Shown here piece after piece: positions 1 to 36,870 of a stretch of DNA of 36,870 nucleotides. A program made the translations under genes and the position numbers. This stretch comes from a virus. The stretch spans positions 1 through 36,870 of the IMG/VR virus record IMGVR_UViG_3300042562_000515; one strand, 5' to 3'. Position 1 is the stretch's first letter. Every line of letters begins with the position of its first letter. The notes beneath the pieces were generated by a model that searched no databases, was not told the DNA's origin, and worked only from the letters and a program-made list of their open reading frames with translations.

Positions 1-2
1 TT

Positions 3-752
3 CTAAAAGGTATTTAACTCGTTCAACTCGGCTATCTGCGACAACATAGATTTCTTCAAATCTTCGTTTAAATCGCTGGAGGGCAAATTGGAAATAATAT
101 GATTCAGTAGGTTGATTTGATTTTTGCTTTCGGCCGCCAAAAAGGTCTGAAAATTCTTGTTCAATTCGGTGGTTGAGGGCATAAATCCGTAGTCCGGCAG
201 ATTCAAAAAAAAACCATCTATATCATTGTTCTGCAACCAAGTCTTAATCTTGGCTTGGTTATATGGGTGCTGGTAGTCCAAAGGGTTCTCCTGCTCATCA
301 AAGTATAAGACCGATGCCAACTTTAATTGGCGAACCAGCGAGTAAGATAGTTCCATCTGCTCCTTCAGCCGATGAGCCAGAATGCCAATCTCATACAGTT
401 TCTTTTCTGGTTTGATCTTATCGCTAACAATTACACCAATTAGCGATTCATTCCAGCCTCGCAGCGTGTTAGGACTTATCTGCCAGAGTTCTTCGGTTAG
501 TATATCTCTCGCAGCCATAGCCCTCTGGAATGGTATATTGACCTCGGCCGAGAACTTGAAGTAATTGACACCTCCAGAAGTGAAAGCATATTCTATCTGG
601 TCATACCTATCCTTTGGCGCATTACCGTTATAGCGGATCTTGCTAGGGTCTAGCGTATCAATGTCGATATCTACTCCCAGTTCTGGAAGTGATTGCGTAG
701 GCTCACTAATAGCGTTAGTGCTACGTGATTTATTCCAAGGCCAATTAAACAT
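3..752 (-). CDS. Hypothetical virion protein, possible tail assembly chaperone
   Basis: A 249-residue soluble protein, complete, with a TAG stop at bases 3-5. It has an aromatic-rich start (MFNWPWNK), no signal peptide or membrane segment, and a mixed alpha/beta composition with a helical C-terminal third. It is the last gene of the minus-strand packaging block, after the terminase and two small genes. I recognise no domain. If the window ends are joined it lies directly upstream of the tape measure gene, the usual place of a tail assembly chaperone; that role is inference from position only. Its first 82 bases overlap the end of the upstream membrane-protein gene in another frame. No alternative Met occurs near the N-terminus, so the start is accepted despite the overlap. 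Confidence 0.75.
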   Translation of the reverse strand: MFNWPWNKSRSTNAISEPTQSLPELGVDIDIDTLDPSKIRYNGNAPKDRYDQIEYAFTSGGVNYFKFSAEVNIPFQRAMAARDILTEELWQISPNTLRGWNESLIGVIVSDKIKPEKKLYEIGILAHRLKEQMELSYSLVRQLKLASVLYFDEQENPLDYQHPYNQAKIKTWLQNNDIDGFFLNLPDYGFMPSTTELNKNFQTFLAAESKNQINLLNHIISNLPSSDLNEDLKKSMLSQIAELNELNTF

Positions 753-1006
753 ATTAAGATTTCTTGATTAAAAGCGAAGTAAGACAAAAAAAGATATTGC
801 CAAGCACCAGAGCAGTATACGCATTCACCTAGTGGCTTTGCGATATTTTCTGGAAGCCTTTGGATTTGCTGAAGGTATAAATGCCCAAGCGGATGGTGTT
901 CCATCAGATAGTCGATGAACAAGGAAAGTGAAGCCGTTGAAATCGCTACCAGCATCATCAGTAATAATGCAGCAACCTCTGCGCTTGCCTCCACAATTTG
1001 CATCAT
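671..1006 (-). CDS. Small membrane protein with a CxxC-xxxW motif
   Basis: A 111-residue protein with a hydrophobic segment at about residues 10-32 and further hydrophobic stretches at about 66-80 and 82-104. Between them is GECVYCSGAW (residues 60-69), a CxxC followed by a Trp, a pattern also seen in DUF1360-like small membrane proteins. It begins 11 bases after the stop of the preceding gene and shares its strand. Residues 85-111 are encoded in the region that also encodes the start of the next gene, so about 82 bases appear dual coding. The function is unknown; membrane location is inferred from hydrophobicity. A 63-residue frame at 825-1016 lies inside this gene and looks like a shadow. 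Confidence 0.65.
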   Translation of the reverse strand: MMQIVEASAEVAALLLMMLVAISTASLSLFIDYLMEHHPLGHLYLQQIQRLPENIAKPLGECVYCSGAWQYLFLSYFAFNQEILICLIGLGINHVALTLLVSLRNHFQNWE

Positions 1007-1017
1007 AATTTCTCATA

Positions 1018-1410
1018 TTAAAGAGTTGGAATAGTTGAATTAAATACGTTCAGAAAGGTAGCCGTTTCTTCTGTGATTGTTGCAGCGAATGAAAATAAAA
1101 TCGAAGTATAAGTCTGGCCATCCATAGCGGTAAACTCAACCGCATATTCTGGCTGGTCTGCATTGAAGAACTGAAGCTGGAAAGTGCCAGCGTAAGCGTT
1201 GAAAAAACTGGGTGGATAGTTGGTCAATGGTATGGCAATCCAGCCGTCTACGATTGTCAATGCGCTAACTACTCGCACTCTGTTGGCCTTGCGAATGCGT
1301 ACCTTGATGGTAGGATCTGCCCAGCCGATTGGCACTTTAACATAGAAGAACTCGGCACAAGCTGCCAGAGGTTCGCAGACTGAATAATTACTCTCGCAGC
1401 ATATTTCCAT
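1018..1410 (-). CDS. Hypothetical virion-associated protein
   Basis: A 130-residue protein with a beta-strand-like alternating composition and four cysteines in the first 20 residues (MEICCESNYSVCEPLAAC). It overlaps the terminase large subunit stop by 23 bases, so the two are probably translationally coupled. No membrane segment or recognised domain is visible. The beta-rich composition and position suggest a small structural or tail protein, which is inference. Start is ATG at 1410. Confidence 0.7.
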   Translation of the reverse strand: MEICCESNYSVCEPLAACAEFFYVKVPIGWADPTIKVRIRKANRVRVVSALTIVDGWIAIPLTNYPPSFFNAYAGTFQLQFFNADQPEYAVEFTAMDGQTYTSILFSFAATITEETATFLNVFNSTIPTL

Positions 1411-2725
1411 TGAATTTTTCTAGATTAAAGTTTCCACTTATTTCTGCAAAATTAGAAAAAATAAAGTATCTAAACGCATCTAATGCGTGCGATTTATCTG
1501 GATTTTTATTCTTCCAAGGGTCGATGCTTCCTTTGCGATCAACCTTAGCTTCTTTAAGGTCTGTAATAAGCATCTCGCAACTTATTTGGCTGATTTGAAT
1601 CTTGGCCTTTTGGAATACCAGAATGCTGACCAGTCGGCTTGCAATATGGCTCGGATTAGCCCTTGGTACTTGAATCTGCATCGGATTTATGCCGAGGTAG
1701 TTTACGATTAACTGGTAGGCCGTGAGGTTGTCCTGCGTGAATGCGTTGCGATTGCCACCAGAGGCATCGCCATTGATGACATAGGTCATATTCGGATACT
1801 CGGCTCGTAAGGTCTGGCAGAGTGCTGCTAGGTCACCAATGCGATATACTTTAATTACGTTTATGGTAGCGTAGTGCAGAGCATCCTCACTGTTCTTCTG
1901 GTACTGGCAAACGATGCAGGTGTTAGTTACGTTGAAGTCAAACGCTAGGTATAACGGCAGCGATGGCAAGGCTTTAATCGTTCCATTAACTGTGTGCAGG
2001 TTGTAATCAAATGAAGTCAAGAATAGCGATTCCCGATCCCAGACTCCCCAATGGCCGAGGGCATAGACCTCGTAATAAGTCTGGTTCACTTGCTTTAAGG
2101 CTTCCATTCGTACTGGGTACTGTTCATCCAGAAAAGGCAGGGCATCCAGATAAGTACCGTGCAGGGTCAGCACAGAACTCTTCTCGGCCTCTGGTACATC
2201 ATCAAAGAATCGTTTTTTAATCCAGTGTGAATCGCTAACTGGGTTAAAAGTCAAGAAGAACCGCTTTGGACTGGTGGACTTACCCCGCAGTCGCAGTGTT
2301 ATCTGGGTGAAGTCATCAAGGCTCAACTCGGTGGCCTCTTCAATCCAGATGTACTTGGCTTGACTTAGCGATTTTAGTTTCTCTGGGTCATCGCAGCCGA
2401 GAAAAACAATCTTGTTTGTTCCCGATACGATTTCCAGATAGCCGGGTCGGACTCGCAGCATTCCATCAATACCCCAGTCAGAAACCTTATTTTTAAAGTC
2501 AGCGAATACGGAGTTTCTAAGTGTTGCAGCTACCTTACGAATCACAAAGTAGGTCTGGTTCTGGTTGGCTTTATGATTGCAGATTTCAGCCAGAAATAGC
2601 TGAATCATTGTCTGGCTCTTCCCGCTGCCTCCCCCGCCCCATAGTATATTGTAGATTTTAGGACTATAAACGGCAGGCAAATACTTAGACTGCCAAAGGT
2701 TAGGATTACTTAAATCAACTTTCAT
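1388..2725 (-). CDS. terL: Terminase large subunit (ATPase and nuclease)
   Basis: A 445-residue packaging motor that cuts the DNA concatemer and pumps it into the prohead through the portal. The N-terminal ATPase has a Walker A at residues 30-37 (GGGGSGKS) and a Walker B at about 125-130 (YIWIEE, catalytic Glu next to the hydrophobic strand). The C-terminal RNase H-like nuclease shows three acidic positions: D263 in AFDFN, D320 in INGD and D416 in HALDAFR. Length and motif order match PBSX-type phage terminases. It overlaps the preceding DUF5681 gene by 11 bases and the following gene by 23. All key residues are present, so it should be active. Confidence 0.95.
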   Translation of the reverse strand: MKVDLSNPNLWQSKYLPAVYSPKIYNILWGGGGSGKSQTMIQLFLAEICNHKANQNQTYFVIRKVAATLRNSVFADFKNKVSDWGIDGMLRVRPGYLEIVSGTNKIVFLGCDDPEKLKSLSQAKYIWIEEATELSLDDFTQITLRLRGKSTSPKRFFLTFNPVSDSHWIKKRFFDDVPEAEKSSVLTLHGTYLDALPFLDEQYPVRMEALKQVNQTYYEVYALGHWGVWDRESLFLTSFDYNLHTVNGTIKALPSLPLYLAFDFNVTNTCIVCQYQKNSEDALHYATINVIKVYRIGDLAALCQTLRAEYPNMTYVINGDASGGNRNAFTQDNLTAYQLIVNYLGINPMQIQVPRANPSHIASRLVSILVFQKAKIQISQISCEMLITDLKEAKVDRKGSIDPWKNKNPDKSHALDAFRYFIFSNFAEISGNFNLEKFNGNMLRE

Positions 2726-3023
2726 TTATTGCCTCACTGGGAGGCTTTGGCATTAAGACTTCCTGCATTCTCATTTCAACATCTACATCTTGCTTAGCCT
2801 TACCATAGGCACGATCCAGAAGCAACTCAGCAGCCCTTACATCGCCTTTTATGGCCTTGTTCCGTAGTGCCATAAGTATTGCTTCGGCTGCTGATTTGCC
2901 ATCCTTTTCATCACCTAAAACGGCAGAAATAACATCCTTTAGGTTGGGTAATTTGGGCCTTCCTTTAGGATTTCCAGATTCTCCTTTCTTCCATCTGGGC
3001 TGTATATCTTTATATCCTGCCAT
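2715..3023 (-). CDS. DUF5681 protein, probable terminase small subunit
   Basis: A 102-residue protein with the DUF5681 signature near the N-terminus (WKKGESGNPKGRPKLPN), followed by a helical region ending in a charged tail. DUF5681 proteins commonly lie next to large terminase genes and are thought to recognise DNA for packaging; it overlaps terL by 11 bases, which fits. The ATG at 3023 is 7 bases after the upstream stop and matches the usual short N-terminus of the family. An upstream in-frame ATG at 3062 would add 13 residues and overlap the methyltransferase gene by 32 bases; it cannot be excluded. Confidence 0.8.
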   Translation of the reverse strand: MAGYKDIQPRWKKGESGNPKGRPKLPNLKDVISAVLGDEKDGKSAAEAILMALRNKAIKGDVRAAELLLDRAYGKAKQDVDVEMRMQEVLMPKPPSEAINES

Positions 3024-3030
3024 TTCGTTA

Positions 3031-4185
3031 TTAATTCGTTGAAATCTGATAAGGTTCTCCATTTCGCTTTATTACAAGCGATGGGTTAAGTTTAAGCATT
3101 CGATTGACAATTACTTGGCAATACTTAGTGTCCAGTTCCATACCATAGCATTTGCGTTTAAGTTGGTGGGAAGCTACCATTGTACTTCCAGAACCTAAAA
3201 ATAAATCTAAAATTAAATTAGTTTCATTAGTTGTATCTAAAACTGCCTTTTGTATTAAATCTATCGGCTTCATTGTGGGGTGTTCTTTGGGTGGCACTCT
3301 ATCAAATTCCCAAATATCTTGACCTCTACCATTTTTTAATTCTATTCTGCCCTTATGTGCAAATAGTATAATTTCATATTGACCTGCATAAGCACCTTTA
3401 AGGTCTCCCATTGACCAATTATTTTTCTTCCAAATAATTATATTTTTAAGTTCAAAGGCATTTTTTTTAACTTCTTCTATCCATTCAGTTATTGTTTGCC
3501 AACCACAAAAAATAAAAAGACCAATATTTTCTTTTGTATATAAAAAAACATTAGACATAAAATCTAATATTTTATCATCATTAAGAAGCTCTTTATGTTT
3601 ACTTTGGTAATTACTTTCATAACAATATCCGTAAGGCGGGTCTGTAAATACCATATCCGCTTTTTGTCCGTTCATTAGCTTTGCCACTTGGTCGCTATCC
3701 GTACTATCCCCACAAAGCAATCTATGCTCACCAATCTCAAACAAATCACCTAATACAATATCGGTTTCAATTCCATTTTCTGGAACTTCAAAATCATCTT
3801 CTTCTGCTTCTAAAACGGCAGCTTCATAATTTGGAACATCTAAACCCCATTTGTCAAGATCTTCTGCATCCCATTCGTTAGCGAGCATCTCCCAATCCCA
3901 TTCTCCAAATCCTACGTTGTCTTTAACGATAAATTCCTTTTGCTGCTCTTCTGACCAATTAACGATTTCAACTGATACATCTTTCCATCCTGCTTCTTTC
4001 ATCGCCTTCAGCCTCATATTACCACCCAAAACTACCATATCTTCATTGCAGACTATTGGTCTGACCTGCGCCATTTCTGGAAAGTCTTTAAGGCTTTGAA
4101 CTAACTTTTTGAACTTATCATCCTTAATTATTCTAGGATTTGATGGATTCGATTTAACAGTTGAAATCTTGGTTAATTGTATCAT
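3031..4185 (-). CDS. ParB-like domain fused to an N6-adenine/N4-cytosine DNA methyltransferase
   Basis: A 384-residue fusion. Residues 1-100 resemble the ParB/sulfiredoxin N-terminal fold found in phage methyltransferases (SNPR near residues 14-17, GGNMRLKA at 54-61). The methyltransferase follows: catalytic motif TDPPYG at 181-186 and the SAM-binding motif LDLFLGSGST at 326-335. Catalytic motif before SAM motif is the beta-class order, usual for N6-adenine or N4-cytosine enzymes. The product probably marks phage DNA against host restriction; no partner nuclease is adjacent, so an orphan enzyme is inferred. Bases 3190-3650, coding for most of the catalytic domain, are clearly more AT-rich than the rest, which suggests the domain was exchanged. 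Confidence 0.9.
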   Translation of the reverse strand: MIQLTKISTVKSNPSNPRIIKDDKFKKLVQSLKDFPEMAQVRPIVCNEDMVVLGGNMRLKAMKEAGWKDVSVEIVNWSEEQQKEFIVKDNVGFGEWDWEMLANEWDAEDLDKWGLDVPNYEAAVLEAEEDDFEVPENGIETDIVLGDLFEIGEHRLLCGDSTDSDQVAKLMNGQKADMVFTDPPYGYCYESNYQSKHKELLNDDKILDFMSNVFLYTKENIGLFIFCGWQTITEWIEEVKKNAFELKNIIIWKKNNWSMGDLKGAYAGQYEIILFAHKGRIELKNGRGQDIWEFDRVPPKEHPTMKPIDLIQKAVLDTTNETNLILDLFLGSGSTMVASHQLKRKCYGMELDTKYCQVIVNRMLKLNPSLVIKRNGEPYQISTN

Positions 4186-4198
4186 AATTGCTACTCGC

Positions 4199-4348
4199 TT
4201 ACATTTTTTTCTTTTTGGTCATTTTCTTTGTCTTGCCAGCAGATGCCAGAGCCATCGCAACGGCTTGCTTCTGTGGGTATCCTTTTTTTATTTCAGCCGA
4301 GATATTCTTTGCTATCGTGGCTTTGCTAGTTCCTTTTTTTAGAGGCAT
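4199..4348 (-). CDS. DUF6496-like small basic protein
   Basis: A 49-residue lysine-rich protein beginning [20 protein letters not shown], the pattern of DUF6496 proteins, which are frequent in phages and of unknown function. The very basic C-terminus ([11 protein letters not shown]) suggests nucleic-acid contact. The ATG at 4348 is chosen because it starts the conserved domain; the upstream extension to 4393 would run through the promoter. It is the first gene after the promoter at 4366-4394 and precedes the methyltransferase by 13 bases. Confidence 0.8.
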
Positions 4349-4365
4349 TTTAGTAAGGGTTTTCA

Positions 4366-4394
4366 CAAATGTAGCCAAAAATCGTAACCACAAA
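4366..4394 (-). promoter_or_regulatory. Bacteroidetes-type promoter for the packaging block
   Basis: Read on the minus strand, TTTG (4394-4391), a 17-base spacer, then TACATTTG (4373-4366) match the Bacteroidetes -33/-7 consensus. The -7 box is 17 bases upstream of the DUF6496 ATG at 4348. The -33 box overlaps the T-tract of the terminator of the previous operon, so termination and initiation are packed into about 50 bases. Confidence 0.6.
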
Positions 4395-4416
4395 AAAAAA
4401 GCCCAATTAAGGGCTT
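4392..4416 (-). terminator. Rho-independent terminator ending the replication/modification operon
   Basis: On the minus strand, AAGCCC (4416-4411) pairs with GGGCTT (4404-4399) around a 6-base loop and is followed by a T-run. The stem overlaps the stop codon of the 68-residue gene. It closes the overlapping operon that begins at 7862. Confidence 0.8.
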
Positions 4417-4621
4417 AAATTGATGCGATTGAAAGATCTTTGAGCAACGCTTGCTGTTCTTCTCTGCGGTTTATCCACTCGGCTAGTATTGATCGCATTG
4501 ACTGGCTTTGTTTCTCATTCTTTGGTCTAAGTTCATCAAACTTGGCGCATTCTTTTCTGGTTAGCGCAAAGCTGATTACGCAGTCTTTTTTTTCGAATTG
4601 ATCGTAAATTATTTTCGGCAT
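4415..4621 (-). CDS. Small ribbon-helix-helix-like protein
   Basis: A 68-residue protein with a short strand-like stretch (CVISFALTRKECAKFDEL) followed by helices ending in SMRSILAEWINRREEQ, a layout resembling small ribbon-helix-helix DNA-binding proteins. It overlaps the upstream gene by 13 bases and its stop codon lies in the terminator stem. It resembles the protein at 4943-5131 in layout (strand, then a SxxRxILxxW/Y-type helix), so both may be paralogous regulators or DNA-binding accessory proteins. Family assignment is tentative. Confidence 0.65.
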   Translation of the reverse strand: MPKIIYDQFEKKDCVISFALTRKECAKFDELRPKNEKQSQSMRSILAEWINRREEQQALLKDLSIASI

Positions 4622-4941
4622 TCTTCTGATTGTTTTTTTAAAGTTGCTAACTCTATTAAATCTTTAAAAAACTTCCTTTTACTAAATATATTATTGTTAT
4701 AAATCCAATAATATAAATTATCAATATATCCAGTGTCTTTATAAACATTATTTGGACTATCTGGTAAATTATATTTAATTGATTGGTTTTTTAAAAATAA
4801 ACGAGCCTCTCGTAAAGTTTTAAATTCTATCATTGAATGATAACCTTCTCCAAAAGTTATTTTTCTGTAAGGAATTTTTAACTTTTTTAGATTTTTCAAT
4901 TGTAATTTAGTTCCTGCTTCGATGTTAAGTGTATATGGCAT
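4609..4941 (-). CDS. Hypothetical protein, AT-rich
   Basis: A 110-residue basic protein, rich in Lys, Asn and Tyr, with no recognised domain. The ATG at 4941 directly follows the upstream stop; a GTG six codons upstream (4959) gives a longer frame but would overlap the neighbour. The gene is markedly more AT-rich than the surrounding genome, suggesting a more recent arrival. It sits between the two ribbon-helix-helix-like genes in the TAGT operon. Function unknown. Confidence 0.6.
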   Translation of the reverse strand: MPYTLNIEAGTKLQLKNLKKLKIPYRKITFGEGYHSMIEFKTLREARLFLKNQSIKYNLPDSPNNVYKDTGYIDNLYYWIYNNNIFSKRKFFKDLIELATLKKQSEECRK

Positions 4942-4942
4942 T

Positions 4943-5131
4943 TTATTTATTTTTTTCACAATAGTTTAAATACTTGTTTTTCTTGTCGTTCTGAATGTAA
5001 TCCAGAACCATCTTGCGAAGTATTGAACTGCGCTTATTACTACCAACCGCCAGCAGAAAGTCATCCATTTCTTGTCTGGTTACATTAACCGTAATCGAAT
5101 GTTCTCGTTTTTCTTCTACTGTGTACCTCAT
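4943..5131 (-). CDS. Small ribbon-helix-helix-like DNA-binding protein
   Basis: A 62-residue protein: a strand-like segment SITVNVTRQEMDDFLLAVG, then helix SNKRSSILRKMVLDYIQ, the order seen in Arc/MetJ-type ribbon-helix-helix proteins. Its ATG overlaps the glycosyltransferase stop (ATGA), so translation is probably coupled. It could autoregulate the operon or serve as a DNA-binding accessory to the modification genes; both ideas are inference from position. Confidence 0.65.
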   Translation of the reverse strand: MRYTVEEKREHSITVNVTRQEMDDFLLAVGSNKRSSILRKMVLDYIQNDKKNKYLNYCEKNK

Positions 5132-5952
5132 TTTTTATTAATTAAAATCATTCCATAATTATTCACTACTGGCTTAAAATCAAAATCTGGTTTCCTTATT
5201 AATTTATTGACTTTAAATCTTTTATAATTAACGTGATGCTGCCATCTGTTAAATTTCCACGAAACTTTGCATACATCTGGATGCAATTCAGTTAATGCTT
5301 CGGCCATTTTTAATCTGCCATCATCAACCAAATATAATTGCTCAGTATTACCTCCAGAAATGGTCATTGTAGTCGCTTTTTCTTGCAGGAAAGCATTGAA
5401 TAAAACCGTGCATTTGCCATCTTTTAAGGATTGCAGGCACACATCAGTATCATCATTATATATAGATCTCCATTTGTAATCAAATGAATTATCAACCAAC
5501 GTGCAAGAGTAAATTCTGGTATTTAAATTATATGGCCTCATTATGGTTTTTGCTTTTGCAAAAAAATCATATTGAAAGCCAGCGAATGCAATATTTTCGT
5601 ACCTATCACAAAAATCTTCTGCACACTTAAAAATAGTTCCACTTGTTACTTTGACTTGAAGGTTATTATTTAAACGATTAAAAGCAGCGATATTATCATC
5701 TAATTGCCAGTGCTTCAAATGTCCTAAATTCATTGAATGCTCTTTAATCCAGTTTCTCGAACCTATTAAAAGCATATTATCAGCTGGTAAAACCAAAATT
5801 TTTAAAGGATCTATATATTTTTTATAGTTTTCAAATTCTGATGGCTCTACAACTACTTTATAAGGCACTTTCATTAAATCCATTGCTTTTACGGTATGCC
5901 TTGAATTATACCTGCCTTTTGATGGAATGTAAATTGGATATTTAGGATTCAT
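5128..5952 (-). CDS. TET-associated-type glycosyltransferase (TAGT)
   Basis: A 274-residue GT-A-like glycosyltransferase. It shows the TAGT pattern: IPSKGR at residues 9-14, a VVEP motif near 33-37, LDDN at 84-87 (expected metal/nucleotide-sugar site) and YNDDTD at 165-170. Members of this phage family are predicted or shown to add sugars to hydroxylated pyrimidines in phage DNA, protecting it from restriction. It overlaps the upstream 81-residue gene by 11 bases and the downstream RHH-like gene by 4, so the three are co-translated. No TET/JBP dioxygenase or obvious base hydroxymethylase is in the window, so the acceptor base is unclear. Family call is strong; substrate is inference. Confidence 0.85.
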   Translation of the reverse strand: MNPKYPIYIPSKGRYNSRHTVKAMDLMKVPYKVVVEPSEFENYKKYIDPLKILVLPADNMLLIGSRNWIKEHSMNLGHLKHWQLDDNIAAFNRLNNNLQVKVTSGTIFKCAEDFCDRYENIAFAGFQYDFFAKAKTIMRPYNLNTRIYSCTLVDNSFDYKWRSIYNDDTDVCLQSLKDGKCTVLFNAFLQEKATTMTISGGNTEQLYLVDDGRLKMAEALTELHPDVCKVSWKFNRWQHHVNYKRFKVNKLIRKPDFDFKPVVNNYGMILINKK

Positions 5953-6187
5953 CTTGATCGATATATTGTTTATCAGATGCGATTCTTTTTTCCATAAATG
6001 GGAACCAAAGACTAGGCTGTTTGGGAGTTATTTTTTGATTTATTAACTCGGCAAATTTCTTTACATCATTTTCATTCCTAAAATGAACAACTATTTTTCT
6101 ATTTGAAGTCAAATCTTCTTGGTTAAATTCTGGCATTTCCAGCCATTCATTAAATTCTGTTTTGAATTGTAATTTAAGTTGATCCAT
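5942..6187 (-). CDS. Small partner protein of the glycosyltransferase (unknown function)
   Basis: An 81-residue protein. Its core KIVVHFRNENDVKKFAELIN (residues 31-50) followed by QKITPKQPSLWFPF suggests a compact alpha/beta fold ending in a conserved-looking Trp-Phe-Pro. The start is the ATG at 6187, one base after the upstream stop; a longer frame upstream overlaps the neighbour. Its end overlaps the TAGT start by 11 bases, implying coupled synthesis and perhaps a complex. From memory, similar short FR-xx-D-xxxFA...WFP/WYP proteins occur next to such glycosyltransferases, but I cannot verify this here. Confidence 0.65.
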   Translation of the reverse strand: MDQLKLQFKTEFNEWLEMPEFNQEDLTSNRKIVVHFRNENDVKKFAELINQKITPKQPSLWFPFMEKRIASDKQYIDQDES

Positions 6188-6188
6188 A

Positions 6189-6362
6189 TTATGCAATGCG
6201 ATTTGTAAGGTAAAACAAAGTTGATTGAGCAACTATTAGATCAGCAGACCTACTTACTTTGGTTGAATAGTATTTGGCTTTTAAAACCTTATACTCGGCT
6301 TGGTTCACCTTTCTATGATAGTATTCAATCAGTTCGTGAATTGTCATTTCTGGCTTTGTCAT
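6189..6362 (-). CDS. Small helical protein
   Basis: A 57-residue predicted all-helical, basic protein (MTKPEMTIHELIEYYHRKVN at the start). The ATG at 6362 overlaps the stop of the replication gene as ATGA, the same coupling used elsewhere in this operon; the longer frame to 6491 would overlap that gene by 133 bases and is rejected. The repeated Tyr/Lys/Arg pattern could bind nucleic acid, but no family is recognised. Confidence 0.6.
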   Translation of the reverse strand: MTKPEMTIHELIEYYHRKVNQAEYKVLKAKYYSTKVSRSADLIVAQSTLFYLTNRIA

Positions 6363-7183
6363 TTTTTCTCGGTTAAACTTTTCGTATAAATTTGAATTAA
6401 TTGCTTTTTGTCGGCCTTTTGAAGGAAATTCAGCAGCAGTTCCTTTTTGCTGGCTTCTACGGCTTTCTTGAAAATCGGATTTTCTCGCCACATTGAAGTA
6501 TTCATCTGGTTATAGTCTGGCAAGGCATCCAGATAATCCTTGAACTGGTAGGCTTGCTTTCGCTTGACTTGATCTCGCAGGATTTCCATCGGCATACCCT
6601 CAATAAATTTTTTAAGGTACTTAAAAAGCATTTGTAGCTTTTCTTCATTAGATGCGTTGTAAGCGTTTATTTTTTCCAGTTTGGTATAATATACATCTAT
6701 GGCAGTATCGTGCTTCTGTGGGTCGTTTATGAAGTCCGTAAAGGCATCAATCATTATAAGATGCTTGTCGGCATCTGCCATTACTGGAATTTGATTTGTT
6801 GGTAGGTAGGGCATTGTAGATTTTTCTGAGTGATTTAAACGAAATTCTTTGTACCAGCCGAATATATTGGCTGCGGATAGGACTGTTAGCTGGTTTTCTA
6901 GTTTGATTTCTCCGAAGGCTGCCATATTAATCGCTAGGCAAATATCATCAACAAAGGCTGCTGGATAGACTGAAAGTATTTTTGTGATGACTTCCTTGGC
7001 CGTGATTGTGATGCCTTGTCCAGAAACGGATAGGCCCATAATAATCGCAGCTTTGAAAATTGATTCTGCGAGTTTGGCTTCTACGGAATTTCGGTTCTGC
7101 GATAAATCAAAATTTAATCGACCGGGTTTCTCTAAGGCTGGATTTCTTTCCAGACTTGAATTAATTACTATTAGTTGGTTCAT
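6359..7183 (-). CDS. Putative replication protein, possible helicase loader
   Basis: A 274-residue mostly helical, soluble protein without a Walker motif. It follows the DUF6291-like gene with a 23-base overlap, the position taken by helicase-loader or DnaD-like proteins in other small phages. The central part (about 40-125) reads as a helical globular domain and the C-terminus is basic (ELLLNFLQKADKKQLIQIYTKSL). I do not recognise the family, so the loader role is an inference from neighbourhood and from the absence of any helicase or polymerase gene. Confidence 0.6.
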   Translation of the reverse strand: MNQLIVINSSLERNPALEKPGRLNFDLSQNRNSVEAKLAESIFKAAIIMGLSVSGQGITITAKEVITKILSVYPAAFVDDICLAINMAAFGEIKLENQLTVLSAANIFGWYKEFRLNHSEKSTMPYLPTNQIPVMADADKHLIMIDAFTDFINDPQKHDTAIDVYYTKLEKINAYNASNEEKLQMLFKYLKKFIEGMPMEILRDQVKRKQAYQFKDYLDALPDYNQMNTSMWRENPIFKKAVEASKKELLLNFLQKADKKQLIQIYTKSLTEKK

Positions 7184-7862
7184 TTTTTTGAGAGTGAATT
7201 AAGTTCATTGCGATTTCGTATTCATTTTTTATTGAATCCATTTTATCAATTTTTGGATGATTAAAACCATTTGATTGAAAGCTGCCTTTAGGTCTTTCGT
7301 TTTTCTTCCACGTTCTGAGCCTTCCTTGGAGATTCCAAGTCTTTTCAAGTTCATACCTCATTTTTTTACCAGTTTGGTTTTCTTCACTCCAGTAATGGTA
7401 GAAGTCTAACAATAAATTTTTATCATATTCTGACAAATAATTTTTGATAGTGTCAGCAAACGATAGTTTGCGTTGTTCTATATCAACCTTAGGATTAACA
7501 TTTTTATTTTCATTTTCCATTATACATAATGCATCTACCCTTATACATTCTTCTTCTACATCTACATTATACATTGCCTTACCGTTTGCTTCTGGTTTGC
7601 TTATTTCTTGCTTATCGTTTGCTTCTGGTTTGTTAGTTGATTGCTTGGTCTTAGGTTTATTTCCATTCTCATATTTTCGAATATTGGCATCAATGTTCGG
7701 TTTAATTAAAGTGAAAATTGCTCTGGAAACACCTTGTAAATCAGTTTCTTTAAAATTCATACCGTATTCAAAAACGGCATTCCAAACCTCTGCTTGAGTA
7801 GGTTTATCTAGGTCTTTTATCGCATCAAAAAAAGACCTATAAATTATCATTGAATCTCTCAT
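7161..7862 (-). CDS. DUF6291-like replication initiation protein
   Basis: A 233-residue protein. The N-terminus (MIIYRSFFDAIKDLDKPTQA, followed by FEYGMNF and a segment AIFTLIKPNIDAN at about 50-60) matches the DUF6291 layout common in phage and plasmid replication-initiation-like proteins of Bacteroidetes. A low-complexity KPEAN-rich linker occupies about residues 66-95, then a C-terminal helical domain (about 120-215) resembles DnaD/O-protein C-termini. The start is the ATG at 7862, 11 bases after the U-tract of a predicted terminator/structured RNA, so expression may depend on read-through. A second ATG at 7850 would also leave the domain intact. Confidence 0.7.
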   Translation of the reverse strand: MRDSMIIYRSFFDAIKDLDKPTQAEVWNAVFEYGMNFKETDLQGVSRAIFTLIKPNIDANIRKYENGNKPKTKQSTNKPEANDKQEISKPEANGKAMYNVDVEEECIRVDALCIMENENKNVNPKVDIEQRKLSFADTIKNYLSEYDKNLLLDFYHYWSEENQTGKKMRYELEKTWNLQGRLRTWKKNERPKGSFQSNGFNHPKIDKMDSIKNEYEIAMNLIHSQKNEPTNSN

Positions 7863-7872
7863 ATCTGGGTAA

Positions 7873-8003
7873 TAAAAAAACCTTATCCGACTTTCATTGG
7901 TGAACCCAGCCCAGCAGCTGCCAATTACTCATCGAATAAGGTCTTTAAATGTCTTTTTTTGCTGGAATAACTACCGTGTGGGTTCAATCACATTGTTCGG
8001 TAA
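7873..8003 (-). ncRNA. Candidate structured leader or small RNA with pseudoknot and terminator
   Basis: Read on the minus strand. Hairpin 1: UACCG (8002-7998) and UGUG (7992-7989) pair with CGGUA (7976-7972) and CACA (7980-7977), with a 5-base bulge and an 8-base loop. Hairpin 2: an 11-bp outer stem (7942-7932 with 7890-7880), an inner stem (7925-7921 with 7900-7896) and a 4-bp cap (7920-7917 with 7910-7907). The only imperfect pair of the outer stem is G-U on this strand but C-A on the other. The hairpin 1 loop UGAACC (7986-7981) complements the 6-base bulge GGUUCA (7906-7901) of hairpin 2. A T-run follows (7879-7874). No known class is recognised. Confidence 0.5.
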
Positions 8004-8009
8004 CGGCTG

Positions 8010-8040
8010 CAAATATAAATCTATTTTTGTAATAGAAAAA
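8010..8040 (-). promoter_or_regulatory. Probable promoter for the structured leader and replication operon
   Basis: TATATTTG (8017-8010, minus strand) is a perfect Bacteroidetes -7 box. The expected -33 position (8040-8037) is TTTT rather than TTTG. Initiation about 7 bases downstream would place the RNA 5' end near 8003, at the base of hairpin 1. The promoter lies across the end of the 8021-8452 gene. Confidence 0.45.
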
Positions 8041-8452
8041 TTAATACTCCAAAAAATCCAAAAGAAATAAAAGCAAGCGCACCAGCTACGGTCTTCCAGA
8101 CTGAAATATCTCTTTCCATTTCTTCCATTTTCAAATGATCATCCACAGCCATCAATTCCAGACCATCGGCATAGCTTCGGCCCTTTTCGATGGCTTTTCC
8201 AACCTCAACCGAAATCCGAGTATTTAACTCATCTCTTTCGGCTCGGTAGTAATCTCTGGACTTACGCATCGCATCCAACTTATTGCGCAGGGCTGATGTC
8301 TTATTAAGTTCTCTAGTCCAGTTCTCTGGGATCCAGACCGATGGTTTACTAGTTGTTTCCAGTTGGATAAAGTTAGTTTCTGGATTTGTCTTAATTACCT
8401 TCCAGAAGTCGCCAGCTATCTGGTAGCCATCCTGCTTTTGCTCGTTAATCAT
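8021..8452 (-). CDS. Coiled-coil protein with a C-terminal membrane anchor
   Basis: A 143-residue protein. The N-terminal part (IAGDFWKVIKTNPETNFIQL) reads as a small domain; residues about 55-120 are heptad-like and charged (LRNKLDAMRKSRDYYRAERD), and the last 25 residues form one hydrophobic span (VAGALAFISFGFFGVLIFLL), so a tail-anchored membrane protein is predicted. Start ATG at 8452 is preferred over the extension to 8500, which would run through a possible promoter. Function unknown; replication-complex tethering or superinfection exclusion are guesses. Confidence 0.65.
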   Translation of the reverse strand: MINEQKQDGYQIAGDFWKVIKTNPETNFIQLETTSKPSVWIPENWTRELNKTSALRNKLDAMRKSRDYYRAERDELNTRISVEVGKAIEKGRSYADGLELMAVDDHLKMEEMERDISVWKTVAGALAFISFGFFGVLIFLLQK

Positions 8453-8468
8453 AATATTAATTTTTTTG

Positions 8469-8501
8469 CAAATTAAATAAACTGAAACCGATTTGTGCAA
8501 A
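8469..8501 (-). promoter_or_regulatory. Possible promoter for the membrane coiled-coil gene
   Basis: On the minus strand TTTG (8501-8498) is followed after 21 bases by TTAATTTG (8476-8469), close to the TAnnTTTG box. The spacing is 2 bases longer than in the best promoters here, so this is weak. Confidence 0.3.
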
Positions 8502-8942
8502 TTATTTTTTCTCTGTCAATTTCAACGGTTTACGTTTGTCAAAATACCAGTCTATAAGGGCCACAACTTCATCAAGTGACCAAGATACCCAGCAGAGGTA
8601 ACCTAGCCGAGCCAAGTCTTCCAGCCAGTCCATCTGGTTTTGAGTAGGCTGGTTCTTGCCTACCTTTAACTCGATAGCTAGACCTTTGAAGCCTTGCCTC
8701 TGGTTTAGGATTAAGCAATCTGGAACTCCAGACTTGACACCCATTTTTTTGAATTTTATCGCCTCCAGCAGATTTCTTTTGCCACCGTTAGGCGAGTGGA
8801 ACCAGACAGCCTCGCTAAAGTCTAAGTAAGTGGCTACCTGCTTCTGAAGATTGTCTTCAGTGCCTTTATATAGTGGAAATTGACCGAGTTCTGGCCGTTC
8901 TGCACCTTCGAATATAAATTTGAATCCTACCAATTTTTGCAA
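8502..8942 (-). CDS. VRR-NUC family nuclease
   Basis: A 146-residue protein with a complete VRR-NUC core: FHSPNGGKRN at 49-58, the acidic GVPDCLIL at 72-79 (D75), then AIELKVGKNQPTQNQ at 89-103 (E91 and K93), forming the PD-(D/E)XK-type site. VRR-NUC phage proteins are stand-alone structure-specific nucleases, probably Holliday-junction or flap resolving. No in-frame ATG exists before the catalytic core, so a TTG start at 8942 (or a TTG three codons later) must be used. It is divergent from the HTH gene at 8985 across a 42-base gap. Confidence 0.85.
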   Translation of the reverse strand: MQKLVGFKFIFEGAERPELGQFPLYKGTEDNLQKQVATYLDFSEAVWFHSPNGGKRNLLEAIKFKKMGVKSGVPDCLILNQRQGFKGLAIELKVGKNQPTQNQMDWLEDLARLGYLCWVSWSLDEVVALIDWYFDKRKPLKLTEKK

Positions 8943-8967
8943 TTATCAATAATAAGGCACAAATTTG
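8936..8967 (+). promoter_or_regulatory. Early promoter for the plus-strand recombination cassette
   Basis: TTTTTGCAATTA at 8934-8945 resembles the -33 region shared by the three other early promoters (TTTTGCARTTAAAATAA), and CAAATTTG (8960-8967) lies where the TAnnTTTG box is expected, with a 20-base spacer. The -7 box sits in a palindrome (TGCAAATTTGTGC on the minus strand), so initiation in both directions or operator function is possible. Confidence 0.45.
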
Positions 8968-8984
8968 CATTTTAAATCTAAGAA

Positions 8985-9326
8985 ATGAACTACTTACCGA
9001 TGACCGATTTTTGTGCAAAATACGGCATTAAGCAATATACACTATGCAGAAGAATAACGGAATATCAGACTGGGTATGTAGATGGTCGTAAGAAGCCACA
9101 GATTGCAGAGAATGATTACAACATAGCACTAGCTCGTGTTCACTCAGCAATCAAAGCGCATAGGCCGCCAAAAGAAAATCTGCTGGTTGATGACTATATA
9201 AAGAAATACAAGATTAGCCCTACTAGATTGAAGGCTCGCTGGAAGTCCATCCAGAAGGTAAAAATTGGTGATCAAATCTACATTGCCGACATCCGAAACA
9301 ATTTGAGGCATTTTGGTCTAATTTAA
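8985..9326 (+). CDS. Small protein with two tandem HTH-like repeats
   Basis: A 113-residue basic protein. Residues 6-24 (MTDFCAKYGIKQYTLCRRI) and about 67-85 (VDDYIKKYKISPTRLKARW) are related halves of a helix-turn-helix pattern, indicating an internal duplication. The second copy continues into KVKIGDQIYIADI, a wing-like strand pair as in excisionase/MerR-type domains. It is the first plus-strand gene after the divergent region and the only evident sequence-specific regulator of the early genes, so it may control the switch between strands. Start ATG at 8985. Confidence 0.65.
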   Translation: MNYLPMTDFCAKYGIKQYTLCRRITEYQTGYVDGRKKPQIAENDYNIALARVHSAIKAHRPPKENLLVDDYIKKYKISPTRLKARWKSIQKVKIGDQIYIADIRNNLRHFGLI

Positions 9327-9352
9327 TTTCAATCATAACTGACTGATTTCTA

Positions 9353-9392
9353 AAGGTATAAAAAATATTTTTAAAAATAATTGCGATACCTT
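9353..9392. repeat. Inverted repeat upstream of the early promoter
   Basis: AAGGTAT (9353-9359) and ATACCTT (9386-9392) form a perfect 7-base inverted repeat around a 26-base AT-rich spacer, ending 10 bases before the -33 box of the promoter at 9403. No T-run follows on the plus strand, so it is more likely an operator or weak hairpin than a terminator. Confidence 0.4.
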
Positions 9393-9402
9393 GAAAATAT
9401 AT

Positions 9403-9433
9403 TTTGCAGTTAAAATAAATTAGACTACATTTG
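9403..9433 (+). promoter_or_regulatory. Strong Bacteroidetes-type early promoter (copy 1)
   Basis: TTTG (9403-9406), a 19-base spacer and TACATTTG (9426-9433) match the consensus exactly. The -33 flank TTTTGCAGTTAAAATAAA is identical to that at 18141 and nearly so at 14964. The A-rich leader, beginning CATCATCAAACAACAACA, reaches ATG 9467 and is also shared with the 18142 promoter. Confidence 0.75.
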
Positions 9434-9466
9434 CATCATCAAACAACAACAAAAAACAACAAGACA

Positions 9467-9676
9467 ATGACAATTCAAAAAAACACCACCATTTCAGCAG
9501 TTTCAATTTGTGATTCAAATTGTAAGTGGACTGCAAAAGTTTTAGACCGTAAAGGCGATTTTATAACCGCTCAAATCAATGGCGAAATCGTTAGAAAAAA
9601 AGTAAAAAAGTCATTTGATGGCTCTGAGTATGTTATGCTTTTAGGTTCTTATTCAATGGCTCCAATGTTTTCTTAA
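9467..9676 (+). CDS. Small early protein, unknown
   Basis: A 69-residue protein directly behind early promoter copy 1. The composition is strand-rich (KWTAKVLDRKGDFITAQING), suggesting a small beta-barrel, perhaps SH3-like or OB-like. No family recognised. The ATG at 9467 is chosen; the upstream TTG at 9431 lies within the -7 box itself. First gene of a leader that starts identically to the 18200 gene, so likely expressed early and strongly. Confidence 0.65.
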   Translation: MTIQKNTTISAVSICDSNCKWTAKVLDRKGDFITAQINGEIVRKKVKKSFDGSEYVMLLGSYSMAPMFS

Positions 9677-9680
9677 TAAG

Positions 9681-9974
9681 ATGAAAAGAAACCGAGAAAC
9701 AGAAACAATAGAAGGATATTACGAATCGCTGGAAGGCTACGGAATAGAATACGAAGTCCTATGGGAGTTCGAAGGGTTTGATGGAATTGGTGAGTATGAA
9801 TACTGGGGCCAGATTTGTAATGATCAAGGCAAGGCAATCTGGAACGTAGCAAATATCAAATTTCTAAGCGCAACCGATGAAGATGGTAATGAGGTTGATA
9901 TAGCAAGCATTCCAACAGAGTATATTAAAGGCTGGATGGAAGACATTGAAGAAAATGCAGAATTTGACAATTAA
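9681..9974 (+). CDS. Acidic early protein, unknown
   Basis: A 97-residue, strongly acidic protein (many Glu, Asp, Tyr; YESLEGYGIEYEVLWEFEGF near the start). It follows the previous gene by 4 bases. The acidity and size are like DNA-mimic or anti-restriction inhibitors, but no family is recognised and this is only a compositional hint. Confidence 0.65.
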   Translation: MKRNRETETIEGYYESLEGYGIEYEVLWEFEGFDGIGEYEYWGQICNDQGKAIWNVANIKFLSATDEDGNEVDIASIPTEYIKGWMEDIEENAEFDN

Positions 9975-10000
9975 TTTTTAACTTTTAACAATCAATAAAA

Positions 10001-10309
10001 ATGGCAATGATTATTTCAGCAAGTATAGATCTTGCAAAAATCGACACCTCCAGAATAGTAGCTGGAAAGAACGGTGCAAAGTATTATAACATCAGCATCA
10101 ATATTAATGATGAAGCAGATCAGTATGGCAATAACGCTTCAGTAGTAACCAACCAGACCAAGGAAGAACGTGATGCTAAGACCGCAAAGGTTTATCTGGG
10201 CAATGGTAAGACTGTCTGGTCATCAGAAGGCGCACCAGTAGCTACTCAGCCAGCAGCCAAGAAAGTAAGCGTTCCAGTTCAATCTAACGATTCAGATCTT
10301 CCTTTTTAG
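10001..10309 (+). CDS. ssb: Single-stranded DNA-binding protein
   Basis: A 102-residue protein with an OB-fold-like N-terminal domain (about 5-75), an Ala/Pro/Val-rich linker (APVATQPAAKKVSVPVQ) and the acidic C-terminal tip SDLPF that SSB proteins use to recruit partner enzymes. It is shorter than bacterial SSBs, as usual for phages. It sits one base before the ERF annealase, consistent with a recombination/replication module coating and annealing single strands. Confidence 0.8.
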   Translation: MAMIISASIDLAKIDTSRIVAGKNGAKYYNISININDEADQYGNNASVVTNQTKEERDAKTAKVYLGNGKTVWSSEGAPVATQPAAKKVSVPVQSNDSDLPF

Positions 10310-10310
10310 T

Positions 10311-10835
10311 ATGGAATCACTAATCAAAATCCAAGCCGAGTTGAAAGTTCCAAAAGGAAACTTCAATTCATTCGGAAAGTATAAATATCGAAGCTGCGAA
10401 GACATAATCGAAGCAGCCAAGCCTATACTTCTGAAGTATTCCGCAATGCTTATCTTGACCGATCGTGTTGTAGTAATCGCTGGTAAATGGTTTATGAAAT
10501 CTACCGCCTGCTTGACCATCGCAGAAAAAGAAATCTGCGTTTCTGGTTATGCAGAACTAGCCGAACATAAAGGAATGAGTGCAGAGCAGGCAACTGGAAC
10601 GGCATCTTCATATGCTCGGAAATATGCCTTGAATGGCTTATTTCTAATCGATGAAACAGAAGCAGATCCAGACTCTCAATTCAAGCCATTGCCTTTAATA
10701 TCGGCAAATCAATACGAGAAATTGCTGGAACGAGTTAAGACTGGAGATGCAACCGTGATTGAATCAGCGCAAAAAGCATTTCAGTTGAATGCTGGCCAAA
10801 TTAAAGAACTTAAACAAAGCCTACCTACTCAATGA
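10311..10835 (+). CDS. erf: ERF-family single-strand annealing protein
   Basis: A 174-residue recombinase. It shows the ERF signature: LKVPKGNFNSFGKYKYRSCE near residues 11-30, and SSYARKYALNGLFLIDETEAD at about 118-138, the family's most conserved stretch. ERF proteins anneal complementary strands, helping genome circularisation and recombination. It overlaps the next gene as ATGA, and lies behind SSB. Length is within the family range; the C-terminus (about 145-174) is variable. Confidence 0.88.
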   Translation: MESLIKIQAELKVPKGNFNSFGKYKYRSCEDIIEAAKPILLKYSAMLILTDRVVVIAGKWFMKSTACLTIAEKEICVSGYAELAEHKGMSAEQATGTASSYARKYALNGLFLIDETEADPDSQFKPLPLISANQYEKLLERVKTGDATVIESAQKAFQLNAGQIKELKQSLPTQ

Positions 10836-11293
10836 CCAGCGCATCAGTAATTAATCTTGGCCCTAACAATGGGGCTGAGATTGAATCCTTCGCACTCCAG
10901 ACAATTGCACAGATTGAAGATGGCGAATACTCAGCACTTGAATTATTCATCAAGTGTAAGGCATTTCAGAAGTCAATTGACCTAATCCTGCAAGGAGTTG
11001 AAGAATCAGCCCTAAACGAGGCCCAGAGAGAAGGAAAATCGTTTGCCAAGTATAACGCTTCGGTATCGATTCGTGAGATGGGTACTAAGTGGTTTTATGA
11101 CAAAACCAATGACCCGACTATCAAAGAAATCCAAGAAGAAAAAGCAGATATTATTGAACAAGAGAAGGATCGCCAGACATTTTTAAAGTCGCTTAAATTT
11201 CCGACTGTTGTATTGAACGAAGAAACTGGAGAACTGGTACAGATATTTCCAGCCAGAAAAGAATCAAAAACTGGTCTTGTAATCAGTTTTTAA
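10832..11293 (+). CDS. Hypothetical protein downstream of ERF
   Basis: A 153-residue, acidic, mostly helical protein. It starts by ATGA overlap with the ERF stop, so it is probably a partner of the annealase or the exonuclease-like module, though no nuclease motif is visible. The central part contains EEKADIIEQEKDRQTFLKSL, probably a coiled coil. A bidirectional terminator follows 40 bases downstream. Confidence 0.65.
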   Translation: MTSASVINLGPNNGAEIESFALQTIAQIEDGEYSALELFIKCKAFQKSIDLILQGVEESALNEAQREGKSFAKYNASVSIREMGTKWFYDKTNDPTIKEIQEEKADIIEQEKDRQTFLKSLKFPTVVLNEETGELVQIFPARKESKTGLVISF

Positions 11294-11333
11294 AATATGG
11301 GTTATAAATTGTTATGTTTTATTGTTTGATTTA

Positions 11334-11369
11334 TAAAAAAAGGGAGGCTTTTGGCCTCCCTCTTTTTTT
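11334..11369. terminator. Bidirectional terminator between recombination genes and capsid
   Basis: AGGGAGGC (11341-11348) pairs with GCCTCCCT (11354-11361), loop TTTTG, flanked by A-run and T-run. It ends both the plus-strand early cassette and the minus-strand capsid operon, which converge here. Confidence 0.85.
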
Positions 11370-11384
11370 AACAATAGTTTAAAA

Positions 11385-12506
11385 CTAGGCTTGCGTAAAC
11401 TTAGCCAAGTAGATACCATTGACACCAGCTAATTTGTCTGGTGCTGCAAACATTGCAGTAGGAGCAGTATAAACATCGAAGTACATCTCCATCCATACAG
11501 AATAAGCATCTCCACCCTCACCGCACTCAACTGGTGCGATACGAACATCGCACTTAACTTGTGGCAATGATGGTAAAGGCATTGTGAAACGATCAGTAAC
11601 ACCGATTCGGCCAAAGTTTCCAACATACTGCAAGAATGGAGTATAGATGGCAGAACCCGGAGCGATTACAAGACCGTTAGATTCAGCACCCAATGGAGTA
11701 ACTACATTTTGGTCATAATAGAACTGAGCAATGCCAGTGTTATCACGAACAGTTGAGAAGTTGATACCATTAGCAGCTTGACCGAAGTATCTAGAATCAT
11801 TCATCCAGATTGATTGCAATGGGCCAGCACCTCCAACGATGATTGGTGCACCATTTAGGCCAGTCTTCATATAGTCCTGCTTCATATCGAACAAGCCATT
11901 TGCGTTGATGCCTCCATCAGCATTTTGCACTTGGTAAACAACCTCAGCAGTAGTTCCTCCTACGATAGTTCCTCGACCTCCAGAAATTGAAGAAATCAAT
12001 TGACTATTTACAGCTTGAATCAAAGCGTTAGAAGCCAAAGAGAAATCGCCAAATAGTTCACGAACTACCGACAATGCACCTTGAGCAGCACCTAATCCAT
12101 TGGCACGAGCAACGATTTGACCGGGATCATTTGAACCAGTCAAAACTACCAATTCAGAATAAGCAGCGCAATAAGAACGTAACGCAGCCTCAGTCATTGA
12201 GAAGTTGATGCCCTTATATTTTGTTACCTCGAAAGAATCTTCAACGTAAGGCATCTCTGGGCCTACTGAGCAATCAAATGAATCTTGAACATCAGTAGAA
12301 GTCAAACGATTCTTGTAAACAACTCGAACCTCTTTTTTATGACCAGTTCCATCATCATTCGCTTGACGGATGATTTGGCCCGGTACCATATTAGATGGAT
12401 CGTGAAGAGCAGCAAGTGTACCACCGAAAACATTGATGTTCGCAGGGTTGTTGATTAAGTTATCAGATAGCGATGTAAGAATCGCTGGGCAAATGTTTAA
12501 AGCCAT
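11385..12506 (-). CDS. Major capsid protein
   Basis: A 373-residue protein, with even hydrophobic/polar mix and no membrane segment. It follows a scaffold-like gene with a one-base TAATG overlap, the usual order for a major head protein, and it is the largest soluble protein in the head cluster. Residues about 50-130 (PNDDGTGHKKEV-like acidic and basic strand region) and the glycine-rich centre (LGAAQGALS, SSISGGRGTIVGG) suit the HK97-type fold, but sequence alone does not prove it. No homology was run. The major capsid role is inferred from location, size and composition. Confidence 0.7.
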   Translation of the reverse strand: MALNICPAILTSLSDNLINNPANINVFGGTLAALHDPSNMVPGQIIRQANDDGTGHKKEVRVVYKNRLTSTDVQDSFDCSVGPEMPYVEDSFEVTKYKGINFSMTEAALRSYCAAYSELVVLTGSNDPGQIVARANGLGAAQGALSVVRELFGDFSLASNALIQAVNSQLISSISGGRGTIVGGTTAEVVYQVQNADGGINANGLFDMKQDYMKTGLNGAPIIVGGAGPLQSIWMNDSRYFGQAANGINFSTVRDNTGIAQFYYDQNVVTPLGAESNGLVIAPGSAIYTPFLQYVGNFGRIGVTDRFTMPLPSLPQVKCDVRIAPVECGEGGDAYSVWMEMYFDVYTAPTAMFAAPDKLAGVNGIYLAKFTQA

Positions 12507-13411
12507 TATTGAGAGAAGTTTGTAATCGACTTGGCAGCGGTCTTCCCGATGTCAGCCAATGCACCAGTTATATAACTGGGTAAGGGAGTGCTGGTAGTTT
12601 GTGGGCTACCGTTAAACGAGGGCGTACCAGAAAAAATTGGGTTGGAGCCACCATTACCCGCCTCTTTCAATAATTTATTCTCCTGCAAAACTAATGCAGA
12701 AAGGTCTTTATATCCAAATTCTTTACCAGAAACCACTAACGGCAGCGTTTCATCTTGCATATTGACCAGCCGAGCCGAATTATTTTCGGCATCAAAAACA
12801 ACTTTACCGCCAAGCGATTGCAGTTTGGCATCCAGAACAGACTTATAGGCTGGAACTCTGGCAGCCTCTGGAATGGCATCATTCCATTGGATTCCAGATA
12901 ATTGGGCTTGTTCCCAAAGTCCTTGCATCTTACTAACAAATTTATGCTCGATGGATTTCTTTTCAGCCTCCGTTCTGGCTATTGTTTCATCAAGTTTGGT
13001 CTGGGCCTCTGAAATCTTTTTCAGATATTCTTCAGACTGGCCCTTAGATGATGATTTTTTGGCTTGTTCTTCAAGATCTTTAAGATGTTTGAAGGCCAGT
13101 TTTACTTTATCTCCAGAGTTCTTTGTCGATTTCAATTCATCAACAACCTCCAGAGGTAAGCCGTAATCTTTTGCCATCTTAATTATCTCTTCATCGTAGC
13201 CCATCATATAGTTACGGATAAAGTGGTTTTTAAGGTCAAGATTAGTCTTGGCCAGTTCAGAGTCAAATAGATTAGAATTGAACTTGGAAACTACCGCTTC
13301 GGGTACTTCTAGTTCATTCAATACCGATGCCGAAATGAGTAGGTTAAATTCTGGATCTTCTGCAATTCCAGCCTTTTTTGCTTGCGTTAATAAAAACTCT
13401 TTAAGGTTCAT
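12506..13411 (-). CDS. Probable head scaffolding protein
   Basis: A 301-residue protein with a long charged helical middle (about 110-165, KHLKDLEEQAKKSSSKGQSE region) and a Ser/Pro/Gly-rich C-terminal segment (NPIFSGTPSFNGSPQTT). Coiled-coil core plus low-complexity tail directly upstream of a major capsid gene is the classic scaffold layout. It overlaps the capsid start by one base and the upstream gene by one base. No protease domain is seen, so scaffold removal may use exit rather than cleavage; that is inference. Confidence 0.65.
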   Translation of the reverse strand: MNLKEFLLTQAKKAGIAEDPEFNLLISASVLNELEVPEAVVSKFNSNLFDSELAKTNLDLKNHFIRNYMMGYDEEIIKMAKDYGLPLEVVDELKSTKNSGDKVKLAFKHLKDLEEQAKKSSSKGQSEEYLKKISEAQTKLDETIARTEAEKKSIEHKFVSKMQGLWEQAQLSGIQWNDAIPEAARVPAYKSVLDAKLQSLGGKVVFDAENNSARLVNMQDETLPLVVSGKEFGYKDLSALVLQENKLLKEAGNGGSNPIFSGTPSFNGSPQTTSTPLPSYITGALADIGKTAAKSITNFSQ

Positions 13412-13842
13412 TATTGTACTTGGTCTAATAGTGAATCTGGCATTTCGATTTCTTCAGTCTTCTTTGATTTCTTTGGCTTTTCGGTTGCCTCTGCAACTGC
13501 TTTAGCTGATAATTCAGCTTGAATTTGCTCTCGTACTGACTTCTCGATGTCGGCCCTTAATCGTTCAATTAATTGCGGATCTGAAAGCGAATTGGTATCT
13601 GTTTTTTGTAGAACTGTACCATCTACGGCTACACCTAGAGGCCGAATCATTTTCCAGTTTCGTGAACGCTTATTGTAAGGCACTAAAAGTTCATTTAATG
13701 CGTGTTGTGCTGGCATCAAGACATTAAATGGCTGGTTATAATAACCACTTTTTGCATCCTTCTCCCAGCGTACCACCTCGACCTGCGCATTTTTACCCTT
13801 ACTGGCAATTGCTTCTCGAATGTAATTTAATCCGTCATTCAT
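13411..13842 (-). CDS. Hypothetical head-region protein
   Basis: A 143-residue protein: a compact N-terminal part (MNDGLNYIREAIASKGKNAQ, then a Trp/Tyr-bearing region to about 75) and a charged coiled-coil-like C-terminus (EKSVREQIQAELSAKAVAEA, then KKSKKTEEIEMPDS). It is the first gene after the capsid promoter at 13873 and overlaps the scaffold start by one base. It may be a capsid-assembly or decoration factor; no family recognised. Confidence 0.65.
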   Translation of the reverse strand: MNDGLNYIREAIASKGKNAQVEVVRWEKDAKSGYYNQPFNVLMPAQHALNELLVPYNKRSRNWKMIRPLGVAVDGTVLQKTDTNSLSDPQLIERLRADIEKSVREQIQAELSAKAVAEATEKPKKSKKTEEIEMPDSLLDQVQ

Positions 13843-13872
13843 ATTTTTTGCTATTAAAAAAAAGTATTACTG

Positions 13873-13902
13873 CAAATGTAGTTGGAAATTTGCATTTTCA
13901 AA
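13873..13902 (-). promoter_or_regulatory. Bacteroidetes-type promoter for the capsid operon
   Basis: On the minus strand, TTTG (13902-13899), 18-base spacer and TACATTTG (13880-13873) match the consensus. The ATG of the 143-residue gene is at 13842, leaving an A/T-rich leader of about 25 bases. Confidence 0.65.
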
Positions 13903-13906
13903 TTAG

Positions 13907-14380
13907 TTAGCAAGGCAAACAAGTAATAGTTTCCAGAGCCGTGAATGAGCAGGTAAAAAATGAGGTTTCAAACTGCCTTTCTTCAAGCCCGAAGTAATTT
14001 CTGGCGATGGTCTTGGAATCGTGAGAACTTCCATCATAACTTATTCCAGTAGTTCGGTTCAGTAGGCTCGATATGATGTATTCATCCTCTGGATTAATGG
14101 AATTGGCAGCTAGGGTAAAAGATACCTCACGGCTCAAAATTCGATTCATTCCACCTCCTTTCTGATCAGTTGGCTTGCTCGATTCTCGAACAACAAAAAA
14201 CACTAGTCTAAAATTATCATCAACTGCGCAGAAGTTGCTGCCATCAAGTGTAACGTAGTTGCCTGCTTGATTCGCAGTTAGCGATTCTACGGCTTCGCCA
14301 TAATTTAACAACTCTAAGCCATAGTTTTCAGAAGCAGACTGGCAGAACGCTTGTAATGCCGATTTAACAGTAGTTTTCAT
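13907..14380 (-). CDS. Probable neck/tail-terminator-type protein
   Basis: A 157-residue protein, mixed alpha/beta, ending in a Cys-rich tail (FTALETITCLPC). It follows a gp10-like neck protein with an ATGA overlap and precedes the capsid promoter, the region where head completion and tail-terminator proteins are usually encoded. No domain is recognised, so the role comes from position and size. Confidence 0.6.
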   Translation of the reverse strand: MKTTVKSALQAFCQSASENYGLELLNYGEAVESLTANQAGNYVTLDGSNFCAVDDNFRLVFFVVRESSKPTDQKGGGMNRILSREVSFTLAANSINPEDEYIISSLLNRTTGISYDGSSHDSKTIARNYFGLEERQFETSFFTCSFTALETITCLPC

Positions 14381-14928
14381 TTGTTAAGTATCTTTAATAT
14401 TTCAATATTAATTGTTTGCATTACTTGTTTGAACTCTTGTTCTGAAAGAATAAAGCAATCACCAAATCTGGATTCCAAATATCCTGCAATATCACCCTGC
14501 TCGGATGCCGTGAACGCTACACCCAGAGAAGTATCATCAATTGGGATTACCTTCCAAGATTTCCACATATCACCAGACAAAGTAAAGTCCATATAGTTAG
14601 TCTGTCGGCCTAATGCTCGCCTAAAGTCAGCATATCCGTAAAATTCAGAGGTATCTCCATTGGATTTCATTCTTGCGCCAATTCGTTTTTTGGACGCTAT
14701 TTGTCCAAATCTCTTTGAAATCGGACTGCCTGCACCGATAGTCTTTCCAGTATCATAAGGAGGTAATTTACTGCCATCGGACTTTAATCCTTTCTGCTGG
14801 ATTCTGGACTGCACCGCATCCGCTGATTCAATCGCAGCCTTTCGCAGCACCTTATTAACATTAGTAAGGTCTTTAAGGTTGGCTAATTGCGCCATCATAA
14901 ACTGGTGAGTACTTGTGAATTGAGGCAT
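14377..14928 (-). CDS. Virion morphogenesis (gp10-like) protein
   Basis: A 183-residue basic protein. The motif MDFTLSGDMWKSW (about 113-125), the preceding basic helix and the LESRFGDCFILSEQE-like C-terminal segment resemble the phage virion morphogenesis/HK97-gp10 family that completes the head-tail joint. It is the first gene of a two-gene unit, overlapped by the next as ATGA. Confidence rests on the SGDM-xx-SW pattern. Confidence 0.65.
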   Translation of the reverse strand: MPQFTSTHQFMMAQLANLKDLTNVNKVLRKAAIESADAVQSRIQQKGLKSDGSKLPPYDTGKTIGAGSPISKRFGQIASKKRIGARMKSNGDTSEFYGYADFRRALGRQTNYMDFTLSGDMWKSWKVIPIDDTSLGVAFTASEQGDIAGYLESRFGDCFILSEQEFKQVMQTINIEILKILNK

Positions 14929-14964
14929 ACTTTGAAAAATAGTTTACTCTTTTTGCAGTTTTAT

Positions 14965-14995
14965 TTTGCAATTAAAATAATATGTATTTAATTTG
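14965..14995 (+). promoter_or_regulatory. Early promoter (copy 3) before the small-gene cassette
   Basis: TTTG (14965-14968), 19-base spacer, TTAATTTG (14988-14995; consensus TAnnTTTG with one change). The upstream flank TTTTGCAATTAAAATAA is shared with the promoters at 9403 and 18142. It drives the plus-strand genes 15023-15658, which lie between minus-strand blocks. Confidence 0.6.
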
Positions 14996-15022
14996 GGCTT
15001 TCAAAAATAAACAATTAAAACA

Positions 15023-15373
15023 ATGAATAACGCTTATATCAGAATCAACGGAGAAGTTAAGACCGCATCAGTCTATGTATCTCACAGAATAACCTCACTG
15101 GAAGACATCCAGAAGCTAGTTTTTTCAATTGGTGGGGATATTGTTCTAGTCAAATTTGAATCGCTTGGAGAAACGCTTTATGCGCTTACTTATATGAGTT
15201 ATCAATGTGATTATAAAATTAGTCTGAACTTCACTTATCAGATTGATTCAGAAGATTATTTTAATAAATTACTGATAGGATTTAACGGAAAAAAAGTTAG
15301 TGTTTTTCGTGCTGGAACTTTATTAACTTTGATTGATGATCTATATTTAATTGCACCAGATGAAACGCACTAG
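15023..15373 (+). CDS. Small early protein, unknown
   Basis: A 116-residue protein with alternating strand-like hydrophobics (TASVYVSHRI, LVFSIGGDIVLVKF, ISLNFTYQID). No recognised domain. It is the first gene of a cassette isolated between minus-strand operons, behind its own promoter. Its end overlaps the next micro-gene by 14 bases. Confidence 0.6.
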   Translation: MNNAYIRINGEVKTASVYVSHRITSLEDIQKLVFSIGGDIVLVKFESLGETLYALTYMSYQCDYKISLNFTYQIDSEDYFNKLLIGFNGKKVSVFRAGTLLTLIDDLYLIAPDETH

Positions 15374-15476
15374 AAAATACTGGGCCGATAAAATTACGAT
15401 GATAATTTCGGCCCTAATTGTAACCGTGTTAATTTCTTTGATAATATTCAGATTTTTCGAATATTTGTTAAAATGA
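15360..15476 (+). CDS. 38-residue single-pass membrane micro-protein
   Basis: MKRTRKYWADKITMIISALI is the start, giving a basic N-terminus followed by a hydrophobic span (about residues 13-33). It overlaps the previous gene's end by 14 bases and the next gene's ATG as ATGA, so its reading frame is embedded in the operon's coupling. Compare the 34-residue membrane micro-gene at 18358. Possible roles in superinfection exclusion or host-membrane takeover are speculation. Confidence 0.55.
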   Translation: MKRTRKYWADKITMIISALIVTVLISLIIFRFFEYLLK

Positions 15477-15658
15477 AACTCTACCAGATTTGCCAGCCAA
15501 TTGAACCACTTATGGAACGTGGAACTGGTAAAGTCATTTCTGACGATTCCAGAGTAGTTATTTTGGAATTTCTGCCCAACAACAAAGTAAAAGTTTCCCG
15601 ATATGGATACTATCTTGATACCATAACGGTCGATTTAAAGCAACTCAAATGCTCATAG
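15473..15658 (+). CDS. Small early protein, unknown
   Basis: A 61-residue strand-rich protein (VVILEFLPNNKVKVSRYGYY) of the kind seen in small beta folds. ATGA overlap with the upstream membrane micro-gene indicates translational coupling. A terminator follows. Function unknown. Confidence 0.6.
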   Translation: MKLYQICQPIEPLMERGTGKVISDDSRVVILEFLPNNKVKVSRYGYYLDTITVDLKQLKCS

Positions 15659-15683
15659 ATTAATTGGTAAAAATTAGGTGTTA

Positions 15684-15718
15684 AAAATGCCCTCTGATAT
15701 TCGGAGGGCTTTTTTTTA
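15684..15718. terminator. Terminator between convergent genes
   Basis: GCCCTC (15689-15694) pairs with GAGGGC (15704-15709) around a 9-base loop, then eight Ts. The preceding A-run allows function in both directions. The T-run overlaps the TAA stop of the minus-strand gene at 15716. Confidence 0.8.
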
Positions 15719-16753
15719 TGGCCTACTGAAACCTTGGCTGATTATGCTGGCATCATCGCAATTAAAGCATAATCCCTCTCCTCGCAGATTTAACTGTCTG
15801 GCCCAGATAGATAATGAGGTTGTGTATTCTTCCAGAAATGTAGCCATTGCCCTCTCTGTGAACTCTCGATTGCCTTGGCTGAAGTAGTTGGCCCTTGGAC
15901 TGGCTACCTTGGCCCATAGAGTTTGATAACATAGCAGATTGGCCCACGCATCAGCAAGGAACTCACGCTGACCGCATATAAATGAATCTAGCGAACAAAG
16001 CAATTCTGCATCTATATAAACTCCAGACTGAGTTGAATCTTGATTCCAGTCGCTTCCAAGTCCGTAATTTAGCGGTGCTGTTACTGGAAAGATATTCCAG
16101 CCATTTCTCCATACATAACTGAATCTGGTAGCGCATTCGATGTCCATTTGATTCCAGCCGTAATCGACAAAAGAGCCAGATAAGGTATCGAGTTCGGTGC
16201 AATCAACTCCGACCATCATATTGATTTTATCGAAGTCCGAAAAGAAAACCTCATTGACTGGAATGTAATTCATACCGGGGTTGATCGTAAAAGTATCAGT
16301 CCAAAGAACCCGACCATCTTGGCACTGGAAAATACTGATGGCCACATCTTCGACTGAATCTGCTCCAGCATTGAATACATATACTTGCTTGATTCGCATT
16401 CCAAGATACTTCGAGCCAGAAATGGACACAAACACACCTCTAAGCTGCTCGGATGCTGGGAGTGGTACTATCTGCTGCCATTGCTGCACGAATGCCTTAG
16501 AAGTCTGGAATAAGACTTGGTCTAATCTGGCTTCGGCATATTGGAACAAAGCCTGCTGAACATCTCGCTTGATTCGTGAGTAGGCTACGGCTTGCGTACT
16601 GTTCCAGAAACCGACATAACTGGCTTGCTCTGGAGTGCTGATCTTCTCCAGCAGTTCAGTTTGCATACCGGGGAAGTCATTAATGTAAAGTCCAGAAAGC
16701 GGATTTGTGGCCGTGCAACCTCTTAATCCTACGAAATCAGTTAAGCAGTTCAT
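15716..16753 (-). CDS. Large virion protein, possible connector or tail component
   Basis: A 345-residue protein with a Cys-bearing N-terminus (NCLTDFVGLRGCTATNPLSG), a helical early part (about 45-100) and beta-rich remainder. It has no signal peptide or membrane segment. It follows the lysis cassette on the same strand after a terminator. No domain recognised; composition with many Trp, Tyr and Asn suggests a virion surface or baseplate protein. Confidence 0.65.
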   Translation of the reverse strand: MNCLTDFVGLRGCTATNPLSGLYINDFPGMQTELLEKISTPEQASYVGFWNSTQAVAYSRIKRDVQQALFQYAEARLDQVLFQTSKAFVQQWQQIVPLPASEQLRGVFVSISGSKYLGMRIKQVYVFNAGADSVEDVAISIFQCQDGRVLWTDTFTINPGMNYIPVNEVFFSDFDKINMMVGVDCTELDTLSGSFVDYGWNQMDIECATRFSYVWRNGWNIFPVTAPLNYGLGSDWNQDSTQSGVYIDAELLCSLDSFICGQREFLADAWANLLCYQTLWAKVASPRANYFSQGNREFTERAMATFLEEYTTSLSIWARQLNLRGEGLCFNCDDASIISQGFSRP

Positions 16754-16773
16754 AGTTATTTTTTTGCGAAGTT

Positions 16774-16813
16774 AAAAAAAAAACCTCATTACAAGTAAAA
16801 CTCATAACGAGGT
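16774..16813 (-). terminator. Terminator of the lysis operon
   Basis: On the minus strand, ACCTCGTTA (16813-16805) pairs with TAATGAGGT (16791-16783), with one G-U pair, then a run of Ts. The wobble pair would be a mismatch on the plus strand, so it works for the minus-strand lysis transcript. Confidence 0.75.
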
Positions 16814-16839
16814 CATATATATAACGAAAAGAAAAATAA

Positions 16840-17040
16840 CTAATTAGATGGCTTTTCTGGTGCTGGCATTATTCGGAAAATCTTATTGGTTAGCCCAACC
16901 CAGACACCCAGCACTTGCGCCAAGATAAACATAAGAATCGTATCTGATGATTGAACTTTTTCAGACCGATATAAAGCGAATACACCAATCAGTAATCCAG
17001 TTAGAATAACCGTTACCGATATGAATGCAAAGACTTGCAT
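16840..17040 (-). CDS. Two-span membrane protein, holin candidate
   Basis: A 66-residue protein starting MQVFAFISVTVILTGLLIGV, with two hydrophobic spans (about residues 2-22 and 33-52) and a basic end (NKIFRIMPAPEKPSN). Size and topology fit a class II holin. An in-frame GTG at 17151 would add 37 residues and overlap the preceding gene by 94 bases; the ATG at 17040, 17 bases after that stop, is preferred. Position downstream of the endolysin and spanin-like gene supports a lysis role, but no holin family was recognised. Confidence 0.55.
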   Translation of the reverse strand: MQVFAFISVTVILTGLLIGVFALYRSEKVQSSDTILMFILAQVLGVWVGLTNKIFRIMPAPEKPSN

Positions 17041-17057
17041 TCGCTTGGTGTAGGTAT

Positions 17058-17372
17058 TTATAGGGCTGGAAATATTGTCTTCAACAGACCGCCCAGAAAC
17101 CTGCCTCTTCGCTCGGCTCGGTCTGCTTTGGTTGCTTTCGTTTGCTGGCACGAATCAAGATATAAGATGGATCTAGTTAAGATTTGCTCGTTATGCTTTA
17201 GCGAATCAGTTTTCAAAGACAATTCAATCATATAGCCAGTCAGCATAACATTAGCTGAGTCCATTTCAGCATATTGCTTTTCGGTTGTCTGCTTAATCTC
17301 CGAAATGGTTAAAAATGAAAATAAGATAAGGCCAGCAACTAGAACGAAAAATGCGATTTGTAAGTATTTCAT
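17058..17372 (-). CDS. Spanin-like single-span protein
   Basis: A 104-residue protein with an N-terminal membrane span (LQIAFFVLVAGLILFSFLTI) followed by a charged, helical segment (residues about 25-100) rich in Thr, Lys and Glu. This is the layout of an inner-membrane spanin (Rz-like), whose periplasmic coiled coil links to the outer membrane during lysis. No lipoprotein partner (Rz1-like) is seen. ATGA overlap with the upstream gene (17369). Spanin role is inference from topology and neighbours. Confidence 0.6.
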   Translation of the reverse strand: MKYLQIAFFVLVAGLILFSFLTISEIKQTTEKQYAEMDSANVMLTGYMIELSLKTDSLKHNEQILTRSILYLDSCQQTKATKADRAERRGRFLGGLLKTIFPAL

Positions 17373-17668
17373 TTGATGAATATTTTTTTAAGGATTATGA
17401 GAGTTTTTTCAATCCAAGTCTTGCGGTGGTAAGGCCGTTTGTTAGGATTTATTTCGTGCGCTTCTTCAATAGCTTTATTGTTTCGCCATTCGTAACCAGC
17501 ATTAACTAGGCGCATCGTGAGTAGGATTAGCCAGCCGTGATCGAATAAGAACTGCTCCCAGAATGGGAAATCTGGTGTAGAAAAGACGGTTGCAAACTTC
17601 AGCCAAGCAATGGTTGCATAAGCTGGAACATCGGCAAGAACTTGAGCTGCGAAGTGTTTAATGTTCAT
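17369..17668 (-). CDS. Small protein in the lysis cassette
   Basis: A 99-residue protein with two moderately hydrophobic stretches (about 8-27, with AYATIAWLKFATVF, and 41-58, FLFDHGWLILLTMRLVNA) and a basic C-terminus (RPYHRKTWIEKTLIILKKIF). The ATG at 17668 overlaps the endolysin stop as TGATG; the TTG extension to 17671 is not needed. It could be a holin-like or anti-holin protein; I recognise no family. Confidence 0.6.
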   Translation of the reverse strand: MNIKHFAAQVLADVPAYATIAWLKFATVFSTPDFPFWEQFLFDHGWLILLTMRLVNAGYEWRNNKAIEEAHEINPNKRPYHRKTWIEKTLIILKKIFIK

Positions 17669-18027
17669 CAATATAGCCAGATTACATTTTTATCCTTTGT
17701 CGGGTCAGAATCGCAATGGATAAAGGTTTTATTGATTCCAATCCGATTGATACCAGCAGCTATTAAGGCTGCTATGATTAACTTACGTTCTCTTGGTTCT
17801 ACGCAATGAATATCTGCTGCCCAGCCAGATGTATGACTTGAACCAGCAACACCTTTTACTTTCTTATTATGCGCTTCAGTTCGGAATCCAGAGTTGATTT
17901 TGAAAGGAACTCCAGCAATGCCTCTGGCCTTATCTAAGGCAGTAAGGAATGCAGACTGCATTCTGTTGCCAGAGTTTGGCACATCTGGGCTATCAAATTC
18001 CGAAATGTTAAAGTGTTGTAACAACAT
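17668..18027 (-). CDS. Peptidase M15 endolysin (L,D- or D,D-type)
   Basis: A 119-residue single-domain M15-type peptidase. The zinc site is visible: H65 in SSHTSGWAAD, D72 in AADIH and H104 in TFIHCD; the conserved SGFRT is at 46-50. Small M15 proteins cut peptide crosslinks in peptidoglycan and act as phage endolysins. There is no signal peptide, so it would need a holin. It is the first gene of the lysis cassette, downstream of the promoter/operator at 18032-18064. Confidence 0.85.
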   Translation of the reverse strand: MLLQHFNISEFDSPDVPNSGNRMQSAFLTALDKARGIAGVPFKINSGFRTEAHNKKVKGVAGSSHTSGWAADIHCVEPRERKLIIAALIAAGINRIGINKTFIHCDSDPTKDKNVIWLY

Positions 18028-18031
18028 AAAT

Positions 18032-18064
18032 CAAAGGTAATAGGATGTATGATTTTTGTCATAC
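18032..18064 (-). promoter_or_regulatory. Lysis promoter with a palindromic operator
   Basis: On the minus strand, TACCTTTG (18039-18032) is a perfect -7 box for the endolysin gene (ATG 18027). No TTTG lies at -33; instead GTATGA (18047-18052) and TCATAC (18059-18064) form a perfect 6-base inverted repeat at that position. This suggests that an activator replaces the -33 contact, so lysis is switched on late; inference. Confidence 0.5.
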
Positions 18065-18141
18065 TTTTTTGAATTTATTTAAATCTGATTATATTGGTTT
18101 AGAAGAGGTGAAAAAATATTTTATCTTTTTTTCTTTAATAT

Positions 18142-18172
18142 TTTGCAGTTAAAATAAAAGCTATTATATTTG
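18142..18172 (+). promoter_or_regulatory. Strong Bacteroidetes-type early promoter (copy 2)
   Basis: TTTG (18142-18145), a 19-base spacer and TATATTTG (18165-18172). The -33 flank TTTTGCAGTTAAAATAAA is identical to the promoter at 9403, and the A-rich leader also shares the start CATCAAACAAxAACAAAAAA. It drives the nucleotide-metabolism cassette. Confidence 0.75.
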
Positions 18173-18199
18173 ACCCATCAAACAATAACAAAAAACAAA

Positions 18200-18352
18200 A
18201 TGAAAACTTTCACAATCGAAAACACCGCAGCAAATTACAATTGGGTTTTAGATAATCTTGATGACCGAGATTATACAATTGTACACAATCAAATCATAAT
18301 AAAGTACCGTTATGAATTTCAGATGTCAGACATTTTAAATGCTATTGCATAA
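18200..18352 (+). CDS. 50-residue early protein, unknown
   Basis: A 50-residue mixed alpha/beta protein starting MKTFTIENTAANYNWVLDNL. The ATG at 18200 is chosen because the upstream frame would read through the -7 box. First gene behind an early promoter whose twin precedes the 9467 gene; the two proteins show no clear similarity. Function unknown. Confidence 0.6.
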   Translation: MKTFTIENTAANYNWVLDNLDDRDYTIVHNQIIIKYRYEFQMSDILNAIA

Positions 18353-18357
18353 TCATT

Positions 18358-18462
18358 ATGAATTACCAAGAAAAATTACCCAATGAAAATTGGATGGCCG
18401 TTAAGGCTTTCGCTACCTTGTTTTTACTAATCATTTTAGCCTCATTTATTGAATCGCTATGA
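18358..18462 (+). CDS. 34-residue single-pass membrane micro-protein
   Basis: Starts MNYQEKLPNENWMAVKAFAT and continues into a hydrophobic span (about residues 16-30). It begins 5 bases after the previous stop and ends in an ATGA overlap with the next gene, which supports it being real. Layout parallels the 38-residue micro-gene at 15360: a soluble leader gene, then a membrane micro-gene, then an ATGA-coupled gene. Confidence 0.5.
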   Translation: MNYQEKLPNENWMAVKAFATLFLLIILASFIESL

Positions 18463-18785
18463 AGTATCAAAATTCAATAAAGAATGACTTCAGCAAATTT
18501 AGCTGCTTCGTGAAAGGGACGGTTATTACTGCCGAGGTCATACAGAAGTCTGGAAGAGTTATGAAGAACGAAATGAAGATGTATTTCAATCGCATTCTAA
18601 ATGACTGCCAGCAGTTCGAAAAGGAACTACATCGACAACTTGGAACGGAGAATGCCGAAAACGAAGATGACGTAAACTCTTCAATCGTTGGACTGGTCTG
18701 GGATCTATTCGATATGGATACAGATGAACGAGAGCAGTTCATTGAATATATTAACAACTTTGAACCAAAGAAAAATGAAGACTAA
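18459..18785 (+). CDS. Helical acidic protein upstream of ThyX, unknown
   Basis: A 108-residue protein. A basic N-terminal half (residues 1-60, with NDFSKFSCFVKGTVITAEVI) is followed by a strongly acidic helical C-terminus (TENAENEDDVNSS, then DMDTDEREQFIEYI). Its last codons overlap the ThyX start by 11 bases, so expression is coupled. No family recognised. Confidence 0.65.
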   Translation: MKYQNSIKNDFSKFSCFVKGTVITAEVIQKSGRVMKNEMKMYFNRILNDCQQFEKELHRQLGTENAENEDDVNSSIVGLVWDLFDMDTDEREQFIEYINNFEPKKNED

Positions 18786-19425
18786 ATTAATATCTATAAC
18801 AACTGGGTCGGCTGATGGTAAACTGCTATCTCCAGAAGAATTGATTGTTTATACGGCTAGAGTTTCAAATCCAGAAAACCAAATGAACTTTGAAACCTCA
18901 GATAGACTTATTGCCTACCTAATCAAACACAAGCACTGGAGTCCATTCGAGATGGCTGATATGACCATCGAGATTACAACCAGCAGAGCCATCGCAGCCC
19001 AAATCCTGCGCCATAGGTCATTCAGTTTCCAAGAGTTCAGCCAGCGATATTCTAAGGCCGAAGTTGCAGAACAGATTCAATTACGATTGAAGGCTGAAAG
19101 TAATCGCCAAAGTAGCAGCAATATTTTATCACGTTCAGAAGATGATATGCTTCTTTACAAATGTGTACAGTATTCAGTAGATATTGCATTTGAAGCCTAT
19201 CAAGATTTATTAGATAATGGTATTGCTAAGGAGTGCGCAAGGATGGTTCTGCCATTGGCAACACAGACAACGATGTATATGAAAGGATCGATTCGTAGCT
19301 GGATTCATTACCTTCAGATCCGATGTGATGAACATACACAAGCTGAGCATCGCTGGATTGCTGATGAAATTAAAGCAATATTTAAAGAGCAATTTCAAAA
19401 TATTTATTCAGCAATTGGCTGGTAA
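18775..19425 (+). CDS. thyX: Flavin-dependent thymidylate synthase
   Basis: A 216-residue ThyX. It makes dTMP (or possibly a modified pyrimidine) from dUMP using methylenetetrahydrofolate, FAD and NADPH. The ThyX signature RHRSFSFQEFSQRYS lies at about residues 78-92 (RHR-x7-S), HWSPFE at about 53-58, and the substrate-binding region ARMVLPLATQTTMYMKGSIR at about 148-167. Length matches the family. Its first 11 bases overlap the previous gene. In a phage with a DNA glycosyltransferase, this homolog could be a hydroxymethylating variant, but no residue here proves it; ordinary thymidylate supply is the safer reading. Confidence 0.9.
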   Translation: MKTKLISITTGSADGKLLSPEELIVYTARVSNPENQMNFETSDRLIAYLIKHKHWSPFEMADMTIEITTSRAIAAQILRHRSFSFQEFSQRYSKAEVAEQIQLRLKAESNRQSSSNILSRSEDDMLLYKCVQYSVDIAFEAYQDLLDNGIAKECARMVLPLATQTTMYMKGSIRSWIHYLQIRCDEHTQAEHRWIADEIKAIFKEQFQNIYSAIGW

Positions 19426-19435
19426 AACTATTTTT

Positions 19436-20308
19436 ATGGAAAATGATATTATATGCTGGTGGTCTGGTGGAGTTACTTCAGCAGTATCTTGCAAAATTGC
19501 TATTGATATTTTTGGAATTGATAGATGTCGATTTATAATGATTGACACTAAAAATGAAGATGATGATACTTACAGATTTTTAAATGATTGCGAAAAATGG
19601 TATGGTAAAAAAATTGAAATTATTACTGCAATTGGGGAAAAGTATAATTCAATTCAAGAAGTTTGGAAAAAACACTTGTCCTTAAATGTGGCAAATGGTG
19701 CAATTTGTTCAAATATTTTAAAAAGAAAATGTAGGGAAGATTGGCAAAAAACTGCTGGATATGAATATCAAATTTTTGGATTTGAATTTGATAAAAAGGA
19801 ATTTAATAGAGCAATTGCAATGAAATTAAACCATCCAAAAGCCAAATCAATTTATCCTTTACTACTTTATGGGTATGATAAAAAAAAATGCATAGAAATT
19901 ATTGAAGAAGCAAATATTGAAATCCCAAAAATGTATCAATATGGTTTTGAAAATAATAATTGTTTCAAAACCGGATGTGTGCAGGGCGGAATTGGATATT
20001 GGCAGAAAATGAAAATAGAATTTCCGGATAAATTCAATGCAATGGCTGAAGTCGAACACGAATTAACTAATTTAAGTGGTCTGCCAAAAACAATGCTGAA
20101 GGATCAATCAGAAGAAGCTAAGAAAAATGGAAATGAACTTGTTTTTTTAAAAAAGCATCCAAATTATCCACATTTGAAATGCATTGATGATATGAAAGGA
20201 TTCAAAGTTCAACCATTATTTGATTGCAATGGATTGTGTGGGTTAAATGATTTAGAAAAAAACGAAACTGAAAACCAGATCAATTATCAATTAAATTTAT
20301 TTGATTAA
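19436..20308 (+). CDS. PP-loop ATPase, PAPS-reductase-like
   Basis: A 290-residue protein with the PP-loop near the N-terminus (WWSGGVTSAVSCK, residues 8-20), placing it in the PAPS reductase/PP-loop superfamily. It carries many cysteines, several in pairs: CSNILKRKC, CFKTGCVQGG and CNGLCGLND, which may bind metal or a cluster or carry sulfur. It is strikingly AT-rich, so it was probably acquired separately. Such genes are widespread in phages and their substrate is unknown; thiolation of DNA, RNA or cofactors are possibilities. It follows ThyX by 10 bases. Confidence 0.75.
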   Translation: MENDIICWWSGGVTSAVSCKIAIDIFGIDRCRFIMIDTKNEDDDTYRFLNDCEKWYGKKIEIITAIGEKYNSIQEVWKKHLSLNVANGAICSNILKRKCREDWQKTAGYEYQIFGFEFDKKEFNRAIAMKLNHPKAKSIYPLLLYGYDKKKCIEIIEEANIEIPKMYQYGFENNNCFKTGCVQGGIGYWQKMKIEFPDKFNAMAEVEHELTNLSGLPKTMLKDQSEEAKKNGNELVFLKKHPNYPHLKCIDDMKGFKVQPLFDCNGLCGLNDLEKNETENQINYQLNLFD

Positions 20309-20310
20309 CT

Positions 20311-20721
20311 ATGAAAAGCAATATCTTCGCATTCATACTCTGCGCTATACTCTGCACTATATACTTTGAGGTGCATAAGCCATATAGAACGGCTACACAC
20401 TGCCCAATGCCTCCTTCATACACAAAAGTTAAGGCAACGTATTACCAGCCATTGTCTGGCCAATGCGATGACAGTCCTTTAGAAACTGCAACTGGATACC
20501 ATATTGACTTAAAGAAGTTAAAGAATAAGCAGATCCGCATTCTGGCAGTATCCAGAGATTTGCTGAAAAAGTATCCGTATCATTCGGAAATCTATATCCA
20601 CCAGCCAGAGCATCTGCGTGGATGCTGGAAGGTAGAAGATACGATGAACAAGAGATTCAAAAACAAAATTGACTTACTATCCTACGGTAGAATAGCAGTT
20701 GATTCGGTCACGATTTTATAA
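20311..20721 (+). CDS. Membrane-anchored double-psi beta-barrel/3D-like protein
   Basis: A 136-residue protein. Residues about 4-20 form a hydrophobic signal/anchor (IFAFILCAILCTIYF), then ATYYQPLSGQCDDSPLETATGY (about 44-65) and CWKVEDTMNKRFKNKIDLL (near 109-127) resemble the 3D/RlpA-like double-psi barrel (VEDTMN-xR...IDLL being its hallmark). Such domains act on or bind cell wall. It may be a cell-wall-entry or lysis helper located in the periplasm. It is two bases behind the PP-loop gene. Confidence 0.65.
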   Translation: MKSNIFAFILCAILCTIYFEVHKPYRTATHCPMPPSYTKVKATYYQPLSGQCDDSPLETATGYHIDLKKLKNKQIRILAVSRDLLKKYPYHSEIYIHQPEHLRGCWKVEDTMNKRFKNKIDLLSYGRIAVDSVTIL

Positions 20722-20730
20722 ACAAAAAAG

Positions 20731-21102
20731 ATGAAAAAAATTGAATTGGTAGCTGGCCTTAATGAATCAGCACAGATAATATTTCAGAATAACAAGGCTA
20801 AAGGTTTCTGGGATAAGGAAAGGAACGTGGGTGAAATGCTAATGCTGGTGGTATCGGAACTTGGCGAAGCAATGGAATCTCATCGGAAAGGTAAATTTAC
20901 AACCGAAGAAATTTGGTTGAAATTTGCTGAAACTGGTGATTTCAAATCAACCATCAAGGATACATTCGAAGATGAATTGGCTGATGCAGTCATTCGCCTT
21001 CTGGATATGGCAGCAGGATTAGGAATTGATTTGGAATACCATATTAACGAAAAGGTTATATACAATACAACCAGAGAAAAGTATCACGGCAAATCATATT
21101 AA
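20731..21102 (+). CDS. MazG-like nucleotide pyrophosphohydrolase
   Basis: A 123-residue all-helical protein with the MazG metal site: ELGEAMES (residues 43-50) and EDELADAVIRL (80-90), i.e. ExxE and ExxD. MazG-type enzymes cut NTPs or dNTPs, sometimes (p)ppGpp. Here it could clean modified or unwanted nucleotides and lower host alarm signals, supporting phage replication. It is last in the early cassette before a terminator. Confidence 0.85.
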   Translation: MKKIELVAGLNESAQIIFQNNKAKGFWDKERNVGEMLMLVVSELGEAMESHRKGKFTTEEIWLKFAETGDFKSTIKDTFEDELADAVIRLLDMAAGLGIDLEYHINEKVIYNTTREKYHGKSY

Positions 21103-21133
21103 TACCTTTTAATAGATTTTAATATAAAAAATT

Positions 21134-21162
21134 ACAGACTTATTAAGAGTCTGTTTTTTTTT
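21134..21162 (+). terminator. Terminator after the MazG gene
   Basis: ACAGACT (21134-21140) pairs with AGTCTGT (21148-21154), followed by a run of T. The next gene begins about 40 bases downstream, so it may depend on read-through or on an unidentified promoter. Confidence 0.75.
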
Positions 21163-21199
21163 GCCTATATCTCAATTAATATTTGACTTTAAGTTGAAT

Positions 21200-22201
21200 A
21201 TGGAGCAATTTTCAAAAGCTGATATAGCAAAAGAATATCGCAAAAAATATGGTTCTGAAATGCCGACATTAAAGCTGGCCAGAATAATGTTCAGTGAAAA
21301 TAATATACTATTTAAAAACCTAGAAGATGCCAGACAAAGACTTCGATATATTGAAGGGAAATCTGGAGTAAAAAACAAAATGAAGTTAAAAAGTTCGGAA
21401 TTTATTATGGAGGAGGCTCGGTCTTATAACCCATATAAATTACCACAATCGGATGAATCATCTTATGAGCCATTCGTTTTGCAGGGCTTCAGACGCATCG
21501 CATTATTTTCAGACATACATCTGCCATATCATAATATTGATGCGCTGAGCATCGCAATACAGTATTGTAAGAAAGAAAAACCAGACCTTGTTCTACTTAA
21601 TGGCGATACTCTTGATTGCTACCAGATGAGCCGATTTGGGAAAGATCCTAAAAAGCGAAACTTTGCTCACGAGATTAATACGCTAAAGCTATTTTTTGAC
21701 GTATTAAAAAAAGAATTTGACTGCCAAATAATTTTCAAACACGGAAATCACGAAGAACGATATGACCACTTCTTGCAACAGAAAGCTGGAGAACTGATAG
21801 GAATGGATGAATTTGTTTTGGACAATATAATCAGAGCAAGGTCTGAAGGCATCCAGATAATTGGAGATAAGAGAATAATTCACGCAAATAATCTGAATAT
21901 TATTCACGGCCACGAATTCAGTCAAGGATTTTTCTCTCCAGTCAATGTTGCCAGAGGATTAGCACTTCGAGCCAAGGCAAGTGCGATACAAGGACACAAT
22001 CATCAGTCCAGCGAGCATTCTCAAGTAGATATTAATGGCAAAGTTATGACAACTTGGTCTACTGGTTGCCTATGTGAACTGCATCCAGCCTATGCACCCA
22101 TCAATAACTGGAATCACGGATTTGCCGTCATTGATCTCGATTCTAATGGCAGCGATTTCGAGGTAAGAAATAAGCGAATTTATAAGGGAAAAATTCTTTA
22201 A
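21200..22201 (+). CDS. Calcineurin-like metallophosphoesterase with N-terminal HTH-like extension
   Basis: A 333-residue enzyme. The metal motifs appear in order: FSDIHLPYH (about 103-111), NGDTLD (about 134-139), KHGNHEER (about 180-187), HGHEF (near 221), QGHNHQ (about 246-251). The first 90 residues are a helical, basic extension (YRKKYGSEMPTLKLARIM) of unknown role. ATG 21200 is chosen over TTG 21161, which lies by the terminator T-run. Phage homologs act on nucleotides or DNA ends; the substrate is not visible here. It is the last gene of the plus-strand cassette. Confidence 0.85.
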   Translation: MEQFSKADIAKEYRKKYGSEMPTLKLARIMFSENNILFKNLEDARQRLRYIEGKSGVKNKMKLKSSEFIMEEARSYNPYKLPQSDESSYEPFVLQGFRRIALFSDIHLPYHNIDALSIAIQYCKKEKPDLVLLNGDTLDCYQMSRFGKDPKKRNFAHEINTLKLFFDVLKKEFDCQIIFKHGNHEERYDHFLQQKAGELIGMDEFVLDNIIRARSEGIQIIGDKRIIHANNLNIIHGHEFSQGFFSPVNVARGLALRAKASAIQGHNHQSSEHSQVDINGKVMTTWSTGCLCELHPAYAPINNWNHGFAVIDLDSNGSDFEVRNKRIYKGKIL

Positions 22202-22215
22202 ATTTTAATATATTA

Positions 22216-22254
22216 TTACTTTGGCTTTAATTTTTTAAAAAAGAATCAAAGTAA
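22216..22254. terminator. Bidirectional hairpin between convergent genes
   Basis: TTACTTTG (22216-22223) and CAAAGTAA (22247-22254) pair across a loop rich in T then A runs. It lies between the convergent metallophosphoesterase and MuF genes. GC content of the stem is low, so termination strength is uncertain. Confidence 0.5.
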
Positions 22255-22274
22255 AATATCAACTCTCCTAATTA

Positions 22275-23147
22275 TTAGCGCATTCCAGCCCTGCCTTCTT
22301 TTTTTGCTACCTCATACGCAGCATCAGTAATCGGAAAAATCGTATGTCGGCAGTTATAACCACCAGCATTTGTAAAGATTGTTACAGAGTTAGTGCCAGC
22401 CATACGGCCATCCCAGTTACCAAGCGATGCCCATTTCTGGACTTCTTCTTTGGTATATACTCTGCCAGTTCGAGCCTTGCAGAACGGTCTTGAATCTTCA
22501 ATGACAGTGCCTTGGTATCTGTAATAATTGAATCCAAGATCATCAGATATAGTCTGGATGTACTCACGATTGAAGCCCATCACGGCATCATTGGTAGCCT
22601 GCTTAATGTATCGCTGAAGAAATGGCAATTCCTCTGGAGTGCCTTTAATAAACTTGGCTAGTGTCTTCTGGAGTTCTGTTCGGCTACCTACTCCAGATAC
22701 ATTGGCCTTTAAGACTTCTGTAATCGCATTGCCGAAATTATCCCGAATGCCAGCACCTAGCAGGTTGGAAGTAGTTACATCAATATTCGCAGCCAGCAAA
22801 GCCTCATACAACGCTTTCTTTGGCACGAATGGCGAATCGAGTATCAATCCTATATATTCGTTTGAAAGGTCAGCCAGTTCGTTAAATCCATCCGTAATCT
22901 TGGCAACTTCCTTTTGATAGGTTGGATTGTTTACGATGGTATCAGCAATTTCTTGCTTTAGCTTTATCATTTCACGCAAGGTCTTAACCCGGTCTTTAGG
23001 GTCAAGACTTAGCTGGTTCGTTATATCAATGACCTTATTGGATAGTTCGCTGAATACTTTCGGCAGAGCCTTGTCCATTCCTGCCTCCATTGAAGTTTGC
23101 AGGTCTTGAATTTTGCGAATGACTTTGAGTTCCTTTTCTGATGGCAT
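22275..23147 (-). CDS. MuF-like minor head protein
   Basis: A 290-residue protein. The first about 140 residues are helical; the C-terminal part holds the MuF pattern: YQGTVIEDSRPFCKARTGRV (about 210-229), then TKEEVQKWASLGNWDG and GGYNCRHTIFPI (about 264-275). This is the phage Mu F/SPP1 gp7 type of minor head protein that is injected or stabilises the portal vertex. ATG at 23147 is preferred over a TTG two codons upstream. It is 67 bases from the divergent nuclease gene; its own -7 box TACTTTTG is 3 bases before the start, so a very short leader is possible. Confidence 0.85.
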   Translation of the reverse strand: MPSEKELKVIRKIQDLQTSMEAGMDKALPKVFSELSNKVIDITNQLSLDPKDRVKTLREMIKLKQEIADTIVNNPTYQKEVAKITDGFNELADLSNEYIGLILDSPFVPKKALYEALLAANIDVTTSNLLGAGIRDNFGNAITEVLKANVSGVGSRTELQKTLAKFIKGTPEELPFLQRYIKQATNDAVMGFNREYIQTISDDLGFNYYRYQGTVIEDSRPFCKARTGRVYTKEEVQKWASLGNWDGRMAGTNSVTIFTNAGGYNCRHTIFPITDAAYEVAKKEGRAGMR

Positions 23148-23150
23148 TCC

Positions 23151-23158
23151 CAAAAGTA
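23151..23158 (-). promoter_or_regulatory. Possible promoter giving a nearly leaderless MuF transcript
   Basis: TACTTTTG (23158-23151 on the minus strand) matches TAnnTTTG, with TTTG 17 bases upstream. The ATG begins at 23147, so a normal start site would fall at or inside the start codon. This could be coincidence. Confidence 0.3.
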
Positions 23159-23187
23159 ACGCATTTTTCGCATTTCAAATAAATTCG

Positions 23188-23206
23188 TAGATTTCAAGTA
23201 AATCTA
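23188..23206. repeat. Inverted repeat before the nuclease gene
   Basis: TAGATTT (23188-23194) and AAATCTA (23200-23206) form a perfect 7-base palindrome with a 5-base spacer, ending 6 bases before the nuclease ATG. It overlaps a weak -7-like TAGATTTC. Likely an operator for the neighbouring gene; inferred only from symmetry. Confidence 0.4.
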
Positions 23207-23212
23207 AAAATT

Positions 23213-23740
23213 ATGTTTTCATCCTCAAATACACCAAGAAAAAATAAGTTCATTAAATACCAGAGAGCAATTCAGAGGTACTTTATCTCAAAAGGGTTCG
23301 GAGTTATGGAAACTGGTAGCGAGGCAGCACCATTTGACATTTTACTCAGCAAGCCATCAGATAAGGGAAATATTCTTTGTGGGATTGGAGAAATCAAATG
23401 CCGAGAACTTGCAGGAAGCACACCAGTTACATTAGAATATCTTTCCAGAAACGGAGGCTTATTAATCTGTAATGCCAAAATGAACAAAAACAAAATCTAT
23501 TCTAAGGTTTTCGGATGTCCATTTTTCGTGATTAGCTACTTACTTCAAGATGAACTGTTATTAATCTGGAAGGTTACAGATGAATTTGGCGATCAGCTTT
23601 TAAATTATGAAGTAAAAACCACTACAACCAAGTTCGATTGTAATGGTGGCTCTAAAACGCAAGAAAATGCCTTCCTGCCAATGGTGACTCCACTATTGAC
23701 TGAAAGGCATCTATCTATTGATCCAGAGTTATTCTTATAA
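23213..23740 (+). CDS. PD-(D/E)XK-like nuclease on the strand opposite the virion genes
   Basis: A 175-residue protein with a PD-(D/E)XK-like site: APFDILLS (D42) and GEIKCRE (E60, K62), in a strand-helix arrangement. No recognition domain is seen. It sits alone on the plus strand between MuF and portal, both on the minus strand, and its stop overlaps the portal stop by 6 bases. Such inserted genes are often selfish or anti-competitor nucleases, but a role in packaging or head maturation is possible. Family assignment is by motif only. Confidence 0.65.
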   Translation: MFSSSNTPRKNKFIKYQRAIQRYFISKGFGVMETGSEAAPFDILLSKPSDKGNILCGIGEIKCRELAGSTPVTLEYLSRNGGLLICNAKMNKNKIYSKVFGCPFFVISYLLQDELLLIWKVTDEFGDQLLNYEVKTTTTKFDCNGGSKTQENAFLPMVTPLLTERHLSIDPELFL

Positions 23741-25540
23741 ACCTGCTGGCATTATTGGAACAATGCTAGCGTTAATTTGAGCAGTTTTTTCAACCGCCAT
23801 CTGCATCACATCGGCCCTTTGTTGAGTTAAATCCTTCTTGAACCACATCGGGTCTGATTCTGAAAGTATCATAATGAAAGATGAAAGGTTAGCCGAAAGG
23901 ACATAATCAACCTTTGCGCAGCCGTTGGAACTTAACAAGACCGTTTTTTCATCAATGGTCTTGTAAGGCAATGGATCCAGTGCAGCTACCAGTTTAAGGT
24001 AGATTTTCTGCGGTGAGTTCTCGCCATATAGCTTCTCAACGTAATCCATTTCGATGCCGTTAATGATTATTGGGCTAAAGTTAGAAGCCCTAGCCTTAGC
24101 CAGCATATCGCCAATGATTTCAGAGGTCAATACATCGAAATCAGTTGGAACGGTAATCGATGGGAGTGCATTCTGGACTTTTTCTTCAGTCAATAAAGCC
24201 GAGGCAAAAAGTGAATTGTAACGCTGGTAAAGTATATGATAAGAAGCCAACCGATACACGGCAGCCAGATGTACGCAGACTGAATAGCAGAAAGTATTTA
24301 ACTCTTTGCGGTCAAATTCTTTAGCAATCCCAGATTGGTTAGCTGGTATCTGGCCAAGTATCTCCAGACCGATTGCCTTAAAACCTTGAAATTCTTTGTA
24401 AACTATATCCTCTTGAAACAACTTAACGGCATCCGTTGGCCGTTCAATATATCCAGCAGGCGGAATCGGTGGTACAAGCGGTGTAGGATTGATTGCAGAG
24501 ATTCGGTCAATGTTTACCTCCATTAAGCCAAATGGACTGGTAGAAGCCCTACCAGAGCCTTTACACTCGCCACAACCTACTTTCTCATTTTTGCTATTGC
24601 TACGTTCTCCAGTACCATTGCAGGTCTTGCAAGGGCTTAATCTTAATGCCCACTTCTGAGGCAATGCGTGAACGGCATATAAGACATTCAAATCATCAGT
24701 CCGATACAGAACCTCATTCCAAGCTGGCAAGCAAGGCTCAAGAACTGAATCGTATAACAGATGGCCGTCTTCTTCTTCATCAATTACATTACCGACCTTA
24801 ATAACTGGCAGATGCTGAAACTGAAACGGTATAAAAAATACTTTAAATGGGTTGGCATCTTTGTAGGGCCCTATCTGGCGAAATAAAACAAGTCCTTCGG
24901 TGGTTATGGCAAGGAATTGCTGCCACTCAACTTTATTTTGGTCCTTCCATTCTTCAACTTCAACCAGCACCCAGTTTTCACCTTCATAAATCAAATCCTC
25001 AGAAGTGAATATCTGCGGGTAAGGCTTTGTGAAGTCAAGTTCGGTTACTTGGTCTGGATTCTTTATGAACTCTGATATTCTTGGTAAGATTGCTACGATA
25101 GCGTTGGCATCTTGTAGGTACATCTTCAAGAATACGTTAAATGTCCACGTTTCCAAATCTGGAACCAATGGCATCAGATTCTTAACGTAGTATTCCAGCG
25201 TATTAACTTGGTTGCCTACCTTTTCAGCGATACCAGTTTTTTTATAGTCAGACTCCCAACGGATTTTAAAGTCATCAGCCTGCTGGATTTTTTGTAAGAA
25301 CTGGTAAACTCGGCCAGTGAAGACCTTTGATGGGCTTTGCCATCTGCGTTTCCTATATTCACGCATCCATAGTTCTTCTGATGGATGCTGAACCTTTAAG
25401 AGTTCCTCGGGATACTCATTATCGAAATGATATTCCAGTACCTCGGCTTTTTCACGAGCCTCTTTAATGTATTCACATTTCCCATTGCGGATTTCTTCAT
25501 CCAGCAAATAGTCTAATAGTATCCCGATTAACTCTTCCAT
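23735..25540 (-). CDS. Portal protein with an inserted DnaJ-like zinc finger
   Basis: A 601-residue protein, the usual length for a portal, sitting near MuF and the tail genes. Portal identity rests on size and neighbours: the sequence is divergent and I do not see a strong signature. It has an inserted cysteine-rich hairpin at residues 304-331 (CKTCNGTG, then CGECKGSG; bases about 24548-24631), the CxxCxGxG repeat of DnaJ zinc fingers. Portals normally lack this. The insertion lies next to a likely stem/wing region, so it may bind another virion or host protein. Confidence 0.7.
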   Translation of the reverse strand: MEELIGILLDYLLDEEIRNGKCEYIKEAREKAEVLEYHFDNEYPEELLKVQHPSEELWMREYRKRRWQSPSKVFTGRVYQFLQKIQQADDFKIRWESDYKKTGIAEKVGNQVNTLEYYVKNLMPLVPDLETWTFNVFLKMYLQDANAIVAILPRISEFIKNPDQVTELDFTKPYPQIFTSEDLIYEGENWVLVEVEEWKDQNKVEWQQFLAITTEGLVLFRQIGPYKDANPFKVFFIPFQFQHLPVIKVGNVIDEEEDGHLLYDSVLEPCLPAWNEVLYRTDDLNVLYAVHALPQKWALRLSPCKTCNGTGERSNSKNEKVGCGECKGSGRASTSPFGLMEVNIDRISAINPTPLVPPIPPAGYIERPTDAVKLFQEDIVYKEFQGFKAIGLEILGQIPANQSGIAKEFDRKELNTFCYSVCVHLAAVYRLASYHILYQRYNSLFASALLTEEKVQNALPSITVPTDFDVLTSEIIGDMLAKARASNFSPIIINGIEMDYVEKLYGENSPQKIYLKLVAALDPLPYKTIDEKTVLLSSNGCAKVDYVLSANLSSFIMILSESDPMWFKKDLTQQRADVMQMAVEKTAQINASIVPIMPAGL

Positions 25541-25550
25541 TTAATTAGTC

Positions 25551-26417
25551 TCAAATAACAGTAGCACAATGAGTATAAGTACCTAGGATGCAACCAGAGG
25601 CAGTCTGAGCAATTACATCGAATGTAACAGTTCCAGTTCCAGATGGTGCATTCAACGATAAAGTAGTTGTAAGTCCAGTAGGAGTTACAATATCAATAAA
25701 TAATATTGGGTTGCTAATATTCTCAACTGACCAAATTGGATCTCCCATCAATAAATCAAGACCAGTAATGTTTAATGCAGCAGTAAATGGTGCAAGTACA
25801 TCTACATCTAAATTATTAACAACAACACAAGCAGTTCCATCATCTGGAGTAATTTCAAAATAAAGACCTTCTAAGAAAGAATCAGTATCGAACTCGTAAG
25901 GCAATGGATTAACCTTAGCAATCCAAGTAACTGAAACTTCAGCTTGTTGGTATGTATTAAGGTCAGCAGATATAACTGGATCTCCAATTACGGTTACATA
26001 GTTCCCAGACGCATCCCATATTCGAGAAGGAGTAAAGAAATAGAAATCGTAATTCTGAGATGAAGCCAGAATATCATTGTAAAACTCAACATTTCCAAGA
26101 ACTACACCTTGCATATCGGTATAATTAACGGTGTGAGTCTTAGCTAATGCCTTCGTATTCTGCATTCCTCTACCAGTTGTAGTAGCGGTATCTGGCTTTG
26201 GTTTTTCACCAGAAGTGTTAAACACGATGAAAGCATTATCAGCAAGATAAGCCTCTAATAAAGAGGTTCTCCATAATTCAGCAGTAGTTTTATTAATATA
26301 AGCTGATGCAGACTTCTTAACGTAAGCAACTGCAACAATCTTATTCTGAAACTCTGGATCGCATTGGAAGTTAGTATAACATCCGATGTCTGGGCAGGTA
26401 AATGAGTATAATGACAT
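25551..26417 (-). CDS. Tail tube-like protein with C-terminal extension (paralog A)
   Basis: A 288-residue protein whose first about 180 residues are a close paralog of the protein at 26428-27003 (both start MS-x-YSFTCPDIGCYTN and share FNTSGEKPKPDTATTTGRGM). The last about 100 residues are extra, beta-rich and cysteine-containing (TPTGLTTTLSLNAPSGTGTV), consistent with an Ig-like appendage. Two adjacent tail tube-type proteins, one with an Ig-like tail, suggest a decorated tail tube. No homology check was run. Confidence 0.6.
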   Translation of the reverse strand: MSLYSFTCPDIGCYTNFQCDPEFQNKIVAVAYVKKSASAYINKTTAELWRTSLLEAYLADNAFIVFNTSGEKPKPDTATTTGRGMQNTKALAKTHTVNYTDMQGVVLGNVEFYNDILASSQNYDFYFFTPSRIWDASGNYVTVIGDPVISADLNTYQQAEVSVTWIAKVNPLPYEFDTDSFLEGLYFEITPDDGTACVVVNNLDVDVLAPFTAALNITGLDLLMGDPIWSVENISNPILFIDIVTPTGLTTTLSLNAPSGTGTVTFDVIAQTASGCILGTYTHCATVI

Positions 26418-26427
26418 TTGTTAAATA

Positions 26428-27003
26428 TTAACAGCCGACTACGCCAGCATAGGTTAGAAATGTATTAGTATCAAATTCAAACGGAAGTGGGTTAGTCTTA
26501 CTTACCCAAGTAACTGCAACCTCGGCTTGCTGATAGGTATTCAAATCAGCAGAGATAACTGGATCACCTATAACAGTAACATACTTACCAGAGGCATCCC
26601 AGATTCTACTAGGAGTGAAATAGTAGAAATCAAAGTTCTGAGAGGTTGCTAAAATGTCGTTATAAAATTGGACATTCGTATCAACCACACCTTGCATATC
26701 AACGTAATTAACTGTATGGGTCTTGGCAAGTGCTTTAGTGTTCTGCATACCTCGGCCAGTAGTTGTCGCAGTATCTGGTTTTGGCTTCTCGCCAGAAGTA
26801 TTGAAAACAATATAACCTTGACCAGCCGAATAACGACTAAGCAAAGCAGCAGACCAAAGTTCTGGAGTAGATTTTTCAGTCGGTGTTAAAGCGAATGCTT
26901 TTTTCACGTATGCCACTGCAATAATCTTATTCTGAAACTCTGGATCGCACTGATAATTGGTATAACAACCAATATCGGGGCAAGTGAAAGAGTAAATAGA
27001 CAT
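26428..27003 (-). CDS. Tail tube-like protein, short form (paralog B)
   Basis: A 191-residue protein, nearly collinear with the N-terminal two-thirds of the 288-residue neighbour and ending in a short tail FLTYAGVVGC. It is upstream of paralog A in transcription order and 10 bases from it. The pair probably arose by tandem duplication with later gain or loss of the appendage domain. Beta-rich composition and tail-cluster position suggest the tail tube, inferred. Confidence 0.6.
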   Translation of the reverse strand: MSIYSFTCPDIGCYTNYQCDPEFQNKIIAVAYVKKAFALTPTEKSTPELWSAALLSRYSAGQGYIVFNTSGEKPKPDTATTTGRGMQNTKALAKTHTVNYVDMQGVVDTNVQFYNDILATSQNFDFYYFTPSRIWDASGKYVTVIGDPVISADLNTYQQAEVAVTWVSKTNPLPFEFDTNTFLTYAGVVGC

Positions 27004-27015
27004 AGTATTTTTTTA

Positions 27016-29145
27016 TTAACAATTTATACAACTGTTATTTTTCGGCTGGAAGCCTTGAACAAGTACCGAGAATTTCATCTGAGCCAAATCCTCAAAACTG
27101 CTCTGCGTTGTGAAATCTTGAATGGTGGCAACCTCAATATCTCCTTCAACGAAGACATTTTTGTCGTTCCAGACTAGGAATGGATGTCGGGTGGCATCGG
27201 TCATCGCAAACTGGGTCGGTTCATCAAAAAAATCTGTATGCAAATCTAGTGTTAAATCTTGTTTATTCTGCGGTCTTTTATAAACCCCATTTGACTGCCG
27301 ATAAGTGGCCTCGTTAATTCTTGGTTTTGCACCTCCGCCATTAAGACCTACTCGGATGCGCTGCCTCCAATCGTCATAGTATTCGAAGCCCTGCGCTATT
27401 GATGAAGGGTTGCCGTAAAACTCAATGATTGTCGAGAAGCAATCGGAATTATCAATCCTAATCGGATTTGAAGTAGAATATATTTCAAGTGCCGTTTCTG
27501 ATTGATTGTATAATCCCAGTTTGTACTCACCAGTTGCAACCGATGGTATGTCCATTGATGCTTGCAATTGCGTTGGAAGATTACAAAGTGACCCTTCATA
27601 ACAATTATGCCAAGTGGTTATTGGGCCAAAAGTGGTTATATAACCTAATGAGGCTAATGGTATAAAATTTTGATCCCAATTAGTAATTGTCCAAGTTAAT
27701 CGATACCCTCCGCTTATAATAATATAACTAGCGAATCCTATGGTAAGATCATCCACAAAATTATTTAACCAATCTAGTACAATTCCTCCAGATGTATTAC
27801 ATACTTGCGTATAGCTAGGTAATATTGAACTATAAGCAATTGTGTCTTCAAATAATGCTGCTCTTGTAATTGAATCACAAGGAACGATAAAGGAACTAGG
27901 AAAATCAAAAGTAAATATTAAATTAGGCGGTCTTTTTGCTTCTCCAATTTCTTGAATGAAATTTTCTTGGCAATCGAATAAACCAATTTTAGCGTTAAAT
28001 ATTCCAGTTGTATTAGTGATTGATGGAATTACATTGAACTGAAATTGGTCAGCTGTCTTGGCTGGCATTGCATAGTATTCAACTGGGATAGCGCAGGCAT
28101 CGACAAAGCAAATCTGCTCATAATCGTACCATATATTTTCTGGGTCATTTGAATAACTTTTCCCAAATGTTGGCGAATAAGGTAGTTGTGTTGTAGGTAA
28201 TGTAGCCTCCATAATAGCCAATTGACCAACTGTTAAGCTAGTCCATCTATTAAAAAATCTCTGCCATTGCCATTCAACATCGAATCTTCCAACTATTCCG
28301 AATGATTCTTTGGTTGCATTATTAAAAAATGTGTACTGAACTCTTGGGTATCCAGTTAAATCATAACCTCCTAAAACTGCCCATCCATCTGGCAAAATCA
28401 AATAAATAATATATGAATTAATGTCTATTGCAGTTTTCGTATTGTTAAGGCCAAATTCTATGATTTTGTTCATCAATAAAATCATATACTTTTCATCGGC
28501 AGACATTGCAGAAACTGACATACTCCAATAAGGCGAAACTGGTGCCGTAATTAGCGGATAGCGTTCACCAAATCCACTCGCTTCATTGAATTTGCAATCC
28601 TGCAATCTAGCAACACTAGATGTAGCTATTCCAGTTGTTGAATTATATTGATACTCTTGCGGAAAGAATGAAGCACCATTTATGTGAGCAATTTCCAAGG
28701 CTCGATATGCTGCTATTTCTGTTGAAAATAATGGCAGCGAATAATCGTATGGATAGCTGGTATCTGTGTTTGCCGTTACGGTTAAGGAATCAATAATTCC
28801 ATCCGTAGTAACTATATCCATTACATACTTTTGCGCTGGATTAACTGCGATTAGTTGCAGGTCAGTGATGTAATACTGCCAAGTCTGAGTACCAGAACCA
28901 ACTGGAGGCAATGGAATCGGATATGATGGAACCAATACGAAGTTGTAATGGTATGGTGCTGCATTCCTTTCATCAATGAAATTCTGGATTAATTGCAATG
29001 CAAAACCAAGTGATGCGCCTACACCAAATCCACTTGGAATATCAGTTACAAACCCATACAAGGCATCTACGGTCGGAGTAAATGCTGGTTCGAATCCAGC
29101 GTTCCAGTTGGATTGTTCGAATCGGTAAAAAGGATTTGTACTCAT
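27016..29145 (-). CDS. Large tail/baseplate protein, unknown
   Basis: A 709-residue beta-rich protein with many aromatic residues and scattered cysteines, ending NNSCINC. It starts MSTNPFYRFEQSNWNAGFEP. No domain recognised. It lies between the fibre genes and the tail tube pair, so a baseplate or tail-tip component is likely. Bases about 27640-28050 (residues about 365-500) are visibly more AT-rich than the rest, suggesting domain exchange. Confidence 0.65.
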   Translation of the reverse strand: MSTNPFYRFEQSNWNAGFEPAFTPTVDALYGFVTDIPSGFGVGASLGFALQLIQNFIDERNAAPYHYNFVLVPSYPIPLPPVGSGTQTWQYYITDLQLIAVNPAQKYVMDIVTTDGIIDSLTVTANTDTSYPYDYSLPLFSTEIAAYRALEIAHINGASFFPQEYQYNSTTGIATSSVARLQDCKFNEASGFGERYPLITAPVSPYWSMSVSAMSADEKYMILLMNKIIEFGLNNTKTAIDINSYIIYLILPDGWAVLGGYDLTGYPRVQYTFFNNATKESFGIVGRFDVEWQWQRFFNRWTSLTVGQLAIMEATLPTTQLPYSPTFGKSYSNDPENIWYDYEQICFVDACAIPVEYYAMPAKTADQFQFNVIPSITNTTGIFNAKIGLFDCQENFIQEIGEAKRPPNLIFTFDFPSSFIVPCDSITRAALFEDTIAYSSILPSYTQVCNTSGGIVLDWLNNFVDDLTIGFASYIIISGGYRLTWTITNWDQNFIPLASLGYITTFGPITTWHNCYEGSLCNLPTQLQASMDIPSVATGEYKLGLYNQSETALEIYSTSNPIRIDNSDCFSTIIEFYGNPSSIAQGFEYYDDWRQRIRVGLNGGGAKPRINEATYRQSNGVYKRPQNKQDLTLDLHTDFFDEPTQFAMTDATRHPFLVWNDKNVFVEGDIEVATIQDFTTQSSFEDLAQMKFSVLVQGFQPKNNSCINC

Positions 29146-29348
29146 TATAATTCTGGATCTGGTTTAGGAATGTAATCAATCAAAGGTAATTCTTTCACCC
29201 AATCAATTGAGCATTGATCTACTTCTTCTTGCGAAATTATCCAATCATCGTTGATGTCTTGAATCGGGTTGAAGTAGCAGTCTGGAATGAATGCTACACC
29301 TTGCAATGAAGTAGCTTCTTCTGGTGTTAATAAATAGACTTGTATCAT
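29145..29348 (-). CDS. Small acidic tail-cluster protein
   Basis: A 67-residue acidic protein (DINDDWIISQEEVDQCSIDW in the middle) linked to both neighbours by one-base TAATG overlaps. The central segment has a loose resemblance to an EF-hand/dockerin loop, so calcium binding is possible but unproven. It may be an assembly chaperone or a fibre partner. Confidence 0.6.
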   Translation of the reverse strand: MIQVYLLTPEEATSLQGVAFIPDCYFNPIQDINDDWIISQEEVDQCSIDWVKELPLIDYIPKPDPEL

Positions 29349-30133
29349 TATACGTTGCGACCTAATGTTAATTGAAAGCTATTAACTAAAGTTGTCAATG
29401 CAATAGCATCGGAATCGGTAAGGGCTGCAAGGCCTGCCATAAATGCGAATGCTATTTGTTGGGTCGTAAATGTTCCCGCTGCCCCACTTTGATTTCTTGC
29501 ACCCAGATACATTTCAAGCGAAGGTAGGGCCGTTATTGCCGTTGTATTAGTACCTACACTAACACCATTCCGATAGGCTTCCATAAATGTAGTAGATGTT
29601 CTTCTGCCCAAATGGAATCTAGTAGTTGGATCTGGTGGATAAATTAAATTTGCAGCTACGTTTCCAATGACAAAATTGGCACCGTTGAAACTATGTGACG
29701 CAAATAAATTAGTTGCTGCGATTAAGCAACCCCAAGCCTTATTAATTGTCAAATCTTGGGTTCTTGAATAAATGCCCATAGCCATTCTATTTGTAGCCGC
29801 GTGGGTTGCAGGGTTGAAATATGTCCTAGCGTATGTATTAAGCCCATTTGGTTGCGCCCCATTAGCTGAATGTACCCATCCACCAGAAAAGAATAACCTA
29901 AATGCTCCATCTGTATTTAGGGGGTTTTTAAGATTATAAACGTGACTAGTTGCCGTACCCCCTACCATTGGATATATGGCACTCATTTTAGTCCATATTG
30001 ATGCAGACTTCAACCCAATCACTAAGTTATTAATCGCAGTTCGCTGGGTTAAATCGGTTATTGCAGCTGCTGTTATAAATGCTTGCGCATCGGCATCGTA
30101 AGCAATTCCAAATGCGTATGGATTAATTATCAC
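29348..30133 (-). CDS. Tail fibre-associated protein, LamG-like
   Basis: A 261-residue beta-rich protein with the general pattern of LamG/concanavalin-like fibre domains (SLEMYLGARNQSGAAGTFTT near 200-220, then a helical tail). It starts with GTG at 30133, overlapping the upstream stop as GTGA; no ATG gives a plausible N-terminus. Probably a receptor-binding or fibre-tip component. Confidence 0.65.
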   Translation of the reverse strand: MIINPYAFGIAYDADAQAFITAAAITDLTQRTAINNLVIGLKSASIWTKMSAIYPMVGGTATSHVYNLKNPLNTDGAFRLFFSGGWVHSANGAQPNGLNTYARTYFNPATHAATNRMAMGIYSRTQDLTINKAWGCLIAATNLFASHSFNGANFVIGNVAANLIYPPDPTTRFHLGRRTSTTFMEAYRNGVSVGTNTTAITALPSLEMYLGARNQSGAAGTFTTQQIAFAFMAGLAALTDSDAIALTTLVNSFQLTLGRNV

Positions 30134-31869
30134 GATCTTGTTCCAATTAATGTGATTTTCAACCCAGCAGCACCAGAAGTTCCAATCTGGTCAATATCAA
30201 CTGTGATTTCCGCATCATCAGTCAGCGCAGATGTTGATATGACTGGTGCGGTTATAGCTATTGTTGTTGTTTTTTCTGTATTGTCAAAAGTTAGTTTTGT
30301 AGAAAGAATTGAAGTTCCATTCTGGTTTACATCAACGGTCAATAAGCTGCCAGATGCTTGTGCCGTTGTCAATGATGCCCTTATTCCAGTCAAGGTCATT
30401 GCGTATGGCATTCTGAATGTAACCTTTCCAACTCCAGTTGTCAATGCCGTTACTTCATCTGATGCAGCGGCTTGGATTACCGCAGGCAAGGAAGCAAATG
30501 TACCATCGCCTCGAATGTATTGCGATGTTGTTCCAAGTGGATTATCGTACTTTGAATCAAATGTAACCCAATCTGCTGCGGTTAGTAATCCTCTAGTAAG
30601 TGTAGTTGCTGACGGAATATTAAATACGTGAGTATCGCCAATTGAATCAATGAACCAATCGCCAGATACAGAATCGAATCCTCTTGCAAAGTATTGGACT
30701 TGTTCCGTTAATCCATTGAGTGCATTTAATCCAGTTGAAAATGTAGTAATAACTTGACATAGGTGATTATCTTCTGTATGTAGTGTGATTGTCTTGCTGC
30801 TATGGTTTACAAAAACTCTTATAGCAAGTCTATCAGTTGTAAGAAGAACTGTACTTGGAACTGCAACCGCAGTTATGTAAAGGTCGATAGCAGTTCCATT
30901 AGTAATGCCTTCTGGAGTTGTAGAATTGGAAGCAATCAATGTTAATGTACCTCCACTTAGTTTGTATAATTCAATATAAAATGATGGACTACCTCCACCG
31001 CTACTTGCGCTGAAATACATCTCGAAGTTCCAATTTCCAGCAGGAATAGCTATTTGATTTGGAACGCCTGCATCAGTTATGAATGATTGAATATAACCAT
31101 CTGCATTAATTGTAAAATCTGTTCCTGCTCCAATAACTGGTATGCTATTCATTTCTTTGAATGCCACACCGCCCAATGTACCTTGATCAACTGAACCATT
31201 CAGATAATAATTAAGACTTGAACCTCCACCACTTGATGTTGGAAAATTAGTCAAAACACCATCACCCCGAATGTATTGCGATGCCGTTCCAATTGCCGTT
31301 ACATCTAATGATCCGCTGGTAGTTACTGGACTGTTTGCAACACTAAATGCTGATGGCATAGTTAATGCAACAGAAGTTACAGTTCCGCTTCCACCGCCAC
31401 CACCGACCAGCGCAGTACCATCTGCTCGTTGATATGCAACACATCGCCAGTTGCCAGATCCTTCTGAAACCATAAAGGCCGTATCTCCTGCTGCCGTTGT
31501 AATGCTGGCTGATGTTGGCAGGATTAAACTAGTCGCATTGTAGGTCAGTATTAAGATGGAATCAAATACTAGAACGAATCTTGCGCCAGCTTGAACGGTT
31601 CCAAAACCCAGAATAGTAGTTCCTCCAGTTATATGAATTAGATTTCCATCAGCCGTTGATAAATCAACCGTTGAAGCAGATGCCTTATCGCTTGATTTAC
31701 TTTCAAGAATAACTGCCTCCAATTCGCTGGCATCCTTAGAAGTCAAGAATGAATCAATCGTGTTGGTGTTATACGTGCGATGTAACGCTGGTGTAATCAG
31801 TCCAGAAGTATTATCTGTGAACGTGGAACTGGAAGCCGATGATAGGGCCGATTTATTAAGATTTGCCAT
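30130..31869 (-). CDS. Tail fibre protein with QYIRGDG repeats
   Basis: A 579-residue fibre-type protein. Two copies of SQYIRGDG (about residues 199-206 and 452-459) mark short fibre repeats and contain RGD. The C-terminal domain (about 480-579: KVTFRMPYAMTLTGIRASLT, then GLKITLIG) resembles the receptor-binding C-terminus found on many phage fibres. No catalytic site is seen. Position directly after the tail hub and before the LamG-like gene supports a fibre role. Confidence 0.75.
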   Translation of the reverse strand: MANLNKSALSSASSSTFTDNTSGLITPALHRTYNTNTIDSFLTSKDASELEAVILESKSSDKASASTVDLSTADGNLIHITGGTTILGFGTVQAGARFVLVFDSILILTYNATSLILPTSASITTAAGDTAFMVSEGSGNWRCVAYQRADGTALVGGGGGSGTVTSVALTMPSAFSVANSPVTTSGSLDVTAIGTASQYIRGDGVLTNFPTSSGGGSSLNYYLNGSVDQGTLGGVAFKEMNSIPVIGAGTDFTINADGYIQSFITDAGVPNQIAIPAGNWNFEMYFSASSGGGSPSFYIELYKLSGGTLTLIASNSTTPEGITNGTAIDLYITAVAVPSTVLLTTDRLAIRVFVNHSSKTITLHTEDNHLCQVITTFSTGLNALNGLTEQVQYFARGFDSVSGDWFIDSIGDTHVFNIPSATTLTRGLLTAADWVTFDSKYDNPLGTTSQYIRGDGTFASLPAVIQAAASDEVTALTTGVGKVTFRMPYAMTLTGIRASLTTAQASGSLLTVDVNQNGTSILSTKLTFDNTEKTTTIAITAPVISTSALTDDAEITVDIDQIGTSGAAGLKITLIGTRS

Positions 31870-31874
31870 TGTTA

Positions 31875-34208
31875 TTATTCGAAGCCATCTGAGTACCCAT
31901 CAGAATAAGGTCGGCCAGTAGGTAAGGCTCTATTCGATAGGTATAATGTGAAATTGGTAGTACCTCCAGAATTATCTTCTGGTTTATTAGCTGATTCTTG
32001 AATGAATCCGTAAGAATTGAAACTGCCAGATGAAACGGAAACGCAACCATTACCGGGGTCGCCCATCGTAATAAAACCGCATAAAGTCTGCGGGTATGAA
32101 AACTCTAAACCGATTGGCTTGAATAAATATTCTTGATAGGCTGGCTGGAGAACATCTTTAGAAATGTCCATATTTTCGGCCAATACTTCGCCTTGGATTT
32201 CTTCCAAGCAGGAAGAGATTATTTCACTCGAATAAGTTGTATAGTATTCTCCCACTTGAAAAAATAGTTTTGCATCGGTTGCAGATAATCCAAAAGTATG
32301 CATTCCTAGCATCTTCCACCAGCGTATAGCGTTGCGCATTGGTGTCAATGGTATATTATATATCCTGCTGATTGGCGCATTGCTTACGGTTATAAAGTTG
32401 CTGCCGTAACTGACCTGCGCTGGTGCGAATGTCTTGACTCCAGTTTCCTCTGGTAGCTGATATCCAGAGTTTGTTACATCAAAGGTTAATTCTTCAGAGT
32501 TCAATGCGATTATAAAGGTTTCATAATCGTTTGGCCTATCAGAAGAGCCAGAATCATCACGCAGGAACTGTAACCGCCTACTGAACTCTATGGCATAACC
32601 AGAGGCAATAATATCAGACTTCAAATCTAACTTCGAGCTGCTACCTCGGCTCATTGCCTTGTTTTTGACAAAGTAATTGCGTTCAGTATGGATTTCAAAT
32701 ATCCCAGAAACGGCTATATTTTTCCATTTATCGGAATACCCAAGTGTTATATTATTTACTAGCTTATCGGTCAGCGCATACTGCCGTATTTCTCCGACAT
32801 TCTCAAAGGAAGCCATTAGGTTCATCTGGTAGAAATAATCGACTGGCTCAATGCGAATCTTCCACGATAAGTCTTCTTGCTGCTCATACTGCCAGCCAAG
32901 GCAGAATATTTTACTGAGATCTTCGAATGTCTTTTTAAAAGTGGTTTTTATGGAATAAAATAAATCACCTTCATCTGTAATTCCACATCCATTAACAAGC
33001 GAATCAATAGTCGAAGCATTACGAATATATAATCCAGTAGTCAGCATATTAGCCCACTCGCATCCAGTTTCTGGTTCAAAATAATCTGATATAATTGCGT
33101 TCTGCTGGCCAGTTAAAATATAAGTCAGTCTATCAAGATAATCCTTAACAAGTAAACCTTTGGCTAGTGAAGCATCAGCAGATGAATTTAATTCTGTTAT
33201 ATTCATACAACAAGAAGTAATACCAAGGTTTATTGAATAGTTTTCAGTCACAGTATCTCCCGGTACAATATTTCCTAAACCTCCCCATTGAAAAAATACT
33301 AAAGCACGATCACCCGGTTCTAATACTAAAGTTTGGTTTGGAATTGTAAAATCGTAATATAATGTGCCATCTGCATTATTAAATACTAGACTATCCCATA
33401 AATACTCTCTTTGTGTTTGAGCATTAGCTGAATTAAATACTTGAACTGATAATGCAATAGAGGCAGTTTCTTCTTCTGAATAAACTACCGACCATCCATA
33501 CGCACCTATTGCAGCTAAATTATATTGGAAAGTCCTTGTAAAATCTGAATTGTTTTTTAAAAAAGCATTTGTGTCAGTCCAATTTAATCCAGTTGGATCG
33601 AATGTATTACCAAATACTCCTTTAAAATCTGAATTATTCCAGTAAAGTGGTAATATTCTGCAAAAATCTGGTTGAATCCATCCATTACTATAAATGTATA
33701 ATATATTGGTTACCGTTGGAGATAGACTTGCACCATCAGCAGCCAAAAACAACTCTTGGCAATGCAGCCGAGTTTCGTGCAATGATATCGGGTCAATGGC
33801 ATTCTGGTCAAGGTCTTTAATGCTTAGCAAATCAACTTCGACATCCATTCTAGCCTTGAATTTCTCACGGAAATTGTCTTCAAGAATACCAACTGTAATT
33901 TCCCAAGAGTCAGTATCGCATACGTTTTTCTCTGAGTACATCGAAAGGTCTATATAACCCACGTATGACCACGCTACACCATCGGTAATGACATCGGACT
34001 GGATGAATAGAGTTATGTTAGCATTGATAAAACTAGCGTCATACTCGGCCTTTATGAGCCTTGCGCCTAATTCGTAGAATGTTAATTCGGTGCTGAATGG
34101 CTGATCCATTCCGTGCGATTCCATCCGTTTTGCGGTGAACTCGACACCATCCCAGCCGATTGGTTCTTCGACTTCTATTTCATTCAAGTAAAATCTCCAA
34201 CCTGCCAT
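31875..34208 (-). CDS. Large tail hub/baseplate protein
   Basis: A 777-residue protein directly downstream of the tape measure, where the distal tail or hub protein is encoded. It begins MAGWRFYLNEIEVEEPIGWD and ends in a low-complexity Gly/Tyr/Asp stretch (GRPYSDGYSDGFE). No lysozyme or peptidase motif is visible. Bases about 33180-33720 (residues about 163-343) are AT-rich compared with both flanks, a sign of an exchanged domain. A terminator separates it from the tape measure. Confidence 0.7.
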   Translation of the reverse strand: MAGWRFYLNEIEVEEPIGWDGVEFTAKRMESHGMDQPFSTELTFYELGARLIKAEYDASFINANITLFIQSDVITDGVAWSYVGYIDLSMYSEKNVCDTDSWEITVGILEDNFREKFKARMDVEVDLLSIKDLDQNAIDPISLHETRLHCQELFLAADGASLSPTVTNILYIYSNGWIQPDFCRILPLYWNNSDFKGVFGNTFDPTGLNWTDTNAFLKNNSDFTRTFQYNLAAIGAYGWSVVYSEEETASIALSVQVFNSANAQTQREYLWDSLVFNNADGTLYYDFTIPNQTLVLEPGDRALVFFQWGGLGNIVPGDTVTENYSINLGITSCCMNITELNSSADASLAKGLLVKDYLDRLTYILTGQQNAIISDYFEPETGCEWANMLTTGLYIRNASTIDSLVNGCGITDEGDLFYSIKTTFKKTFEDLSKIFCLGWQYEQQEDLSWKIRIEPVDYFYQMNLMASFENVGEIRQYALTDKLVNNITLGYSDKWKNIAVSGIFEIHTERNYFVKNKAMSRGSSSKLDLKSDIIASGYAIEFSRRLQFLRDDSGSSDRPNDYETFIIALNSEELTFDVTNSGYQLPEETGVKTFAPAQVSYGSNFITVSNAPISRIYNIPLTPMRNAIRWWKMLGMHTFGLSATDAKLFFQVGEYYTTYSSEIISSCLEEIQGEVLAENMDISKDVLQPAYQEYLFKPIGLEFSYPQTLCGFITMGDPGNGCVSVSSGSFNSYGFIQESANKPEDNSGGTTNFTLYLSNRALPTGRPYSDGYSDGFE

Positions 34209-34220
34209 ATCGCAATATTA

Positions 34221-34253
34221 CAAAAAAAACCCTCAAAATATTCGAGGGCTTTT
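34221..34253 (-). terminator. Terminator after the tape measure gene
   Basis: On the minus strand CCCTC (34248-34244) pairs with GAGGG (34234-34230), followed by a run of eight Ts. The tail hub gene begins 13 bases downstream of the T-run, so it needs read-through or its own promoter; I see no clear promoter. Confidence 0.75.
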
Positions 34254-34283
34254 CCAAAATTAAACCAAGAAAATTGTCAAACT

Positions 34284-36752
34284 TTAATTCTTAGATGGAA
34301 ATCTATTATTGAGTATTTTAGTTGTTCGCTTTTCAGTGCGTATAAACTTCTGGAATCCTTGCTCATCCATCTGGATTTGATGAATCGGAAGCCCTTTCAG
34401 AATAGTTCCCAGTTCGCTTAGCTGACCAGAGATGGTCGAACCACCGTTCTTAGGCCCACGATTCGCATAATTAGAAGCCATAAATAGTTCTTCCTTGCCT
34501 AGCATATTGTTCGGTATTACTTGCGAGCCAGTAGGTAGGTCTAACAGAGTTGCGGTCGGTGGTGTGTAGTAGACTTTTCCAGATTCGGTAACTACTCGTT
34601 CCGTGCCTCGTTCACCTACGATGGCTTTGCCTCCTTTGTGCTTTTTGCCTTTCGTACCCTCTGCGTATTCTGGAACTGGCTGAGCCATAATAAAGGCAAT
34701 TTGTACTGCTTGTTGGGCTAGTCCAAGTGCTGCAAGTGGAGCAAGGAATCCAGAGGCAAAGTATTCAGCTATATATGGAACGGTCTTGAATATAACGGCA
34801 GCTACGGCTGCGGCTTGTTCGGCCTTAAATTTAGCGATTCGGATTTCCTTTTCCTTTGCTGCTCGCTTTTCTTCAATCTCGGTCAGCTTCTGTTTATTAT
34901 CCCCAGCGAGCCGTGCTTCTTCACTAAATCGTGCGTTTGAGGCTGCCAATTCTTGATCTAGGTTTGCTTGATATAAATCAAATGAACCTTGAACCAATTG
35001 CGCACCTAGTTCAATGGTTTTTTCTTTTATTAGTCTTTTTTCTTCCTCAATTCGTTTGATTTCATCAAGCATATCTTGTTCAGATTTCTTAGTGTCTTCA
35101 ACTTCAACTTTTCTAAGATTCTTGCGCCTTTCTGCTGCATCTTTTTCGTATGCCTCTTTTTCATCGGCAGTCATTTGTGCAAGGGTAATACCTTCCATAT
35201 AGGTCTTACGATTTGACTCTATCAATTCAGCGTTTGTCTTTGCATTCTCTGCTTTCTGGATGCCTAGGTTTTCAATTGCCTTATCAACTCCCAGCTTTCC
35301 ATATTTCGCATCTATATCGGCTCTAGCTTTGCCAAATCGTTCTGCTACTCCAAGCATTGCAGATTCAACTACTGGGCCTTTCTGACCTACGTATTGCGTT
35401 TCCATTTTTAGTTTCGCAATCTTTTCTTCAGTATCTAATAATTTAACTGCTGCATCGTATTCAGCTTTTAATTCTTTTTCAGTTTTAACTGGAATAATTT
35501 TCTGAATAGCCTCATAACCTCCTGCTAGTTTAGTCAGTTCTTTTTCTTCTAATATTAGCACTTCTAATTCTCGTTCTGCTTTCTTTAGATTTGAACTGGC
35601 AGTAGTACCAGTTTTACCGTGTGCTGCATTTATTGCGTTTTGAACTGCTAATCTTTGCGCACCTATTTTGTCCTCCATTCCAAGAAGTAAATTGATGGCA
35701 ATATTTTGCTTTATCCTTTCATTATTGCGTACATTAACTTGACCACCCAACTTGACCATCTCAGCCATTATATCATTCTGCGCCCTAATAGCTCCAGCTG
35801 TTTCGGTTGATTGAACTTTGGCTTTTTCCCCTGCTTTAGCTAATTGAGTTGCAATTCCACCAGCCAAATTAAAAGCGCCCTTTAGGAATGGCTCTAACTT
35901 AGTACCAACTGCCAGAATTAAACCATCAATGGCCGAGTTGAACTTATTCTGCGCACCAGTTAAAGTATTAACATTTTCAGCAGCTTTTGAGCCAAAGGTT
36001 TTTTCTAGTTCAGTTGCGAATTTTGGCAAGAAATCTTTAGATGCTACCTGCCCTTTCTGTAACATTTTACCGAGTTCTGCGGTGGTTACTCCCATTGATT
36101 TGGCAGCTATGTTAAACGCACCGGGTAGCCGTTCGCCAATCTGGCCACGCAACTCTTCAGAAGCCACAGTTCCTTTTGAAATAATTTGACCAAGGGCTAG
36201 AAATACACCTTTGGCATCTTCAGAAGAAAGTCCAAGTGTTGCAACGGCTTTCGATACCGCTTCAAATTGACGGTTTGTTTCTTCAATAGAAACTCCTGCA
36301 AGGTTAGAAGATGCCGAGAAAGTCTTGTATCCTTCGGCTGCAGCCATCAAATCAAGTCCAAGTCTAGATGTTAAGTCTTTAAGAAAAGCGAAGTTCTCAG
36401 CACCTTTAATAGCCGAACCAGAGGCAAAGTCAATAGCTTTCTGCATCTGCTGGAATTTGGCAGTAGTTTCTAAAACTACTTTACCAAAATTCATTATTTT
36501 ATCAATGGCAAAAACACCAGCCATTATAGGTATTGCTTTCCCAGCTAAACTAGATAAAGAACCTATTCCATTTCCAGCCTTATCAGTTGCACTTTTAGCT
36601 TTTTTGCCAGTTTCATCAAGTTCATTATTATACTTTTTGAGGGCAGTCAAAGCATCTTGTTCTTCCTTGGTCAGATTATCGAACCCCTGCTGCGCCTTGT
36701 TCAGATCGCTGGTATCGATGGTGTATTTAATCTTAATATCTGAAACGGCCAT
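34284..36752 (-). CDS. Tape measure protein
   Basis: An 822-residue tail-length ruler. The N-terminal region (about residues 80-270) matches the phage tape-measure domain with KGTVASEELRGQIGERLPGA at about 195-215. It is followed by long helical segments with heptad-like Lys/Glu runs (about 480-640) and a hydrophobic region (about 665-715) expected to insert into the host membrane. At about 0.15 nm per residue a tail near 120 nm is estimated. ATG 36752 is chosen; the longer frame from 36815 would read through a terminator. Confidence 0.85.
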   Translation of the reverse strand: MAVSDIKIKYTIDTSDLNKAQQGFDNLTKEEQDALTALKKYNNELDETGKKAKSATDKAGNGIGSLSSLAGKAIPIMAGVFAIDKIMNFGKVVLETTAKFQQMQKAIDFASGSAIKGAENFAFLKDLTSRLGLDLMAAAEGYKTFSASSNLAGVSIEETNRQFEAVSKAVATLGLSSEDAKGVFLALGQIISKGTVASEELRGQIGERLPGAFNIAAKSMGVTTAELGKMLQKGQVASKDFLPKFATELEKTFGSKAAENVNTLTGAQNKFNSAIDGLILAVGTKLEPFLKGAFNLAGGIATQLAKAGEKAKVQSTETAGAIRAQNDIMAEMVKLGGQVNVRNNERIKQNIAINLLLGMEDKIGAQRLAVQNAINAAHGKTGTTASSNLKKAERELEVLILEEKELTKLAGGYEAIQKIIPVKTEKELKAEYDAAVKLLDTEEKIAKLKMETQYVGQKGPVVESAMLGVAERFGKARADIDAKYGKLGVDKAIENLGIQKAENAKTNAELIESNRKTYMEGITLAQMTADEKEAYEKDAAERRKNLRKVEVEDTKKSEQDMLDEIKRIEEEKRLIKEKTIELGAQLVQGSFDLYQANLDQELAASNARFSEEARLAGDNKQKLTEIEEKRAAKEKEIRIAKFKAEQAAAVAAVIFKTVPYIAEYFASGFLAPLAALGLAQQAVQIAFIMAQPVPEYAEGTKGKKHKGGKAIVGERGTERVVTESGKVYYTPPTATLLDLPTGSQVIPNNMLGKEELFMASNYANRGPKNGGSTISGQLSELGTILKGLPIHQIQMDEQGFQKFIRTEKRTTKILNNRFPSKN

Positions 36753-36766
36753 AGTCGATTGAGTTT

Positions 36767-36870
36767 TTACAAACTTAATAAAAAAAGCCTCGATAAAATA
36801 CCGAGGCTTTTCCATCGTAAACCAATTGTAATCACTTCAACTCTTTCTTTCTTTTCATCTCTTTTAGCCA
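36767..36870 (-). CDS. Possible partial reading frame at the window edge
   Basis: An open frame enters from base 36870 and stops at 36767-36769. If bases 36870 and 1 are joined, it begins with an ATG two bases after the TAG of the first gene and codes for 34 residues (MAKRDEKKERVEVITIGLRW at the start). It would cross the terminator hairpin, so it may be untranslated. A second frame stops at 36832-36834. Low confidence that either is a gene. Confidence 0.2.
   Translation of the reverse strand, partial: AKRDEKKERVEVITIGLRWKSLGILSRLFLLSL
36776..36810 (-). terminator. Terminator upstream of the tape measure gene
   Basis: On the minus strand AAAGCCTCG (36810-36802) pairs with CGAGGCTTT (36792-36784) around a loop of about 9 bases, and a T-run follows. 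It lies between the preceding gene and the tape measure start at 36752, so the tape measure may depend on partial read-through or a promoter not seen here. Confidence 0.75.

Follow-up and report, generated by a model that had tools for sequence, protein, structure and literature searches.

A leader RNA with two predicted pseudoknots and a terminator-type hairpin ahead of genes in Bacteroidota phages

Structured leader RNAs which bear a terminator are known as a kind, and several RNAs of phages and bacteria invite comparison with the element described here. The put RNAs of the HK022 type are composed of two adjacent hairpins about one nucleotide apart, the P4 CI RNA and the P1/P7 C4 antisense RNA depend on short complementary leader segments which control premature termination of a replication/immunity operon, and the pistol ribozyme is characterized by a hairpin loop engaged in a 6-bp pseudoknot and by an A-rich linker. 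The put RNA of HK022 is an antitermination element (PMC9378689), the HMP-PP (thiS) riboswitch has its aptamer embedded in a terminator stem (PMC6478431), and at the IsrK locus of the Gifsy-1 prophage a single promoter yields both a small RNA that ends at a terminator and an mRNA made by read-through (PMC4825925). The timing of gene expression in Bacteroidota phages, in which the present element occurs, is little known.

The element lies in an IMG/VR virus record of 36.9 kb, the whole of which was analysed and is called the window; it is a minus-strand leader RNA (8003-7874) about 130 nt long. It consists of hairpin 1 (P1), a 29-nt linker, a terminator-type hairpin (hairpin 2, composed of P2, P3 and P4) and a tract of seven U residues (U7); the loop of hairpin 1 is predicted to pair with a bulge of hairpin 2 (PK1) and the apical loop of hairpin 2 with the linker (PK2) (Table 1). 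The stable hairpin with G-C foot pairs (P2-P3-P4) followed by U7 has the sequence features of an intrinsic terminator and is predicted to be one, and the start codon at 7862 comes 11 nt past U7 on the minus strand. In addition, the covarying fold, the conserved unpaired nucleotides before a gene and the terminator as a putative expression platform are, as judged from sequence, the structural features of a riboswitch. Rfam 15 gave no match for the whole window, chance-level matches far below the gathering threshold at 7700-8150 when E values up to 10 were allowed, and only a tRNA elsewhere at eight loci with other members, in agreement with a preliminary description of this DNA, which had recognised no known class.

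Like the HMP-PP riboswitch, the leader is a compact structured element within the stem of an intrinsic terminator ahead of a gene. Unlike it, the leader is made of two hairpins tied by two pseudoknots and is followed by unrelated phage genes, and it falls outside that class, having no Rfam match and a downstream gene that encodes a DUF6291 protein and is not thiamin-related. Like put, which acts in cis on RNA polymerase, it is a phage RNA just after an early promoter; however, HK022 put suppresses pausing and termination further on, whereas the second hairpin of the leader is itself of terminator type, kissing loops are conserved in the leader family, unlike in put, and in the window and its closest homologues (type 1) hairpin 1 and P2 lie 28-29 nt apart, so the spacing of the put hairpins is not found. 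IsrK would resemble the leader as a phage locus with a single promoter for a terminated RNA and read-through, the sequence relation having been checked via Rfam only. In contrast to P4 CI and P1 C4, the pairing partners of the leader lie within one compact fold and the family also serves homing endonucleases, and the Rfam model of the C4 antisense RNA gave no match. The pistol ribozyme (PMC4604425) shares with the leader the hairpin loop in a 6-bp pseudoknot and the A-rich linker, but the PK1 strand of the leader follows its apical hairpin on the 3' side, and the leader has a second pseudoknot; nothing like a cleavage core was recognised in it, and Rfam gave no match. A hammerhead was also considered and rejected, as the core-like GAUGAG...GAAA of the window is not conserved in homologues, and a conserved short ORF over the terminator, as in leader-peptide attenuators, was not found. 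The family, its double-pseudoknot architecture and its use in a phage promoter-leader cassette appear to be new; no description of the element was found in the part of the literature that was covered.

Table 1. Positions in the window of the leader RNA, its parts and the first genes behind it
Feature	Position	Strand	Basis or remark
-7 promoter box TATATTTG, Bacteroidota type	8010..8017	-	sequence; published consensus (PMC6847099); predicted +1 near 8005
Hairpin 1	7971..8003	-	fold; P1a and P1b covary
P1a	8003-7998/7976-7971	-	inside hairpin 1
P1b	7992-7989/7980-7977	-	inside hairpin 1
5' bulge AACAA of hairpin 1	7997-7993	-	
Loop L1 of hairpin 1	7988-7981	-	
PK1 strand a, UGAACC in loop L1	7981..7986	-	pairs with 7906-7901
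PK1 strand b, bulge GGUUCA	7901..7906	-	pairs with 7986-7981; covariation
A-rich linker, 29 nt	7942..7970	-	
Linker motif AAGACAUU, A-rich	7955-7948	-	resembles family-wide AAAACAUU
PK2 strand a, CCAGCA in linker	7960..7965	-	complementary to L4 7916-7911
PK2 strand b, UGCUGG in apical loop L4	7911..7916	-	complementary to 7965-7960
Hairpin 2 (P2-P3-P4, 20 bp), terminator-type	7881..7941	-	fold and homologues
P2	7941-7931/7891-7881	-	hairpin 2
P3	7925-7921/7900-7896	-	hairpin 2
P4	7920-7917/7910-7907	-	hairpin 2
Internal loop GAGUA/GAAA of hairpin 2	7930-7926/7895-7892	-	
U7 tract, completes intrinsic-terminator-like signal	7880..7874	-	sequence; U run behind hairpin 2 in all homologues
233-aa DUF6291 protein, replication-initiator type, first gene past leader	7161..7862	-	Pfam PF19808
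274-aa conserved protein, same operon	6359..7183	-	73-89% identical in closest relatives

The minus-strand RNA folds with -37.3 kcal/mol (z = -3.1), which was equalled by none of 200 shuffled sequences, whereas a plus-strand RNA is ruled out by its fold (z = -0.26). The preliminary description had inferred a minus-strand RNA from a G-U pair in the long stem, rightly, as this U-G pair is U-A in the homologue L009; it had counted one non-canonical pair in an 11-bp stem, which becomes two G-U pairs when the stem is written CCUUAUUCGAU/GUCGGAUAAGG, its register probably starting one pair lower and holding one G-U. All the positions it gave for the -7 box, hairpin 1, the loop, the bulge, the U tract, 11 nt ahead of the ATG, and the ATG itself match the minus-strand sequence, the 6-bp loop-bulge pairing (PK1) is confirmed, and the complementarity does reach 8 bp as UGAACCCA/UGGGUUCA. 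PK2, the internal loop NAGUA/GAAA and the constancy of the linker, which is always 28-29 nt long, were recognised only in the present analysis. The nucleotides of PK1 and PK2 are left unpaired by the secondary structure, save an occasional closing base; therefore both pseudoknots are compatible with the complete fold and would be tertiary clamps, not mutually exclusive stems. A DNA search found a single copy of the leader region within the window, and the gene after it encodes the DUF6291 protein; in type III toxin-antitoxin systems (ToxI-like) the antitoxin RNA is tandemly repeated ahead of the toxin gene.

The first relatives (L002, L006 and L009) were retrieved via neighbouring proteins or the stem pattern, independently of the pairings tested, and their hairpin 1 keeps its shape while the letters are changed. 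When these were aligned with the window, 97.2% of the cells were paired, against 28-42% in controls with slid partners, and 14 of the 36 pairs were changed on both sides, including two pseudoknot pairs. A covariance model of the four sequences matches L141, L154, L157 and L160 at E = 2.5e-13 to 3e-10, contigs that came from an unrelated 5'-end pattern and thus independently of the model, and also L045 (E = 0.002). An alignment of nine distinct type-1 sequences, window included, was then made by hand, each sequence being checked letter by letter with its source; 288 of 294 cells are paired and compensatory change is seen at 26 of the 36 pairs. In PK1 such changes affect four of the six pairs, and positions 3-6 show two or three different Watson-Crick pairs apiece. 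The preliminary description had staked its interpretation beforehand on compensatory changes in related phages, and all six helices, PK1 included, covary.

The second pseudoknot is likewise found throughout type 1: in all nine sequences the apical loop is complementary, over 5-6 bp, to the 5' part of the linker, with the loop/linker pairs UGCUGG/CCAGCA (window), GUUCGG/CCGAAC, GUAUGG/CCAUAC and UGCUAG/CUAGCA, and, in further homologues, UCCUU/AAGGA (twice), UAGGU/ACCUA, GUUCC/GGAAC and UUAAU/AUUAA. When the loops were reassigned among eight sequences, one of two near-identical ones being omitted, none of 20,000 permutations was as good. Linker length (28-29 nt) and the sum of P2, P3 and P4 (20-21 bp) are kept in nine of nine sequences and the NAGUA/GAAA internal loop in eight of nine; to judge by its letters, this loop resembles a bulged-G (sarcin-ricin or loop-E) motif. 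A plain inverted repeat or chance pairing is ruled out by the covariation, the PK2 permutations, and the shuffle and matching-mode controls given below.

Beyond type 1, looser kissing-loop relatives occur in the same setting in Flavobacterium phages (11b, hattifnatt9-1, snusmum6-1, elemoA and elemoC), Cellulophaga phages (phi13:2 and phi19:3), the group of contigs L043-L048 and Olleya phage Harreka_1, whose element was identified by visual inspection of the printed sequence. Phage 11b has an 8-bp loop-loop pairing (CGGGCAGG/CCUGCCCG), retains AGUA/GAAA and is matched by the covariance model at E = 0.08, and between closely related members the kissing strands differ by compensatory changes, as in GGGTCACAG/CTGTGACCC versus GGGTCGCAG/CTGCGACCC. 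These relatives were found with a descriptor composed of [TANNTTTG], a hairpin with a loop complementary to the interior of the next terminator hairpin, and a U run. In 1.06 Mb of phage sequence, both strands, 19 elements with the -7 box, kissing hairpins, a U tract and an ATG within 25 nt were found against a shuffle expectation of 0.11, a count for which the -7 box was part of the descriptor, some contigs had been chosen because one copy was already known in them and a small number of the hits are near-duplicates. Reverse, complement and same-sense matching in place of complementarity gave 0, 1 and 0 elements, respectively. The looser types share with the window type the layout, the kissing and an A-rich linker motif near AAAACAUU, a consensus reached by none of 2000 shuffles in a test that is optimistic because the consensus was picked after inspection; not all of them, however, have PK2 and the NAGUA/GAAA loop. 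It is likely, though unproven, that all types share one ancestor. The scan of VRR-NUC neighbours covered 80 of 175 relatives, and the survey of the family is incomplete. Searches of GTDB genome contigs for host or prophage copies, with the RNA pattern and with the 274-aa protein, were both empty, a DNA-level search of phage records with the window region gave two chance-level matches only, and the L141 leader had no match in phages and plasmids.

The leader is preceded by a promoter box. The -7 consensus of Flavobacterium johnsoniae is TAHHTTTG with G at -5, and the -33 motif is weak in Flavobacterium promoters (PMC6847099). The TATATTTG box noted in the preliminary description fits this consensus, which puts the predicted start two nucleotides ahead of hairpin 1, in keeping with the start proposed at the base of that hairpin; a -33 TTTG at the usual spacing ahead of the window box is not evident. 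The same box stands upstream of L002, L006, L009, L045 and phage 11b, five relatives retrieved without the box as a search term, and in the first three of these the RNA lies at the same place. Other TATATTTG boxes of the window occur only at 18165 (+) and 5336 (-), and the descriptor found no kissing-hairpin leader behind either. In L043-L048 and L140-L162 a common 5'-terminal mini-hairpin, GCC-GAAA-GGC, comes directly after TATATTTG and ahead of hairpin 1, and the kissing hairpins behind it differ greatly.

The genes behind the leader on the same strand of the window encode the DUF6291 protein, homologues of which are annotated "replication protein" in the elemo phages and Harreka_1, the 274-aa protein, a TET-associated glycosyltransferase, a ParB-methyltransferase and a terminase. 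The ParB-domain N6/N4 methyltransferase (3031-4185) and the TET-associated glycosyltransferase (PF20691, 5128-5952) of this minus-strand operon hint at hypermodified phage DNA. Other family members precede unrelated genes, which encode DUF6291 proteins, NUMOD4/HNH endonucleases, a helicase, a winged-helix protein and a DUF1376-like protein or are ORFs of 65-79 aa (several cases), and despite these differing genes the U tract is directly ahead of the ORF in nearly all members. The earlier view of the leader as a gate on a replication/modification operon suits the gene order of the window but does not cover the whole family, since other members stand before unrelated genes, those of homing endonucleases among them. 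NUMOD4/HNH homing endonuclease genes were seen with their own promoter-leader copy before the start codon in L125, L126, L132, L133 and L166, that of L166 being the NUMOD4 gene at 7947.

Near-identical leaders stand ahead of different genes (L141 versus L160, and the HNH leaders L125 versus L126), and some phages have two or three leader copies ahead of different genes. Moreover, the RNAs of the window and L009 are of one type and those of L002 and L006 of another, whereas the proteins pair the window with L002 and L006 with L009; this discordance between RNA alleles and flanking genes (window 7874-8003, L002, L006 and L009) suggests that the leader has been swapped among phages by recombination. 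From these three observations, the promoter-leader unit behaves as a portable cassette.

The interpretation in the preliminary description is thus supported, and where it had left an attenuator and a discrete small RNA side by side, the close ATG found in almost every member speaks for a leader that acts in cis. Our main reading, to which a probability of about 60% is given, is that the leaders are a new cis-acting family in which a terminator held by a tertiary clamp is read through conditionally, so that expression of the next gene is gated. Transcription would start from the -7 box immediately before hairpin 1, and hairpin 1, the linker and the long hairpin, which doubles as an intrinsic terminator, would fold co-transcriptionally and be clamped by the loop-bulge pairing PK1 and the linker-apical-loop pairing PK2. 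The polymerase would then either halt at the U tract, freeing a compact RNA, or continue into the gene a few nucleotides on, and the clamp would be the sensor, like an aptamer embedded in a terminator, for which the HMP-PP riboswitch is a precedent (PMC6478431), or like an antitermination site to which a protein binds. The stretch from the U tract to the ATG is too short to contain a promoter, so the gene would be reached by read-through, from the leader promoter or from upstream, and the putative terminator must be leaky or regulated; since two strongly selected pseudoknots on a terminator are poorly explained by constant leakiness, gated read-through is favoured. While the 3' arm of P2 has yet to emerge, a nested hairpin made of PK1 and PK2 is already possible, so that the clamp could slow the formation of the terminator or else prepare it in advance. 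A two-state antiterminator was considered and rejected: no alternative fold competes with the emerged P2, whose opening costs 12-20 kcal/mol in the secondary-structure model (about 12 in the window), so a classical two-state switch is not evident. As the downstream genes vary, they suggest no metabolite or product as the signal. A wider proposal is more tentative and has rather less than an even chance of being right, namely that the portable promoter-leader cassette is a new class of phage regulatory RNA, in which the terminator-embedded double-pseudoknot core would sense a cellular or phage signal and so release replication genes and homing endonucleases across Bacteroidota phages; the signal may be a small ligand, a phage-encoded protein or the state of the polymerase.

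Other readings of the same locus are less probable. The promoter, compact fold and terminator are exactly as in an sRNA gene, all loops are internally satisfied, and IsrK is a prophage precedent for a terminated sRNA and a read-through mRNA from one locus (PMC4825925), so that a discrete trans-acting phage sRNA, with constant leaky read-through and a clamp that merely stabilises the RNA, has to be weighed. It is unlikely, because the ATG spacing is short in nearly all members though the genes are unrelated, which a purely trans-acting RNA explains poorly; besides, some phages have two or more copies ahead of different genes, and among the exposed nucleotides no conserved seed was found, the motif in the linker being only A-rich. 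An equally doubtful alternative is that the leader is a structured 5' UTR whose role is to protect the end of the mRNA or to tune translation; transcription would then not stop at the U-rich stretch, which would be an unstructured landing site for the ribosome. In the window group hairpin 1 does begin at about the predicted 5' end, mRNAs of Flavobacterium have no Shine-Dalgarno sequence and tend to be unstructured from -20 to +20 (PMC6847099), and the window stem ends at -19; however, the stem ends 6-12 nt ahead of the ATG in several members, within that very region, and a stem followed by U5-U7 is a textbook intrinsic terminator.

RNA immunity or copy control in the manner of P4 CI or P1 C4 RNA, with a released leader that pairs with nascent leaders in trans and kissing sequences that define specificity groups, would suit the variation of the kissing sequences by lineage and the swapping of RNA types relative to flanking genes, but it is most improbable, as both partners lie within one molecule and pair in a manner compatible with the complete fold, so that cis pairing explains the covariation; leaders ahead of homing endonucleases do not fit it either, nor does the C4 family match in Rfam. 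As little credence is given to leader-peptide attenuation, in which translation of a short linker ORF through hairpin 2 would open the terminator. Such attenuation has been reported for amino-acid operons of Flavobacterium psychrophilum (PMC9723704), and an ATG ORF of the linker enters hairpin 2 in L045, L141, L154, L157, L160, phi13:2, L126 and L133 (the last two being HNH leaders), its stop overlapping the next start codon in L045, L141, L154 and phi13:2 (L113). The linkers of the window, L006 and L009, however, have no ATG, GTG or TTG start, that of L002 has TTG only and that of 11b no ATG, and the structure is conserved even where the ORF is not; attenuation by a peptide is therefore unlikely for the window, whose linker has no start codon.

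Regulated read-through of a clamped terminator thus being the preferred reading, the leader, which often precedes a replication gene in many Bacteroidota viruses, looks from its sequence like an expression gate. The family is a structured RNA absent from Rfam 15 that recurs, in phages both cultured and uncultured, at the position between a promoter and a gene, the support for its fold is about as strong as sequence can give, and the covariance model and a simple descriptor are now usable to find further members. Furthermore, what triggers the control, in which direction it works and what the kissing loops do can be tested directly in the cultured phages 11b, hattifnatt9-1, snusmum6-1, Harreka_1 and phi13:2. 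The family also indicates that a gene start is misplaced in public records: the annotated start of the helicase genes of hattifnatt9-1 (gp034) and snusmum6-1 (gp033), at 3990, falls inside the leader RNA (3907-4007; L166 and L167), and the true ATG is likely the one in frame near 4026.
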